A stretch of 64,000 nucleotides of DNA from Branchiostoma floridae (Eukaryota; Chordata; Leptocardii; Amphioxiformes; Branchiostomatidae), in the NCBI RefSeq assembly GCF_000003815.2, contig NC_049991.1, positions 5,301,822 to 5,365,821 on the forward strand, written 5' to 3'. Both the position numbers and the translations under genes were made by a program. The notes under the pieces were generated by a model. That model was not told where the DNA came from. It searched no databases and saw nothing but the letters and a program-made list of their open reading frames with translations. Below, piece after piece: positions 1-64,000 of the stretch (positions are counted from its first letter, which is position 1; each line of letters opens with the position of its first letter).

Positions 1-1642
<1,642 letters not shown>

Positions 1643-3021
1643 GAAAATCCAACATAAAATAGAACATTTTAAAAAGTCCCGTTACAAAAAATGCAGATTT
1701 GTTTTATAATTGTTTTCCAGAGAATCGTTTTGCTGAGAATCTGAATGAAATATCACTTCAAGTCCATAACCTCGAAGCCAACAGTACAAAATAGTAAACT
1801 TGTGTAAAGATGAATTGAATGTGTATGAATATATACAATTCTGACTGTGTGATCTTTAGATAAACATTGTACTCTGTTTGCCATTGCTTCTAGTGCTGTA
1901 TAGTGCTGTGATTTGTGGCCTTAACTTTGGATTGGCGGCTAAGTGTACAATACTACAATAAAGCCTTCTTCTATGTGTACATTCGAAAGCTGATTAAAAC
2001 ACATGCCAACATATACAGTTATCGTACCTAGCCTGTTTAATGCAGTTTGATTATATCACCGAAAGAGACGTTTATCTTTGATTTTCTGTTTTTGATTTTA
2101 CATAATGTAAGTGTTTAAGTCCAGATTATACTTCTCTGCTTTAAATGGCAGCAGTGACGATAATGCTTTATTATGTAAGGAAGGTTAAGTATTGTCCAAC
2201 TGTCGGACATAAAACTTCTAAATATCAGTGTTTGCTTTGAAAGTTTCTTCAACAAACAATGCAAGTAAACAACAGTGCTGGTAACAGACTTTTCTCAACA
2301 AGGGGAAAGAGTCCAATTCCTCAGTCAAGTTTTAACACATCTTGAAAATTAACTAAATGCCATGAAATTTGATATAAATGATTTGATTTCCTTAGCATTA
2401 AACGTCATACATGTTCATCTCCACAAATATATAGCATAAAGTATTACTATTGTTGTGGCTGATACGCGAAATGATCTTAAGAAAGATTATTTCCATTACA
2501 CAGTTCTTTACAAACATGTTACAATGTGATGATAAAGAATCGAAGAATAAAGTTTTTGAAAAAAAAAATGGTTGCGTTGAACTTGGAATTGTACCTGTTC
2601 ATCAGTCACATATTAATACAGACGGTAGGATACCTGTTACTATGTTTTATTTGTAAGGCTCCCTCTGTCTGCCCCCGACCATTGCTCCTTATTTGGTCTT
2701 CAACACCAACGTTTTTATCAAACAGGGCTGTGATTGGTTACTACGAAATCTGATAAGATTTCACATCACCTGTTGGCTGTGTTCTAACCAATAAACTGGC
2801 ACGTTGAAACCACAGGTGAAGTTTTGGAACGGACGTTCCCTCAGCCCTGCAGACCTCAATCAAAACGTAGAAATGCAAATTAGAAACAAAAATGCAAATG
2901 TTTGACGGACATGCAGCCCCTCTCTCATTGGTTATATCACTATTGTCATTCTCTCAATTGTGATAGGCAGGGTCGGTCTGCTAAAGCCACACGTGCATTC
3001 TGGACTGTCGTAGAAGACGCC
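1643..3021. other. ACO2 3'UTR and ACO2-ZAR1 intergenic region
   Basis: About 320 bp of ACO2 3'UTR is followed by about 1 kb of AT-rich sequence with no supportable exon. Close to ZAR1 there are CCAAT-like ATTGG motifs (for example around 2928-2932), and a pyrimidine-rich stretch ends in AG near 2965-2971. That stretch could be a splice acceptor if ZAR1 has an upstream exon. Nothing else is recognisable. Confidence 0.5.
1957..1962 (+). terminator. ACO2 polyadenylation signal
   Basis: Canonical AATAAA, 315 bp after the ACO2 stop, preceded by ordinary AT-rich 3'UTR sequence. It is the first canonical signal after the stop. Confidence 0.6.
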
Positions 3022-5127
3022 ATGCCGGAGAAAGGCACGCAGTACCCCTTACCAGAAAAGGGGGTGCAAACTCCGGACCATTGGCCGCCGCGTGCATCCA
3101 AGTCGGCTGTGCTCTGGGGGACAAGATACAAGAATCCCCAGCGACCGACTCTGAGGGTATCTGCGCTTTCTCCCGTGCAAGAATGCTCCGAGCCAGAGGC
3201 ACGGGAGGAGACGACGCCTGGACGCGGAGGTGGTCGACGTCGCCGCCGCAGACGGCGCAACGTGGCCGCCCCGCATCCCGAAAATGAACCCACCGAGCAG
3301 ACTCAAGCCCGCCGCCGCCGTAAGAAAAAAGCCGACCCCAGTGCGCCTTTTGACGAAACCTACGAAACCGTGCCCTTTGATGAGACTTATTCTGTCGCCA
3401 GCGAGTCTGGAACGGATCAGTTTGGAACGACAACGGGCCATGATGATGGAAACGTGACGGAATCAAAAGCGCCATCTACTGACCACCCACCCGAAACTGC
3501 AGTCTCGAATGAGGATGAGCGCTTGATGCCTAAACCCCAGCGAACACGCACTCGTCGGTCGAAGCAGAAGAACGGAGAAGAGATCGTCAAAGATATCGAA
3601 GAACATAAAGAAACGGAGGTGAAAGAAGAAGAGGCAAAGAGAGAAGAGACGCCCACGGCATCACCAGAGGACGTGAAGGGGGTTCCTGGGGACACCGCAC
3701 CAATTGAGAGGTCTGGGCGCCGCTTGTTCTCAGAGTCCTCCACTGGATCCACAGAACATAGGGTAAGTTATATTAACAAAATAATACACATACACGACAT
3801 AACATGTACACATACACATAGCTGTCAATGTCAATGGTGCGCTCTGGCCATACTGATATCGATTTGATTGTTTCGATAGCATCAACTAGGCACCCCAAAC
3901 TGATGCGAGCATGGGAAAAAGGGGTTCTTAACTCCATTTTAAAATAAATGTGGTCAGGAAGGTGGAACAAATAGTATCTGTTTTCCAATACATTATTTTG
4001 TCGATAGGAAGACTGTACCAGCCAAGACGAAGACGCTACCGCTGATAAGAAGAAGTTGCGTAAGGAGCGGAAACGCCTGTTCTTTGAGCAGAAGTACGGA
4101 TACTTCCACTGCCATAACTGTGACTGGCGCTGGGAGAGCGCTTACGTGTGGTGTGTGTCAGGGACGGACAAGGTAAGTATAAAGTAGATCAATTTTATTT
4201 TCTGTAGCAATTAATAAGGCAATTCGTGGTTTCAACTACATGCAAGCGCGGCGATATCCTTTTAAGGTGAATGTCTCCAAATAAGCCCCATTACAGAGAT
4301 CAGAACGCATGTGCGGCGACAGGAATTCTAGGTAATATGTCAAAGGTAAAGGCCCCGAAAAAGAAAACTAAACCCGTCTGGACGTTGTCCTGTAAATTGA
4401 AACAATGGTCGAGACAAGAACTGTTTTCTTTTTCGGGTCCTTTACTACTGTTTACACATTCGCTAGAATTCCTGTTGCCGCACATGGGTTCTGATCTCTT
4501 TGAGAGGGCTTGTTAGTCCACCAAACTGCGTGATTTCATTGTCTATAACATGTAATAAGCCAGTTCGCGGTTTCAACTACCCATGGTCATTCGCAGCAAC
4601 ATCCCTTGTGAATAGAAACCGGGAGATTTAAAGACTATCGACCAGAGGGTTTGTCCATTTTGTCCAGAGCTAATATTGAAGACGAATATTACTTATTGGC
4701 TGTATGTCTGAAATATTCTGATTACGTAATTCACTTTACACAAAAAGTTTTATACGAAGATTCATAATGACATGTGATAAATTCTTCAAAGTATCATGTA
4801 TTGTGGTATAAGGCCAATGGCCATTATTTATTTAAGATATATCTGATGGTCTAAATAAAAATGTCCCCATATGCGCAGGTATATTTCAAGCAGGATTGCC
4901 GCCTATGCCAGAACGCCATCAACCCGTACTTTGTGGAGGGTCTCTACTGTGGTCGGTGCCGAGAGTCTCCCTGCAAGTGTCCACAACGCCCCCGTGCGGA
5001 CATGAGCATGCAGTACAACCCCGGCGAGCTCAACTCAAGGAAGCTGCATCGCCGGGAGCTTTGCCATCGTTGCCGAGACAAACCTATCCCTTGTAATGCT
5101 ATTCCCAGCTTTAAGTACCAAGTCTAA
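3022..5127 (+). CDS. ZAR1: Zygote arrest 1 family protein (ZAR1-like), three exons
   Basis: ZAR1 proteins bind maternal mRNA 3'UTRs in oocytes, repress translation and support the oocyte-to-embryo transition (family knowledge). Exons: 3022-3762, 4008-4172, 4879-5127 (TAA), all joined in phase 0; about 384 residues. The last two exons encode the conserved zinc-binding domain: KYGYFHCHNCDWRWESAYVW, then VYFKQDCRLCQ, then further CxxC pairs ending SFKYQV. Exon 1 is low complexity, with an Arg run GGGRRRRRRRR, a basic RRRRKKK stretch and an acidic E/K region. The start is uncertain: ATG 3022 has a good context (gacgccATGc), but the frame is open to an ATG at 2911 (37 more residues) and an upstream exon is possible. 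ZAR1 and ZAR1L cannot be told apart here. Confidence 0.92.
4295..4499. repeat. Long foldback (hairpin) element in ZAR1 intron 2
   Basis: Outer arms begin AGAGATCAGAACGCATG at 4295 and mirror CACATGGGTTCTGATCTCT ending at 4499. Inner segments also pair (GCCCCGAAAAAGAAAAC against GTTTTCTTTTTCGGG). Nearly the whole 205 bp can therefore fold into one imperfect hairpin with a short loop near 4395-4410. Part of the loop, GAGACAAGAACTGTTT, recurs near 167-182. It is probably a foldback MITE; no clear target duplication was found. Confidence 0.7.
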
Positions 5128-6247
5128 AGAAACGACCTCCTCGGAAATTCTAAGCATTTGATATTCAATGTAATATGAATTGATGCGAAGAACGATGCGT
5201 GATAGAATTATTATTTTGCACTCAAAACGAAAACCAATGATTGTGTTCTTGATATTTTGATTCAATGAGGCCACATTACAACTGTCCATCGACAGATTTT
5301 GTTGTTTTCTCTCTTTCGTTCTTACACGCTTGAGAACTGAATTTTCTATTACTCCAATGTCTCAAGAATGAAAATGATGAGAATATAGATTATGATTTAT
5401 ATGACAAGATAAGTAACTATTGCGATAAATGTTTTGGCAAGAAATACGATTTATTTAGTATTCTTGATTAGTTTTATTTTATTTTATTTCTATGGATTTA
5501 TATGAAGTTGACGAAAAATGCTGTTATGAACTACCATATTGCACTTTAAGCAAGTCATCTATGTCTAATCATGTATTTTTTGGGACATTGATTAATAAAT
5601 GATGCAAGATCTTCATATTAATGACTCTAATTTTGTCGTCATGTATGAAAAACAAACAAAACAGAAAAGATCTCACAGAACGTACACCTCCGTAAACGAC
5701 TAACAGAATATGAAAAAAAGAAATTGGATTTTTTTATAATTCCAACAGCTTAACATCTACCTCATATCCATCCCCACCTAACTAATAAATGTGTTCTTTT
5801 TATTCAGAACAGTGGTTCGCCTGTGCCTTCAAAATTCAGCAATCCCTTTTGGAAACGTTCTTTTTCAAATCTTGAAAGGCACAATGAAGCCTGTGAAAAT
5901 TCACTGTTTGGTTTTCGCATTATAAAAGTGCATGTTTTCTTGTGATACCTGTAATCTAAAACATATTCTTTTTATTTTCAACACAAGATTATCTTTTGAA
6001 GATTCTATGCTAATCTGTTTAAACATTTACCATTGTCAGTTGACTATATATATGCAGTAGTAACGTTCATGCCTCTATGGTATTTCATTGTTTGGTTAGC
6101 AAATAATCATCTCACGAATCGTGCGGCGTAGGGTTGCTGTTATGCTTGCAAACCTTATGGTACGTCACTCTGTCAAACAACTCCAAACCGCTGACAACCA
6201 TACATACATTCTCTGGTGAAGATCATAGGATTGTAAGGAAAGTAAAG
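5128..6247. other. ZAR1 3'UTR and ZAR1 to CLEC18-like intergenic region
   Basis: AT-rich sequence without an open exon. The proximal half is likely ZAR1 3'UTR (polyadenylation signal near 5594). The last few hundred bases should contain the promoter of the downstream secreted-protein gene, and a TATATATATG run occurs near 6045-6054. I see no repeat of note. Confidence 0.4.
5594..5599 (+). terminator. Likely ZAR1 polyadenylation signal
   Basis: AATAAA 467 bp after the ZAR1 stop in AT-rich 3'UTR-like sequence. Another AATAAA follows near 5783, so alternative ends are possible. Confidence 0.45.
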
Positions 6248-9200
6248 ATGAAGGTTGTGCTGTTTTTTGTCTGCTCGTGGCTTGCCCTGAGTTGGACAGA
6301 GGCTGCGACCAATGTAACTGCTGCGGAGAGGGAAGAAATATTGAGGCACCACAACTTTCTTCGCAGGACTACAACTCCAACTCCGGCAAACATGCTCCCA
6401 CTGGTAAGTAACACGAGTACTATTCCAAACGACCATTCCATTACCAAGGACGTGCCATTACGTACTTGGAATGATGAGAATGAAAGATGAATAGTGATGG
6501 TAGTATTCTCCTGGGCCATGTTTTGCATGCTAGGTCTGGTTTCTCTGTATTATGCCAAAGTCAGATAGCCCTGCACAAGATGACATGGGAGGTTTTGTTT
6601 CTCCAGCTAGATACATTACACTGTTCATTATTTTTGTACCTCTGTTACCAGTATAACTTCGCAGTCGCTGAGCGCGACAGCAGCTGGTTAGTGAACACAT
6701 GCAACCTGTCTCCTTTGCATTTGCTTTATCTGTAAACTTTGTCCATTTTGGTAGTATCTATATTTAATCTATCTTTAATCAAGCTTGTTACTTATTAGTT
6801 ACTTACTTACTTATAAGTTAGACGCTGTGAAGATTTTGCAGAGTAGTGTATTACATAAAAATTACAAAGAAGTGAAGTAATAACTACGCCTGTCTATCAA
6901 TTTATGCCCACCACGACGATAGTTTTGTCCGAGGCAAAGTGCATGTATGGGTTTTAGATACTTCTTTTGAGACTTTTTTTATAAACTGGGAAAAAATCGC
7001 GGAACCTTACGAGCTTCCTGAAAAAAATCCTTGCATTAATTGTAGCCATTCGATCATTCCAAAGAGTAAACAGTACTAGTATTATCTTTCAGACATAAGC
7101 CGTGTTTAGAGGTGAGGAGAAGACAGAGTGAAATGATTGCCAAGCTTTGGCCACATTTGTCGTCAGGCAGTTTCAGGCAATTGGAGACTTTTTTTACCTC
7201 CGTGAAAACGAAGGCATTGACCTCCGTGTTTATATCCGTTGACAAATCAATCACCATTACAGTAGAGTGTACTGCATTTTCTGACATGTTTACCCATACA
7301 TGTGTGTAGGTTTGGAATGACGAGTTAGCAGACCAGGCTCAGGAGTGGGCGCTAAATTGTACAATCGAGAGGGGCTTTCCCGCACGTCCCAACGTAACAT
7401 TTTCATCCGTAGGTAGGTGTCATTTCATTTACTAGTATCTTTTCTTACTGCCTTTTTCCTCATAAAGTTTTAATGTTTCAACGCTGGATTTCAAAGTTTT
7501 CAGACGTTCAGCTGTGATGATCTGTGTGTGCACTTCCGTGAATTCATTTTACAGCACTTGGTAACGTGGCAGCACCACAGTCCTTGTGGTCTAAACGTGA
7601 TGTTTGTAAAGACGACATTTATAATAGATGGATTAAGCTGCCGCACGTACCAGCAACATTACGATCTGTGCTTTATATGTCGTTGTGTAGATATATAGAC
7701 GGATTTTCAAGCAAAGTCTCAAGTACATACTCTGCACGTAATAGCCTGAGTACCACTCCGTAGTGACCGCTGCAGCTGGCTCATTCATTTCACTTGCATG
7801 CGCGGTCATTACGGATGATTGTACCCAGGCTACTTTGCACTAAGGGGCATTAACTTTTAGAGGAATATCCCGAGAAATTGTACTATGTTTTTTGTGGTTC
7901 TTTTATAGATGCTACACGAGAATCCCTAATTCTTTGCAAGTGGATAAAGAGGGAAGGGGGTTTATGTCCTTTTTTAAATCGCATTTACCTGTTTAGGACA
8001 AAATATTTGGCTCAGTTCCTTGCAACGCATCAACTTGACCGAAGTGATCCAGAGCTGGTACGACGAGATAGACTTTTACAACTGGGAGCAGACCAGGTGT
8101 TATCCGCCACCTGGCTGGATGTGCACGCATTACACCCAGGTAAGCACGGCTCAGAGCGAGAAAAGTCCATTTGCCTTGAAACCAACGTCAATAGTGGTAA
8201 ATGAAGCTTCGGCTTTCTTTCTTGCATAAACCATTTTTGTTTTCTTTAGATTATGTATTTTTTATACATTTTTGCTGTTGAAGTCATATTCAATAGTATT
8301 TGTTTAAGCTAAAAATGTTATGCAATTCTGGTGTTGCCTCTTGTCGGCCCTATAGGTTGTTTCGGCCAGAGCAACTGATGTCGGGTGCGGATACTACCAT
8401 TGCCCCAACGGACATGCTGTCGTAGTGTGCAACTATGGTCCTAAGTAAGCGCTTTTTTTCTGTAGTTAATGATTAAGTACTACATGTAAATACTGTTGGT
8501 GCATTTAATAGGTCTTTCCAGACCAAAATGAAAAGGACCAACATATTGTTTTGACATAATATTTTACCCAAAGATACCATTCCTTCCAATTCAAAATAGA
8601 CCCTGGGAGTATGCGTGTAATACTAGTGACCTTCGCCCTATGGTGAGATGAATAAAACAATAATTGCGGTTTCTTAAATTCCAAATTAACGTACATGTAC
8701 GTCGTCGTCATTTGGACTAGAATTTCTTTCGATGATACCGTTACTGTAGAGGATACATCCCACCGTACCTAGAGGGCCCTCCCTGCTCCCAGTGCCCCAG
8801 CAAGGAGGGGTGGTGTGACGGGGGACTGTGTGGTAAGCATACACTGCACAGATATTGGGATTTATCAGTGATGATATCATACTGAGTAAAGTTATTATTG
8901 CGCAGCTGGTAGCTTACTTTAGACGATAAAAGTATGGTAAACCCCACTTTTATTGTAGTGTGAGCTCTCCATCTCTAACTGTATGTGCTATTTTTAGATT
9001 GAATCTCACAATATATAGCTATTTTGAGATCCTGTGTCCAAGTTATTCAGATAAACGTCTGGTAGAAACATCGCTATCGATAGGGCAACCATTAGTAATG
9101 GTTGCCCTATCGATAGCGATGTTTCTTCAATCAGCTAAAGCCGAAAACAACCAGTCCCAGGTATCTATTACTATTGGTTAATGCCGTTTTTCTTGCAGTG

Positions 9201-12200
9201 ATAATTATATAATTTCTAAACTCAAGCTTAAAGTTAGACATTTACCTACCAACTTCACCATAATTCACATGGTAACACTAGAGCTTCGAATTCAGGAATA
9301 TTGATTCAAAGAAAAACTTATCATAGGATCTTAAAAAATGTTAATTCCTTGGAGAACAAAATTACGAATGTCAAAGTATTTCATGTTCATGACTGACACG
9401 TCATCTAGCATTTGTTAAATTCATGTTTTGAAACGACCTAGAGCACCTATGAACATCTTAAAGTATCGTTGAATAGTTTTAAGATTTTTTTAACACAGGT
9501 AAAACACTCACAGCGAATTTCAAGTTGATCTCGTCGACTTTCATCAGATAACTTGTTTACTGATGAAGATCATCTGATGACGTTTGGCTGAAAATTCATG
9601 GTGACTGTTTTCCATTTCTTGTCCAGATTGTACCAACACAGATGTGTCTTAATTCGAACTTAAAGTATTCTTTGTTTGTTCACAGTTAAGTGCCCTGGAC
9701 AAAATTGTGGTAAGTTTGTGGTATAAGATAACCAACCTGAGACTTCAACAAATCGTTCCTGTGACGTTATAGTCGGCAACGCCCTTCAGTTTATATATCA
9801 TTATTTTGCTTTTTGATATTGTGCGCATTCTAACTTAAAATGTCAACAAGGCATGGCAAGTATGCGTATATGAGTAATACAAGCTACAAGGCCAAACTTT
9901 AAAGAACAGCTTAGCTAGGAATCTATGTGCAATACTACAGATGAAGTAATGTTGAGGATTCTCTTTGAAGATTGTCCACTAGATTGCAAGAACTGCGGAG
10001 AGCTCGACAGGACTACCTGCACGTGTACCTGCAAAGATGGCTGGGATAGTCCCGACTGTTCAGGTATATGCATTTTCACCTGGTATAAAAATTTGCATGA
10101 TTTCAAAGACCAAGGACTAACGTCCTTGCAAAGGCAAATGGTAAATTCTGACGTTCGGAACATTTGCTGAAATATTCAAAAAGCACTACTTTTAAGGTCC
10201 AATGTTTGAAGTTGGTAATCATCTGTGTATATTGTAAGGATCTTGAATTTGTAGCATTGATCCCTATTGAGTGAATGGAACACTGTTAATTCTGACGTTG
10301 TGATTACCTATTTTGTACATAGTACCATGTGGAAACAACCATGCCTACTGTGGCGCGAACCCCGGATGGCCGGTTCCAGCATACTGCACCATGGATGGAT
10401 TTGATGTTGTGAACGACTACTGCAGGGAAATGTGTGGACATTGTGGTAAGAACTCGCATTGATTACCATTAAGTATCGTAGTCGTACAAAATTATGCATT
10501 TGGCTATTCTTTTCGTACCTTTATGTTTTTGGAATCGATGGCAACATTGAATGGAATCGTCGAAGTTAGCGTATCGACTGGTGTCAACTGAATATAAAAC
10601 AAGATTGAAGTATAGTAATTGATATAGCTGAAAGACTGCCCCATTGTTACTCTAATGTAGGAACTAAGACTATGTCAGATTTACATACTACATGTATACG
10701 AAATAATTCTTCAGACGATCAAATCTATAAATGAATTTATATAGAACTTGTGTAGATTCAAGAGTACGACATCCATATTCATCGACACATTTACCGTTGA
10801 CTAGATCTACTGTCTCGCAACAATATTTCATCATTAAGAACATATATACCGATTTAAAAAATCGATATTTCAAGCTTACATTTTTTGCTTCATTTCCCAG
10901 AGTTTGCAACTCCAGGTGACCCGAATGCTTGCTGTGCTGGACAGATATGTTACAATGGAGGCTACCTCGATGAAACAACCTGCCAATGTGTTTGTCCGGC
11001 CGGGTTATCCGGAAAAGATTGTATTGGTGACGGTAAGGCTGTTTCACTAAGACTCAAAATCATAATTCGGCTGCTTTTTCTTTTAGTCCCAGCCCATATT
11101 GTATGTATATATTTGCATAACAAGTATGGATTCTTTTACTCATTTCTTTTGCAGGTGTTACGTAATAAGTGCTAATATGTCTTCAGTCTCGATATGTTTG
11201 TTCTTGATACTTTCATCAGTTTACGTAACAATACGGTCGGTTACAAAAAACCGCGATTGACAGCAGCAGGTACTCTCCAAGCAGAGGTTAGACGTTTTTA
11301 TCAGGCTTTCTATTTTGTATTGTATCTTATTAGAAATGTCAAAACCTAACTTGTTTGGGTGGCGGACTTCAAGAAACATGACAATAGAAAGCCCGATAAA
11401 AACGACTAAAAACGTTAAAAAAACAGCCGGAGCCTAACCGCTGTCTGAAGCGTAAGCTGCAGGTGCATACTCTCAGTTCTTTTTGCGACCTGAATAAAGT
11501 TCAGCTACATTTGTATAGCTAGCTATATATATAGTGCACGGTAAAAAGTGACTAAAACGTTTCTCATGCTGCGAAATTACATTGATTGCAAATCATAACT
11601 TGGCTAAAAAGCGAAAGAAGTGCGGTGTTTGGGGTAAAAGAGCGCTTCCGGATGTTGTTTTTTTGCAAGAGTGCATGAACAGCTCCCAGACAACGGAAGT
11701 ACGAAATAATGATGCAAATATACTGAAAAGTGGTTGTTTATGTCATACACATAAATGCTTTGTTCTCGAGAATGTATTCAATTTTGGGGACAAAAATGTT
11801 CCATAGTGGAGCTTTAACAACATGATAAGCATCCCTGGCTGTGTTGGACCCTATCGAGTGTCATTTTCTCATAAACCCTATGTACTGACTTCATCTTATA
11901 ACCTTTCCCTGTAGTTGAGATGACCACAAGCCCAGTTGAGATGCCCACACGCCCAGTTGAGATGCCCACAAGCTTTCCAACCACGATGGCGTATGAGAGC
12001 GACATCTGCTATTTCGGAGGGGAACATGTACATCTGAACCAGACCGATGCCTGTGTTTGTCCGGAAGGTATAGGAGGAAGGCATTGCGAAATAGGTACAG
12101 TGCGTCCTTGACTATAGCCTCTATATCTTAATGGTTTCTTTCTTTTTTTCGTTGAAGAGATTCATTAGTCACGTATGTACACAGTTAATCAAATTTTCAT

Positions 12201-15200
12201 CAGGCTGTGACTTCTCTTTAAAGGTAAACACACGTACCTCCAAATTTTCGATGCCGGCTATCAGTCCATCTTGATCAAAGTGACCCAGTTCTCGCGAGCC
12301 TGAGTTGCGAGAACTGTGTCGAGACTTGGTTGGATCTTCTGCCCCTCACCCGCCTCCTTGCAGAGTAGGTGTAAGTTAAGGACTTGGGCACTGTCTTTTT
12401 TTTTTTTGCTGGACTTATTTGTTTGATCCACTCACTCCGGGAAGGGCCATACTCGTATCGACAAAGAAAGGTGTGGCTGTCATGTCGTCCTCTGGAAATA
12501 AAGGGCAGTCAGTGAGAACAGCGGCTGATTGTCCTTTATTTCCAGAGGACGTCATTAAAAATAAAATAGCCGAAGTTAGGTTACGATCATTTTTATCCGA
12601 GAAAGACACCTAAGACGAGTGTGAATATTGGTATGATAGAGTTTTTTAATGCTACCTACTAGATTATTCATAGGGAGTGGTTAATGTCTTCAACTTTCTC
12701 CGCATCCCAAGTGTCCTTTCCCGGAGGATGCTATCTCTTCTCTTCAGACGCTGTCTCCCACCCTGACGCCCAGCGGGCCTGCAGTACCATGAACGGCCAC
12801 CTGGTAGACGTGAAGAACGAGCACCAACAAAACATTATCGCCGACGGCATCGCAGCTACCACTAACGCCACCTACTGGCTCGGGCAGAAACTGCAACCGC
12901 TGTATACCCTGACGTACAGTGATGGGTCGACTGCCCCAGGTTTGCATATACCTCATTCAAAGTATAATCTGTATTATATATGGGGACATATTATACGGAT
13001 GACATCAGCGTGCGCATCAATTTTTGACCGTTTAAAAAAAAGCATTTGCACGAACCCTATATGAGATTCGTACGAATACATGTATTATGTGATACGCATG
13101 GATCGCTATGCGAAAACGCACGAACCTTATGAAAATCACACGAATCACTTTGCGAAAACGTACAAACCTTTGCGAATGACGTGATGTCACATGACCCGGC
13201 GCTGGTCGACTGGTTTCGCATAAGGTTTGTGCAAATTTCAATTGACAAGATTCGTCTGTGTCACATAGTGAATCACATAAAGTACGTACGTTTTCGCATC
13301 ATGATTTGCGTGGTTCCCATAGTTAAGAACTTATGTTGTATCATGCATTGTTGTTATTTTGTGACCATGTATATGCTATTTATGTCAGAGTGAAGTTTGA
13401 TGCACCAGGGTCTCCTGAAAATCAGGGCGCCCGCCCTGAGTGAGCACACCTGGCTAAATAAATAAATGAAATGTTTTCATAAGGTTCGTGCATTTTCACA
13501 TAGTGATTCGTGTGTATTAAATAATGTTCGTACGAATAGGGTCGTGCAAATGCTTCGGCACCCCTGATGCACTTTGTCATTGGTCACTTCTTTAACATTC
13601 CCTGACTTAACATCCATGACCACTTATAATTAGATGTCATAATGAAGACTTTTTATAGAAGGCTTTTTATAAGATCCCAGAGGATGTCATCCATATACAG
13701 GATTCAAATCAATGTGGCACTTTTCAGTGTCTAAATATCTGCATTTTTATTCTAGCTCCCTTCCAATCAACAAGCCAGCGTCCAAGCCCCTGTGACATGT
13801 GTGTTTTCATGGACAGCTCACAAAGCTCCAGCGACTATCTTACCAATACCGTGTCATGCATGGAATACCACAACTACGTCTGCGAGTCTGGTAACCATTT
13901 TCTGAAGAAATATTATACCAATATGACAACTTTCCGGTATCGAAGTATAGTCTGAGATTTCTTGTTTACAACAGAAATGTACATTACAGTCAGTGCATAC
14001 AATAATGTTGGTTTCTTGAAAAACAAGCACATTTAGGTATAGTTTATTATGCGCTCTAAAGATGTCTTTGTAAACCTAAAGGACATGATTATACTTGTAA
14101 CAATACTAGTACATGTACATGTAACACGTAAGTTACGAACATTAGCTAGAAGTTGTTTTCATAATTTTTGCAGAGTCCAAACCTTGCGAACCGAATGACT
14201 GTCAGAACGGCGGAAACTGCACCTCCTGTTTTGGTGCATCCATCTGTGACTGTCCGGATGGATTCGACGGGATGTTTTGCGAAATCTGTAAGTTTCTTAT
14301 TGAAGTTTTTGTTTCAAATAATGTCTATTTAACAGTTTCGAAGGAAAGGAACATATAGAAAGTTTCTTGTCAAAGTTCTAATAATAGACCCGTTACCAAT
14401 TGCAAGCACCATTTTGAAATCTACTACTAAGAGATCACAGTCTGACGAGAATGCACGTGAGCTTGCACCAAAACGAGGACAAAGAGGCATTGCTAAAACT
14501 TAGTCTGCACGTTAAGAGCACTGCATACGCAAATGGGTGTCTTAGAAAAACTTACAGACTTCATCAACTCAGTTGCGCATTGATCTCATTTTGTTAATTC
14601 TAGACATATTTTGCAATTGTGCTTATCATTAGGTTCAATTTCCATCATTCATAAAATGACACTTTTCATGATGCAAAAGTTTGGATGATTTATAACTGTA
14701 ATAAAATGGAGTTTTCCATCACTAAACAGATGTTGACGAGTGTGACTCAAACCCTTGCCAACATGGCGGCACCTGCCATGACCGCATCAACTCGTACGTG
14801 TGCCACTGTCAGTCAGGGTACACCGGAGACAACTGCGAAACAGGTGTGTGACACTGTGTTTTCATTTTTCTGTATTTGATTACTAGAAATCAGACTAGCC
14901 TAGGTACCAGCCTGACAAAATTGCACTCGTAGTGGCCAACCCTACAGTTGCAGCCACCTACAGAAGGTCTCAGAGGGGGTCATTAACCCCAGCCAGGGAG
15001 AGACTGTGTAAGCACATGCTATAGACTGGGTACCATCTGATTACTAACTGGGGCAGCAAGTGTGAGGAGCCCAGATATCTGCTGATGAAAAATAAATTGA
15101 GAAGACTTGTCTTCGCCTGAATAACTTCATGTTTTTGGTTCCAATGCAAGACCTAGACTGGTGTTCTCTGGTGACCTGCCCATTCCACTGGACCTGTCAG

Positions 15201-15844
15201 GATGCTGGCACCCACTTCACATGTCTGGGTAAGAACAAACAAGTTAAAGTTGTCTGTATATCAGATTCTGTAACAGGTGCTTAGGGGTGGCTCCCATCTC
15301 CATTTCTGCAGCCCTTGGGCCACACATTTGTGAAGCCACTACAGCAGGGGGCTAGTCCACTGGTAGTGTTGAGTGTTTAACTCCCATACTCTTCCTCATT
15401 ATGCTGAGTGCTAAGCAGAGAAAGAAGCATGTACCATTTTTAAAGTCTTTGGTACCACACATCCGGGAATCGAACTCACGACCTATCAAATGCAAGGCGA
15501 ACACTCTACCCACTCTGCCATTTCACCAGTTTAACGAACGTGTGGAAGCCACTTATTGCGTTAACAGCGATTACACGTTTGATTCCAGTTCAAGATATAC
15601 ATTATCTTTCAATGTGGGCTTTCCATGATTCCACATACAATAATATCTTTGAATATCACTGGGCGCATTTAGTTTAGCATTGTACTATGAAAATACATTT
15701 TGTACTTTATCTTATGCCCCTATAGCTCCACCACCAATGCTCCGTGTACTGGGACACTATGGATGCAGCAGCGCCTCCTGTCCAGAAGGCATGCACTGCA
15801 GGGAGGTCGACGATGGTGGATCGTTCTCTTGCTGGGCCGACTAA
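6248..15844 (+). CDS. Secreted CAP / EGF / ShK / C-type lectin mosaic protein, CLEC18-like
   Basis: Predicted secreted or matrix glycoprotein of about 640 residues. Exons: 6248-6403, 7310-7412, a doubtful 7556-7589, 8016-8139, 8356-8444, 8750-8832, 9686-9709, 9971-10063, 10323-10445, 10901-11032, 11915-12094, 12712-12939, 13756-13890, 14174-14287, 14730-14843, 15151-15228, 15726-15844. Order: signal peptide ([19 protein letters not shown]); CAP domain with [15 protein letters not shown] and [14 protein letters not shown]-like [12 protein letters not shown] linker; EGF; a six-Cys ShK-like module ending [12 protein letters not shown]; repeated EMPT linker and EGF; C-type lectin domain ([20 protein letters not shown] to YVCES); EGF; calcium-binding EGF ([14 protein letters not shown]); and a Cys-rich tail. 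Vertebrate CLEC18 shares the CAP-EGF-lectin order but lacks the ShK and the extra EGFs. Almost all introns after the CAP exons are phase 1, typical of exon shuffling. The third exon's donor is weak, so the CAP centre is uncertain. Confidence 0.88.
7741..7835. repeat. Short inverted-repeat element
   Basis: In an intron of the CLEC18-like gene. The left end TAGCCTGAGTACCACTCCG mirrors the right end CGGATGATTGTACCCAGGCT with mismatches, about 95 bp in all. The TAGCCTGG(G)TACCA terminus is shared with 47781-47890 and 53152-53577, so these look like one family. No clean target duplication here. Confidence 0.55.
9064..9126. repeat. Perfect 63-bp palindrome
   Basis: The left arm 9064-9094 and right arm 9096-9126 are exact reverse complements over 31 bp, with a single G at 9095 as spacer. 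The core arm sequence is CATCGCTATCGATAGGGCAA. It lies in an intron of the CLEC18-like gene. No mismatch was found when the arms were compared base by base. Confidence 0.93.
11262..11475. repeat. Imperfect inverted-repeat MITE
   Basis: The left part reads AAGCAGAGGTTAGACGTTTT followed by TCAGGCTTTCTATTTTGT. The right part contains the mirror AATAGAAAGCCCGATAAAAA followed by GAGCCTAACCGCTG. A related fragment, TACTCTGCAAGCAGAGGTTT GGCTCCGGCTGTTTT (split here), occurs at about 37965-38000 inside ENOSF1. The ends are approximate. Confidence 0.5.
12487..12550. repeat. Near-perfect 25-bp inverted repeat, 14-bp loop
   Basis: Arms 12487-12511 and 12526-12550 begin GTCCTCTGGAAATAAAGG and pair with only three mismatches around a 14-bp loop. 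In an intron of the CLEC18-like gene. Confidence 0.85.
13040..13555. mobile_element. DNA-transposon-like element with dense sub-terminal repeats
   Basis: Termini AAGCATTTGCACGA (13040) and TCGTGCAAATGCTT (ending 13555) are exact inverses. Next to both ends there are inverted copies of TTCGTACGAATA. Inside, short motifs such as CACGAACCTTATG, CACGAATCAC and TTTGCGAAAACG recur in both orientations. It has no long reading frame. It lies between the two C-type-lectin exons of the CLEC18-like gene. No target duplication was identified. Confidence 0.7.
15260..15540 (-). mobile_element. tRNA-derived SINE, minus orientation
   Basis: On the minus strand the tRNA-like head has a B-box-like GTGAGTTCGATTCCCGG followed by a body containing AAAGACTTTAAAAATGGTAC and a tail with TGGACTAGCCCCCTGCTGTA. 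The same head, body and tail order is found on the plus strand at 22118-22730, which identifies a dispersed family. Confidence 0.65.
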
Positions 15845-16635
15845 CAACGTGGCATCAGGATTGATCTTGTTTGTTTGTCCTAAAGCTCTCAAACTATGAT
15901 CCAGCTAATCGCTACCATGCTTACGGACAGATTTTGGTAGAAGATAGAATGATTAAATCAAAATATAGTAACTTTCTCAATGAGTTGTACATGTGGGTGT
16001 AAACCAGATCATTCTACACGACTGTCTTGTTCTTTACACACATATGACGAACAGAGATTTCCACATACTTTCCTTCTATTTTGTTGTTCAGGCTTCATTC
16101 AATAAAACAGTTGCACAGAAATCTGATGTGATCATTCAGTATGAATCTAGAAAATGCCTCCCATTAACTGTATGATAAGAACAGTTTGAAACAGCCACAA
16201 ATTGAGTGTGAGGATCCCTGGTCATAATCAGGTGGTACCCAGTCTATGACAGACACAAACCTTAACCAAAAACATAACCTTCTGACAATTTGAAAGGTAA
16301 TACAGTTAACTGGAAACCTATCAAAAAAGTTAAGCCTATGCTTATGTAACCTGGTATGTTAAGCTGTAATCTTGAAGAAAAAAAAAAGAACATTATCAGA
16401 GATGAAAGACCAACAATGAATTTTATAATAAATTTAATCTATCAATTTTTCCTTGGCTGATTTGACTTAACACTTGTGCAATCATTTTGTAAGATGCACA
16501 AAATACATGCATGTGCACTGTTGTTGGAGAAAACCAAAGAAGATGAGTACAGTGTAGTTGAGTACATGATGATGACGATAATGAGTACATGCACTTTTTA
16601 CTTAAAAATGCAAATACAGAATGACTACATTGTAT
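15845..16635. other. Convergent 3' intergenic region, CLEC18-like / MRPL58
   Basis: About 790 bp of AT-rich sequence with the likely polyadenylation signal of the upstream gene at 16101. The right half is presumably MRPL58 3'UTR. No exon or defined repeat seen. Confidence 0.4.
16101..16106 (+). terminator. Likely CLEC18-like polyadenylation signal
   Basis: AATAAA 257 bp after the stop of the CLEC18-like gene. The converging MRPL58 stop codon is at 16636, so the two 3' ends are tail to tail about 0.5 kb apart. Confidence 0.5.
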
Positions 16636-19600
16636 CTACAAGTCTACAGGAATGGCACGGTCACGCTTCGTCTGTTGTCTGATCTTTTTCTGCCTCAGTC
16701 GCTCCCGGTTGGCATTCTCTACACTGGAACAACAGCACACAAAAAAAACAATATTAAACATCAACAGATATGCCAATTTCTGATACAAATCTGACATAAC
16801 ATATCAATAAATGATGACCAAGGAATCATTTCTACTGACACTCGAAGAAATCAACATATTTTTCAATGTATTCTACAGATTTATAAAGTTACGATGTACA
16901 AGCATTATTTTCTATTGCAGAAATGAGGAAAATGTTGGAAAACGAAACAACATTTTCATCACTCTGATATCAGATTGAAAATTTTATGTCACTTGCTGGT
17001 GGACAACCCCAAAAAGCATAGGGTTGGCAGAACTTTGCTATGGTAACCGACTACCCGTAAAAATGATATCAACTAAATGCAATCTAAAATTCTAACTCCT
17101 ACCTTAGTCTCCACATGTTTCTGTCCTCCTTACTGGGTTCCTGGGGTTTCTTGTTGACCTCCTCGATCATCTCCCTCAGCTTCTTCAGGGCGTCGGCCAG
17201 GTTCCTCATCTGGAACCGACTCACCTCAGACTTGATGATCAGCTCTCCTTCTTTATTGATGCGACTCTTTTGCTGCAACACAAAACATCTATCAGTATGA
17301 CACATCTGTACTGTTGTTGATATGTGTTACTAATAAAACCACAATACCTGGAAGCAAACTTAAAAGATGGAGGCTGCTGGAAAACTGGTATCATGTCTAC
17401 GTGCAAGTAAGTCTAACCCCCACTTGACGGTAAAAGACGATAAGCTGGATAGTGAGTGAGAGAGATTTACTGTTGATATTCTATACAGAGACTTCTATTA
17501 CAATGTACATGTACTACATCTACCTTTGTGGTGCTTTTATTGTGCTATAGGAGGGAATAGGAGGCTTTTGAATTCATGTTTTCCATAGTCCAGAAGTCAT
17601 ACAATATTACAAAGAGACATATTTTTATTACAATGTCATGAATTCGTAGACCGCTGGTATAAAGTACACATCAAAGACTAAAAAAAATGAAACACATGCA
17701 AACATTTCAAGCTGTACAGTACTTTGGTCTGCATGTTTTCTTGGAAAGCATTGTTATGGTCACAATGTCTTGATTTTCAATTGGAAACAAGTGATAGTAT
17801 ATGGCAGTACCACATCTGTAAGCTTCTGTCTGACATCTTCAGGCAGCCAATCAGCACTCTCCACATGGAATCTCAAGTCCACCTTTGTGTTCACTGAAAA
17901 ACAAAACTTTCAATGATTCGTCAATGAAGATTAGACATCCAGGTAATAAGATATACCAAAAGCAGTTAGGCCTAGGAAAAAAAATGTTGTGTTTCCTGTT
18001 TCAGTCCTGAAAAAATTAGGGTCGGTAGGTAGGGGATATCTTTTTTTTTTGTAATTTTTTTTAGGCTAGCCAAAAATCTAGTGATACATATTACAATACA
18101 GTTGAACAAAGGAAACTGAAATGCATGAGGACACTTGTCTTTCGATGTCAAACTTTGATTTTGTGCACAATAGATAGGACAAGCAGACTGTTTTTACTTC
18201 AATAGGAAGCAGGCTGAATAAAAATTCTAACTGGAAGCTATGTGACTCTACTGCCCACCCAAAAAAAAGTCTAGGGTCGGCAGGTTTTTCTAGGGAAGGT
18301 AGGGAAACAGGAAACACAACATTTTTTTTCCTAGGCCTTACTCAAATAATTTACTTAGTTGCTTAAGTAACTGCTATTTAGCAAAACTTTCAAACTTTCA
18401 ATGTCTTTTGTGACCATTTGATACAAATGATAAAAAGCTGTTACAAATATTTTCTAAAAGAATAAACAAGTGTGCGTGTATGAAGTATAATGCACATCAT
18501 AAAGTGATAAGTTTCAAATAATGAAAATGAAACTACCTTTGTTCACATGTTGTCCCCCGGCTCCACTACTTTTGCTGTATGAAATCTTTAACTTGTCTAA
18601 AAGCAATAAGACAAAACATATAGTTATGCACATTGTCATTGATTAAAAACAGTCACAGCCAAGTTGTTATTTCTAGCAATAAGTATAAAATATCAGTACA
18701 TTTTAGTTATTATTAGATATCAATCCATCGTTGCAAGTGTTTGTTTGAATGCAAATTTGAAAGAAAAGAAAATATACACTGTACAGTATACAATTAGTAT
18801 GACGTCAATGAAATGCCTGTATACACAAAATTATATGATACTGACAGAGCTGTCACATGCAAATCAAAATGTTTGGAGTCTCTTAAAACAAACTAGAAGA
18901 CTTCTCACCTACAGGGATGTGCCCATCAAACTTGTCAGGGTTACTGCGTGTGCTGTAAGCTCCCTATTGGAAGAGAAGGCCATGGTATTATACTATAGTA
19001 TCATTTGATACTACATACAGTTTCCTTGCATTTCATATCTGCTTTGTTTTTCCAAAACTCCATCCATCTACAAAATATCATAAAAAAATACAGACAGACA
19101 TGCAGATAAACATCACCCCAATTATTAAAGATAACTCTTTCATTCTTGGAAGTCCATTATAATTTATGGACTTTTCGGAACATTTGGGTTTAATTTGGGT
19201 TTTATCTTATCAAGGACGTTTTCTATTATGGGCACCCCTTAAATTTTTTAGTGGTTGAAAGGATGAGTTTGACTGCTTGTTAGACAAATTATGATTACCT
19301 AGGAAACTATCTTTTTGTTGCCTTTGCTTGGCGTCTATGACTCCGCTAGACAAGGTCTCTACTAGGTGCTGTATGCATGTGAGTGCACTACTAACACAGT
19401 ATGCTGTATGATATAATCAAGGAGCTCCTTGATATAAAATATATACTGTAAATCACTTTATCTTCACGGTACCAAATTTTCACGGTCTGAGAAAATTGAA
19501 CTTGTTCTCGGAACTATATGTTCACTGTCGAGGCAAGTGCACATGAAAAATGTCTGTGAATTATTTTTTATCGGTAATGATAAGTTCACGTTACAGTCGT

Positions 19601-19830
19601 CACCGTGAAAACAGTGAACATAACATTACAGTGAAAAAAATCAGGAATTACAGTAGTTTGGGTGGGAGGGCGCTCACCTCGGGAACTTTCAGGAAACTTG
19701 TGGGGTCGCTGTCGGGGTATAATCTGTCCAAACTGTACACACTCTTGTACGTGGAACTTCTAGATATATGAGGAACCTGACAAGAACCACGGTGTAGTCT
19801 GAATAGGGCGCAACAACTTCTACGGAGCAT
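16636..19830 (-). CDS. MRPL58: Mitochondrial peptidyl-tRNA hydrolase / large-subunit protein mL62 (ICT1)
   Basis: MRPL58 is a mitochondrial ribosomal large-subunit protein with codon-independent peptidyl-tRNA hydrolase activity that rescues stalled mitoribosomes (family knowledge). Exons on the minus strand: 19830-19678, 18963-18909, 18596-18537, 17893-17811, 17272-17103, 16723-16636; all phases agree and give 202 residues (human 206). The start includes a leader and the family motif YKSVYSLDRLYPDS. The catalytic GGQ lies in SGAGGQHVNK. SRFQMRNLADALKKLREMI and the basic tail NANRERLRQKK match the family. The ATG at 19830 was chosen because it precedes a basic, Arg-rich presequence. A Harbinger-like MITE sits in the third intron. 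The gene is head to head with POLR3E. Confidence 0.95.
17969..18337. mobile_element. PIF/Harbinger-like MITE (TTA target duplication)
   Basis: A 369-bp element. Terminal inverted repeats of about 35 bp start GGCCTAGGAAAAAAAATG and differ at few positions. It is flanked by TTA at 17966-17968 and 18338-18340. A TTA (TWA) duplication with GGCC termini fits PIF/Harbinger. A degraded related end may lie near 34694-34730 (AAGCCTAGGAAATATAG). Confidence 0.8.
19446..19653. mobile_element. TA-flanked MITE, family A copy 1
   Basis: A 208-bp repeat starting CTGTAAATCAC and ending GGAATTACAG, flanked by TA, as in Tc1/mariner-like MITEs. It is homologous along its length to 35196-35403 and, inverted, to 54510-54716; shared internal blocks include CTTGTTCTCGGAACTA and ATGATAAGTTCACGTTACAG. 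It ends 25 bp from the MRPL58 first-exon donor. Confidence 0.75.
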
Positions 19831-20345
19831 TTTCAAACCGGGCAGGGAAAAACCTAGACGGCAAGGACACTTTCACTGACCTCTGACCCTTCTTGTCAGC
19901 AAAGACCACACAGCCTTCCAATGATGAACATGTTAGTAAAAGAAAATGTACTCAGAATTTCTTATAATCGGTTATCGTTTATACATATGATTATACATAT
20001 GTTAATATTATAAATGCAAATTCGTTTGTCAGAAAGAAGTTTTGTACAACAGTCTGATTTTCGAAATTGAAAGAATAATTAGTTATAGTATGGGGTCTTG
20101 GCCACATTTGTAACAGGGTGCCGCCATCTTTGCGAAGAGCGCGCACGTCGGCTGCAGATGATTTGCAAATCTTTGCTTTAATCTGAAGAATTCCTAAGCT
20201 AATGGGTCATTTCCTCCAAGAACTTGAGTCCAGGAACCTCCAGGAATCAGTTCAAACCGATTTGCGAGCCACAGGTAAGAGGATTGTGTGGTATTTGTCG
20301 GGATATGTTTCAAGGCTTAGCTGGGCGCCTCTTGTGGCATGAAAT

Positions 20346-20427
20346 GGTAGCGTGGCCGAGCGGTCTAAGGCGCTGGTTTAAGGCACCAGTCATTTCGATG
20401 GCGTGGGTTCGAATCCCACCGCTGCCA
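20346..20427 (+). tRNA. tRNA-Leu (anticodon AAG)
   Basis: 82 nt folding as a class II tRNA. Acceptor stem GGTAGCG/CGCTGCC closes with one G-T pair and discriminator A. The A box is GTGGCCGAGCGG. The anticodon stem CTGGT/ACCAG encloses loop TTAAGGC, so the anticodon is AAG. A long variable arm and the B box GGTTCGAATCC are present. A TTTTT Pol III terminator follows at 20433-20437. No intron. It lies 213 bp before the POLR3E start codon on the same strand. Confidence 0.96.
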
Positions 20428-20432
20428 AGACC

Positions 20433-20437
20433 TTTTT
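20433..20437 (+). terminator. Pol III terminator of tRNA-Leu
   Basis: Run of five T five bases after the discriminator base, the usual distance for tRNA gene termination. Confidence 0.8.
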
Positions 20438-20640
20438 GCTCCTTTGGCGGTGTTTTACAACTTTCTCCGTCGCTTTCTTCACTCATTTACCCCGTTAGGT
20501 TTGCTCTCTAAAATCCATCTTCGTGGTTTTTCATTTTTTTTAACGCAGTCAGGTCATTTCCAGATCACGCTTCAAGTTCAGCGAAGAGCGCTGCCTATCT
20601 TATTCCTTCGGGACTGCAGCCTGAACTTTGACATCGTAGC

Positions 20641-23600
20641 ATGGCGGAAGACGACGACCCGGTAGTGGACGAGGTACAAGCTCTGCAATTTCAACATTTT
20701 TAAGTTATCAATATGAAAATTTACCTTCATAAACGTGTAGTATGATATGATGAGATAACACCACAGCTTCTGTATTTCGTATTACCCTCTCAAAACGTCG
20801 ATAACATAGTAACATAGTTATAACCTTAGCAACCATGCTTGCATGCTAAGGTGATATACCAGTGCAGTAGTTGTTGCACATGGCACCGGCATGTTGCGTC
20901 AAGGATATTAACAAAAATTCAAATTTGTTTCTTAACCTCCTTGGTTGCATGTTGCAACTTTGCAAGATAGAAGCATTGAATAGCATAGGTCAAGGGCAAC
21001 AATTTAATTTTCCAACTACAAGTGTAACGTTAACAAAGAAATCAAAAGTGAATCCCATATTTTACGCGCAATGAAACTGCTCTTTTCGGTCGGCAGGCAT
21101 ACAAATACTAGTTGGTTGTTTGTGAATAACCGGACCGACATGTTTGACGCAAGGCGCCGCAAGGTCACCTACTCATTTGTAACACGCCTGCTGTCGTCTG
21201 ACAATGATATAATTAGAGTGCTTGTACACTCGGACGGCTTTTGCCACAGCACATTCTGGCGACATTATGTAAAGTATTTGTAAGTGTAGCTTTGTAAATC
21301 TTTGTTCTGTGGCTGTTTTTATGGGCCATGGGCCTGATACAAAATAAATAAAAGTTTACGTCTATATAACGTTATACTACAGGTGACCAGATGTAAGCCT
21401 TATTTTTGTCGTTAAAGGTTGATGTCTTCCTTGCAAAAGGGCTTGCAGAGAACTTGTACCTCTTTCAGGTAAGAAATTTATCAAAAAGTACATCCTACTT
21501 TTTATAGTTTTGTCAGGTCTGTACTTTGTATCATCTTACAATTTCTTTAACACCTGAAGTTTTATGGTACTGCCTATACTTAGAGTAAATGATTTGGCCA
21601 CAATATTGGTCCATTTATCACTGCAGTACCCTCTACGGCCAGCAGGAGTAATCCATGACCCTGCCAAGGTCCAGGCAGCACGGTTCAAACCTCACCATAA
21701 AAAGGTTTGTCTGATTCATTCATTGTCAGTAAGATATAAGAGACATGTTTGGCGTATTCAAAATTGCCTTTAGCTTTTCTACTGTTGGTTTAAGTTTTTT
21801 TTTACATGTTACTAGTAAGTTTGTAAATAAAGTCTTTAGCAGCCATTCCAATTGTCCTTGAGGGGGCCAATCAGTTCCAGACATGAGAGATTGTATATTA
21901 TGTATAACACAGGCTTGTCTTCCTTGTGCAATTCAGGTTGAGTTGGAAGTTGGGATTGATACCCAGAGTCGGCAGTATGCGTGGAGCAAAGGGGAACAGA
22001 TAGCACTGAATGTGGACGGCAAGGGTCAGGAGGCCTCACATTTTGGAAGGTATGAAGACAAACTCTCAGCAGAAACCTTTGTTGTTGTTTTTAGACACCA
22101 TTTTCCTCTCAGGTAAAACCGGTACAATGGCCTGAGTTTGCAGTCGTGAGTTCAATCATGGCCGCTTCATACAAAAGACTTCAAATATGGTATGCAGGGT
22201 TCTAGCCAGGATTTCATTTTAGCGTAGTGGGAATGGCATGGTAGCGAATCGACCAATCAGGAGATTGGTGTGGAAAGGGGGTCTTGGCCCTTCCATGGTG
22301 AGATTTTGAAAATGTAGAGTTAAAAGTTGGCACACAATTTGAAGGATTTTTGGTCAGTTTTGAGTGGCATATCATCATTTTTCATTGTTCAGACATTGAT
22401 TAGACATTGTTTCATAAGCAAATGATAGCAAAACACTAGTTAAAGATTAGCGTAGTGGCCCTTATTTTAGCGTAGACGTAGTGGTCACAAATCATAGCGT
22501 AGTGGCCCACTACGCTAAAATGCACTAGCTAGAACCCTGGTATGAGCTGCTTACTCTGCTTATTAGCAGTACTCAACATTTGGGAAAGAGTATGGTAGTT
22601 GAACACACAGAGACCACTAGCTGTGGACTAGCCCCCTGCTGTAGTGATTGCACAATTTGCTATATATGTGCACCACTGGTTGGGGAAGTTTAACTTGAAT
22701 CTTGCTCTGGTGCAAAGTTTTTATTTTTAGATTAACTGTCAGCAGATGGCATTGTCAACATACTATAGTGTTTGTGGCTTAATTTGTTTATTCATTCCAA
22801 TGTCTATGTGACTGAGAATTCATGTTTTTATTTGTTGTTTTTCAGTGATGTCATGGATAAACAGGTCCTGGCATCAACCACAGTTCCCAATCCAGCCTCC
22901 TGTTATGCTGTAGGCATGGTCAGAGATGGTGAGTGACAGTTTTATAGTTATAAAGCAAAATCTATATTGCTATTGTTAGCATCTCATAGAAGCAGCCGTG
23001 TTCTGGTCACCTGTCCCAGCTCAACCAATCACTCGATCCATGTTGATCACTTGACCCAGCATAGTACTGTAAATGCAGAAATGTTCTCGGTGGATTAATG
23101 TTCGCGGTTTTCGCGGCGGCCGTTTCACCCCAAATTTAAAACCACCGCGAATATTTTTCCATAACAGTAAGAGACTACAGTGCATGGTGCTACCGCGAAA
23201 TTAAAACCACTGCGAAAAGTCCATTTTCTGCTACCGCGAAATTAAATCCCTGCGAACTTAAATGCATTTACAGTAATTAATCGGGCTCTTGAGTGATGTT
23301 TAGTAATTTGCCATCTTACTTAGCTTCTTTTCCCAGACTAACAAAGTATGAAACTCTCTCAATGACAACTGTTTTCCTTCTGTATAGACAGCATACCATC
23401 TGAAAGTCATCAAAACCAGTATCCACTGATAGCAAGTATAATAATTTGACTTAGCTCACTGGCAAGAACTTACTAAACTAAGTAGAAGTGGTCAAAGGTC
23501 CTTGCATTGAACAGAAACAACAACTTTTTTCTATCCATCTTTTCTTTTTAATTACAAGTGTCAACACTTCTAACAATATTTGACACCTACTAGCTCTTGC

Positions 23601-26600
23601 TGTGATACATAAATCCCAATCTATACACAGTTTTTACCAATATCTGTGGATGTGTCGGGAGGGATCTTGAACGTTGGCCGCGGGACACCCGTGGCGCTTG
23701 CAGTCATAAACAACTATATAGCCTAATGAGCCCGCGTTGTATGCTAATGAGCCTTCCCGAAGTCGGGACACATCTACACGCTCGCAGAAGCTGTCGGGGA
23801 CCCCTGTTAAGCTATCGGGGACCCCTGCTAAGCTATCGGGCGAATGCTCCGGACCTTTCGGGAGAAATTTTCCCGATATCTTTATGGCGATATTGCAGTT
23901 CCATCTAGACGCTGAAAAAAAGCTGTCGGCGAGAGGTTGTTGGCTCGCCGATATCGGGAAAAACCGTGTCTAGATCGTGCCTAACACACAGTTGACTTGT
24001 TATGTCACCTATATACATATTCTACAGGTGAGTTACACCTGACACCTGTCCATGGAGCGGTACAGATGAGACCATCCTACAACTACCTGGACAAAGCAGA
24101 CGTGAGGATGAAGGAAGCTGCAGCTGCCATGGCTGCTGATGCTGGTACTTGCTTTAATAGTCTTGTATTTCAGTACCATACACCATGGTACCATGTAGGG
24201 GTGGGTACAGATACCAGTACAAAACCGTTTTTCTTGTCAGACCGGTACGAAAAAAAAAGCGAACCTGAAAAAAATCAGTGGATCGGGTCTTGGATTGATT
24301 AGGCAATGAACAGATTATATGGGCATTTAGGGTTCACACATTTTGGGCTTACCAGTCCAATAACATGATAAGAGTGGAGTAGACGCTTCGAAAACTGGTT
24401 GATTTGCAGAACCAGTCAGTATTGCCCTAAGAAACTTTGGCTAGGTAATATTCGAAGCCGAAAGAAAAAGGCTATTTGATAGAGTGACCAAAATCACACC
24501 AACATTTTCATTGTTAAAAACGCCACAAAAGATTCTCTTCCTACTAACATCAAGGGATCAATCTATTGTAGAACACATGGGGCATTTCATTTTCAAATGT
24601 CTTCAAGAAAGAAGTCAAACCATGTAATAGTTACGTAGACTTAGTACCCTATTATGTATCGTACATGTATGTATATTCATCCACTTAATATTTGTATGTT
24701 AGAATTTAGTTTATCTACATGTATTCAGACCACATTTATTCATCTCATGCTATTAGTCATTCTTTTCTTGCAATTAGCCCAATGGGCATGAATTTGCAAT
24801 AAACTTTATCATCATTATAAAAGCACTTTATAGCACTATAAAAGCAGTTTACAGAGAACTTTGTTATCCAGTGACTTATCGCCCTGATGAATCTATTCAC
24901 GGATGTCTTTACTTCCCTTTTCAGGGGAGTCTTCTCAAGATGAAGAAGAAGATAATCCTAGAGCTGTCACGGTAAGGCAAAGGTTTAGAGAAAAAAAGTT
25001 GACTGTAGTAATCTAGCCTGTAATGTAAATCTTTAATTTGTCTTTTTATATCACTTTTGTAATCTGACAACATGAGATGTTTGATATACAGTGATGTACA
25101 TTTTGTACAGTGTACACATGTTTGTATTGGTGGACATGGTAAACGAATGTACCAGTAGATGACCATGACATAGTTAGCGTCTTAAAACCACATTTGTTCT
25201 TTTCCGCAGGTGCGTTTTGCCCGCCCAGAGACAGACGAGACAAAGGCCCGCAGAATGGCTTCATACCAGTACATAGAACAGCAAGTGGCTGATGAACAGT
25301 GGGTCAGCTGTACCGTACATGGAGACAAGGTAAGCTTTTTTTTAACGAGCTTGCTCAGTAAAAGACCATATGGCCCACTCATGGACACTGAACGTTAACT
25401 GTTATAGTAGAAGCATTTCTTCTCCCTTAGGCCATGTTGATTTGATTATATGGATGACATCCTCTGGGAACTCCAAAACTGATGCGAGCGAGCGAATAAA
25501 AAAAAGTTTGGCCAAAAAAAAAAGTTGCCTCCAGTATGAAATCAAAGTGGCCAGGAATGTTGAACATAGGACTAAACACACATAGTATAGTATACCAACA
25601 GTTAGGTGTAGGGACCAGTACATTATACGGGTGCAAGACAATTTTTTTTTCTTCTTGGACCAATCTGAAAAAAACAGACCTGGAAAAAAATCAGAGGAAC
25701 AGGTTTTGCCAATTACAAAATGGACACACTATGTCGGCAGGCATCTGGGGTCTTACCGGGGGCTAAGAAGACAACAAAAGGAAGTCAAGTAGAGTTTATA
25801 GTCAATTGTACCAAGTTTCTACAGTCAAAGGTACAAAGACAGTTAGCCTTTATTACATGGAGATGGGATTTTTAAATGCTAGTGGGAGTCCAATAGTCCA
25901 CCAAACAGATTCCTTTGTAGCAAAACTGACCAATTACCATTGTTTTGAGTATTGCCAGTTCTCAAGATTACTCTGGACCTGAACGGGACCTGAATTTCTG
26001 TACTGGTACCTCCCCCTACAAACAGAAGATTTTTTTTCTTTCTGTCCTTTCACATCTTATTCTTTGAGTTTAGATTTATTTTGGCAGTCTATGGCATTAG
26101 ACTATGATTAATTATCTGTTTTCTGATACTTTTTTTCAATCTACGGAATATTTGTGCTCATTTTACAGCTGCTTTGTACAATTTATTGTGTGTTGGAAAA
26201 CTTTTTTTTTTTGGAAACGGCCGAAAATTGGTGCGAGCGCGGATGTCATCCATATAATCAAATCAACGTGGCCTTAGTCAGAAACATCAAGCTTACGCAA
26301 GCTTGACTTCACTGACTCAATAGGCAAAGCAATGCTACGAAGGCTGCTCGGGAGAATTTCTCTACCCCATTTAGGCCCGAATGGTTTTGATCAACCAACA
26401 CCAGAAACAACCAGAACTCTAGATCTGAGGTAGTCTAAGTGTGGTGGGTTCTTTGACATGCTCAAGTGAGGTTTGGCTCTCCTCAAACAGAAGGCCTCCT
26501 TTTAATGTTCCATCCAACATGCCCGTAGCCAGGGGGGGTTCGGGGGGTTCTTCCGCTCAAAGTTCCGCTTTTTCACGCACAAAGGTCCACTTTTTCATGC

Positions 26601-29600
26601 TCAAAGGTCCCCTTTTTCATGTCCAAGATTTTTTTTCAAAGGCATGACTGATTTGCATTATTCACTGATAGACATTTCATTCAATCCTAGTGAGTCTATC
26701 AGCAAAATTTGCCCCCAGAAAGTGCAGGAAATGGCTTTTCATAGGGTCCAGATTTCAAAATTTCCCCGGACCGCCATTGCAACGCCTCCCGTCTTTGGTA
26801 TCGGACATGGTGAATATGTCGGGGGAGTCGGCCTCAAAGACTTATGCCAAAAACCTTGTGTATTTTAAGAGAAATTCCATTAAACTTAGCCAGCGAATTT
26901 TTCCCGTCAAAATGCAGGAAATGGCATTTCAGAGGGTTAAGATTTCAATTTTTCCCGGGGGTGCATGCCCCCGGACCCCCCTAGGCAGCTCACGCCTTCG
27001 GCGTGAGTCTCGCGCCTGCAGCGCTCGATGGTCCCACAAATACTAAAAAGAACCCCCCCCCCAACCAAAATCCTGGCTACGGGCATGATCCAAGGATGTT
27101 AAACATTCATAGAAGGCTATATATTTTACAACAATGACCCGAAATTGGAGTTGTGTACTTTCATTCTGGGTGTCAGAGGCTGAGAATTTTTTGATCACCC
27201 CTTATATGGTCTATAGAAAAAAAAAATGAATAATTCACGGATCTTAGTGTCAAATGTGCAGATGGCAGCACCAAATCCGTAAGTGTTTTTGGCACCTTTA
27301 GACAGATTAGTCGTGAGGCTCGGTGGGCGTCACTCCACCGTCATGGGGGCAGGTGCATGGCGAGTATCGAACCCAGGACCTACTGATTCTGATTCCAACG
27401 CTCTAGCCGTTGCATCACACAGACACTCCTATTGTCTATAAGACAAGTATAATGTTGTCTCATTATCATGTGATTACAGGGTCCTTTTGCGGAAAAGGAG
27501 AGACAATTACTGTACTCCAGAGCTACAGACTTTGATGCATCCCACTTAACCAGACCTCCAAAGTAAGTGTACACATCTCTCTAAACAAACACATTTGGGT
27601 TTTCTTTCCATTTTCTACATTTTACAGCTAGAAATGACTCGAGACCAATGTTTCCTCACAACATATATTAATATTAAACTAACTGTAAGGTTTGTTGTTG
27701 AAGATCAGACATCCAGGTAAATAAGATATGCACTACAAAAGTTACTCTCTGACAAGCAACTGGATGGATTTTGCAAACAGAGAGATATCACAGATAGCTA
27801 GTTTTTATGACTTTCATCAGTTTTAAGTATTGCTGACTTTTTGTAATTTGTATGTAAATGATTAAGGTAAGGTCATACTTGTTACATTATGCTCATATTT
27901 GACAGGAATGAAATCTACAGTTTTAAGACTAGTATATTCAGATAAACCTGGTAATTACTCAATTACCGCACATTGACATATGATTATTTTTTATAACATT
28001 TGTGTTTTGTAGAGAGTACTTATCCATGCTTCTACCTGAGACTACTGAAGATAACAGGTGAGCTCTAGCTGATATATCTCTAAGTCCTGTCTTTTTAGTA
28101 CTGCTACTGACCACATCTGTAGATCAGTGACACCTGTAGCTGCAGTACAATGAGAACCAGTAATATGACTGCTTTGAGGAAGATGACAGTCACTTAAATG
28201 TCGGTGGAAATAAAGCAAGGGCTGTGAAAAGAAAGAGTCCTTTATGCCCATCAAAACAATGAAAGTAAATAAATATCCAGTACCTCTCCTTTCTGTCCCC
28301 AGTGAGAAGCCAGCCATGCCCAGTAATGTCCTGTCCCTGTCCCAACTGAAGAACTTGAGTCTAGGGGACCAGGTCAAGGCACTCATGACTAATGGTAAGT
28401 CTTTGGACAGCCAAAAGCTAAGGGCACAACCCGCCGTACATATAATTTGTCCGTACTTTTTTTTTGTAGGCCACGTCTGCCACATATTTCTGAAAACATT
28501 CAGGCTGTACAGGGCAAGCGTGTTGCCCGTACTGGCATGTACAGGGGGCGAATCCGCAGCCCGATGGCACACAATTTTGCTTGCACGTAGAGTTCTACGG
28601 TGTGTCTGCGTGCTCCAAATTCCGTTGGATTTTTACCTCTTATGGATCCCAAAGGATTGCCCACATTTTGTCACATAGACAGCACGTATTTGCACATACG
28701 GTGGGTCGTGCCCTTAGCTAAACTTACACATACATGTGGGAGGGGATACAACCCTTAAGTTCTGAAAACCTTACAAATTTGTTATAACAATGCTAAACCC
28801 TAACATACATGTAACTTTTCATCATACTCCTGTTGTTGTTGTTTTGTTGCTTGTGGTGAATCTGGTCAGACAAGCAGCTGCATTTGACAAGCTAATAATG
28901 CTAATAAAAGCACTTAATCAGCTAGCTCATCCTTACAATTGTAATTGAACACCAGGTCTGCTTCATCCAGGTTGGGGGATGTGGTTCAAACATGTACTGT
29001 TGTTTATGGATATGCATGATGATATAGACAGTTTGCTTGCTCAATCCTCGTCTTACAGATTTTGGTAGTCAAATTTAAACCACACAGACTGCTTTAAAGC
29101 AGTCTGTGTGGTTTAAAAGTTGTCTATCACCAATACTTTCTTCCTAAGGTAGTGAGGGTAAAAACATTTGCATTTTTCTTTCTTCTCCCAGCCAAGATGA
29201 TGAGTTTCTCCCAGCTGCTGGCCCTGCTGACCAGTGGGGTGGACCCTACAGCAGTGCTGCGGACAGTCCAGCAGGTGGCCATGCTGGTCCAGGGCAACTG
29301 GGTGGTCAAGAGGTGAGGACAATCTCTCATTCCATACAGCCATATCAAATCTGTCACGTTTTCCACAAATTGTTGATAAAAGTCAAGCTTGCCTAAGCTT
29401 GATGTTTCTGACTTAGGGAGAAGAAATGCTGCTACAGTTATCGCTATGGGCAGCTCTTCATTACCAGGATGGTAACATCAGCCCCTACGATCTTGATTTT
29501 AAAAAAAACGTGTAGCATACAAGCATTGAGAAAACAGTATGTGATCTACATTGTAGATCAGGTTGTCTCCAGGACCCGTACCTCTGCCTCAGGCTGAAAA

Positions 29601-32600
29601 TTTGCATGTTGGGATGAACAAAAATTTCTCCCAGTCTGATAAAAAAAATCTCAACTATATGACATAAAATTAAAAAAAAAATTAAAATATATTTTTACAA
29701 GCAACTAGTAAAAAAAACTCATTTGAGTTTGTAGAGTTTATCATGGTCCAGAAATAGCTTGACAATTAAACGTTACATATTGTAGCTATTCTTCCTGTGG
29801 TTGACCATTATTATATTAACTAAATGCTGTGCAAAACCAATATGACACACAGGAAATATAACATCAGCAAACTGTACATTTATACATATGGGCAAGAAGG
29901 AGTAACCAAAGATAGTTGTGTATAATGCCTTTCCTTCTCCACCATAGTGACATCCTGTACCCCAAAGACACATGCAGCCCCCATAGTGGCACCCCTGCTG
30001 AGCTGGTGTGCAGAGGCAGGGACTATGTGGTTAGTGTTTAGATTTGTCAAGCTTCAAGCCACTTTTTATATCTTTCATATGTGCATACAATAAAATTCTT
30101 AGAAAAGAGTTTTGTGTAGTTCGTCATGCAAAAATGTAAGCCAGAACTATAGATACACAAGAGTACAGGTTGTCAACATACTATTAGATCACAATCATGG
30201 TGATGGGAAACTTTGGTACCTTTTCACAGTCCTCTCAACATATAAGTGTTGTGACGTGTGATGTGTATGACGACCATTTTCTTACTGTTTTGTAGATGTG
30301 GCGCTTCACCCAGTTTAGATTCATAGTGAGGAAGGAAGTCACTTCCATCATCAAGGTTGGTGTACACTTGAATAACTACATGTACTAGTATCTATGGTAG
30401 ATGCTATCTTTTTCCCTCCATAAGGCCATTTTGTTGCCATTATACTAGTATGCTAATAAAAAAAAGGTTTCTATCATAATTATAAGATACCAGTAAATTG
30501 TACAGAGCAGAGAAAATGTATGTGGGAACTTGCAAATAAATATTCATTGTATCAGGTAATGGATACTGTTATAGAATGGCCAAAGGCAAGTTTCAAAGTC
30601 TAGCCCGGTAACCTATGTCGCCCCCCGTCTTTGTTGAAGGTGGTTTCTGCAGGCTGGCATATACTAGTATACCCCCTCCTTCACTCCTCCTTTTAACTGT
30701 GTTGACTTGTGTTGATCTCAGCTGCCACATGAAGATGTGAAGGAGATTTTTGAACAGCTGGCCGTGGTGCGTGTGAACAAAGGCTGGGAGTTCCTCCTGC
30801 CACATGACCAGGACTTTGTGGACAGGTATCCTGACGTGGTGCAGAGGCAACAGATGCTCTGGGATGCCAAGTATTCACAGTGAGTCATCATGTTCTATAC
30901 AACCGATGAATTTACTTTAGCCAGAACACACAACACTTCTGTACAGTACTGGGGATATGGCCACTACTGGCGATACGGACACAACTGGGTGTACGGACAC
31001 TACTGGGGGTACGGATACTACTGGGGGTACGGACACTACTGGGGGTACGAACACTACTGGGGGGACGGACACTACTGGGGGTACGGACACTACTGGGGGT
31101 ACGGACACTACTGGGGGTACGGACACTACTGGCGATACGGGCACTACTGGGGGCACGGGCACTACTGGGGGTACGGATACTACTGGGGGTACGGATACTA
31201 CTGGGGGTACGGACACTACTGGGGGTACGGACACTACTGGGGGGACGGACACTACTGGGGGTACGGACACTACTGGGGGTACGGACACTACTGGGGGTAC
31301 GGACACTACTGGCGATACGGGCACTACTGGGGGCACGGGCACTACTGGGGGTACGGATACTACTGGGGGTACGGACACTACTGGGGGTACGGGCACTACT
31401 GGGGGCACGGGCACTACTGGGGGCACGGACACTTCTGGGGGTGCGGGCACTACTGGGGGTGCGGGCACTACTGGGGGTGCGGGCACTACTGGGGGTGCGG
31501 ACACTACTGGGGTGTGGGCACTACTGGGGGTACGGACACTTCTGGGGGTGCGGACACTACTGGGGGTGCGGACACTACTGGGGTGTGGGCACTACTGGGG
31601 GTACAGACACTTCTGGGGGTGCGGACACTACTGGAGGTGCGGACACTACTGGGGGTATGGACACTACTGGGGGTATAGATACTTCTGGGGGTATGGACAC
31701 TTCTGGGGGTGCGGGCACTACTGGGGGTGCGGACACTACTGGGGTGTGGGCACTACTGGGGGTACGGACACTTCTGGGGGTGCGGGCACTTCTGGGGGTG
31801 CGGACACTACTGGGGTGCGGACACTACTGGGGGTGCGGACACTTCTGGGGGTATGGACACTTCTGGGGGTATGGACACTACTGGGGGTACGGACACTATT
31901 GGGGATACGGACACTACTGGGGGTACGGACACTTCTGGGGGTACGAACACTACTGGGGGTGCGGGCACTACTGGGGGTGCGGACACTACTGGGGGTACGG
32001 ATACTTCTAGGGGTACGAACACTACTGGGGGTACGGACACTACGGGGGTACAGACACTACGGGGGTACAGACACTGCTATGGGTGCGGACATTACTGGGG
32101 GTAAGGACACTACTGTTACCTAGTTTTTGCAAAGTTTATTGAGATTACTTTTGAGCTCTTTTTTTTACAGATTGTCCAAGTTGTTAAAGCTGGCCAAGGG
32201 GGACACTCCTAAGAAAGGAAAGGAGCCCATCCACCCAGGTAATGATACCATGCGCGGATCCAGGGGGAGGCGCGCCAGGCGCCTCCCCCTTCAGCTGGCA
32301 AAAAAAAAAAAAAAAAAAAAAGATTAGCAAGATAAACCCAGGCTACTAGGGGTCTTCGGAAGTTATGCCAAGAATATTGACAACGTTATAAAACTAATTC
32401 GCTTATTTGAAAGGAGATTTTCTGGTAATTATTAAGAGAAACTTGCAGTTTGCAATTAATATTGGGTCTTTCGAGTCACGTAAACTTACGGTAAAGGCCC
32501 GGGGCGCGGCTGCATCAATTTCTCCCCAAGAAACTGGTGGGTCGCTGTAAGCCAAAATTGGCGCTCAAAGATATAGAAAGAGCGTGAAAATTTTGAAAGA

Positions 32601-35600
32601 ACTCTAGAAAATCAGCGAAATTTAATCATTTTTGATAAACTGGTGATTTCTACCGTCCGTCATCAGAGAGACGCAACCGGTCGACCCCGCCTTGGGAAAA
32701 TCGGCGTCGTGCGCCGACACCCCCCTCCCCACTCCAGTTCTGATCAGTCGCCGCAATAACCGTGCTGACGTTTTTGTTGTCATTTTCCCCCGATTAATCG
32801 TCATCAATTGCCACCGCAGAAGCAAAAAGAGTCCGAAATATATGCAATTTCAAATGCGTAAGGCACTTTCAAAATCGTCTCCGACAAGCCGCTCAGATCC
32901 CACAAGATTTCTATGCAATTTTATAGGAGAGCGAGCAGCTTCGCGGTGAGAGGAAAATCGGCAGCCAGGTACAAATAATTTTGAGATATTGTTTGTGTAG
33001 CGTGGCGTCATTTATGAATATTAACAAGGAGGAACTAGCCTTTGTTAGGTTTGTTAGGTTTGTCCTCAGTGGTAGTTGCTAAAAATAGTAAAAAAAAATG
33101 TCCCTAACGTGAACAAGACAGCCACAGACATGACAAAAAGTTAGTGTTAGTTTGCTTCTCAAGTTTGCTCAGAGATGGCTCTAAAATGCACCAGAGAGCC
33201 TCTATTTCTTAAAAATTTTCTGGGGGAGGCCCCCCATACCCTCTCGTGCTCTCCCCCCGCGCAGCTTGCGCTGCGCGCCCGCGGCCTTCGGCCGCGTCAT
33301 GGTGCGCGCCCCCCCCTTAGCAAATTTCTGGATCCGCCAGTGGATACTACAGTTCAAACTCACTACTCTGAAGGATTCTCATGACCATTTGTAACGCAAT
33401 TGTTTCAGGTCTTTGTCTAAAAATCATTTAAGAATACTGTATCTCCTTTTTTCTAGGCCAAGAAAAGGAATCCGTGGTAGTCTCTGGACAGGAGAGAGTG
33501 AAGACGGCACGGCAGCGCGCCCGATCCAGGTCTCAGCAGCACAACGATCCGAGTAGCACGTCCTTGCAAAACTCTGCCGCATTACCCGACGCAGCCATTG
33601 TTAAGACTGAACCAACGGATGCCGGGGAACCCATGGACGTTTCCAGTGGTGTCGACAACCATTTGGGAAATGGAGAGCTCCCTAAGGGGGCCTCTGCTCT
33701 TGCTGCTAGCGCTAGTGACAATTCCGGCAAACCGTCGGACGAACTTAGGACAGAGGTGGTGAGGTTTTGTAGCGAGAAGTTGAGGAGTAACATGGTCCTG
33801 AGTATGAGCGAGATGAAGAGATTGTTGCTGCTGCGGTTGTCGCAGTGTCCGCCCGGCGACGTGCTGGGCACGGGTGTGTCCGACAAACTACTGGAACAGT
33901 CCACGTTTGAAGCGGGGGCCATGCAGATACAGCTACCTGTGAGTCTCTGCTTGCTTTGTATATCAGATTTCTCATGTAGGAAAAACATTTGCTGCATCAA
34001 GTAGCAGTTAAAGGAGTCCTAAACTTCACAAGAAGGGTGTTATTTTCCATAGATATTAATTTTAGGAACTTAAAATAAAACTTGCATGCTACTCCACATT
34101 GTACGCGGTACGATAAAATACCCACTAGTCTTGCATACATGTACATCAAAAAGCATTCATTGTGCCTGAAATTGCCTGACAAAGGTTTGATTACAAAGCC
34201 ATCTTGTGTTGTGTTGTTTGATATCTTGTGAACAAATGGCCATTTTGGTGTGCAGATCGCCCCTAATTACATTGTATGCCAAAAATATTCATGCTGAAAG
34301 AAGTGTGTAAGATTTACAAACACTGTCAGAAATTAGTCCCTCTAATAGCTAAATCAACTACTTGACATATTCCTAAATTCAAAACAAAGTATTTCTTATT
34401 GTTTATTTGAATTATGATGTCTGTGGTGCTATGTTTGAGAAAATATTTTTTATGTTATATTTTCCTACAGTGGCCCCCGAATTCTGATGCTACTCCAGAT
34501 CAACAGAAGGTTTTTGCTCTGGCTCATTTGGGAGACAAGTATGATAAGGTATCATTTTTTTATTGATTTCTGTCACATTCTGTGACTATTATTGATTTCT
34601 TAATATCATGATATTGACTACTGTGACCACTCATTAAATTTGCTATGCCCGGTAAAGTACATGTTGGACTTTGGATCAAGGAAGGGTGTCTAACTAAGCC
34701 TAGGAAATATAGTATTTTGTTTCCGTTTAACAAACTGTCCCTAGCAAAAATCTGTCGGCTCGAGCCTTAGCCATTTTTCTTGGTCGACCGCTGGCAAAGG
34801 GCATAGAATTTTCGATCTGACATCTTGGCCATAAAATTCAAAACTCTGTTAACTGTTTAATAATGACATTGAAGACTTGATGTAAGAGTGTGTAGTTCAT
34901 GTCCAACTTTTTGACTCAACTAGCTATAACAAAAAAAACTGCCCGTTTTCCTATGCAGATTCGTGAGGTCATTTTAGAGATGTTTAACGAGTCCTTCAAG
35001 CTCCGGCGCAACGTCATCAACACCAAAGTCCAAGAAGCTATTGGTCAAGAGGCCAACAAACACGACATAGAAAAAGTTCTCAGGGTGAGTAGGACACAAT
35101 CCAACTCCTCTTTGTTGCTTGTTCTGTTACCTCATTTACTGGTCAGGTCTGTTTTTGGTTATGTTTGTGTGTTCACACCTCTAGCAGCTTATGTACTGTA
35201 ATTCACTTTGTTTTCTTGGTACCAAACTTTCACAGAAAATTTAACTTGTTCTCGGAACTACATGTAAATGTTCACTGCGAACGAATTGTTTGTTATCATG
35301 ACCAAGACGAATTATTTTTCTATCAGTAATGATAAGTTCACGTTACAGCCGTAACTGTGAAAACCTTGAAAATAAAAGTACATTGAAAAAATCAGGAATT
35401 ACTGTATCATAACTTTGTTTTTGGCAACACCTCAGAGGTGGAGCCTCCTGTGATATTTGGTTTGGTTTGCTGTGTCTGCTATATCAGCTAGTTAGCTGCC
35501 TAGTGTCCACATTGTATATTGTCACTGTTGTAATTTGAAGAAAGTCAAGTTGTGTATGCTAGCTAACAAATATATTTTACAGCCAACTGAGCTAATACCT

Positions 35601-35718
35601 GATTCATATTCTAAAACTCTGTAGTCTCAAATTCTAATCACCATGTTTTCTTTTTTTCCAGGAGGTGTGCATGGTGAAAGGCAGTCAGTGGTATCTAAAA
35701 GGAACCCTAACCTCCTAG
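20641..35718 (+). CDS. POLR3E: DNA-directed RNA polymerase III subunit RPC5, 20 exons
   Basis: RPC5 pairs with RPC4 in the Pol III subcomplex that acts in initiation, termination and reinitiation (family knowledge). Exons: 20641-20673, 21418-21468, 21627-21704, 21937-22049, 22846-22928, 24028-24144, 24925-24971, 25210-25329, 27480-27562, 28013-28057, 28303-28394, 29192-29312, 29948-30029, 30296-30355, 30722-30879, 32171-32238, 33457-33938, 34471-34548, 34959-35084, 35662-35718. Phases agree throughout, giving 697 residues (human 708). Diagnostic stretches: [87 protein letters not shown] and the end WYLKGTLTS. The long exon 17 carries the low-complexity linker ([12 protein letters not shown]) and a C-terminal winged-helix part. 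Introns hold many MITEs, an 18-bp minisatellite and a hAT-like element. Confidence 0.97.
22118..22730 (+). mobile_element. tRNA-derived SINE split by a nested MITE
   Basis: The head with GTCGTGAGTTCAATCATGGC (22145) and body AAAGACTTCAAATATG lie left of a hAT MITE (22195-22539). The rest, AGCTGCTTACTCTGCTT... with TGGACTAGCCCCCTGCTGTA, lies right of it. Deleting the MITE restores collinearity with the minus-strand SINE at 15260-15540. In POLR3E intron 4. Outer ends approximate. Confidence 0.65.
22195..22539. mobile_element. hAT-type MITE nested in a SINE
   Basis: A 345-bp element beginning CAGGGTTCTAGCCAGG and ending CTAGCTAGAACCCTG. The sub-terminal sequence CATTTTAGCGTAGTGG is also mirrored at both ends. 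GTATG flanks both sides (22190-22194 and 22540-22544). Same terminal family as 820-1123 and 54008-54288, but the visible duplication is 5 bp rather than 8. Confidence 0.78.
23067..23273. mobile_element. TA-flanked MITE, family B copy 1
   Basis: A 207-bp element bounded by TA, starting CTGTAAATGCAGAAATG and ending TAAATGCATTTACAG, with internal GTTCGCGG / CCGCGAA motifs in both orientations. Homologous to 57236-57443. In POLR3E intron 5. Confidence 0.75.
23645..23985. repeat. GC-rich repeat cluster of unknown type
   Basis: In POLR3E intron 5. Contains three near copies of a 17-bp unit around AGCTATCGGGGACCCCTG (about 23786-23840) and imperfect inverted pairs such as GATGTGTCGGGA / TCGGGACACATC and CTGTCGGCGAG / CTCGCCGATAT. 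It contrasts with the AT-rich surroundings. No family recognised. Confidence 0.45.
24196..24290. repeat. GGTGGGTACC-family fragment
   Basis: TAGGGGTGGGTACAGATACC followed by CCGTTTTTCTTGTCAGACCGG matches the 63491 and 43580 repeats. It starts 52 bp downstream of POLR3E exon 6. Confidence 0.5.
25430..26273. mobile_element. PIF/Harbinger-like non-autonomous element, 844 bp
   Basis: Terminal inverted repeats of about 33 bp, starting GGCCAYGTTGATTTGATTAT, differ by a single base. TTA flanks both sides (25427-25429 and 26274-26276). No transposase reading frame inside. It lies in POLR3E intron 8. A degenerate end of the same family is visible near 13678-13722. An internal segment around 25600-25700 resembles the dispersed GGTGGGTACC repeat described at 63491. 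Confidence 0.87.
26518..27087. mobile_element. MITE with CATGCCCGTAGCCAGG termini
   Basis: 570 bp with exact 16-bp terminal inverted repeats (CATGCCCGTAGCCAGG). ATCCAA abuts both ends (26512-26517 and 27088-27093). The interior has the motif GAAATGGC.TTTCA.AGGGT..AGATTTCA repeated about 26731 and 26918, plus a CCTTCGG hairpin near the right end. The same interior motif occurs in the hAT MITEs at 820 and 54008. In POLR3E intron 8. Confidence 0.82.
27285..27425 (-). mobile_element. SINE fragment, minus orientation
   Basis: On the minus strand a tRNA-like head has a B-box-like GTCCTGGGTTCGATACTCGCC region (27357-27377) and an A-box-like GCAACGGCTAGAGCG. Upstream of POLR3E exon 9. Boundaries approximate. 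Confidence 0.5.
28416..28719. mobile_element. MITE with AGCTAAGGGCAC termini
   Basis: 304 bp. The left end AGCTAAGGGCACAACCCGCC mirrors the right end GGTGGGTCGTGCCCTTAGCT with two mismatches. In the POLR3E intron after exon 11, starting 22 bp after the donor. No clear target duplication. Confidence 0.75.
29074..29117. repeat. Perfect 44-bp palindrome
   Basis: 22-bp arms with no spacer, centred between 29095 and 29096; arm core AAACCACACAGACTGCTTT. In the POLR3E intron before exon 12, 74 bp upstream of that exon. Confidence 0.93.
30951..32110. repeat. 18-bp G-rich minisatellite, about 64 units
   Basis: Tandem units of the type GGACACTACTGGGGGTAC fill POLR3E intron 15. A higher-order period of 180 bp is visible: the segment at 31131 is repeated at 31311. 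Because 18 is a multiple of three and the unit has no stop, several frames on both strands stay open for hundreds of codons. These are not genes: they lack proper starts and family similarity and lie between two POLR3E exons. The plus strand has a GGGGG (or GGGG) run in most units. Confidence 0.95.
32249..33342. mobile_element. hAT-like or Transib-like element, 1.09 kb, non-autonomous
   Basis: The right terminus read inward is CACTGGCGGATCCAG. The left terminus CATGCGCGGATCCAG matches at 12 of 15 positions. GATAC abuts both ends (32244-32248 and 33343-33347). GC-rich hairpins lie near both ends (GGCGCGCCAGGCGCC; GCGGCCTTCGGCCGC), with a 20-base A run near 32300-32320. No transposase frame. 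In POLR3E intron 16. A 5-bp duplication would suggest Transib, but a decayed 8-bp hAT duplication is equally possible. Confidence 0.7.
35196..35403. mobile_element. TA-flanked MITE, family A copy 2
   Basis: Starts CTGTAATTCACTTTG after TA and ends near AGGAATTAC. Collinear with 19446-19653. In the last intron of POLR3E. Confidence 0.7.
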
Positions 35719-36996
35719 CACACGATGAAACATCAAGTCACTCTTAAGTCTCTGCCAAGACCGTATATTTAAGTTTTGTACATGAAAAACAGCCAAGATG
35801 ATGGATTTTGAAGGAAAAATTGATAAAAACTTGGCCAGTGTATAATATTTCTTTGAAACTCTTACTCCTTGTATTGATAATGTTTGTTGTTTTGTGTTGA
35901 TGTGGTCAGATAATAAAGTATATTCTATAGAAAGATTTGATAATGTCTACACATACATATGCTCTTAAATACATTGAACATGTGATGGGTAGCCTACAGC
36001 AAATCACGAACCAAAGTTTACATTGGACACAGGTGAACAGAAGTTCAGAAAATCAGTACCATTTGATTTCAGCAATGCTTTAAGTTCTATACATGTAGAT
36101 ATTGGGTTTATCCTTCCTGAGATTGAGAACAAGTTATCAGAAGTACATGTAATTATAAGAATGATGCCTATGTTCAAGACCACAGTGTAAATACACTATA
36201 ACAGCCCTGAGGACACAGAATGTTATTTGATATACGCTGCCTTTGTTATTATGTGAAACTCAATACCTTGGACAACATTCGAAAATGAAATTATCAAGTG
36301 TACTAGCTTGCCATAGATGTCATCTTTTCGACAAACAATAATTTACATTCCTTTTGTTTATTTTCCTGATTTGCAATGATGTCATCTTAACCTTACACAT
36401 ACTGAGTTACCTGAGAATCAGTACCAAGTGGGAGGTGTACATTTGCTGGTATCATGCCAAGGGTTAACATTATTTGTACAACCATTAATAATAAAGAACT
36501 GGCCAGACTCATCAGTTTATGTTGTTTTCTTTCTGAAGAGTGTGATTGTCTACTGAATCCTCTAGCAATTGTTAGAATATTCCACAGTCTCATGGTGTAA
36601 AGTACGTGTAGTTGTATGGGGATGATCGTTGATTCGTATGCTCTACCCATATTTGTCAGATATCCAAAGTTTTATATTGTCAAATTTATTGTAGAGAAAC
36701 ACTGCAGAAATTCAATTATCAAGAAAATTTTCCAAGACAATGTCAATAAACATGCACTAGTACTCATTTAAGGCACAAAATTGTAAATTCTCCAAAAACA
36801 AAATTACTGTTGTCACGCCATTGCTGTAAATTGTTCTATTATGTCATTGCATTGGAAGTTTCCCTTGATCATCAAATTGCCTTTGATTCATAGAGCAGTT
36901 CTGACTTGACATTAGAGTCTGGGAATGTTTGCATCTTTATCGAACTATAATCAGAGAGAATCAAATCCACAGAAATGCCAAGTTGAGAGTTGCCCT
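35719..36996. other. Convergent 3' region, POLR3E / ENOSF1
   Basis: About 1.28 kb between two converging stop codons. It contains the POLR3E polyadenylation signal (35912). On the minus strand there is an AATAAA complement (TTTATT, 36685-36690) that may serve ENOSF1. AT-rich, no exon seen. Confidence 0.45.
35912..35917 (+). terminator. POLR3E polyadenylation signal
   Basis: AATAAA 194 bp after the POLR3E stop codon. Confidence 0.6.
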
Positions 36997-39221
36997 CTAA
37001 GGTGCAGTAAACTTGCCCTCCTTAAACAGCTGCTGCCATGTGGCCCCATTTGGGTACTGATAATCACGGATAGACTCTGGCTTCATCTCGGTAGAGTATC
37101 CCGCAGCTTTCGGTAGGACGTAGCTGGCGTTCTTGATAACGATAGCCTCCTTGAAATTCTCGTGGAGGTGGTCGGCGAACTCGCACACGCGGTTTTCCAG
37201 GGAGCCGGAAACCGAGATGTAGTCGAAGACCGCGAGATGCTGCACCATCTGGCATAGACCCACCCCACCGGCGTGCGGACAGACCGGGATGCCGAACTTC
37301 GCAGCCATCAGAATAACGGACACCACCTCGTTCACACCACCCATCCGACAGCTGTCGATCTGACAGAACTGGAGCCCGCCTGCTTGTAGGAGCTGCTTGA
37401 AGATGACGCGGTTCTGACACTGCTCGCCAGTGGCTACGCCAATCCCCAGGGGGTTGAGCGCTTTCGCGATGGTCGCGTGGCCAAGAGCGTCGTCGGGAGA
37501 GGTGGGCTCTTCGATCCACAGAGGCTTGAACTCAGCGAGTCGCTTCATGTGGTCGATACTCTCCTGAACGTCCCAGCGCTGGTTGGCATCCACCATCATG
37601 ATGTTGTCCCAGCCGATCTCCTCACGGATCAGCCCACACCGCCGAACGTCATCAGCAAGGTCCGCACCTACCTTAACCTTCGAAAATAAACGGTAAAACT
37701 GATGAGAACAGAAAGGGAGCAGACTGTACGTATTGAAAATACTGATAGGGATCTAAAATTGCCATGATGCATTGGAAATTCAGTGTGAACATGTACCAAG
37801 ATATCAAAGTCCATACAATGCATCAATGCCAGAACCAAAAACAGTATCCCATAAGAGATGAACTTAAACAATCGTTGTTGTGTGCTGTTAAACTATGATA
37901 AATGTCAGAAAGAAATCAGCTTAATTTGCATGCATTTAAGCTACAGAGTAAACTACAAGAGAATACTCTGCAAGCAGAGGTTTGGCTCCGGCTGTTTTCT
38001 ACATGTTTTTGAACAAGAAAAGGGGACATATAAGAAAGCCCAACTAAAAATATACAAAAACACAACTGAAGACAAACATCTGCTTTGAGAGAGACAAGAG
38101 CCCACCTTAAATCGGGTCCATCCCTGCGCCAGTCCTTCCCGACACCTCCTGCGGATCTCATCCTCACTGTACCCCAGCCAGCCAGCTGAGGTGATGTATG
38201 CTGGGTACCCCTTCTCCAACATCTCCTTCTCTCTGTCTGCTTTACCTTCCTACAGATGGACAAAAAACACACTGTCAACTAAACACTGACATTTGAAACA
38301 ATTCATTTACACCTTGTGATAGCAAAGCTTTGTTTGCTTACTTCGCTATCTTTCTTTCTGTTTAGCTAGGGCTAGATTTGCTGTTTTGGTTTGTTCAAAA
38401 TTTTCCTGGTTTACTTGTTCCTTTATGTTTTTCCCAAATAAAGCATCTTTTCACAATACTAACGTTCTGCACCCAAAGAGAATGAATGAATGGTTCAATA
38501 CGTTGTTGCAAGACACAGTGTACAATAGTTGCCTTCACTAGCTGAAATGTATAACTATTATGAATTACAATAAAAGGTAATCAAGGAGCAATAAAATGCA
38601 TAAGCTTAATGTTAAAACCTTATAAAACTTATTTTTAACATAAATGTATATGTGAACTTATTGTCAGTGCTATATTAAACTTAGAGTTGATATTTAAGAC
38701 GTTACAAGTACCTGCTTTTTCTTCAGCATTTCAACAGCTTCTTCCGTAGTCAGGACGTCACTGATGTAACGGAAGTCGATGCACGATACCAGCTTCTCTG
38801 GCTCCATGTCGACTAGGAGCTTCCACAGAGGCTTGCCTTCTCTTTTCGCCCACAGGTCCCACAGCGCGTTCACTATGGCCGCCGTGGCAAGGTGGATCAC
38901 TCCCTTCTCCGGCCCGATCCACCGCATCTGACTCTCGCTGGTCAGGGCGCGCCAGAACCCGGAGAAGTCCCCATAGATATCCTCCAGCTTCTTCCCGATG
39001 AGGAGGAATGAGAGGGACTGGATGGCGACCACCACTACCTCAGTGCCCCGGCCGCAGGTGAATGTGAGCCCGTGGCCTTCGAGCCCGTCCCCGGCGTCCG
39101 TGGTGATGACCACGTACCCACAGGAGTAGTCGGGGTCGGTGTGCATGGCGTCCGAGCCATGGGCCTCCAGGGAAGTCGGGAAGCGAAGGTCGTACGCCTT
39201 CAGAGCTGTTATGATAGGCAT
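36997..39221 (-). CDS. ENOSF1: Mitochondrial enolase superfamily member 1 (L-fuconate dehydratase type)
   Basis: Enolase-superfamily sugar-acid dehydratase converting L-fuconate to the 2-keto-3-deoxy acid (family knowledge). Exons on minus: 39221-38712, 38249-38106, 37677-36997, all joined in phase 0; 444 residues (human 443). The ATG at 39221 gives MPIITALKAYDLRFPTSLEA, the expected N-terminal length. Family motifs: HGSDAMHTDPDYSCGYVV, RWIGPEKGVIHLATAAIVNA, then RFKVKVGAD with the catalytic KxK across the second splice junction. Metal ligands are in VDANQRW (Asp), WIEEPTSPDD (Glu) and TGEQCQNR (Glu), and the His is in CPHAGGVGLC. No key residue is missing. Divergent from MRPL12. Confidence 0.96.
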
Positions 39222-39771
39222 GGTGAAGGATGCGAAAGCTGTGAACCCAACCAAAGGAAAAACTAGAAAGGGGAGGGGCAGTTGTTCACACTGTCGTCAA
39301 AGGGAAAAGTCCGCCTCTCAGACGTCAATAGTTTGCGGTGGTCCAAAGATCAGTTGTGACCTTTGCAGCTTTGTAGATGCGCCTCAAACAAAAGACTGAG
39401 GTGGACTTTCCACTTTGCCACACGTTTGTTGCAGACGACACTTCCGGGATCCAGGTGGAGGTTAGAGGTCAACGTACTGTAGGTCAGAGTTCATCGCAAT
39501 GGCTTGTGGGATATTTCCAGAGCCGTACCCTCTCACTGCAGCAACACGCAACAAATATTAAAGTATCTTTGAACTTCAGAAAAATAATACAACATTTTTA
39601 TGCCAAAAAAACAAACTAAAACTTAAATATAACAATTACATTTATTGATTCTGACAGAGACATGTGAGAGATGTGTTATTTTGTTTTGTTGAATGTTATG
39701 AGAATACAGCAGTTGCGTTTTTCTGTTACGAAAGCCCCCATGTGGGTGAGTGACCTCCACAGAGCCGAAAG
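39222..39771. promoter_or_regulatory. Shared divergent promoter region, ENOSF1 / MRPL12
   Basis: 550 bp between start codons pointing apart. No obvious TATA box; the interval probably contains both 5'UTRs and a bidirectional promoter. No repeat seen in it. Confidence 0.55.
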
Positions 39772-42700
39772 ATGCACGCGGTAACCCAGTGTTCACGGCT
39801 TTCCTCCCAAATTATCCGTTTAGGACGGTCTTTCTCAAGGTAAGAAACTTAAAACGTTGCGTATTGGTTTCCATGTAAGGTAGTTACCGTTTTGGCATAG
39901 CTGTTGTCTTTTGGATACAGTGCAAAATCACGCTATGATTTACGTCGTTTTGTAACCCCCCTCCCATTTTTTAATACCGGCCTGTCACAAAATTATAAAC
40001 CACACAGAAATATTGACGCATAGACAGTGAAAGTAACGTAATATGTATGCCGTAACCTGATGGTAACGCTCATCATCAAAGCAAGTATACCGAAGTCACG
40101 GGTTCCGCACTGGGCGCCCAGTGCGGAATTCGTGGAGAAACTGGCGTCGGCACTCGGGGCCCAGTACGGAAGAAACTTCCGCACAGGAATTCCAGTGCGG
40201 AAGGGTTTTTTCGAGTGCTGAAGACCCGTCAGCACTGGAATTCCAGAGCTACACCTTGTCTCGGCACTCGTTTTCCAGTGCCGAACTCCGCCCAGCACTC
40301 GGTTTCTAGTGCCGAACTCCGCCCAGCACTCGGTTTCTAGTGCTGATCTCCGCTCAGCACTCGGTTTCTAGTGCGGAAGGGTGGTTCAAAGATCGTTCAG
40401 CACTGGTTACCCAGTGCGGAGGTCTTTGAGCACTGGATAACCGAGTGCCGATCTACCTAAGTCACGGGTTCCGCACTGGGATTTCTAGTGCTCGGTGACT
40501 TTTCGGCACTAGAGGCCGAGTGCTAAGACCACTTCGGCACTAGAAGCCGAGTGCTACTATCATTTTAAGACCGTCAGCACTGGGTTACCAGTGCTCGCGT
40601 CCAAATTGTTACTCAAAAACATACTAGTACTCAGTATTTTAAATCAATTTTGCCCTAGTCTTGTCTCTGTTGGAACTCGAAACAGCATGTGTGTATCATA
40701 CGCTACATCCTACATGTATATAGTGTTATGTAAATGATGACCTCGTGTCAACAGTGTGTCAGCTTCGTTCCCTTTTTCTAAATTTCACGAAGATAAAATG
40801 CCAATAAATTACAGCTCCCTTTGTCGTGTTTGAGTTGCAGACTACTTTCAATCAATCGTTCGCATGCATCATTTGTTGATGCGTGGCGGCTACAGACAGT
40901 TTAGACAGTTCTACTTTGGTCACGAAAAAAAAAATGTCTAAATAAGAAAGATAATTGATATGTACTGTTCTTTGAAAACCCGACACGGATATTTCCTCCC
41001 ATACGCAGCTTTCTCAGGCTCAAGGTGAACGATTTGTTACACTTCTTTTATGTATTACATTTGTATATGTGTGCCTTTAACTGCCCGGAACTGTAAATAA
41101 CGTAACGCACTCCGAGGCAGGCTGTCAGCACTCGCGGTTTCAAGTGCGGAATATTTGTCGTCACTGGTTTTCCTGTGCGGAATATTTGTCGTCACTCGTT
41201 TTCTAGTGCGGAATATTTGTCGTCACTCGTTTTCTAGTGCGGAATATTTGTCGTCACTCGTTTTCTAGTGCGGAAGGTAGTCTCAGCACTCGGTTTCTAG
41301 TGGTGAATCGGGGGTTTTCAGTGCTGAAGTCGACTCACCACTGGACACCTAGTGCGGACGTAACGTCGGCACTAGACTTCTAGTGCGGAAGGCCCCTTCC
41401 GCACTAGACACCGAGTGCTGAGAGAGGAACCCGTGACTTCGGTAGTTTTGCATCATCAAACAACTGCTCATTTTGGGGGGAGGGGGGCATAACTGTGTCA
41501 TGTCAAATTATCAATCATAATAATTATTCTGTCTATATTTTTAAATGGTCACAGGGGGTGTTGGGACATACCTGAATTCACCGCGGTACCGTTAATCATA
41601 GAGGGTCTGCATGCTCTTTTCGGTATAGCCTATGTAGCCTAATTTGATTATGATTTCCTTTAATTTGTAGGGAAATCTCTAAAACTCTACACCTTGCCAT
41701 GATGGCTTGGTTTAGAGAATGGAAAAGCCTAACCACCACCTCCCACTCCATCCATACCATTCCCTTCTTGGTTGCTCTTCTCCCCCTTGCAATTTTTTCC
41801 TAGTATAAGTAAAACATGTGGTCACTCTATAACATTAACAAAGGGGAAATTTCCTCCTCAGATCTTCCCTCCACAGATGCAGCCTGAGACCACAGCAGCA
41901 GAGGAGATTACTACACGTTACCAGGACGACATGCACGTCAACAACAGAACCACTAGCACCGCCCTTAGCTGATGGAGAAACAAAGGAGATCCCGCCCAAA
42001 ATCCAGAAAATAGTAGACGACATAGCAACCCTCACCCTCTTGGAAGTGTCTGAGCTTAATGCCTTACTTAAAGTGAGTAAAGAATTTGAACTTATAAGTA
42101 CTTTCACAGATCCAACTGTGCATGCACAGGTCAAAGTTGAAAACCCTGGGCTGTCACAGTTATGTCTTGACTATGTTTCATACATGTCCAAATGAATGGC
42201 CTCCATGGCCAGTTTGCATAGCATTGTCCAGGCATGTTTTATTTTTATGTCTCTAGCTTCACCTTTGACCTGTGCATGTGCACTTGGATCTGTGAAAGCA
42301 CTTATTTGGAAAGAGTTAATTTTTCTCCTCCTTGATTGTACAGAAGTATTGTTGTCACCACTCACTCACTCACCATGGTCAATTAATCTCAGTTATCCAA
42401 ATTATTAATGTTTTAGAAGCATTAACAGTTCCCTCAAGTTGTAGTAGATGTTAGGAAAGTTGTTAAAAGAGTTTCTTAAGCTTGAATTTCTCTCTGTTTC
42501 AGAAAACGTTCAACATTGCGGACACACCCATGATGCCAATGGGAGGTTTTGCAGCACCAGCTCCTAAGGTGAGCTAGAGCATGAGTGAAGTACGGGTCTT
42601 ACTCAGTGTCACTAACGAAAGGTAGTGGATACTACCTGAAAAGTTTCAAAATTCTATCCAGTTGCTTAAGAAACTGTTACCATTGCATATCTTATTACCC

Positions 42701-44259
42701 GTAGGTCTTAACTGTTGCAATGTAACAATACCATTTTTCCTTGCCTTCATATAAGTGAACACTTAGCACCACACACACTCACCTTGGCATACAATATCTT
42801 TCCCTACACTGCTGTGCAGACAGAAAAAAATTAGGTTCACAGCTCGAAATTTTTGGCACCCAGTATTTTTATTCTTATCTCCAAGCAGATCCTACGCTGC
42901 TATAAGATAGTATCAAAGCTGGCCAAGGAGTTCGTTCGTTCGTCCCATAGCCTTTTAATCAGCCGTAGGAGTATAGCTGGCCAAAGGGAGTCAAACGGGT
43001 TTGATACTATATTACGCCACCGTGGATCTGCTTTGAGATTATTTCGATCCCTGCTTACTTACCGCTTACCGCTTACCGGTCCCTTGACCGGGGGTGGTCG
43101 TGGGGGTGCTTTGCTGCTGAGCACACCTCCCTCCATCTCTCCCTGTCGTGAGCCAACACTTGGGCGCTGGCAAGGGGCAGGCCAGTCCCTGCTATTCATT
43201 GAGAAAGATTTACTGTTTTCTAATACAGTGTATGTAGTTTATACTTCAGTTCAAGACTGTGTGAGTTGATTTTTTTTTTCTTTTTTTGTTCATCCCTGAA
43301 GGAGGAAGAAGAAGAGGCAGCTGCAGAAGTTAAGGTGGAACAGACGGAGTTCACGGTCAAACTGGTGAAGTTTGACGATGCCAGCAAAGTCAAACTTATC
43401 AAGGAAATCAAGACACACAAGGAGGGCATGAATCTTGTGCAGGTAAGGGAATAATAGTCCTAATCCTAGATGTTGGTCATCATCGCAGGCTGCTTGCCCG
43501 GTCCACTCTCTCCTTACAAACGTTGGTGGTGGTCTGAAACCCCAGTCATACCACTAGAAATTATGTTTATTGTTTACTAGGCGTGGGTACCAGTGCAGGA
43601 AATTCAGTCCAAGTCCAGAGTATCTTTCCGAACCAGTCCAACAAGAAAAACCCCTGCTGTTTACAGTTCACACACCAATTCTTCCTAACAGGGGTCCATG
43701 GTGGTGAGCTGCAAAAAAGTAATGCAGGGGCTTGGATGGTCCAGGTTTTGGATCACCTTTCTCAAAATCTGCTACGAAATGGCATTTAATACTTACATGG
43801 CTGAAAAGCATAGGAAGTTATGTGTTTGGGGAAAAATTGCTTTTAGGCACAAGTCTCACTTATCCGTGTATGCATTCGCATTGGAAGAGAGTCGCCCCAT
43901 ATTCACTGTCCATGCGTTCTGTTGGCCATTTCTATGCCTTGTATTTGTCATTGTGAAAAGCTTAGTGTTCAGATTCTTTTTATCATTAGCTTGATTATAC
44001 ATTGTGTACCTAAGAGTATTCTCCTTTGGATAATATGGGTCAATATCTTTGGAATCAAATCCTTTGTCTTATCACAAGAGAGCTAAATTTGGTATCCCTA
44101 TTTGGTTCTCAAATGTTCCTTTCCTCTTTCCAGGCCAAGAAGTTTGTGGAGGCGACGACTACAGGACCTCAGGTAGTGAAGGAAGGCATCGCCAAGGAGG
44201 AGGCAGAGACTATAAAGGCAGCCCTGGAACCTCTGGGGGCAGTTGTACAGATTGACTAG
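39772..44259 (+). CDS. MRPL12: Mitochondrial ribosomal protein bL12m
   Basis: Mitochondrial L7/L12 stalk protein, which recruits translation factors to the mitoribosome (family knowledge). Exons: 39772-39839, 41877-42072, 42503-42568, 43302-43442, 44134-44259; 198 residues, the same length as human. Exon 1 encodes a basic, hydroxylated presequence ([20 protein letters not shown]), and its phase joins exactly to exon 2 at ...[13 protein letters not shown]. The N-terminal dimerisation part has [19 protein letters not shown]. The C-terminal domain has [20 protein letters not shown] and ends [12 protein letters not shown]. Exon 4 uses an AAG acceptor after a long T run. Exon 1 was assigned by phase and presequence character, so it is slightly less certain. 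The 1.37-kb palindromic element fills much of intron 1. Confidence 0.94.
40081..41450. mobile_element. Element with dense GCACT...AGTGC palindromic sub-terminal arrays
   Basis: 1,370 bp in MRPL12 intron 1. CATCATCAAA abuts both borders (40071-40080 and 41451-41460). The termini share inverted TACCGAAGTCACGGGTTCC, with the outermost 6-7 bases only partly matching. Two clusters (about 40103-40600 and 41126-41427) hold roughly twenty units of the form GCACT-S-G-N4-C-N-AGTGC, each a short inverted repeat and often framed by TTCCG/CGGAA. One unit, CCGCACTGGGCGCCCAGTGC (40104-40123), lies in a perfect 26-bp palindrome. About 515 bp of AT-rich sequence without a long frame separates the clusters. 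A 10-bp duplication fits Mutator-like elements, but the superfamily is unproven. Confidence 0.85.
42094..42305. mobile_element. MITE with ~45-bp terminal inverted repeats
   Basis: 212 bp in MRPL12 intron 2. The left end ATAAGTACTTTCACAGATCC and adjacent GCACAGGTCAAAG mirror the right end CTTTGACCTGTGC...GGATCTGTGAAAGCACTTAT. A fragment resembling one arm (TCACCTTTGACCTTGTGCAT) is at about 198-217. The left end begins 21 bp after the exon 2 donor. Confidence 0.8.
42877..43039. mobile_element. Short foldback MITE
   Basis: 163 bp in MRPL12 intron 3. ATCTCCAAGCAGATCC at the left mirrors GGATCTGCTTTGAGAT at the right. The inner segments AGTATCAAAGCTGGCCAA and TTGATACTAT / AGCTGGCCAAAGGGAG also pair in part. 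Confidence 0.7.
43580..43690. repeat. GGTGGGTACC-family fragment
   Basis: GGCGTGGGTACCAGTGCAGG followed by TTCAGTCCAAGTCC and AACCAGTCCAACAAGAAAAA resembles both ends of the insertion at 63491-63888 brought together. In the last intron of MRPL12. Confidence 0.5.
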
Positions 44260-45285
44260 TCTTAGGAACAATTTTTGAGTATAGAGTACTTCAGGCAAAA
44301 CAGTTTTCTGACATATGGGAGCCTGTGTTGTTCATTTTTGTTGTCAAAATCACATCATAACATTCAGGTTTTTAGATGGATGGGGGAAATTGTCAGAAAT
44401 TTAGATGGACAGGTCCCGGAGATAGACCTAATACAGACACACAAAATCAGTATGTTGCTTGACAGTTATGTAAGAAGAGGCAAAGAAAAATAGTTTTTCC
44501 ACTTCAATCTGTGATTGGTATAATAATATTATGTAACCAGTTTGCTTGACCATACTTGTCTCGCTAATTAATTAGCTTAATAACATTTCCATTGTTGCTT
44601 TTTTGCAAATAGTATAAGGCCGCCAAAGAAGTCAAGGAGAGGTGTTATAATGTGATGTAAAATAGAGAAAGACGTACAAACAGTACCCTATCTGAGGCAG
44701 AAGCTTTATAAGGTACAATGTAGACAGTTATCTGACTTATCATAGTATTATTAAACCATGTCATAAAGAAAGATGAATTTGTCTTCTTGTGTTGTTGTTG
44801 CGAGCATGTAGCAATTGTTATACAAATAGCTTAAGAAGATAACACACACACTCAGATAACAAGTACAGAAAAAAAAAACATCACAGATAAGGTACAAATA
44901 TTTCTTTATCATTTTATTTTCCAGTCTTTTGCAGTCATTCCAGTTATAAAAATTACCCGATATTATAAAATCAAAGGTTTCAGTTGCAAGACAGACAATC
45001 TGCAATCTATCTAGTGGGGGGGGGGGGGGGCATTCAACCGTAAAAAGTGATCTTCCACTGTTCATGACAGAGAAGACGGATGCTATGCATAGTTGTTTTA
45101 CAGATTCATTGTACCGGGAAAATTCCCCAAGCTCTTCTCAACAAACACAATGAGCAGTGCAACATGGATTAACATCCTTTCCTTGTAGCGTACATGTTAG
45201 GTGAGCAGAGGGGAACAAACTCGGGCTTCTCCAGGGAAGGGCCTAAAATAGTATAACCACTGGACTATGCATGCTACATCTAACT
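44260..45285. other. Convergent 3' region, MRPL12 / DPH7
   Basis: About 1 kb between converging stop codons, AT-rich with a run of 15 G at 45016-45030. It presumably holds both 3'UTRs. No exon seen. Confidence 0.4.
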
Positions 45286-48256
45286 CTAAGATAACCACTC
45301 CCAGAGCTGAAGACTGTGATCGTAGAAGGAACAGGAGGCAAGCAGAGGTTTCCCTGGTGTGGCACCAGTGGTAGACATCTCCGCAGAGCTGATGGTCTGC
45401 CTGCACCAGTCCACTCCATATGCTAAAGACTGATGCTCCATGTAGGATGCCACCACAGATGGACTGCCATCTGGTTTGGCAAAAGACAAAGGGAGGCTCG
45501 TTTAATCTACATATCTTGGAAGGATCTTGGAACTACAGTCAAACACATTCAAGTGCCCACTTCTGCATAAGGACCACCCAAAAATGTGATCATTTGTTGA
45601 TAGTGCTTTACTTCTTTAGGGAAGATAATTTTTCCGGTAATTGCAAAAGAATCCTTTCTAGTTTTTATAGTACTACTGATCATCTGTCCTCATAGACCAT
45701 GTGTTTTACCTGAGTGGTTTCCTTGGGCAGGTTTGACTGTACATGTACTATCATTGTCAAAGCAAGTCTGTAATATCAAGACCAAATAAGGGACTATCTT
45801 CAATTCACATAACTTAAGTCATCAACATTTTGGGCGGTTGTTAACCAAGTTACCTTAAAGTTGTTTTTACCAACTCTGTTGTAGTTGTACGATCATTGTT
45901 GTCTGTCTTCAAGCAGATTTTGAAAAGTAATATAACATTGTAAAATTTCCTGTCCTGTGTTTTGATGACAATTCGATTTATCCTTTTTTTTCCTCAAAAA
46001 GAGTAAATTAAAGCTTTCTCTAAAACAATAACATCAACTCTCACAGTTTGGAAATGTGACAATGCAGTATCAGTAATGCTGAGGTATATACACTTCAGGT
46101 ATTTAGGTGTTCAAGACAGTCTTGAAAATCTCTATAACTTCTTTTTTGGTGTGGCAGTATTACGGCGCCTGGTGGAATTATTATGAGAGTCGATATTACA
46201 CCATAACAGTCTGCAAACTACCAACTCACTCACCTGTTAGCTTACTGACGTCCAGTATATGGAACCCGTTGTGCATACATGCTGCCAGGAGTAAGTCCTT
46301 GTTTGCATGGTGCCATTTCAGCCTCCAAACACCCCCTCCCACATGTACATCTCCAACTGGTCTCCTCATATTCCTCCTGTCCCACAGCAGCACATGTTCA
46401 TCATAGCTGCCCGTCGCTAGGCGGTGCTCCTGGTGACAGTTGCTATGGATGCTGACCACGCCCATGTCGTGGGCCTTACTCACAAAGGTCGGGTGCGTAC
46501 AGGGAGTCCTCGTGTCCCAACCCTTTAATCTACAATCGTCGCCCCCCGAGTAGACAGTGGTAGGTTCCCAGTAGTTGAAGGCACATATCCAGGCTTCGAA
46601 GTCATGTGCTGTCCATTGCGAGACTGTTTGAATGCCTGTGGCAGTGGGTGAGAGCTGACAGAGGGTCAGCTGGCCTTTAGAGTCGCTGGTGATGACCGCC
46701 GGCTCACTGCTGATGTGAAAGGAAGGAATAGTTGTAATCTTTACCATTTAGCATACATATGTGTACCGTTTTATGAGAAAAGGACAGGTACTTCGATCGG
46801 ACAGTATCTACTATTTTTCGTCAGTGACTGCATGAAAGTATGGAATAGAATCTGAAGTGTAATAAAGTGTAGTGAAGTGTACTTCATACAATCATAGTCA
46901 TGATTCAGTCACTAATAAAAGATAGTGGATGCTGTCTGAAATGCATTACTTAATCCCGTGGTTTTTGAGAGTATCTTATTACCACTACCTGGATGTCTAA
47001 CCATCATCAATGTATTAGGGTTGTATGATTATAAGTCCTCCCTAAAAAAAATGCATAGAAAATTGCTTCCGGTACAATGCATACACTTTAAGGGGGGGGG
47101 GGGTTATCTTTTAATTTTTGTTCTGCCATAAGTACATATCCTTTATGAAAGCCTAGAAATCTTATTACTTTAACATCCAATATACATTTAATAAAATGAC
47201 ATTTTTACTCACCTTTGCTGTCTGCCAGTTGACCAATCTAAAGACAACACCAGGCCTTCTTCAACAATCTGTGCCTCACACTGTTGTGTCAAGCTTCTAG
47301 TTCTGCTGGCATCATCGTTTTTACTATCTGGTCCACCCTGTAGAGTCCAAACACTAAGAGTCCCCTTAGCATCAGCAATGCCAAGTGCTGGGCACTCGTT
47401 CAGGGTAGTATGGCACCATTTGATGTCTAAGATAGCCGCAAGGTCTGTCCTTTGGAACTCATCAAGACAAACAGCACCCTCAGTAAGAAGGTGGTAGCAA
47501 AGGAGTCGTCCGAGGCGAGTCTGGGGTGCAGCTGTTGTTCCAGAGTCATCCTTTAAAAATGGAAGAAAGAAAATGGTGAATAGAGCTATAATATCACACT
47601 GGCTGTAGTCCAAGAGAAATGACAGCTTCAGAGGCTAAAGTTTTAATGATACAATTGAAGGTATGCATGAAAATATCTTCAACTGAGCCATAGTTTAATG
47701 AATCTACATTTGGGATGGTGGAAAGAGCGGTCCGGTCCAGACAACGGACAAAGTGGTCACTGATGGTTACTGCTTTTTCCTAGCCTGGTATCCAAAGTTA
47801 TTGTTATTGTCATTTTCATTGTCACTGTCATTGACTGACAGACAGACAGAAGAGACTCAGGAGCTATAAAAGGTTTGGATACCAGGCTAGCTCTTCCACT
47901 CCCAAAGATCCTCCTGGACAGCTTTTCTATCTTCTGAACTGGACTGTTCCTTCCAACAACCCATCCAAGATCACTTGCCTATACTAGTATATATAGGCTA
48001 TAATGTTTCTCAGTCGCAAAAATGTTTCTATGAAGGAAATGATAATAAAATTGAGACAACTCACACAAGTGAGTCTAAAGAACATAATATGATTGACACA
48101 TACAGGTTCAGGGGAGGATGATGGTGCCTCCTGTTGTGCCAGTTGGTATGTCCCACACACCATGACATCATGGTACCCAGGTACAGGGCACCACTCTACA
48201 CAGTCTGCACTGTAGTCAGTATCCAGCACCTGCAGCTGGCGGGTGCTGCACGACAT
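45286..48256 (-). CDS. DPH7: Diphthine methyltransferase / methylesterase, WD40 protein
   Basis: DPH7 (WDR85) demethylates diphthine methyl ester on elongation factor 2, allowing the final amidation of diphthamide (family knowledge). Exons on minus: 48256-48104, 47550-47213, 46709-46234, 45470-45286; phases agree, 383 residues (human 452; the difference is mainly a missing low-complexity insert before the last blade). Start [20 protein letters not shown] matches the family N-terminal DTELTADSVEWCP. WD repeats include [55 protein letters not shown] and the terminal [13 protein letters not shown]. The 5' flank carries a duplication with a second similar ATG. Head to head with GET4. Confidence 0.95.
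47781..47890. repeat. Short TAGCCTGG-terminus inverted-repeat element
   Basis: 110 bp in DPH7 intron 1. TAGCCTGGTATCCAAA at the left exactly mirrors TTTGGATACCAGGCTA at the right, apart from the outermost base. Similar flanks GCTTTTTCC / GCTCTTCC may be a worn target duplication. Same terminal type as 53152-53577. Confidence 0.65.
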
Positions 48257-48500
48257 GGTGGTATACAGCTCTGGTATGCAACACCTGCAACAAAGTTTCA
48301 ACAGTAACATCCTGTCAATAGCACATGCAAATAGTGTTATTGACAGGAAAAGGCCAGTCACAGCTGTTGTGTGCTGCAGGACATGGTGGTATCCTCTGGT
48401 ACGTGACTTGACTGAAACAAAGTTTATTACACTGTGAACTGAACATTTTGTCAAAAGCACTATTATTCGGTCCTATTCTTGGTTGACAGGAAAAGGCCAA
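48244..48500. repeat. Local tandem duplication of the DPH7 start region
   Basis: The segment from 48244 (GTGCTGCACGACATGGTGGT) recurs 128 bp away at 48372 (GTGCTGCAGGACATGGTGGT), with collinear downstream AACAAAGTTT and CAAAAGCAC/CAATAGCAC blocks. On the minus strand the second copy contains an ATG (48384) opening MSCSTQQL and then a stop (48358-48360). CCTGTCAATAG-type motifs recur to about 48730. Confidence 0.75.
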
Positions 48501-49256
48501 CAGTCCAAAAGCACAGGAATCTGTTTGAATCAGTTAAATATACTTACCTATCAGTGTATGTAACTGATTCCTTACAATTCCTGTCAATAGTGCCTATTAA
48601 ATATAACTTAATAATTCACAATTGCTGCAAGACCTTAAATTTCTGTCAAAAGTAAAAAAAATCATAATTGATACGAACATCCTATCAATAGAGCAAATGT
48701 TTATCGACAAAAATGTTTATTGATAGGAACAAGGAGTTTCCCTTTTTCAACTCCTTGATAGAAACATCATCCAATACACATGTAAGATTATGTCACTGTA
48801 CAATATCAAATACTGTAGAATTTCATTACAAATCAAATCAAATCTCATTTCAACCAAGTCTCTCTTGGAACGTCATTGATATTTATAATAGCTGTAAGCT
48901 TGTCATCTAAACTAACATATAACTTAATATGAAGAGCGTATCTTTGATATTCCACGTGTCCACGCACCTGATTACAGCTGATTACACCATTCCTCCTCTC
49001 TCTTCCACGTGTCTACGGGTCATTGACCTCAGGTGACCTGACCGAGGGCGACGAAAAGAAAACTTAACTCAACCCTGACTTCTGAATCTTTCACTGAAAT
49101 GTTTTATTATTGACTCCATAAAAGTAAATATTTATAATTTGCGATAATCTGAGGAAAGTTACTGAAAAAACTTGTATTTTTATTATGTTAAAAAGGACGG
49201 TGTGTAAAAACAAGTTGTCTGTTTTGATGCCCTCATTACAGGAAGAAAGAAGCAAA
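48257..49256. promoter_or_regulatory. Shared divergent region, DPH7 / GET4
   Basis: 1.0 kb between start codons pointing apart. The DPH7-proximal half contains the duplication described at 48244-48500 and several CCTGTCAATAG / CTATTGACAGG inverted motifs. The GET4-proximal half holds two copies of a CACGTGTC.ACG box (48954-48965 and 49007-49018), each an E-box-like CACGTG. Transcript starts unknown. Confidence 0.5.
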
Positions 49257-52200
49257 ATGGCGACCAGTCAGAGAAAGAAAGGAGGGGTTCAACGAGTCGA
49301 GGGCAAGTTACGGGCTTGTATCGAACGTGGAGACTACTATGAAGCTCACCAGATGTACAGAACACTTTATTTTAGGTATGGAGTAGGATTTCGTTCGCCC
49401 ATAGTCTATAGTTTGACCAGGAAAATAGAATACATACGTTCGTTCATGTAAAAAAATGATTGTCACTTCTGCTTTCGATTTTGATATTCGCAATATATTG
49501 TTTTCCACTGCCTATGTTTTAATGCAGATGTCGCACAAAATACTTAGAAGCCATGCTTATCGCTAAAACTTCAATTTTACGCTATTTTCTTGTAAAATAA
49601 TGGATTAATATGCTCAAAATCAGAATCTTGGTCATATTTTTTCTAGTATTGAATTCGATATGATTTGTACAGTGCAGCTACTATCAACAGCTAGTAGAAT
49701 TATAATTGTATTGGATAAGGACTATTAATATCATTATCAATAACGAATCTGTACAATGCACGGGATGCCATTTTGGTTATTGAAAGTAATCTATGGTACA
49801 CTATTTTTCTCTCTGTCCATATGTAGATACTCTGCCCAAAAGAAATACAGTGAAGCATTAGAGCTGACATATTCTGGAGCATCTCTTCTTCTGGAACACA
49901 ATCAGGTACTAGTATGTCAAATGGTAAAGTATTGTACTATGATGATTATTAATTACCTACACAGGTGAGCTAGATGAGCAAGAAGTAGGCTGATAAATAT
50001 TCAATGCTATTGCTAGTGATATATAAATCATATTTAAGGTCTCATTGATGAGTTTCTTCTTCCCATAGACTTCTATGTTATAATTCGTGGTTTAAATGGG
50101 CGCGTTCATAATGAAGCTACGTGAAATTACAGCAGATTTTTCATTCCATGTCGAGCACATTTGCCCTATATGGTGGGAAAAAATTACCAACGTAAACTAT
50201 ACGTAGAAACTTTTTTTATAGCAATGACACTACGATTAGTGAATCCCCACAAAAGGCACTTTTTTGCTGCTGGTGTACAACCGCACCACTCAGAACCCAC
50301 GACTGTGTACCTCCGACCTAGCGTGCGGCTGCAAAACTTTCCCTGCTAATTTCTTCAGTTACAAATAAGCTTTCACCAATTTAACTTCTGAGATCAGTTC
50401 CGCTGGCTAAAAGGGAATTTCTCATCGCTAAAAACACGCGTACGTGCAGTCGTTTATATTTTGGCTCGGATCTATTTTCGGGTACCCACTCGGAGTAATA
50501 CATCAATGAGACCTTATCTAGAGGTTAGAGGTTAAGATACAGGGTATCTAATATGGGGAAAGTCTACATAAAATGTCAGAATTTTACTAAAGAGTACAAG
50601 CTGCATATCAGGACAAATTTATTTTACCCACCCATACAACTATTACAAGGAAGGACCCCTTGTCTTTTCAGTAAGTGCGTTGGGTTCTTTATTACCAGTT
50701 TAACCTTATCAAATAAAAGGGATTTGTAGATAGATGTCATCCGTAGAAAATTTACTATGTGTGGCCTAGAACAATTACTATAAGTATAACGTGAGACTGT
50801 GTAGCGCAGTGGCAGTTTCTTCGGCCCGTGACCGAGAGGTTGCGGGTTCGAATCCGCCTACTGTGTTACCGATCTTGTGCCCTAATGGGAAAGGCACTTT
50901 ACACGACTTTCCTCACTTCAATTAAGTGAAAATGAGTACTCTCACCTCTCAAATAAACGTACCGGTACGTTTATTTTTTTCCGCCTCAGAATCCACCCGG
51001 TACGTCCTTATTTTAGACGGTACGTTTATTTTTTTTTCAAATTTGGGCTTTTTTGACTAACCAGGGAACTCACAAATATTGAAAGTTGGAATTTTCTGCC
51101 CATATTTCCGCAGTATTTTTGCTCAAAATTCACTAAATCTATCTAAAAAGTATCATTTTCCCCACGTAAATCTGTTGTTTACATTGTTGAAAGTTGCCGA
51201 CAGTCAGCAGTGGCGCGTGCGACCAACGCCCCCTGAAGGGCGGAGTTTTCTTGAGAGAAGCAGCTCCAGAGCTTTTCCGGCAAAAGTCTCAAATTACCCA
51301 CTAGCTTGATTTCACATTAACCAGCAAGTAAATTTAGAAGTGTGCAACTAATCTTGGACAAGTAAAAAAAAAATCCAATAAAGATATGGAAAGGTTTCAA
51401 GTGTGTTCTCTTCAAATTTCCGATGTATTTTATCTCTGTTTACATTGTTTGAGGCCGGCAGTGATGCCAGCCCATGTAGGCCTCCCCTAATGGACACGCC
51501 TCCAAGGGGGCGGAGTTAAATAACTCAAGCTTTGTGAGCCGGTGCCGCCTGTGATCATGGAGCCGGGAAGTCTACTAGGGTTGTGCCGTTGGCATGGGAA
51601 CCATCACAACATTTCTGTTAGATGTCGCATTCTCAGCTATATGTCCATCTTTCCCTGGTAACTTCTACACTAAAATGTATTTCTTTTTACCAACTTGCAG
51701 GTAAAGTTGTGGATAGAGAAAAAATTCTAGTTTATGCTGCTTGTGAAGTTGTAAAACTAAAAGATTATCCTTGCTCCAACAGAGTTCTCAGGTCTCTCAT
51801 GCATGTAACACTTTTGGGGGAGTGGCTACAGTGCTGAGTCTATGATCGAAACATTTGGGGAAGTTGTGTTTATTTTGGTTACTACTCCGTAAGCTTTTCT
51901 AAAGATAAACATGGCCAAATAACAATTTACTATTGTCTCTAAGTTTCCACTCAGTATTTTGAAATACAATATTACAAAATACGATTTTGTATTTCTATAA
52001 ACATCGAATCTTTTTCTAACTTGAAATGTGTTCTTTCCCTGCATTCAAGTGAACTGTTCCCCTAGATAATAGATGAAGTACAATGAATGGCATGAATGAA
52101 AGAGCTCTAACTTGTAGGAATTACACTGGGGATTGCTCTGGAAGGCTGTGAAACTGTTAGAGCTGTCCAGCTTTCTTTCTGAACTGGGGGTTATTTATTT

Positions 52201-55200
52201 TACAAACATGTACATGTAGTCATGCATAGTCATGTTTGCCAAAAATAATTTTTGCCATAAGTGTTTTTACAATGTCCAATTAGTTTATTATTTACTTACT
52301 ACAAATTTTTAAGATGTAAAGGTAAATCTTAAAGATATGAGCTGACAAGTTGCCCAAAATACACCAAAAACCATTGGTACTCAGGCATAAATAAGTAAAA
52401 AGAACCTACCTGATCATCTGCTCTTGGACAGAAGTAGTATGGACACAGTTTACATGTCAATTTGGTATTTTTCCGGGGGGTACTTTTATTCCAGGGGGTA
52501 CTTTTATTAGATTTTGAAGATTTGTCCGGGGGGTACTTTTATTCCAGGGGGTACTTCTATTTGAGAGGTGAGAGTACCCAGCTTCCGCTGGGGCCGTCCT
52601 TCGGATAGGACGTTAAATGGAAGTCCCGTGTTTGGGGTGAGCAACACCCCAAGAATGTTAAAGAACCCGCCACATGTGCGAACATCCACCCAAGCGGATC
52701 AAACCATTCCGGCCAAAAATAGGGGTAGGGAATCTCCCGAGCAGCCCTCGTAACACCTGCTTCGCCTATTGGGTCAGTTAGTCCTCACCCATAGTGAGCA
52801 ATTGGGCTGGTCTCAATTATTATGTTTCTGACCTAGGGCGAAGAGTTGCTGTTACAGTTCCAATCATGTAACCCGTAACCTTGAGTGGCCTTCAGGCCTT
52901 GTTACGTGGTGACCATTGAGTAAAAAAAAAAATAAATAACCATTCCTTACGCTATTATTTCCTACCATAGCTTTGCAGTGGTGCAGACTTAGCCATGTTG
53001 TGGCTGGAGGTTCTAACCCAGGCCAATATACATGTCAGCAAGGAAAACATAGGTGAGAGACCATAGATTTTTTTATCAGAAAAACATGTAGGCAAGAGAC
53101 CATAACATCTTTCTTTCACATCAAATATTTGCCCTCCATGTCCTTTAATGATAGCCTGGCTACCATCCGGAAAGTAGTTCGCTCCAGCGTTCATTATATA
53201 CTATATATACAGTTGCCTCTAGCTCTGACATTCATTATACACTATATACAGTTGCTTCTCTGTGCTTTGATCTGGGAACGCGGACCATCTTAACGTCTGG
53301 AATCATTCAAATTTTAGAAGCAGGCACTGATTGGTTCCTACACATGAGCGAAATATGGAATGGATTCAAGCGCTCGTTCGAACAGGCGTTCCAACACCGG
53401 ACAAGCCCTCCGCCCGCTCGTTGGTGGCCTGTTGTCATCGAACAAGTGCTCTAGAACCTATTCCTAGATTCGCTCATTAACTGACGTTACCGCCAAACGG
53501 TTTGAATGCGCACATCTCCAGATGGATAGCAGAAGCGAACGTAGGAGCGAACTACTATCTGGATGGTACCCAGGCTACTTTAATGATGTTATCCATGGAA
53601 AAGTAGTAGGAGGTTAATGGTTGCTTTTATTATTACCTTAGGCAAGGAGGTTGACATGGTACTGGTGTATTGTTTTTGGTTTTGTTTATGTGTTTGCACC
53701 TTTAAGTTTAACTCAAGATCCTTTTGATAGATTTGTATAATTTCAGTATGTGTGTAGCAGTATCGAGATCCCCAGGTAACATTTTGATTTTGAGCCTCCT
53801 AGCAATATTTTCAGGTATTGCAGCATCACTGGCAAGGATATCCCCTTCCTGAAGTAGTGTGGTATAGTCCATGGACAACTGGTCAGCTGTTCACAATGAA
53901 TGACCCCTTATTGGAGGAAGATTATCTGGGATTGATTTAAGGAAGAAGGGAAGGGATCGATCGCTAACAACTGTAATGGCATGAAGCAGAACACAAAAAC
54001 TCTAGATCAGTGTTCTAGGCAGCCTAAATTTTTTTTCTGTCCCCTGGATTTTGACAGGAAATCCTGTTGAAGGCTTAACAATCCTGGGGGGGTTTGAAAT
54101 CTAGACCCTATGAAATGCTACTTCCTTTATTTTGAGGGGCAAATTTTGCTGGTTGACTCATTGTAAGTAATGGTTCTTTACATACCGATTTTTGTCCATC
54201 AAAGAGGACAGAATGGGCAAAATTTTTGTCCTTCTCCAACAGCAAAATTCTGTCAAAGGACAAAGGATGGACACTAGCTAGAACCCTGCTCTAGATATTT
54301 CTATAGGTATGAAAGCTTTAACTTCTTGTTCCTGTTGCAGATAGAGCAATGAGCTTGTTTAAGGATCTGGAAGCTGACTCTCCAGAGAGGATATCATATA
54401 TCAATGCAGCGCTGAAGTGGACCAAAACTGTCCACCCTGACGAGACATCCGGACACCCACAGCTGCACAACCAACTAGCTATAGTCTTCTGGAAAGGTAA
54501 GATGATATACTGTAATTCCTGATATTTTCAATGTACTGTTATGTTCATGGTTTTCACAGTGACGACTGTAACGTGAACTTATCATTACTGATAACAAATA
54601 ATTCACAGACTTTTTTTGTGTGCACTTGCTGCGAGAGTGAACATTTAGTTCAGAGAACAAGTTAAATTTTCTCATACCGTGAAAATTTGGTACCGAAAAG
54701 ACAAAGTGAATTACAGTACAATACAGTGGTAGCCGGATATCTGTATTGGCCACTTGTCACCTCATTTTATACGACTCCCCGGCATATAGGACAGTCAGGC
54801 CTTTAAAGTAGCCTACAAAAAACAGATACAAGTATTAGGCTGTGTTATACAAACTGCAGTGTACAGATTATTTCTTTATTCATGTATTGGTTTGGCTGTT
54901 CAGCACACATAGCCAGGGCTGCCCAACTTGCCTGTAGCTATAACAAAGGGCTAGGCCTGCTGACAGAAACATGGACATAACACTTGCAATACAGGTGTAA
55001 GAAAGGAGTACGAACAGAGAGAAACAAATCCTGGCTCCTAGGATTCGAACCTACGCCGAATCCAGGCCGCCAGATCACAACCCCAGCAACACAACCAATT
55101 ATGCCAAAAGGCTCAAACTTCAAAGCCGTTTGGCATGGTCGGTTAGCAGTGCTTGAACCCCATTGTTACACAGGAACAAACACAGTACAGCTGTACATAT

Positions 55201-58200
55201 ACATGTACATGTGTGTGTATAATATACCTAAAAAGTTGGACTAAAAGGTACTTACATAATTAAGGGGGACAAATAACAGTCTGCAATGGATGAGGGATTG
55301 TATAAGCCAAAGCAAGCCATATTATGATCTGACAATAACCTCCCCAGTTACCATAAGGTTGTGTTTTATCTTTCAGAAAAGAACTACATCCAGTCTAGAT
55401 ACCATTTCCTGCACTGTTCCGATGGGCAGGGCTGTGCCACCATGCTGATAGAACTGTCCCTACAACAGGGCTTCCCTAGTGAGGTGGACCTCTTCATAGC
55501 TCAAACTGTTTTCCAGTAAGTACCACATCATTGTATGGCATTACTGCTTTGTGTGTGTTTTTTTTTTTTACTATTTTGCTCTTGGATAGATGAGGACAAT
55601 GTGGCAGTGCACTCAAGTTTTGTAACTTATATTAACAGTGCCACATACACGGTACAGACAGAAGGTAAAGATAGTCTTTTACCTCCCTGACCGAAGTCAG
55701 GTACCCATTTTTACACCTGGGTGAAGTGAGGAAGGTCGTGTAAAGTGCCTTTCCCAAGGGCACAACGTCGGAGGGTACGGCGGGGATCGAACTCAGAACC
55801 TCTAGATTCCGAGCTGAATGCTCTACCAGTTACGCCACGCCCGACGTTTTGTGTTTGGCCCAGAACCTAGAGGTCATGGGTTCAAATCCTGTTATGCTAC
55901 TCTTCAGAAAGACACTTTGCACAATGGTCTGCACTCTACCCAGCTGAAAAAAATGGATACCTGACTTTTGGTTAAAGAGGTAAAAGGCAGTGGGAAGAGA
56001 GAGTTGGACTCTGCCTTCCAATACTGCAGGGTTAGACAAGTTTTCAAAAATTCACTTGTCCTATCGGTCAAGTACATTAAAAATTTACTTGCCCTAACCA
56101 AATTTTCACTTGCCCGAAATTTAAATTACATTTTTCTATGTATTTTCACTTTCATAAATTTTCACTTTTGTTAAGAGAACACGTCTAGCGAAATAATAGA
56201 CGGTAAACGAGGACAGCAACAACAACAAAATCAATGTCTCTACTGGCTTAAAAATGACATGGTCAATATAGACAGGCATTCGGCCCCATGTGCTGTCACA
56301 CTCAGTGGTAATTTGAACGGGTCACATCTGGAAATTCTTACTTGCCCGTTGGGCAAGTGGGGAAGCACTTCTGCTTGCCCGAACAGCACTTTTACTTGGC
56401 CGGGACAATCGGGCTAATGGACTTGTTTCTCCCTGTACTGTACCTTGCCCAAGACACATTGGATAACAATCCACTGCCCCTAAGGCCTTGAAGAGGCTAT
56501 GGGACTACACCTTTTTATTGTCACAGCCTTTTAAGGTAGTTTATGTAGTCCAATAGTGGCCCTACCTCTGTAACTAGAAGCCATGAGTTCAAACCCGACT
56601 GTGTCGCTCACCTGACATGCATGCTACCAGAAAGGGTCACTGACCTATGGACAGGACGTTAAGCCGTAGTCCACTGTTCACTGTGCTTGTTGAAAAAAAA
56701 GCAAGAAGAATTGCATGGTACATTGAACCTGTAGTACAAACTGTACGCAATGTCTGTCTTCTCGGTAACGACGAGTTGAGGAATAACTCTTCAGTGAGCT
56801 AAAATGGATCGATATCACTTTTGCTTTTAAACTTCTTCTTTTTAAATCTTTCTAAGGAAAAGTGTCATATATTTTGCATCATTTATACACATTGGTCCTG
56901 AATTAAGCAATGAATTTGTATGATATTTTGTACAACAGATACCTGTGCTTGAACAACAAGAGTACAGCAAAAGTCACCTACATGACTTACACAGAAAGTC
57001 ACCCACAGATAGAGGATGGACCTCCCTTTCAGAAGCCTCTCCTCAACTTTGTGTGGTACCTCCTACTTGCAGTGGAAGAGTAAGTACATATTAGTCTGTG
57101 TTTCATGATAAGTCATTTTACCATCAACTGAAAACATTTTTTTGCCACATTCATGCATGTGTTTGTGTGTGTGGTGAAGTAGATGTAAAATAGAGAAAAA
57201 ATGACCACTAAAAATGTTGTAATGCAAAACATAAACTGTAAATGCAGAAATATTCACTGTGGATTAATGTTCGCGGTTTTTGCGGTGACCACTTCAACGC
57301 GAACTTAAAACCACCGCAAACATTTTTCCATTTTGGTAATAGACTGCAGTTTTTGGTGTTACCGCGAACTTAAATCCACCTCGAAAAGTCCCTTTTCCCT
57401 CTACTGCGAAATTGAATTCCCGCGAACATAAATGCATTTACAGTATTATTAGTATACAGTGTACATATTTTTTTTCCTTTTGAAACACATAGAAACATAA
57501 CTACATACATTTGTACATGTATCTTATTACTTTGTCCATTATATGTTTCTTTGTGCATGACATCAGGTATTTGAGAGTGTTCTGTTTTGTCATTTCCTTA
57601 CATTCCTTCATCTTGTTGTTTTAATGTCCTGTGTGAAAGCCCCACCTAGCAGTACAGAGCTAAACTGCAGCCCCATCTGTTTGTTGTTTTCCAGTTGCCT
57701 GACAGGTGGTAGCAGTGGTAAGGTGACAGTATTCTCTGTGTTATGTGATGTATATCAGCCGTCCATCAGGAGGGACCCTTCATACCTTCAGGTATGGCAA
57801 TTTATCAATACTTCTGATATAGTTTCATACTTATGATCACTAAATCAGTAACTGTCACCATAGCAATGCACTGTAGAATACTAGTCTTTTCTGAGTTTCT
57901 CCTTGTGTTTTCTACTTGTATGTTTTTTCAAATATGTGATGTAGTCTTAGGACTGTTTGATGTTTCTGAAGTACACTTCCATGCTATCTTAACTGTTAAT
58001 ATGACCCCTTCTGTTTTTGTGACTGGGGCCTGTGTCATTGAATATCAAAGCAACTCTGAGTTCAGTGACTCAATTTAGCAATGCTTGCAAAGATAAAGGT
58101 GTATGCCTTCAAAAGTTTGTGTCTTCAACATTTAGGGCAAGGAATATCTGATGCCTGTTTATACCGTTTTTGTGATTCTCTAACTTTCGTGTTTGTTGTC

Positions 58201-59026
58201 TTCCTTTCAGTACTTGGACAGAATAGGGCAGCTGTTCTTTGGTCTTCCACCTCCCCAGCAGTCTGGTGGTTCAGGATTGCTAGGTTGGTAACATCTTCAG
58301 CTCAGTGTGATTCTTTGTGTTTGCTTGTGTTTGTGTTTGTCCGTAGTTGCTTGAATCATCCTGCTTGAAGTAAAGTGCCAGAAAGTGGAGATTACTGCAA
58401 ATGTCAGACTTACTGAGTGGCATGAAGATATGGTAGAAGTAGTCATTAACCAGATATGACAGTCCAGGTCAGGAGGTCAATGGAAGATGCTACTAATTCC
58501 TGGAAAGGATTTTTTTTGGTCTATCTATTTGTCGGTGTTTTGAATCTCCAAACAATTTGGTTTCTTAATTGTCACCTGCAAGATTATCATTATGTCAGGA
58601 TTTACTTGTCGGTAGGCATAAAATGTGTTCACTATTGTTTAAGTTGATCGGTTACAGGAACAGGTACACCAGATGTTAAGGTCCGGACCTGTGCCTAAGC
58701 AATTTTACAAGTACTGATATCGGTGTTAGTCATACAACCTATCACAAAAAATTGTCCTTGCAGTTTAGCCAAGTATTTGTCCTTCTATAAAAAAGTCATT
58801 TGTCTCTAAGTCATAGTTCAGAAACAGCCATGACACAGCTCTCTTATAGCTGTGTGACCTATACTACGTTAATTTTTGCAAAGACAAACTTACAGTACAG
58901 TTTTCAAGAGTTTTTTATGGCAATTTCTCCATGTTTTGCTCAGATAATTTGATCCAAAGTTTCCTGCGGGGAGAAGAGGAGGACACCCCACCTCCAGCTC
59001 AACCAGAGGAAGAGGATGTTGATTAG
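49257..59026 (+). CDS. GET4: Golgi to ER traffic protein 4 (TRC35)
   Basis: GET4 bridges BAG6 and UBL4A in the cytosolic complex that hands tail-anchored proteins to the ATPase GET3/TRC40 (family knowledge). It is an all-helical TPR-like solenoid. Exons: 49257-49375, 49827-49905, 52971-53052, 54341-54496, 55377-55515, 56939-57079, 57695-57791, 58211-58283, 58944-59026; phases agree, 322 residues (human 327). Diagnostic stretches: [71 protein letters not shown] and [15 protein letters not shown]; acidic end EEEDVD. The ATG at 49257 (gcaaaATGG) was chosen because the frame upstream has no homology to the family. Introns contain a nested transposon/SINE complex, several MITEs and SINEs. Confidence 0.96.
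50035..50516. mobile_element. MITE with TAAGGTCTCATTGATG termini
   Basis: 482 bp in GET4 intron 2. The 16-bp termini TAAGGTCTCATTGATG and CATCAATGAGACCTTA are exact inverses. The terminal TA could be a TA target duplication. The body (for example CACCACTCAGAACCC and CTGTGTACCTCC) is homologous to 60440-60870. Confidence 0.78.
50793..52830 (+). mobile_element. tRNA-derived SINE split by a nested transposon
   Basis: Head with A-box-like TGTAGCGCAGTGGC and B box GGGTTCGAATCCGCC (to 50858), then a body with GGGAAAGGCACTTTACACGA. It breaks at 50939 and resumes at 52574 with ACCCAGCTTCCGCTGGGGCC and the tail TTCGGATAGGACGTTAAATG (52603 on). The unbroken minus-strand copy at 55683-55852 shows the two halves were once contiguous. 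It is too diverged in its stems to be a functional tRNA. The 3' end is approximate. Confidence 0.75.
50940..52573. mobile_element. 1.63-kb DNA transposon-like element inserted in a SINE
   Basis: Exact terminal inverted repeats TCTCACCTCTCAAATA, extending imperfectly to about 24 bp, are bounded by GTAC at 50936-50939 and 52574-52577. Sub-terminal motifs GGTACGTTTATTT (left) and GGTACTTTTATTCCAGGGG (right, four copies) are repeated. Next to the left end AAATAAACGTACC/GGTACGTTTATTT forms a 26-bp palindrome. No long reading frame, so non-autonomous. A 4-bp duplication does not by itself name the superfamily. Confidence 0.85.
53152..53577. mobile_element. MITE with TAGCCTGG termini and 9-bp target duplication
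   Basis: 426 bp in GET4 intron 3. The left end TAGCCTGGCTACCATCCGGA and following GTAGTTCGCTCC mirror the right end GGAGCGAACTAC...TGGTACCCAGGCTA. CTTTAATGA abuts both sides (53143-53151 and 53578-53586). Related termini occur at 7741-7835 and 47781-47890. Confidence 0.85.
54008..54288. mobile_element. hAT-type MITE with exact 8-bp target duplication
   Basis: 281 bp in GET4 intron 3. It begins CAGTGTTCTAGGCAGCC and ends ACTAGCTAGAACCCTG. CTCTAGAT flanks both sides (54000-54007 and 54289-54296). The interior shares TTTGAAATCTAGACCCT and GAGGGGCAAATTTTGC with relatives at 820-1123 and 26518-27087. Confidence 0.87.
54510..54716. mobile_element. TA-flanked MITE, family A copy 3 (inverted)
   Basis: 207 bp bounded by TA, starting CTGTAATTCCTGATA and ending GTGAATTACAG. 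Inverted relative to 19446-19653 and 35196-35403. It begins 13 bp after the end of GET4 exon 4. Confidence 0.78.
55010..55110 (-). repeat. Possible tRNA-like SINE head, minus orientation
   Basis: The minus strand has a B-box-like GGTTCGAATCCTAGGAGCC (55036 region) preceded by a weak A-box-like segment. No clear body or tail. In GET4 intron 4. Confidence 0.35.
55683..55852 (-). mobile_element. tRNA-derived SINE, minus orientation
   Basis: On the minus strand: an A-box-like GGCGTGGCGTAACTGGTAGA, B box GAGTTCGATCCCCG, body GGGAAAGGCACTTTACACGA, then ATGGGTACCTGACTTCGG. The same body follows the split SINE at 50793. A second partial copy on the plus strand follows directly (about 55862-55960, GGTCATGGGTTCAAATCC). 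In GET4 intron 5. Confidence 0.75.
56560..56690 (+). mobile_element. SINE fragment
   Basis: Contains a B-box-like GCCATGAGTTCAAACCCGAC and, further on, GACAGGACGTTAAGCC, which resembles the tail of the split SINE (GGATAGGACGTTAAATG). In GET4 intron 5. Confidence 0.5.
57236..57443. mobile_element. TA-type MITE, family B copy 2
   Basis: 208 bp starting CTGTAAATGCAGAAATATTC and ending TAAATGCATTTACAG, with the internal GTTCGCGG / ACCGCGAA motifs of copy 1 at 23067-23273. In GET4 intron 6. Confidence 0.72.
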
Positions 59027-60166
59027 AATTAAGTTCTTACCAGACTCCTACATGTGTAAACGTTTCAGCAAACTTACCTGACAGTGTATCTATTACTATT
59101 AGTTTCTGCTGCAGAACATTTGCAACAACTCCTTGATTTTTTAAAGCTCATTGTGTCAAATCTTGGCACAGAAATCAACACAGTTGATTGTACTTGAATA
59201 TTACTGTTAACTTAGTAAATGCATACTTTAGGGATTGCATGGACTACTCCCAATTAAGAATGTTTGATTTAGTGACCCCCCCATACGCAACCAATACGGA
59301 AATAGATTTAAAGCTGGAGATAGCCCTGAAGTAGAAGAACCAAACACACTTATCGAGAAGACTCAATAGAAAGGAACAAATGAGCTAAAGTGAATGGGAT
59401 TTGGGTTGAAAGATTCAACTAATTTTCCAACCATTTTAAGATAGGTCTGTGCTGCAAACTACCAACCCATCTACCAGCAAGATTTTCATGTCCACACAGT
59501 TACAGAACTGAGGACACGATTACTCTGTATATAGAAGGAAACTTTAATTATATGATTTAAACTATGTGATATGTGAAGTTTTGAATGTGGGTGATATATG
59601 AATGCTATTCAAAATTTTCATTTTTTTCTTGAAATTGTCATTATATCTTGCCAATGTCCCCCCAAACATGAGTAGACAATGTTTTCAATGATTTAGACTC
59701 AATGGATTTCATGTGTTGGTAAAAAAAAACTACTTATTACTAGTTTCCAGTTTCATACTTGGGAAAGAAGTATTTACTATTAAATACTATGCACATTAAA
59801 CCCAAGCACAATGCCCTTCGTGGCTTACAAAGGATATGTAAACATTATTACAAGGTATTTATGAAAGTTTCGGACAAAAAAAGAGCCCTTGGCCTTGTAT
59901 AGTTCAATATGCTGTTTATCTTAAAATGTCCAGATGAACTAATATAGGAATAGCCTGTTTCATAAAGTTTGATGGTAATTTATTAAATATTCTCAACGAG
60001 TACAGATATCAAGAACTTGAGGGATGTGCCCCGTTAAGTTTGGGATCATCTCAGAAAAGTTGTAATTTTCATTGTCGAATCTCTGTTCAAGTTGGGCAGA
60101 ATAAAGAATTGCTATTAAATGTAACTATAATATCTACAGTCCAGTTTTTTGTGTTTTGTGACTCCT
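59027..60166. other. GET4 3'UTR and convergent region
   Basis: About 1.1 kb of AT-rich sequence between the GET4 stop and the stop of the minus-strand gene. It probably consists largely of GET4 3'UTR. No exon or repeat recognised. Confidence 0.45.
60100..60105 (+). terminator. Likely GET4 polyadenylation signal
   Basis: AATAAA about 1.07 kb after the GET4 stop. The converging gene's stop codon is at 60167, so the two transcripts nearly abut or overlap at their 3' ends. Confidence 0.5.
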
Positions 60167-61196
60167 TCATGAAATGATCATCGAGTCTTCTCCAGCTGAG
60201 GCCGATAGGGGGCGCTCGTACTTGCTGTGGTACGGTAGGAGAGTGGAAGGGGGGCAGTACAACATCTCCAGGTGACTGGGACCTCCGTGTAGAGCATTAC
60301 CAAAGTAGTACTGAAAGAAAATTCATTTGTCAGTATGATTGCATTAAAAACAATGGTGTATTGGCATATTCAGCTACCGTAGAAGGTTTCTTTCATGAAT
60401 TACATGTATTTCGCTGCCTTGAAAGTGATGTAAAAATGTGTGTCTTACATGGGTGTGTTCATAATGTTCAAAAAATGCGCCCCACATTATCAATTCTATG
60501 TTGAGCTTACCGTATTTACCGTAGATCATTTTAGAAATGCAAATTACAAAATACTTCCCGGTTCTTGTTTATTTCAATTAACAACTGCAATTAGTCGCTC
60601 CCTATGCCCTGCAAGAGGCACCCTTTCGCTGTTTGTGTGCGACTGCACCACTCAGAACCCAGGACTGTGTACCTCCAACCTAGCACGCAGCTGTCAAACT
60701 TTACCTGATAATTCCTTCAGGTACAAACAAACTTTCATCAATCTAACTTTTGATATCATTTTGGCTGACTAAAAGGGAATTTCACAACACTGAAATGCGT
60801 TTGTACAGCCGTTTCCTTTTATAGTTTATCTTTTAGTTGACACACACTCGTAGTAATACATGAATGAGACAAGAAGCCGTGTGAGTGAATATACTGTACT
60901 GTGGTGCTGTCCTTAGTGCTGATTTCCCAATTGTGGTATACAACATTTATGACACACTGCATTGCATAATACTGTGCATAGTTATGACCGAAAGTACCGA
61001 AAATTCTCACCTGCTTTTGCCTCATATTTGATATGATGCTCTTCAGAGCATCGTTTTCACGCTTGAGGTCGAAGTTTTCCCAGCGAATGCACCGTAGTTC
61101 GGCTCGGTCTCCGTCGCGGCTGACGCGATACACCTCCGAGGTGCGCTGTAGGGAATCCCGCTGGTCACGGTACCGCTGCAACACGAAGGCCAAATC
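60167..61196 (-). CDS. Unrecognised coiled-coil-like protein, last two exons
   Basis: Two minus-strand exons joined in phase 0: 61196-61011 (62 codons) and 60310-60167 (48 codons with TGA). The first begins after a TAG acceptor with DLAFVLQRYRDQRDSL and continues RVSRDGDRAELRCIRWENFD, then LKRENDALKSIISNMRQKQ, whose spacing of hydrophobic and charged residues suggests a helix or short coiled coil. The second reads YYFGNALHGGPSHLEMLYCP followed by a Ser/Pro-rich end. There is no start ATG in the first exon, so upstream exons must exist at higher coordinates, perhaps beyond the window. Good splice sites, phase agreement and coding-like composition support reality. I do not recognise the family. 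Confidence 0.6.
60440..60870. repeat. Second copy of the 50035 MITE family, end-degraded
   Basis: Shares long collinear blocks with 50035-50516 (CACCACTCAGAACCC, CTGTGTACCTCC, CTAAAAGGGAATTTC, GTAATACATGAATGAGAC). The left terminus is not recognisable. It lies in the intron between the two exons of the minus-strand gene. Confidence 0.6.
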
Positions 61197-61542
61197 CTAC
61201 GGCACGGATATATAAAATACACTTAGTACAATCAAACCGGTTACATTTGGTCACATCTACGTATTACTAAAACACCTAGGCACTTTTTGTGGGCATTGTG
61301 ATATTTTATTTTTCCCATTGGCACAAGCATTGGTTTCACTGTACTCAACTACTAGTATTTTCCCACAGATATTTAGACTAAATTAGAGCAGGTAACGCTA
61401 CTGAACCAATCTTTTTTAGTTTTTGTAACCATACAAAAATGCATCAAAAGCCCATCCAAAGCATTGGAACAAATAGCAGTGAGTACATCTGTATTAAGAA
61501 TTGTTTATCTATGGATCTTTTAACGTAGTCCTTTCAATTAAC

Positions 61543-61650
61543 TAAGTGACTGATTTCGTAGGAGCCCTTACACAATCATAAAACTAAAACATTATGATAA
61601 CAGCCAAGTGACTGATTTCGAAGGAGCCCTTACGCAATCATAAAAAATGA
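61543..61650. repeat. Short direct duplication
   Basis: AAGTGACTGATTTCGTAGGA (61543) and AAGTGACTGATTTCGAAGGA (61605) head two imperfect copies of about 45-60 bp, each containing GCCCTTAC.CAATCATAAAA. Confidence 0.7.
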
Positions 61651-62503
61651 TGATAACAATAATGTCGATAAAAAAATCCAGTGTTAAAAATCCTTATTGT
61701 GCACATATTTTAGATGCTAAGTTGCAACGTATCAGTAGTGTATCTACGAATGTTTTTTTTTTCTTTACTCAATTTTACTATTTGTAACATTTGCAATATT
61801 TCACGTGATCTCTTAACAAATCCTAATTCTATACAACCTTACTGTCCTTTGTATTCTTCCAGTGCACTTTTGTGTAGTATAAGATGTATCTAGCTGGCCT
61901 GTGAAATTTCCAACCAAGTGGCACTCGGCCCATCTTAACCAAACCTACTCAGCCCCAAAATGGAAACATTTTCCTGCGTCAGGGCATTATCATGCATGAA
62001 CATAAGAATAAATGAACGATATTGGAAAATAAAGTATATATTTTTCACCAAAAAAATCGTCAAAAATATCTGATTTTAGGCGGTCATAATTTTGTGTTGA
62101 ATCACAAAACCGAAAATCTAAAGATTACTAGCCTGTGAATTTTCATTGAAAAATATTAATGTTTAAGTTTTTGCCCCTTCCCAATGTTTAAGACACGAAA
62201 TTTCCAGATCATTTAGGTGGTGATAGGTTTGAAGGCTGATAGCCGGTAGAAAGCTATCACGTCAAAATGGCTATCACGTCAAAATATATGCCACAGGCCT
62301 TCTACTATTCAAAAGGAGAATTTGCCACCTCGGAGGTACCGATTTTTTCTCTGACCCATGGACTGATATGGTTTTATCTGTAATAGGCCTTGAGTGTCTG
62401 AAACACAATGTGGGTGTCTGTTTCCTTTGATCAGTAGCTGAACAAATTGCACTTTACACGTCAGAGGCGTACGTCTTTTGAAGTTTGCAGCGACAAACAG
62501 AGG

Positions 62504-62560
62504 ATGGTGGAGGTCCCTAGTGAATTCAGTCGGCTCTACGCACCACGTGCAAGAGGACGA
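62504..62560 (+). CDS. Candidate first coding exon (19 codons)
   Basis: An ATG in the context gaggATGG opens MVEVPSEFSRLYAPRARGR and runs in phase 0 into GTGAGT at 62561, a good donor. No second exon can be found before the window ends and no family is recognised, so this is only a candidate. Confidence 0.25.
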
Positions 62561-63188
62561 GTGAGTGAGTGAGTGAGCCTTATATAACCAGACTTATATA
62601 TATAGTCTGTCAACGACAAATTGAAATAAGGATGCACCATCAGAGATCAATGATATTTGTCGACGCGGGCGCTTATAGTCTATATATAAATATATATTGA
62701 CTTTAACTACTGGGATTCTTTGCTTGCTTTTATTTCTCCATAGCAATGATTGCCGTATGGAGCAAAACGCGCTTCAAAGCAATTTAGCCATTTCTCCTCT
62801 GGCCTCAGGAATCAGGGATAAGTTTTAAAAATACGAAGCGGTGCCTTGTAGTGCAACGGTCCTCTGAGGCTCCTCTGAGTAGTTTACAGGCTATTATTCG
62901 TCACTTCCGGGCGTATCCCCATGGGACACCCTGCGGGTAACGGGCTATTGTTGGGCATGGCTGGGCCCCGTGATTTTTTTTTTTTTAAATTTAAAATCGC
63001 AGTTCATCAACTCAGGGCCCGGTAACAACTGAACGCAGCGACCTACCAATGAAAACACCCAGAAGTATCTCCCGGTTGCAAATGGGGACGTAGTATAATT
63101 CTAGTTAAAAGATCAAATTAATCAAAAGATAAAAAGAAAGTCACAACATACACCTCTCTACTTCAGAGTTTGAATTCCATTGGCTTAT

Positions 63189-64000
63189 ACGCTGGACACA
63201 GTCCGTTGGACGTACTGTTAACGGATAATACGCTGGCCACAGGACTGTTAACGAATAATACGCTGGCCACAGTCCGTTGGACGACTGTTAACGGATAATA
63301 CGCTGGACACAGTCAGTTGGACGTACTGTTAACGGATAATACGCTGGACACAGTCCGTTGGACGGACTGTTAACGGATAATACGCTGGCCACAGTCCGTT
63401 GGATGGACTGTTAACGGATAATACGCTGGACACAGTCCGTTGGACGTACTGTTAACGGATAATACGCTGGCCACAGTCAGTTGGACGTACTAGGGGTGGG
63501 TACCGGTACAGAAAATTCAGGTCCAGGTCCGGTTCAGGTCCAGATGATCAGGTCCAGGTCCGGACCTGAACCTGGACCTGATGCACTATGACTCATACTA
63601 ATGGTCCACTTCACTACAAAGAAGTCTGTTTGGTGGAGTATTAGACTTGCACTGGCGTTTTAAAACCCTACAACGCTACCTGCACCTGTACGATTGGCTT
63701 TAAAACATGGTAGAAATTACTATAAACTCTACTCTACTTCACTCTTGTTATTTTCTTCCACCTGCAAGCGCCAAAACGTGTGAATGCCTGTTAAAATAAT
63801 CTGTTAATGTTCTAATCGGTCCAACATCCGGTCCACCTAATTTTTTCAGGTCCGGTTTTTCTGGACCGGTCCAATAAGAAAAACCGGTTTGTTAACGGAT
63901 AATACGCTGGACACAGTCCGTTGGACGTACTGTTAACGGATAATACGCTGGCCACAGTCCGTTGGACGTACTGTTAACGGATAATACGCTGGCCACAGTC
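63189..64000. repeat. 41-bp satellite, continuing past the window end
   Basis: Tandem units of about 41 bp (ACGCTGGACACAGTCCGTTG plus GACGTACTGTTAACGGATAA plus T), roughly seven to eight at 63189-63490 and more from 63893 to the last base. Variants are GGACAC/GGCCAC and deletions of part of a unit. The array is interrupted at 63491-63888 by an unrelated repeat. Confidence 0.92.
63491..63888. mobile_element. GGTGGGTACC repeat inserted in the satellite
   Basis: About 398 bp beginning TAGGGGTGGGTACCGGTACA and ending with TTTCTGGACCGGTCC...AAAACCGG. Near the left end, AGGTCCAGGTCCGG and its inverse CCGGACCTGAACCTGGACCT form a hairpin (about 63513-63581). Related fragments are at 24196-24290, about 25600-25700 and 43580-43690. 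Interruption of a regular satellite shows a later insertion; no clean target duplication was seen. Confidence 0.65.

Follow-up and report, generated by a model that had tools for sequence, protein, structure and literature searches.

The palindrome-rich segment in the first intron of the MRPL12 gene of Branchiostoma floridae is a copy of a DNA transposon that occupies positions 40081-41451 of the window, i.e., the whole stretch of 64,000 nucleotides analysed here, and carries 26-bp terminal inverted repeats (TIRs) and a 9-bp target site duplication. It is probably a non-autonomous member of a group of at least two families that would be mobilised in trans by a Mutator-type (MULE/IS256) DDE transposase, with the arrays of palindromic units near its ends as predicted assembly sites. 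Its parts and the neighbouring exons are the following (window positions).

39772-39839, + strand: MRPL12 exon 1 (presequence); ATG at 39772, donor GTAAG at 39840
40072-40080, unstranded: left 9-bp target site duplication, ATCATCAAA, from border comparison over 33 copies
40081-40106, + strand: end A (left) TIR, GCAAGTATACCGAAGTCACGGGTTCC; 23 of 26 bases match the right end
40105-40596, unstranded: end A array of 14 palindromic units; centre gaps of 30.5-32.5, 40, 43 or 51 bp
40212-40221, unstranded: half-unit alone in the 51-bp gap of end A; its virtual centre follows the third unit by 20 bp and precedes the next by 31 bp
40447-40472, + strand: internal copy of the terminus, TACCTAAGTCACGGGTTCC; end A only, with a counterpart in the sister family
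40600-41110, unstranded: plain middle, differing in length and partly in sequence among copies
41126-41420, unstranded: end B array of 9 palindromic units; centre gaps of 31, 32 or 52 bp
41318-41327, unstranded: half-unit alone in the 52-bp gap of end B; counting inward from the right end, its virtual centre follows the third unit by 31 bp and precedes the next by 21 bp
41426-41451, - strand: end B (right) TIR, GCAAAACTACCGAAGTCACGGGTTCC on that strand, matched to the left TIR and to other copies
41452-41460, unstranded: right 9-bp target site duplication, ATCATCAAA, from border comparison over 33 copies
41844-42073, + strand: MRPL12 exon 2; acceptor AG at 41842-41843

The location in intron 1 of MRPL12, given by the original prediction, was confirmed: exon 2 matches the mitochondrial L12 chains of the PDB at 4e-9, exon 1 reads as a presequence and joins it in phase (a phase 2 junction), and the L12 C-terminal domain lies in a downstream exon. 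Elsewhere in the window, an 18-bp minisatellite of about 65 copies, G-rich on the + strand and with long open frames on both strands, was found at 30943-32115, and a tRNA-Leu(AAG) was predicted by ARAGORN at 20345-20428, where the overlapping open frames look spurious.

The ends of the element were established by comparison of 33 copies as GCAA...TTGC. A flanking duplication of 10 bp had been proposed, and CATCATCAAA does stand at both borders, but the duplication itself is the 9-bp ATCATCAAA; the 10-bp reading is wrong because the tenth base on the right is the element's own last base. As described earlier, CCGAAGTCACGGGTTCC is inverted at the ends, and a third copy of it, with 1 mismatch, lies in the left array at 40456-40472, where the chance mean for a CCGAAGTCACGGGTTCC-like match with up to 3 mismatches is 0.02.

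The genome searched was an assembly of 513.4 Mb in 431 contigs. With the window element as query, at least 152 matching stretches were obtained (40 of 590 candidates were scored), and the full copies match from about base 11 to base 1381 of the query, which fixes the ends of the element. The terminus TACCGAAGTCACGGGTTCC has 99 exact sites in the genome and its reversed control none. Identical 9-bp duplications flank 23 of the 33 family-1 copies that were read with both ends and flanks, a set in which L035 and L036 are both counted although they have the same flanks and look like one duplicated region. Dispersed copies with exact common ends and such duplications, also present in 8/8 copies of a sister family, bear out that this is a mobile element. 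Family-1 copies are recent; in an alignment of 21 copies, the one nearest to the window copy is 99.85% identical to it, and five copies, the window copy among them, have another copy at 99.7% identity or more when gaps are ignored. Copies are 0.8 to 4.4 kb long and the middle is replaced or interrupted in several of them, so that the arrays and tips are the part that the copies share. Short stretches at 51141-51220 and 51838-51921 of the window occur also in the middles of L054 and L060 and match L063 too; hence some middles share sequence with another dispersed repeat. At 63214-64000 there is a 41-bp tandem repeat; the 0.4-kb sequence that breaks it at about 63491-63890 has 89% likeness to an insert of copy L029.

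About twenty palindromic units had been noticed near the two ends, and 23 were counted in this study, 14 at 40105-40596 and 9 at 41126-41420. They have the form CNGCACTNG-N4(to 6)-CNAGTGCNG and are accompanied by two lone half-units in the 51- and 52-bp gaps. Among the best 15 pattern matches elsewhere in the window, one had 3 and the rest had 4 mismatches of 14, and exact matches to the 22-nt unit pattern number 1,912 in the 513-Mb assembly vs 2 for the reversed pattern. The arrays fetched, which represent part of these 1,912 sites, lay in copies with one or two TIRs, and no free satellite form of the array was seen in the places fetched. Searches with the array pattern of collections of viral contigs and of genome contigs gave no match, as is expected for an animal element. 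The 46 halves of the units yield the consensus T-C-V-G-C-A-C-T-V-G-R (TCVGCACTVGR, V = not T), with counts out of 46 of T 40, C 40, G 40, C 45, A 45, C 46, T 44, G 46 and R 38. T occupies the first V in 0/46 and the second in 1/46 of the halves of the element's 23 units; 1,620 half-sites over 37 loci (L009-L045, some family-2 units included) gave a similar consensus, with T at the two V positions 5 and 33 times.

The two letters at V are equal between the halves of a unit in 7/23 cases at each position, vs 7.5 and 7.0 expected. Since they are uncorrelated, the unit is best taken as a dyad of two independently read half-sites and not as a hairpin stem that is kept. It had been suggested at first that the units could be protein-binding sites or hairpins, and of these the sequence pattern favours the former, the latter being weakened by the chance pairing at V. 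Units acting as single-strand hairpins or cruciforms, whether as the target of a hairpin-recognising enzyme or through extrusion under supercoiling, would agree with the folding of the arrays, which is far better than that of shuffles (z -13.1 and -8.0), and with the fact that most units of the sister family are perfect palindromes outside the core. The middle, which had been called plain, folds no better than shuffles (z 0.74), unlike both arrays. However, chance pairing at the variable positions of family 1 means that stems are not kept up in that family, two TIRs together with a 9-bp target duplication are typical of DDE enzymes, and helical phasing of the units, presented below, would be superfluous for hairpins; this explanation is therefore regarded as improbable. 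Binding of protein dimers to duplex units is the reading preferred here.

The sister family (family 2) was met with in locus L039, where an element of this family interrupts a unit of a family-1 copy and has a copy of the duplicated TCCAGTGCG on either side. The uninterrupted site is supplied by other family-1 copies, which allows a direct empty-site comparison. Tips of family 2 read GCAA..TATACAAAAGTAACGG and its units TCAGCACTGG-N4-CCAGTGCTGA; the two families have 69-74% identity over the stretches that match. For TACAAAAGTAACGGGTTCC, 85 exact sites were found, end-A tips and internal copies together, vs 0 in the control. Ten chosen single sites were fetched as a sample, a second end was present in 8, and the 9-bp duplication was perfect in all 8 of these. 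The family-2 copies fetched are about 0.36 to 2.6 kb long, and in the loci fetched the V positions are nearly fixed (A in 293/308 and G in 282/308). A DNA search with family 2 gave at least 205 matches (40 of 501 candidates scored); those among the matches listed that could be paired by eye span less than about 2.3 kb.

Spacing of the units follows a similar plan in both families, and the plan of end A is unlike that of end B. Counted from the tip with half-units included, the steps at end A are 43, 31, 20, 31, 32, 31, 31, 31, 43, 30.5, 43, 32.5, 31 and 40 bp in family 1 and 44, 31, 31, 21, 31, 31, 31 and 31 bp in family 2 (L039), where they are less clean further in (31.5, 42 and 32.5). At end B they are 32, 31, 31, 21, 32, 31, 31 and 31 bp in family 1 and 32, 31, 31, 31, 21, 31, 31 and 31 bp in family 2. 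The families differ by one unit before the half-unit, and the same steps return in both. From the tip to the centre of the first unit the distance is 35.5 bp at end A and 42.5 bp at end B (43.5 bp at end B of family 2, one flanking base included), and the internal TIR copy is confined to end A. Identical end-A gaps of 44, 31, 52, 32, 31, 31, 42, 31.5, 42, 32.5, 31 and 32 bp were read in L075, L076, L078 and L079; L077, L080, L082 and L083 are off in one gap or two; the arrays of L081 and L084 are short.

When periods of 7-20 bp were scanned, the unit centres fitted best at 10.35-10.45 bp in 4/4 arrays, i.e., both ends of the window element and of L039, so that the centres lie on one face of the DNA and a step mostly amounts to 2, 3 or 4 helical turns. 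The helical repeat of B-DNA is close to this period. Under a conservative null in which equal gaps were kept equal, the observed coherence was reached in 84, 193, 203 and 25 of 5000 trials; an earlier p of 0.00026, in which the gaps were treated as independent, is superseded by this null. One 40-bp step of family 1 fits the phase poorly, being off by about 2 bp, and the phase is partly inherited through 31-bp tandem duplication. Because the four arrays are homologous, their p-values are not independent, and with the 40-bp step being off as well, the phase is supporting and not independent evidence.

Constraint was assessed as the number of variable alignment columns in 21 full copies, which are related to each other so that the p-values and site counts are only indicative. 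Variable columns amount to 5/50 in the TIRs, 22/322 in the unit arms, 8/94 in the cores, 15/92 at V, 40/296 in the linkers and 94/506 in the middle. The arms are less variable than the linkers (p=0.007), also when CpG columns are removed (14/274 vs 34/262, p=0.0014). Counted by columns, the TIRs are hardly less variable than the linkers; counted by letters (5/1050 vs 95/6149), they are more constant. Excess variation at V is not significant with CpG columns removed (4/47 vs 14/274, p=0.31), and V positions may be merely mutable, but mutability alone leaves the shortage of T at V unexplained.

These data bear also on the possibility that the arrays are a functionless by-product of short-period slippage that amplified a palindrome inside the ends. 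The unit number does differ between copies by whole 31-bp steps, and two runs are near-identical tandem repeats. On the other hand, arms are less variable than linkers, and the 20/21-bp half-unit step as well as the first gaps of 43/44 bp at end A and 32 bp at end B recur in both families, which are 69-74% identical in the stretches matched. A functionless by-product of this kind thus appears unlikely. Recruitment of a host protein by the arrays, such as a silencer, insulator or transcription factor, with the TIR alone sufficing for movement, would also be compatible with spaced palindromes, which suit host dimers too; in the copies read, however, the plan depends on how far a unit lies from each tip, and little probability is given to this alternative.

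Returning to the arrays as predicted nucleoprotein assembly sites, at which we infer dimer binding from sequence, each palindromic unit would be a duplex binding site for a homodimeric protein that an autonomous copy would encode, either the transposase itself or a partner of it. Bound dimers would be aligned because the unit centres keep one helical face, and aligned dimers could compact each end, 300-500 bp long, by wrapping or stacking it, and so draw the two ends together. The short TIR would then serve as the cutting site, with the unequal ends A and B being paired before the tips are cut. As the plans of the two ends differ (first centre at 35.5 vs 42.5 bp, internal TIR copy in A only), such an assembly would be asymmetric. 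Asymmetric end assemblies are found in Mu and Tn7. A further reading, taken as a whole a long shot, is that palindromic dimer sites in helical phase make up an assembly code of the ends, with separate A and B plans, which an as yet unseen animal transposase would use along an IS256-like copy-out/paste-in route.

Evidence possibly related to such a route comes from the 10/33 family-1 copies in which an identical duplication is missing, the duplication being split in five, displaced in one and not clear in four (L010, L011, L030 and L037). In L014, L019, L032 and L035/L036 the right copy of the duplication is split by an insert of 5-6 nt that holds GCAA, the sequence of the element's own tip; in L014, L019 and L035/L036 the insert lies 5 bp outside the right tip with GCAA as its first bases, and in L032 GCAA begins 8 bp outside. 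GCAA near right ends (4/32 copies) is not enriched, other tetramers reaching 6, and is worth attention only inside the split duplications. Four independent split duplications have the geometry expected from an aborted reaction in which one end had attacked the DNA flanking the other. They could possibly have been caused by aborted copy-out, and templated repair is another possible cause. In L033, the 9-bp duplication GTTTGCTAT is set off from the left tip by 9 nt; between the two, GCAAAAACC was observed, which resembles the other tip.

In the stretches read, neither an autonomous copy with these ends nor a transposase was found. Among the longer copies, by-eye inspection of the open frames in the insert of the 4.4-kb copy revealed no transposase, and the 3.6-kb copy contains a repetitive insert. 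Three left-only copies taken as candidates for long copies are actually 1.9-2.3 kb with another middle. In 17 more unpaired termini, read over about 1.9 kb each, no transposase was recognised by inspection of open frames; among the unpaired termini, L059 and L063 are whole copies with an altered second TIR, and L058, L061 and L064 look truncated. For L080 no second end was present within 10.8 kb; a candidate FAR1-like piece in one of its open frames is without Pfam support.

In the genome (G000), MULE domains were detected at 27 places and PF20700 at 40, several of them in long open frames. No unit arrays were seen in stretches of 4-5 kb at 10/27 MULE places or flanking PF20700 at 10/40 places, some of which hold runs of N; only single weak unit-like matches occurred in both sets. 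By eye from the listed coordinates, the MULE place nearest to a family terminus is 17 kb away on C9, with the DNA between partly read and holding Ns, and the nearest PF20700 place is 37 kb away on C4. L049 (G000:C9:6718700-6723700, ~153-4123) is a MULE element with a 590-aa open frame containing MULE and FLYWCH domains; its inverted ends carry tandem repeats of their own, of the CAACTCGGACCAT type, and no duplication was seen at its borders. In the part of PMC6446971 consulted, a MULE transposase is reported as undetectable for B. floridae. The 40 places with PF20700, a Mutator-type transposase domain, include ten in open frames of about 610-750 aa, and in L088/L089 an inverted repeat, TGGTGTGTGCACCGTTAA, surrounds one such domain.

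Since no autonomous copy was found, we infer the superfamily from the 9-bp duplication, the replaced middles and the subterminal repeats, which together place the element as Mutator-like; other superfamilies with duplications of 8-10 bp may also be its source. Mutator elements and MULEs have target site duplications of 8-11 bp, TIRs that are often long and, in non-autonomous copies, variable internal sequence. The 9-bp duplications of 23/33 copies and 8/8 sister copies agree with this, as do middles varying in length and sequence, and the 26-bp TIR is short for the group. Of the two comparisons originally offered, the Mutator-like one fits the duplication of 9 bp, but CACTA fails. CACTA/EnSpm elements have CACTA/G termini and duplicate 2-3 bp, and the GCAA termini and 9-bp duplication exclude membership. 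The hAT elements, with 8-bp duplications and CAGNG-like ends, were rejected for the same two features, and Helitrons and other HUH elements, which have no target duplication and one 3' hairpin, were rejected because of the 9-bp duplications and two TIRs. P and Galileo elements encode a THAP plus P-type transposase and produce duplications of 7-8 bp; membership was rejected on the 9-bp length found here, from which that of Galileo differs. An element of the P/Galileo/Foldback type, its long ends carrying arrays of THAP-like sites, would be in line with Galileo, whose ends are long and repetitive and contain several binding sites for THAP (PMC3688188), but given the 9-bp duplication it is considered a poor prospect.

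No described family with this unit was encountered in the literature searched, Repbase and Dfam not being part of the comparison. The purpose of the long, variable ends of Mutator-like elements is treated as an open question in the part of PMC6446971 consulted, and the role of the tandem repeats of Foldback and Phantom ends as binding sites is called untested in that of PMC3688188. The repeat described here is a clean palindrome with a spacing that follows the helix and a plan that is common to two families and differs between the ends. The "subterminal repeats" thereby become a testable design for the end complex of a transposon, of which a single genome offers dozens of natural variants.

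Likeness to known systems, as far as the consulted parts of the sources go, is partial in each case. Rehavkus, a MULE outgroup, shares the 9-bp duplication, a TIR from 26 bp and repeats before the 3' TIR (PMC6446971); these repeats are a minisatellite, the transposase has a PHD finger and the distribution is in Arthropoda and Annelida (PMC6446971), whereas arrays are present at both ends here. IS256 and ISCth4 have transposases similar to those of MULEs, with 8-bp duplications in ISCth4, and their end-joining spacers (6-8 bp in ISCth4; 5, 6, 7 and 19 bp in IS256) resemble the 5-bp scars seen here, but these elements are bacterial, the TIR of ISCth4 is 31 bp and arrays are unmentioned in the part of the source consulted (PMC7780238). 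Palindromic subterminal repeats as such are already known from the soybean CACTA elements Tgmt*/Tgm, in which subterminal direct and inverted repeats form palindromes (12 at one end, 2 at the opposite one) and are thought to bind an element-encoded protein; they differ in the CACTA termini, the 3-bp duplication and the unit, TTGGCAG plus AATCTTACAG (PMC2613891). Muta1 of Aedes aegypti, grouped with the Phantom MULEs (PMC6446971), is similar in its duplications of 8-9 bp, its subterminal repeats and its non-autonomous copies with unrelated middles (PMC5225508). Its repeats, however, are tandem, with 9 copies of 12 bp separated by spacers of 3-4 bp inside 145-bp TIRs (PMC5225508), in contrast to the palindromic 24-bp units at about 31 bp, the short 26-bp TIR and the unequal ends described here. 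Galileo, of the P superfamily in Drosophila, has several transposase THAP sites in its repetitive ends, for which a higher-order complex was suggested, but its TIRs are 1.2 kb long and three sites were reported (PMC3688188). Muta1 and the binding data on Galileo are the best functional parallels to the arrays of the MRPL12 element.
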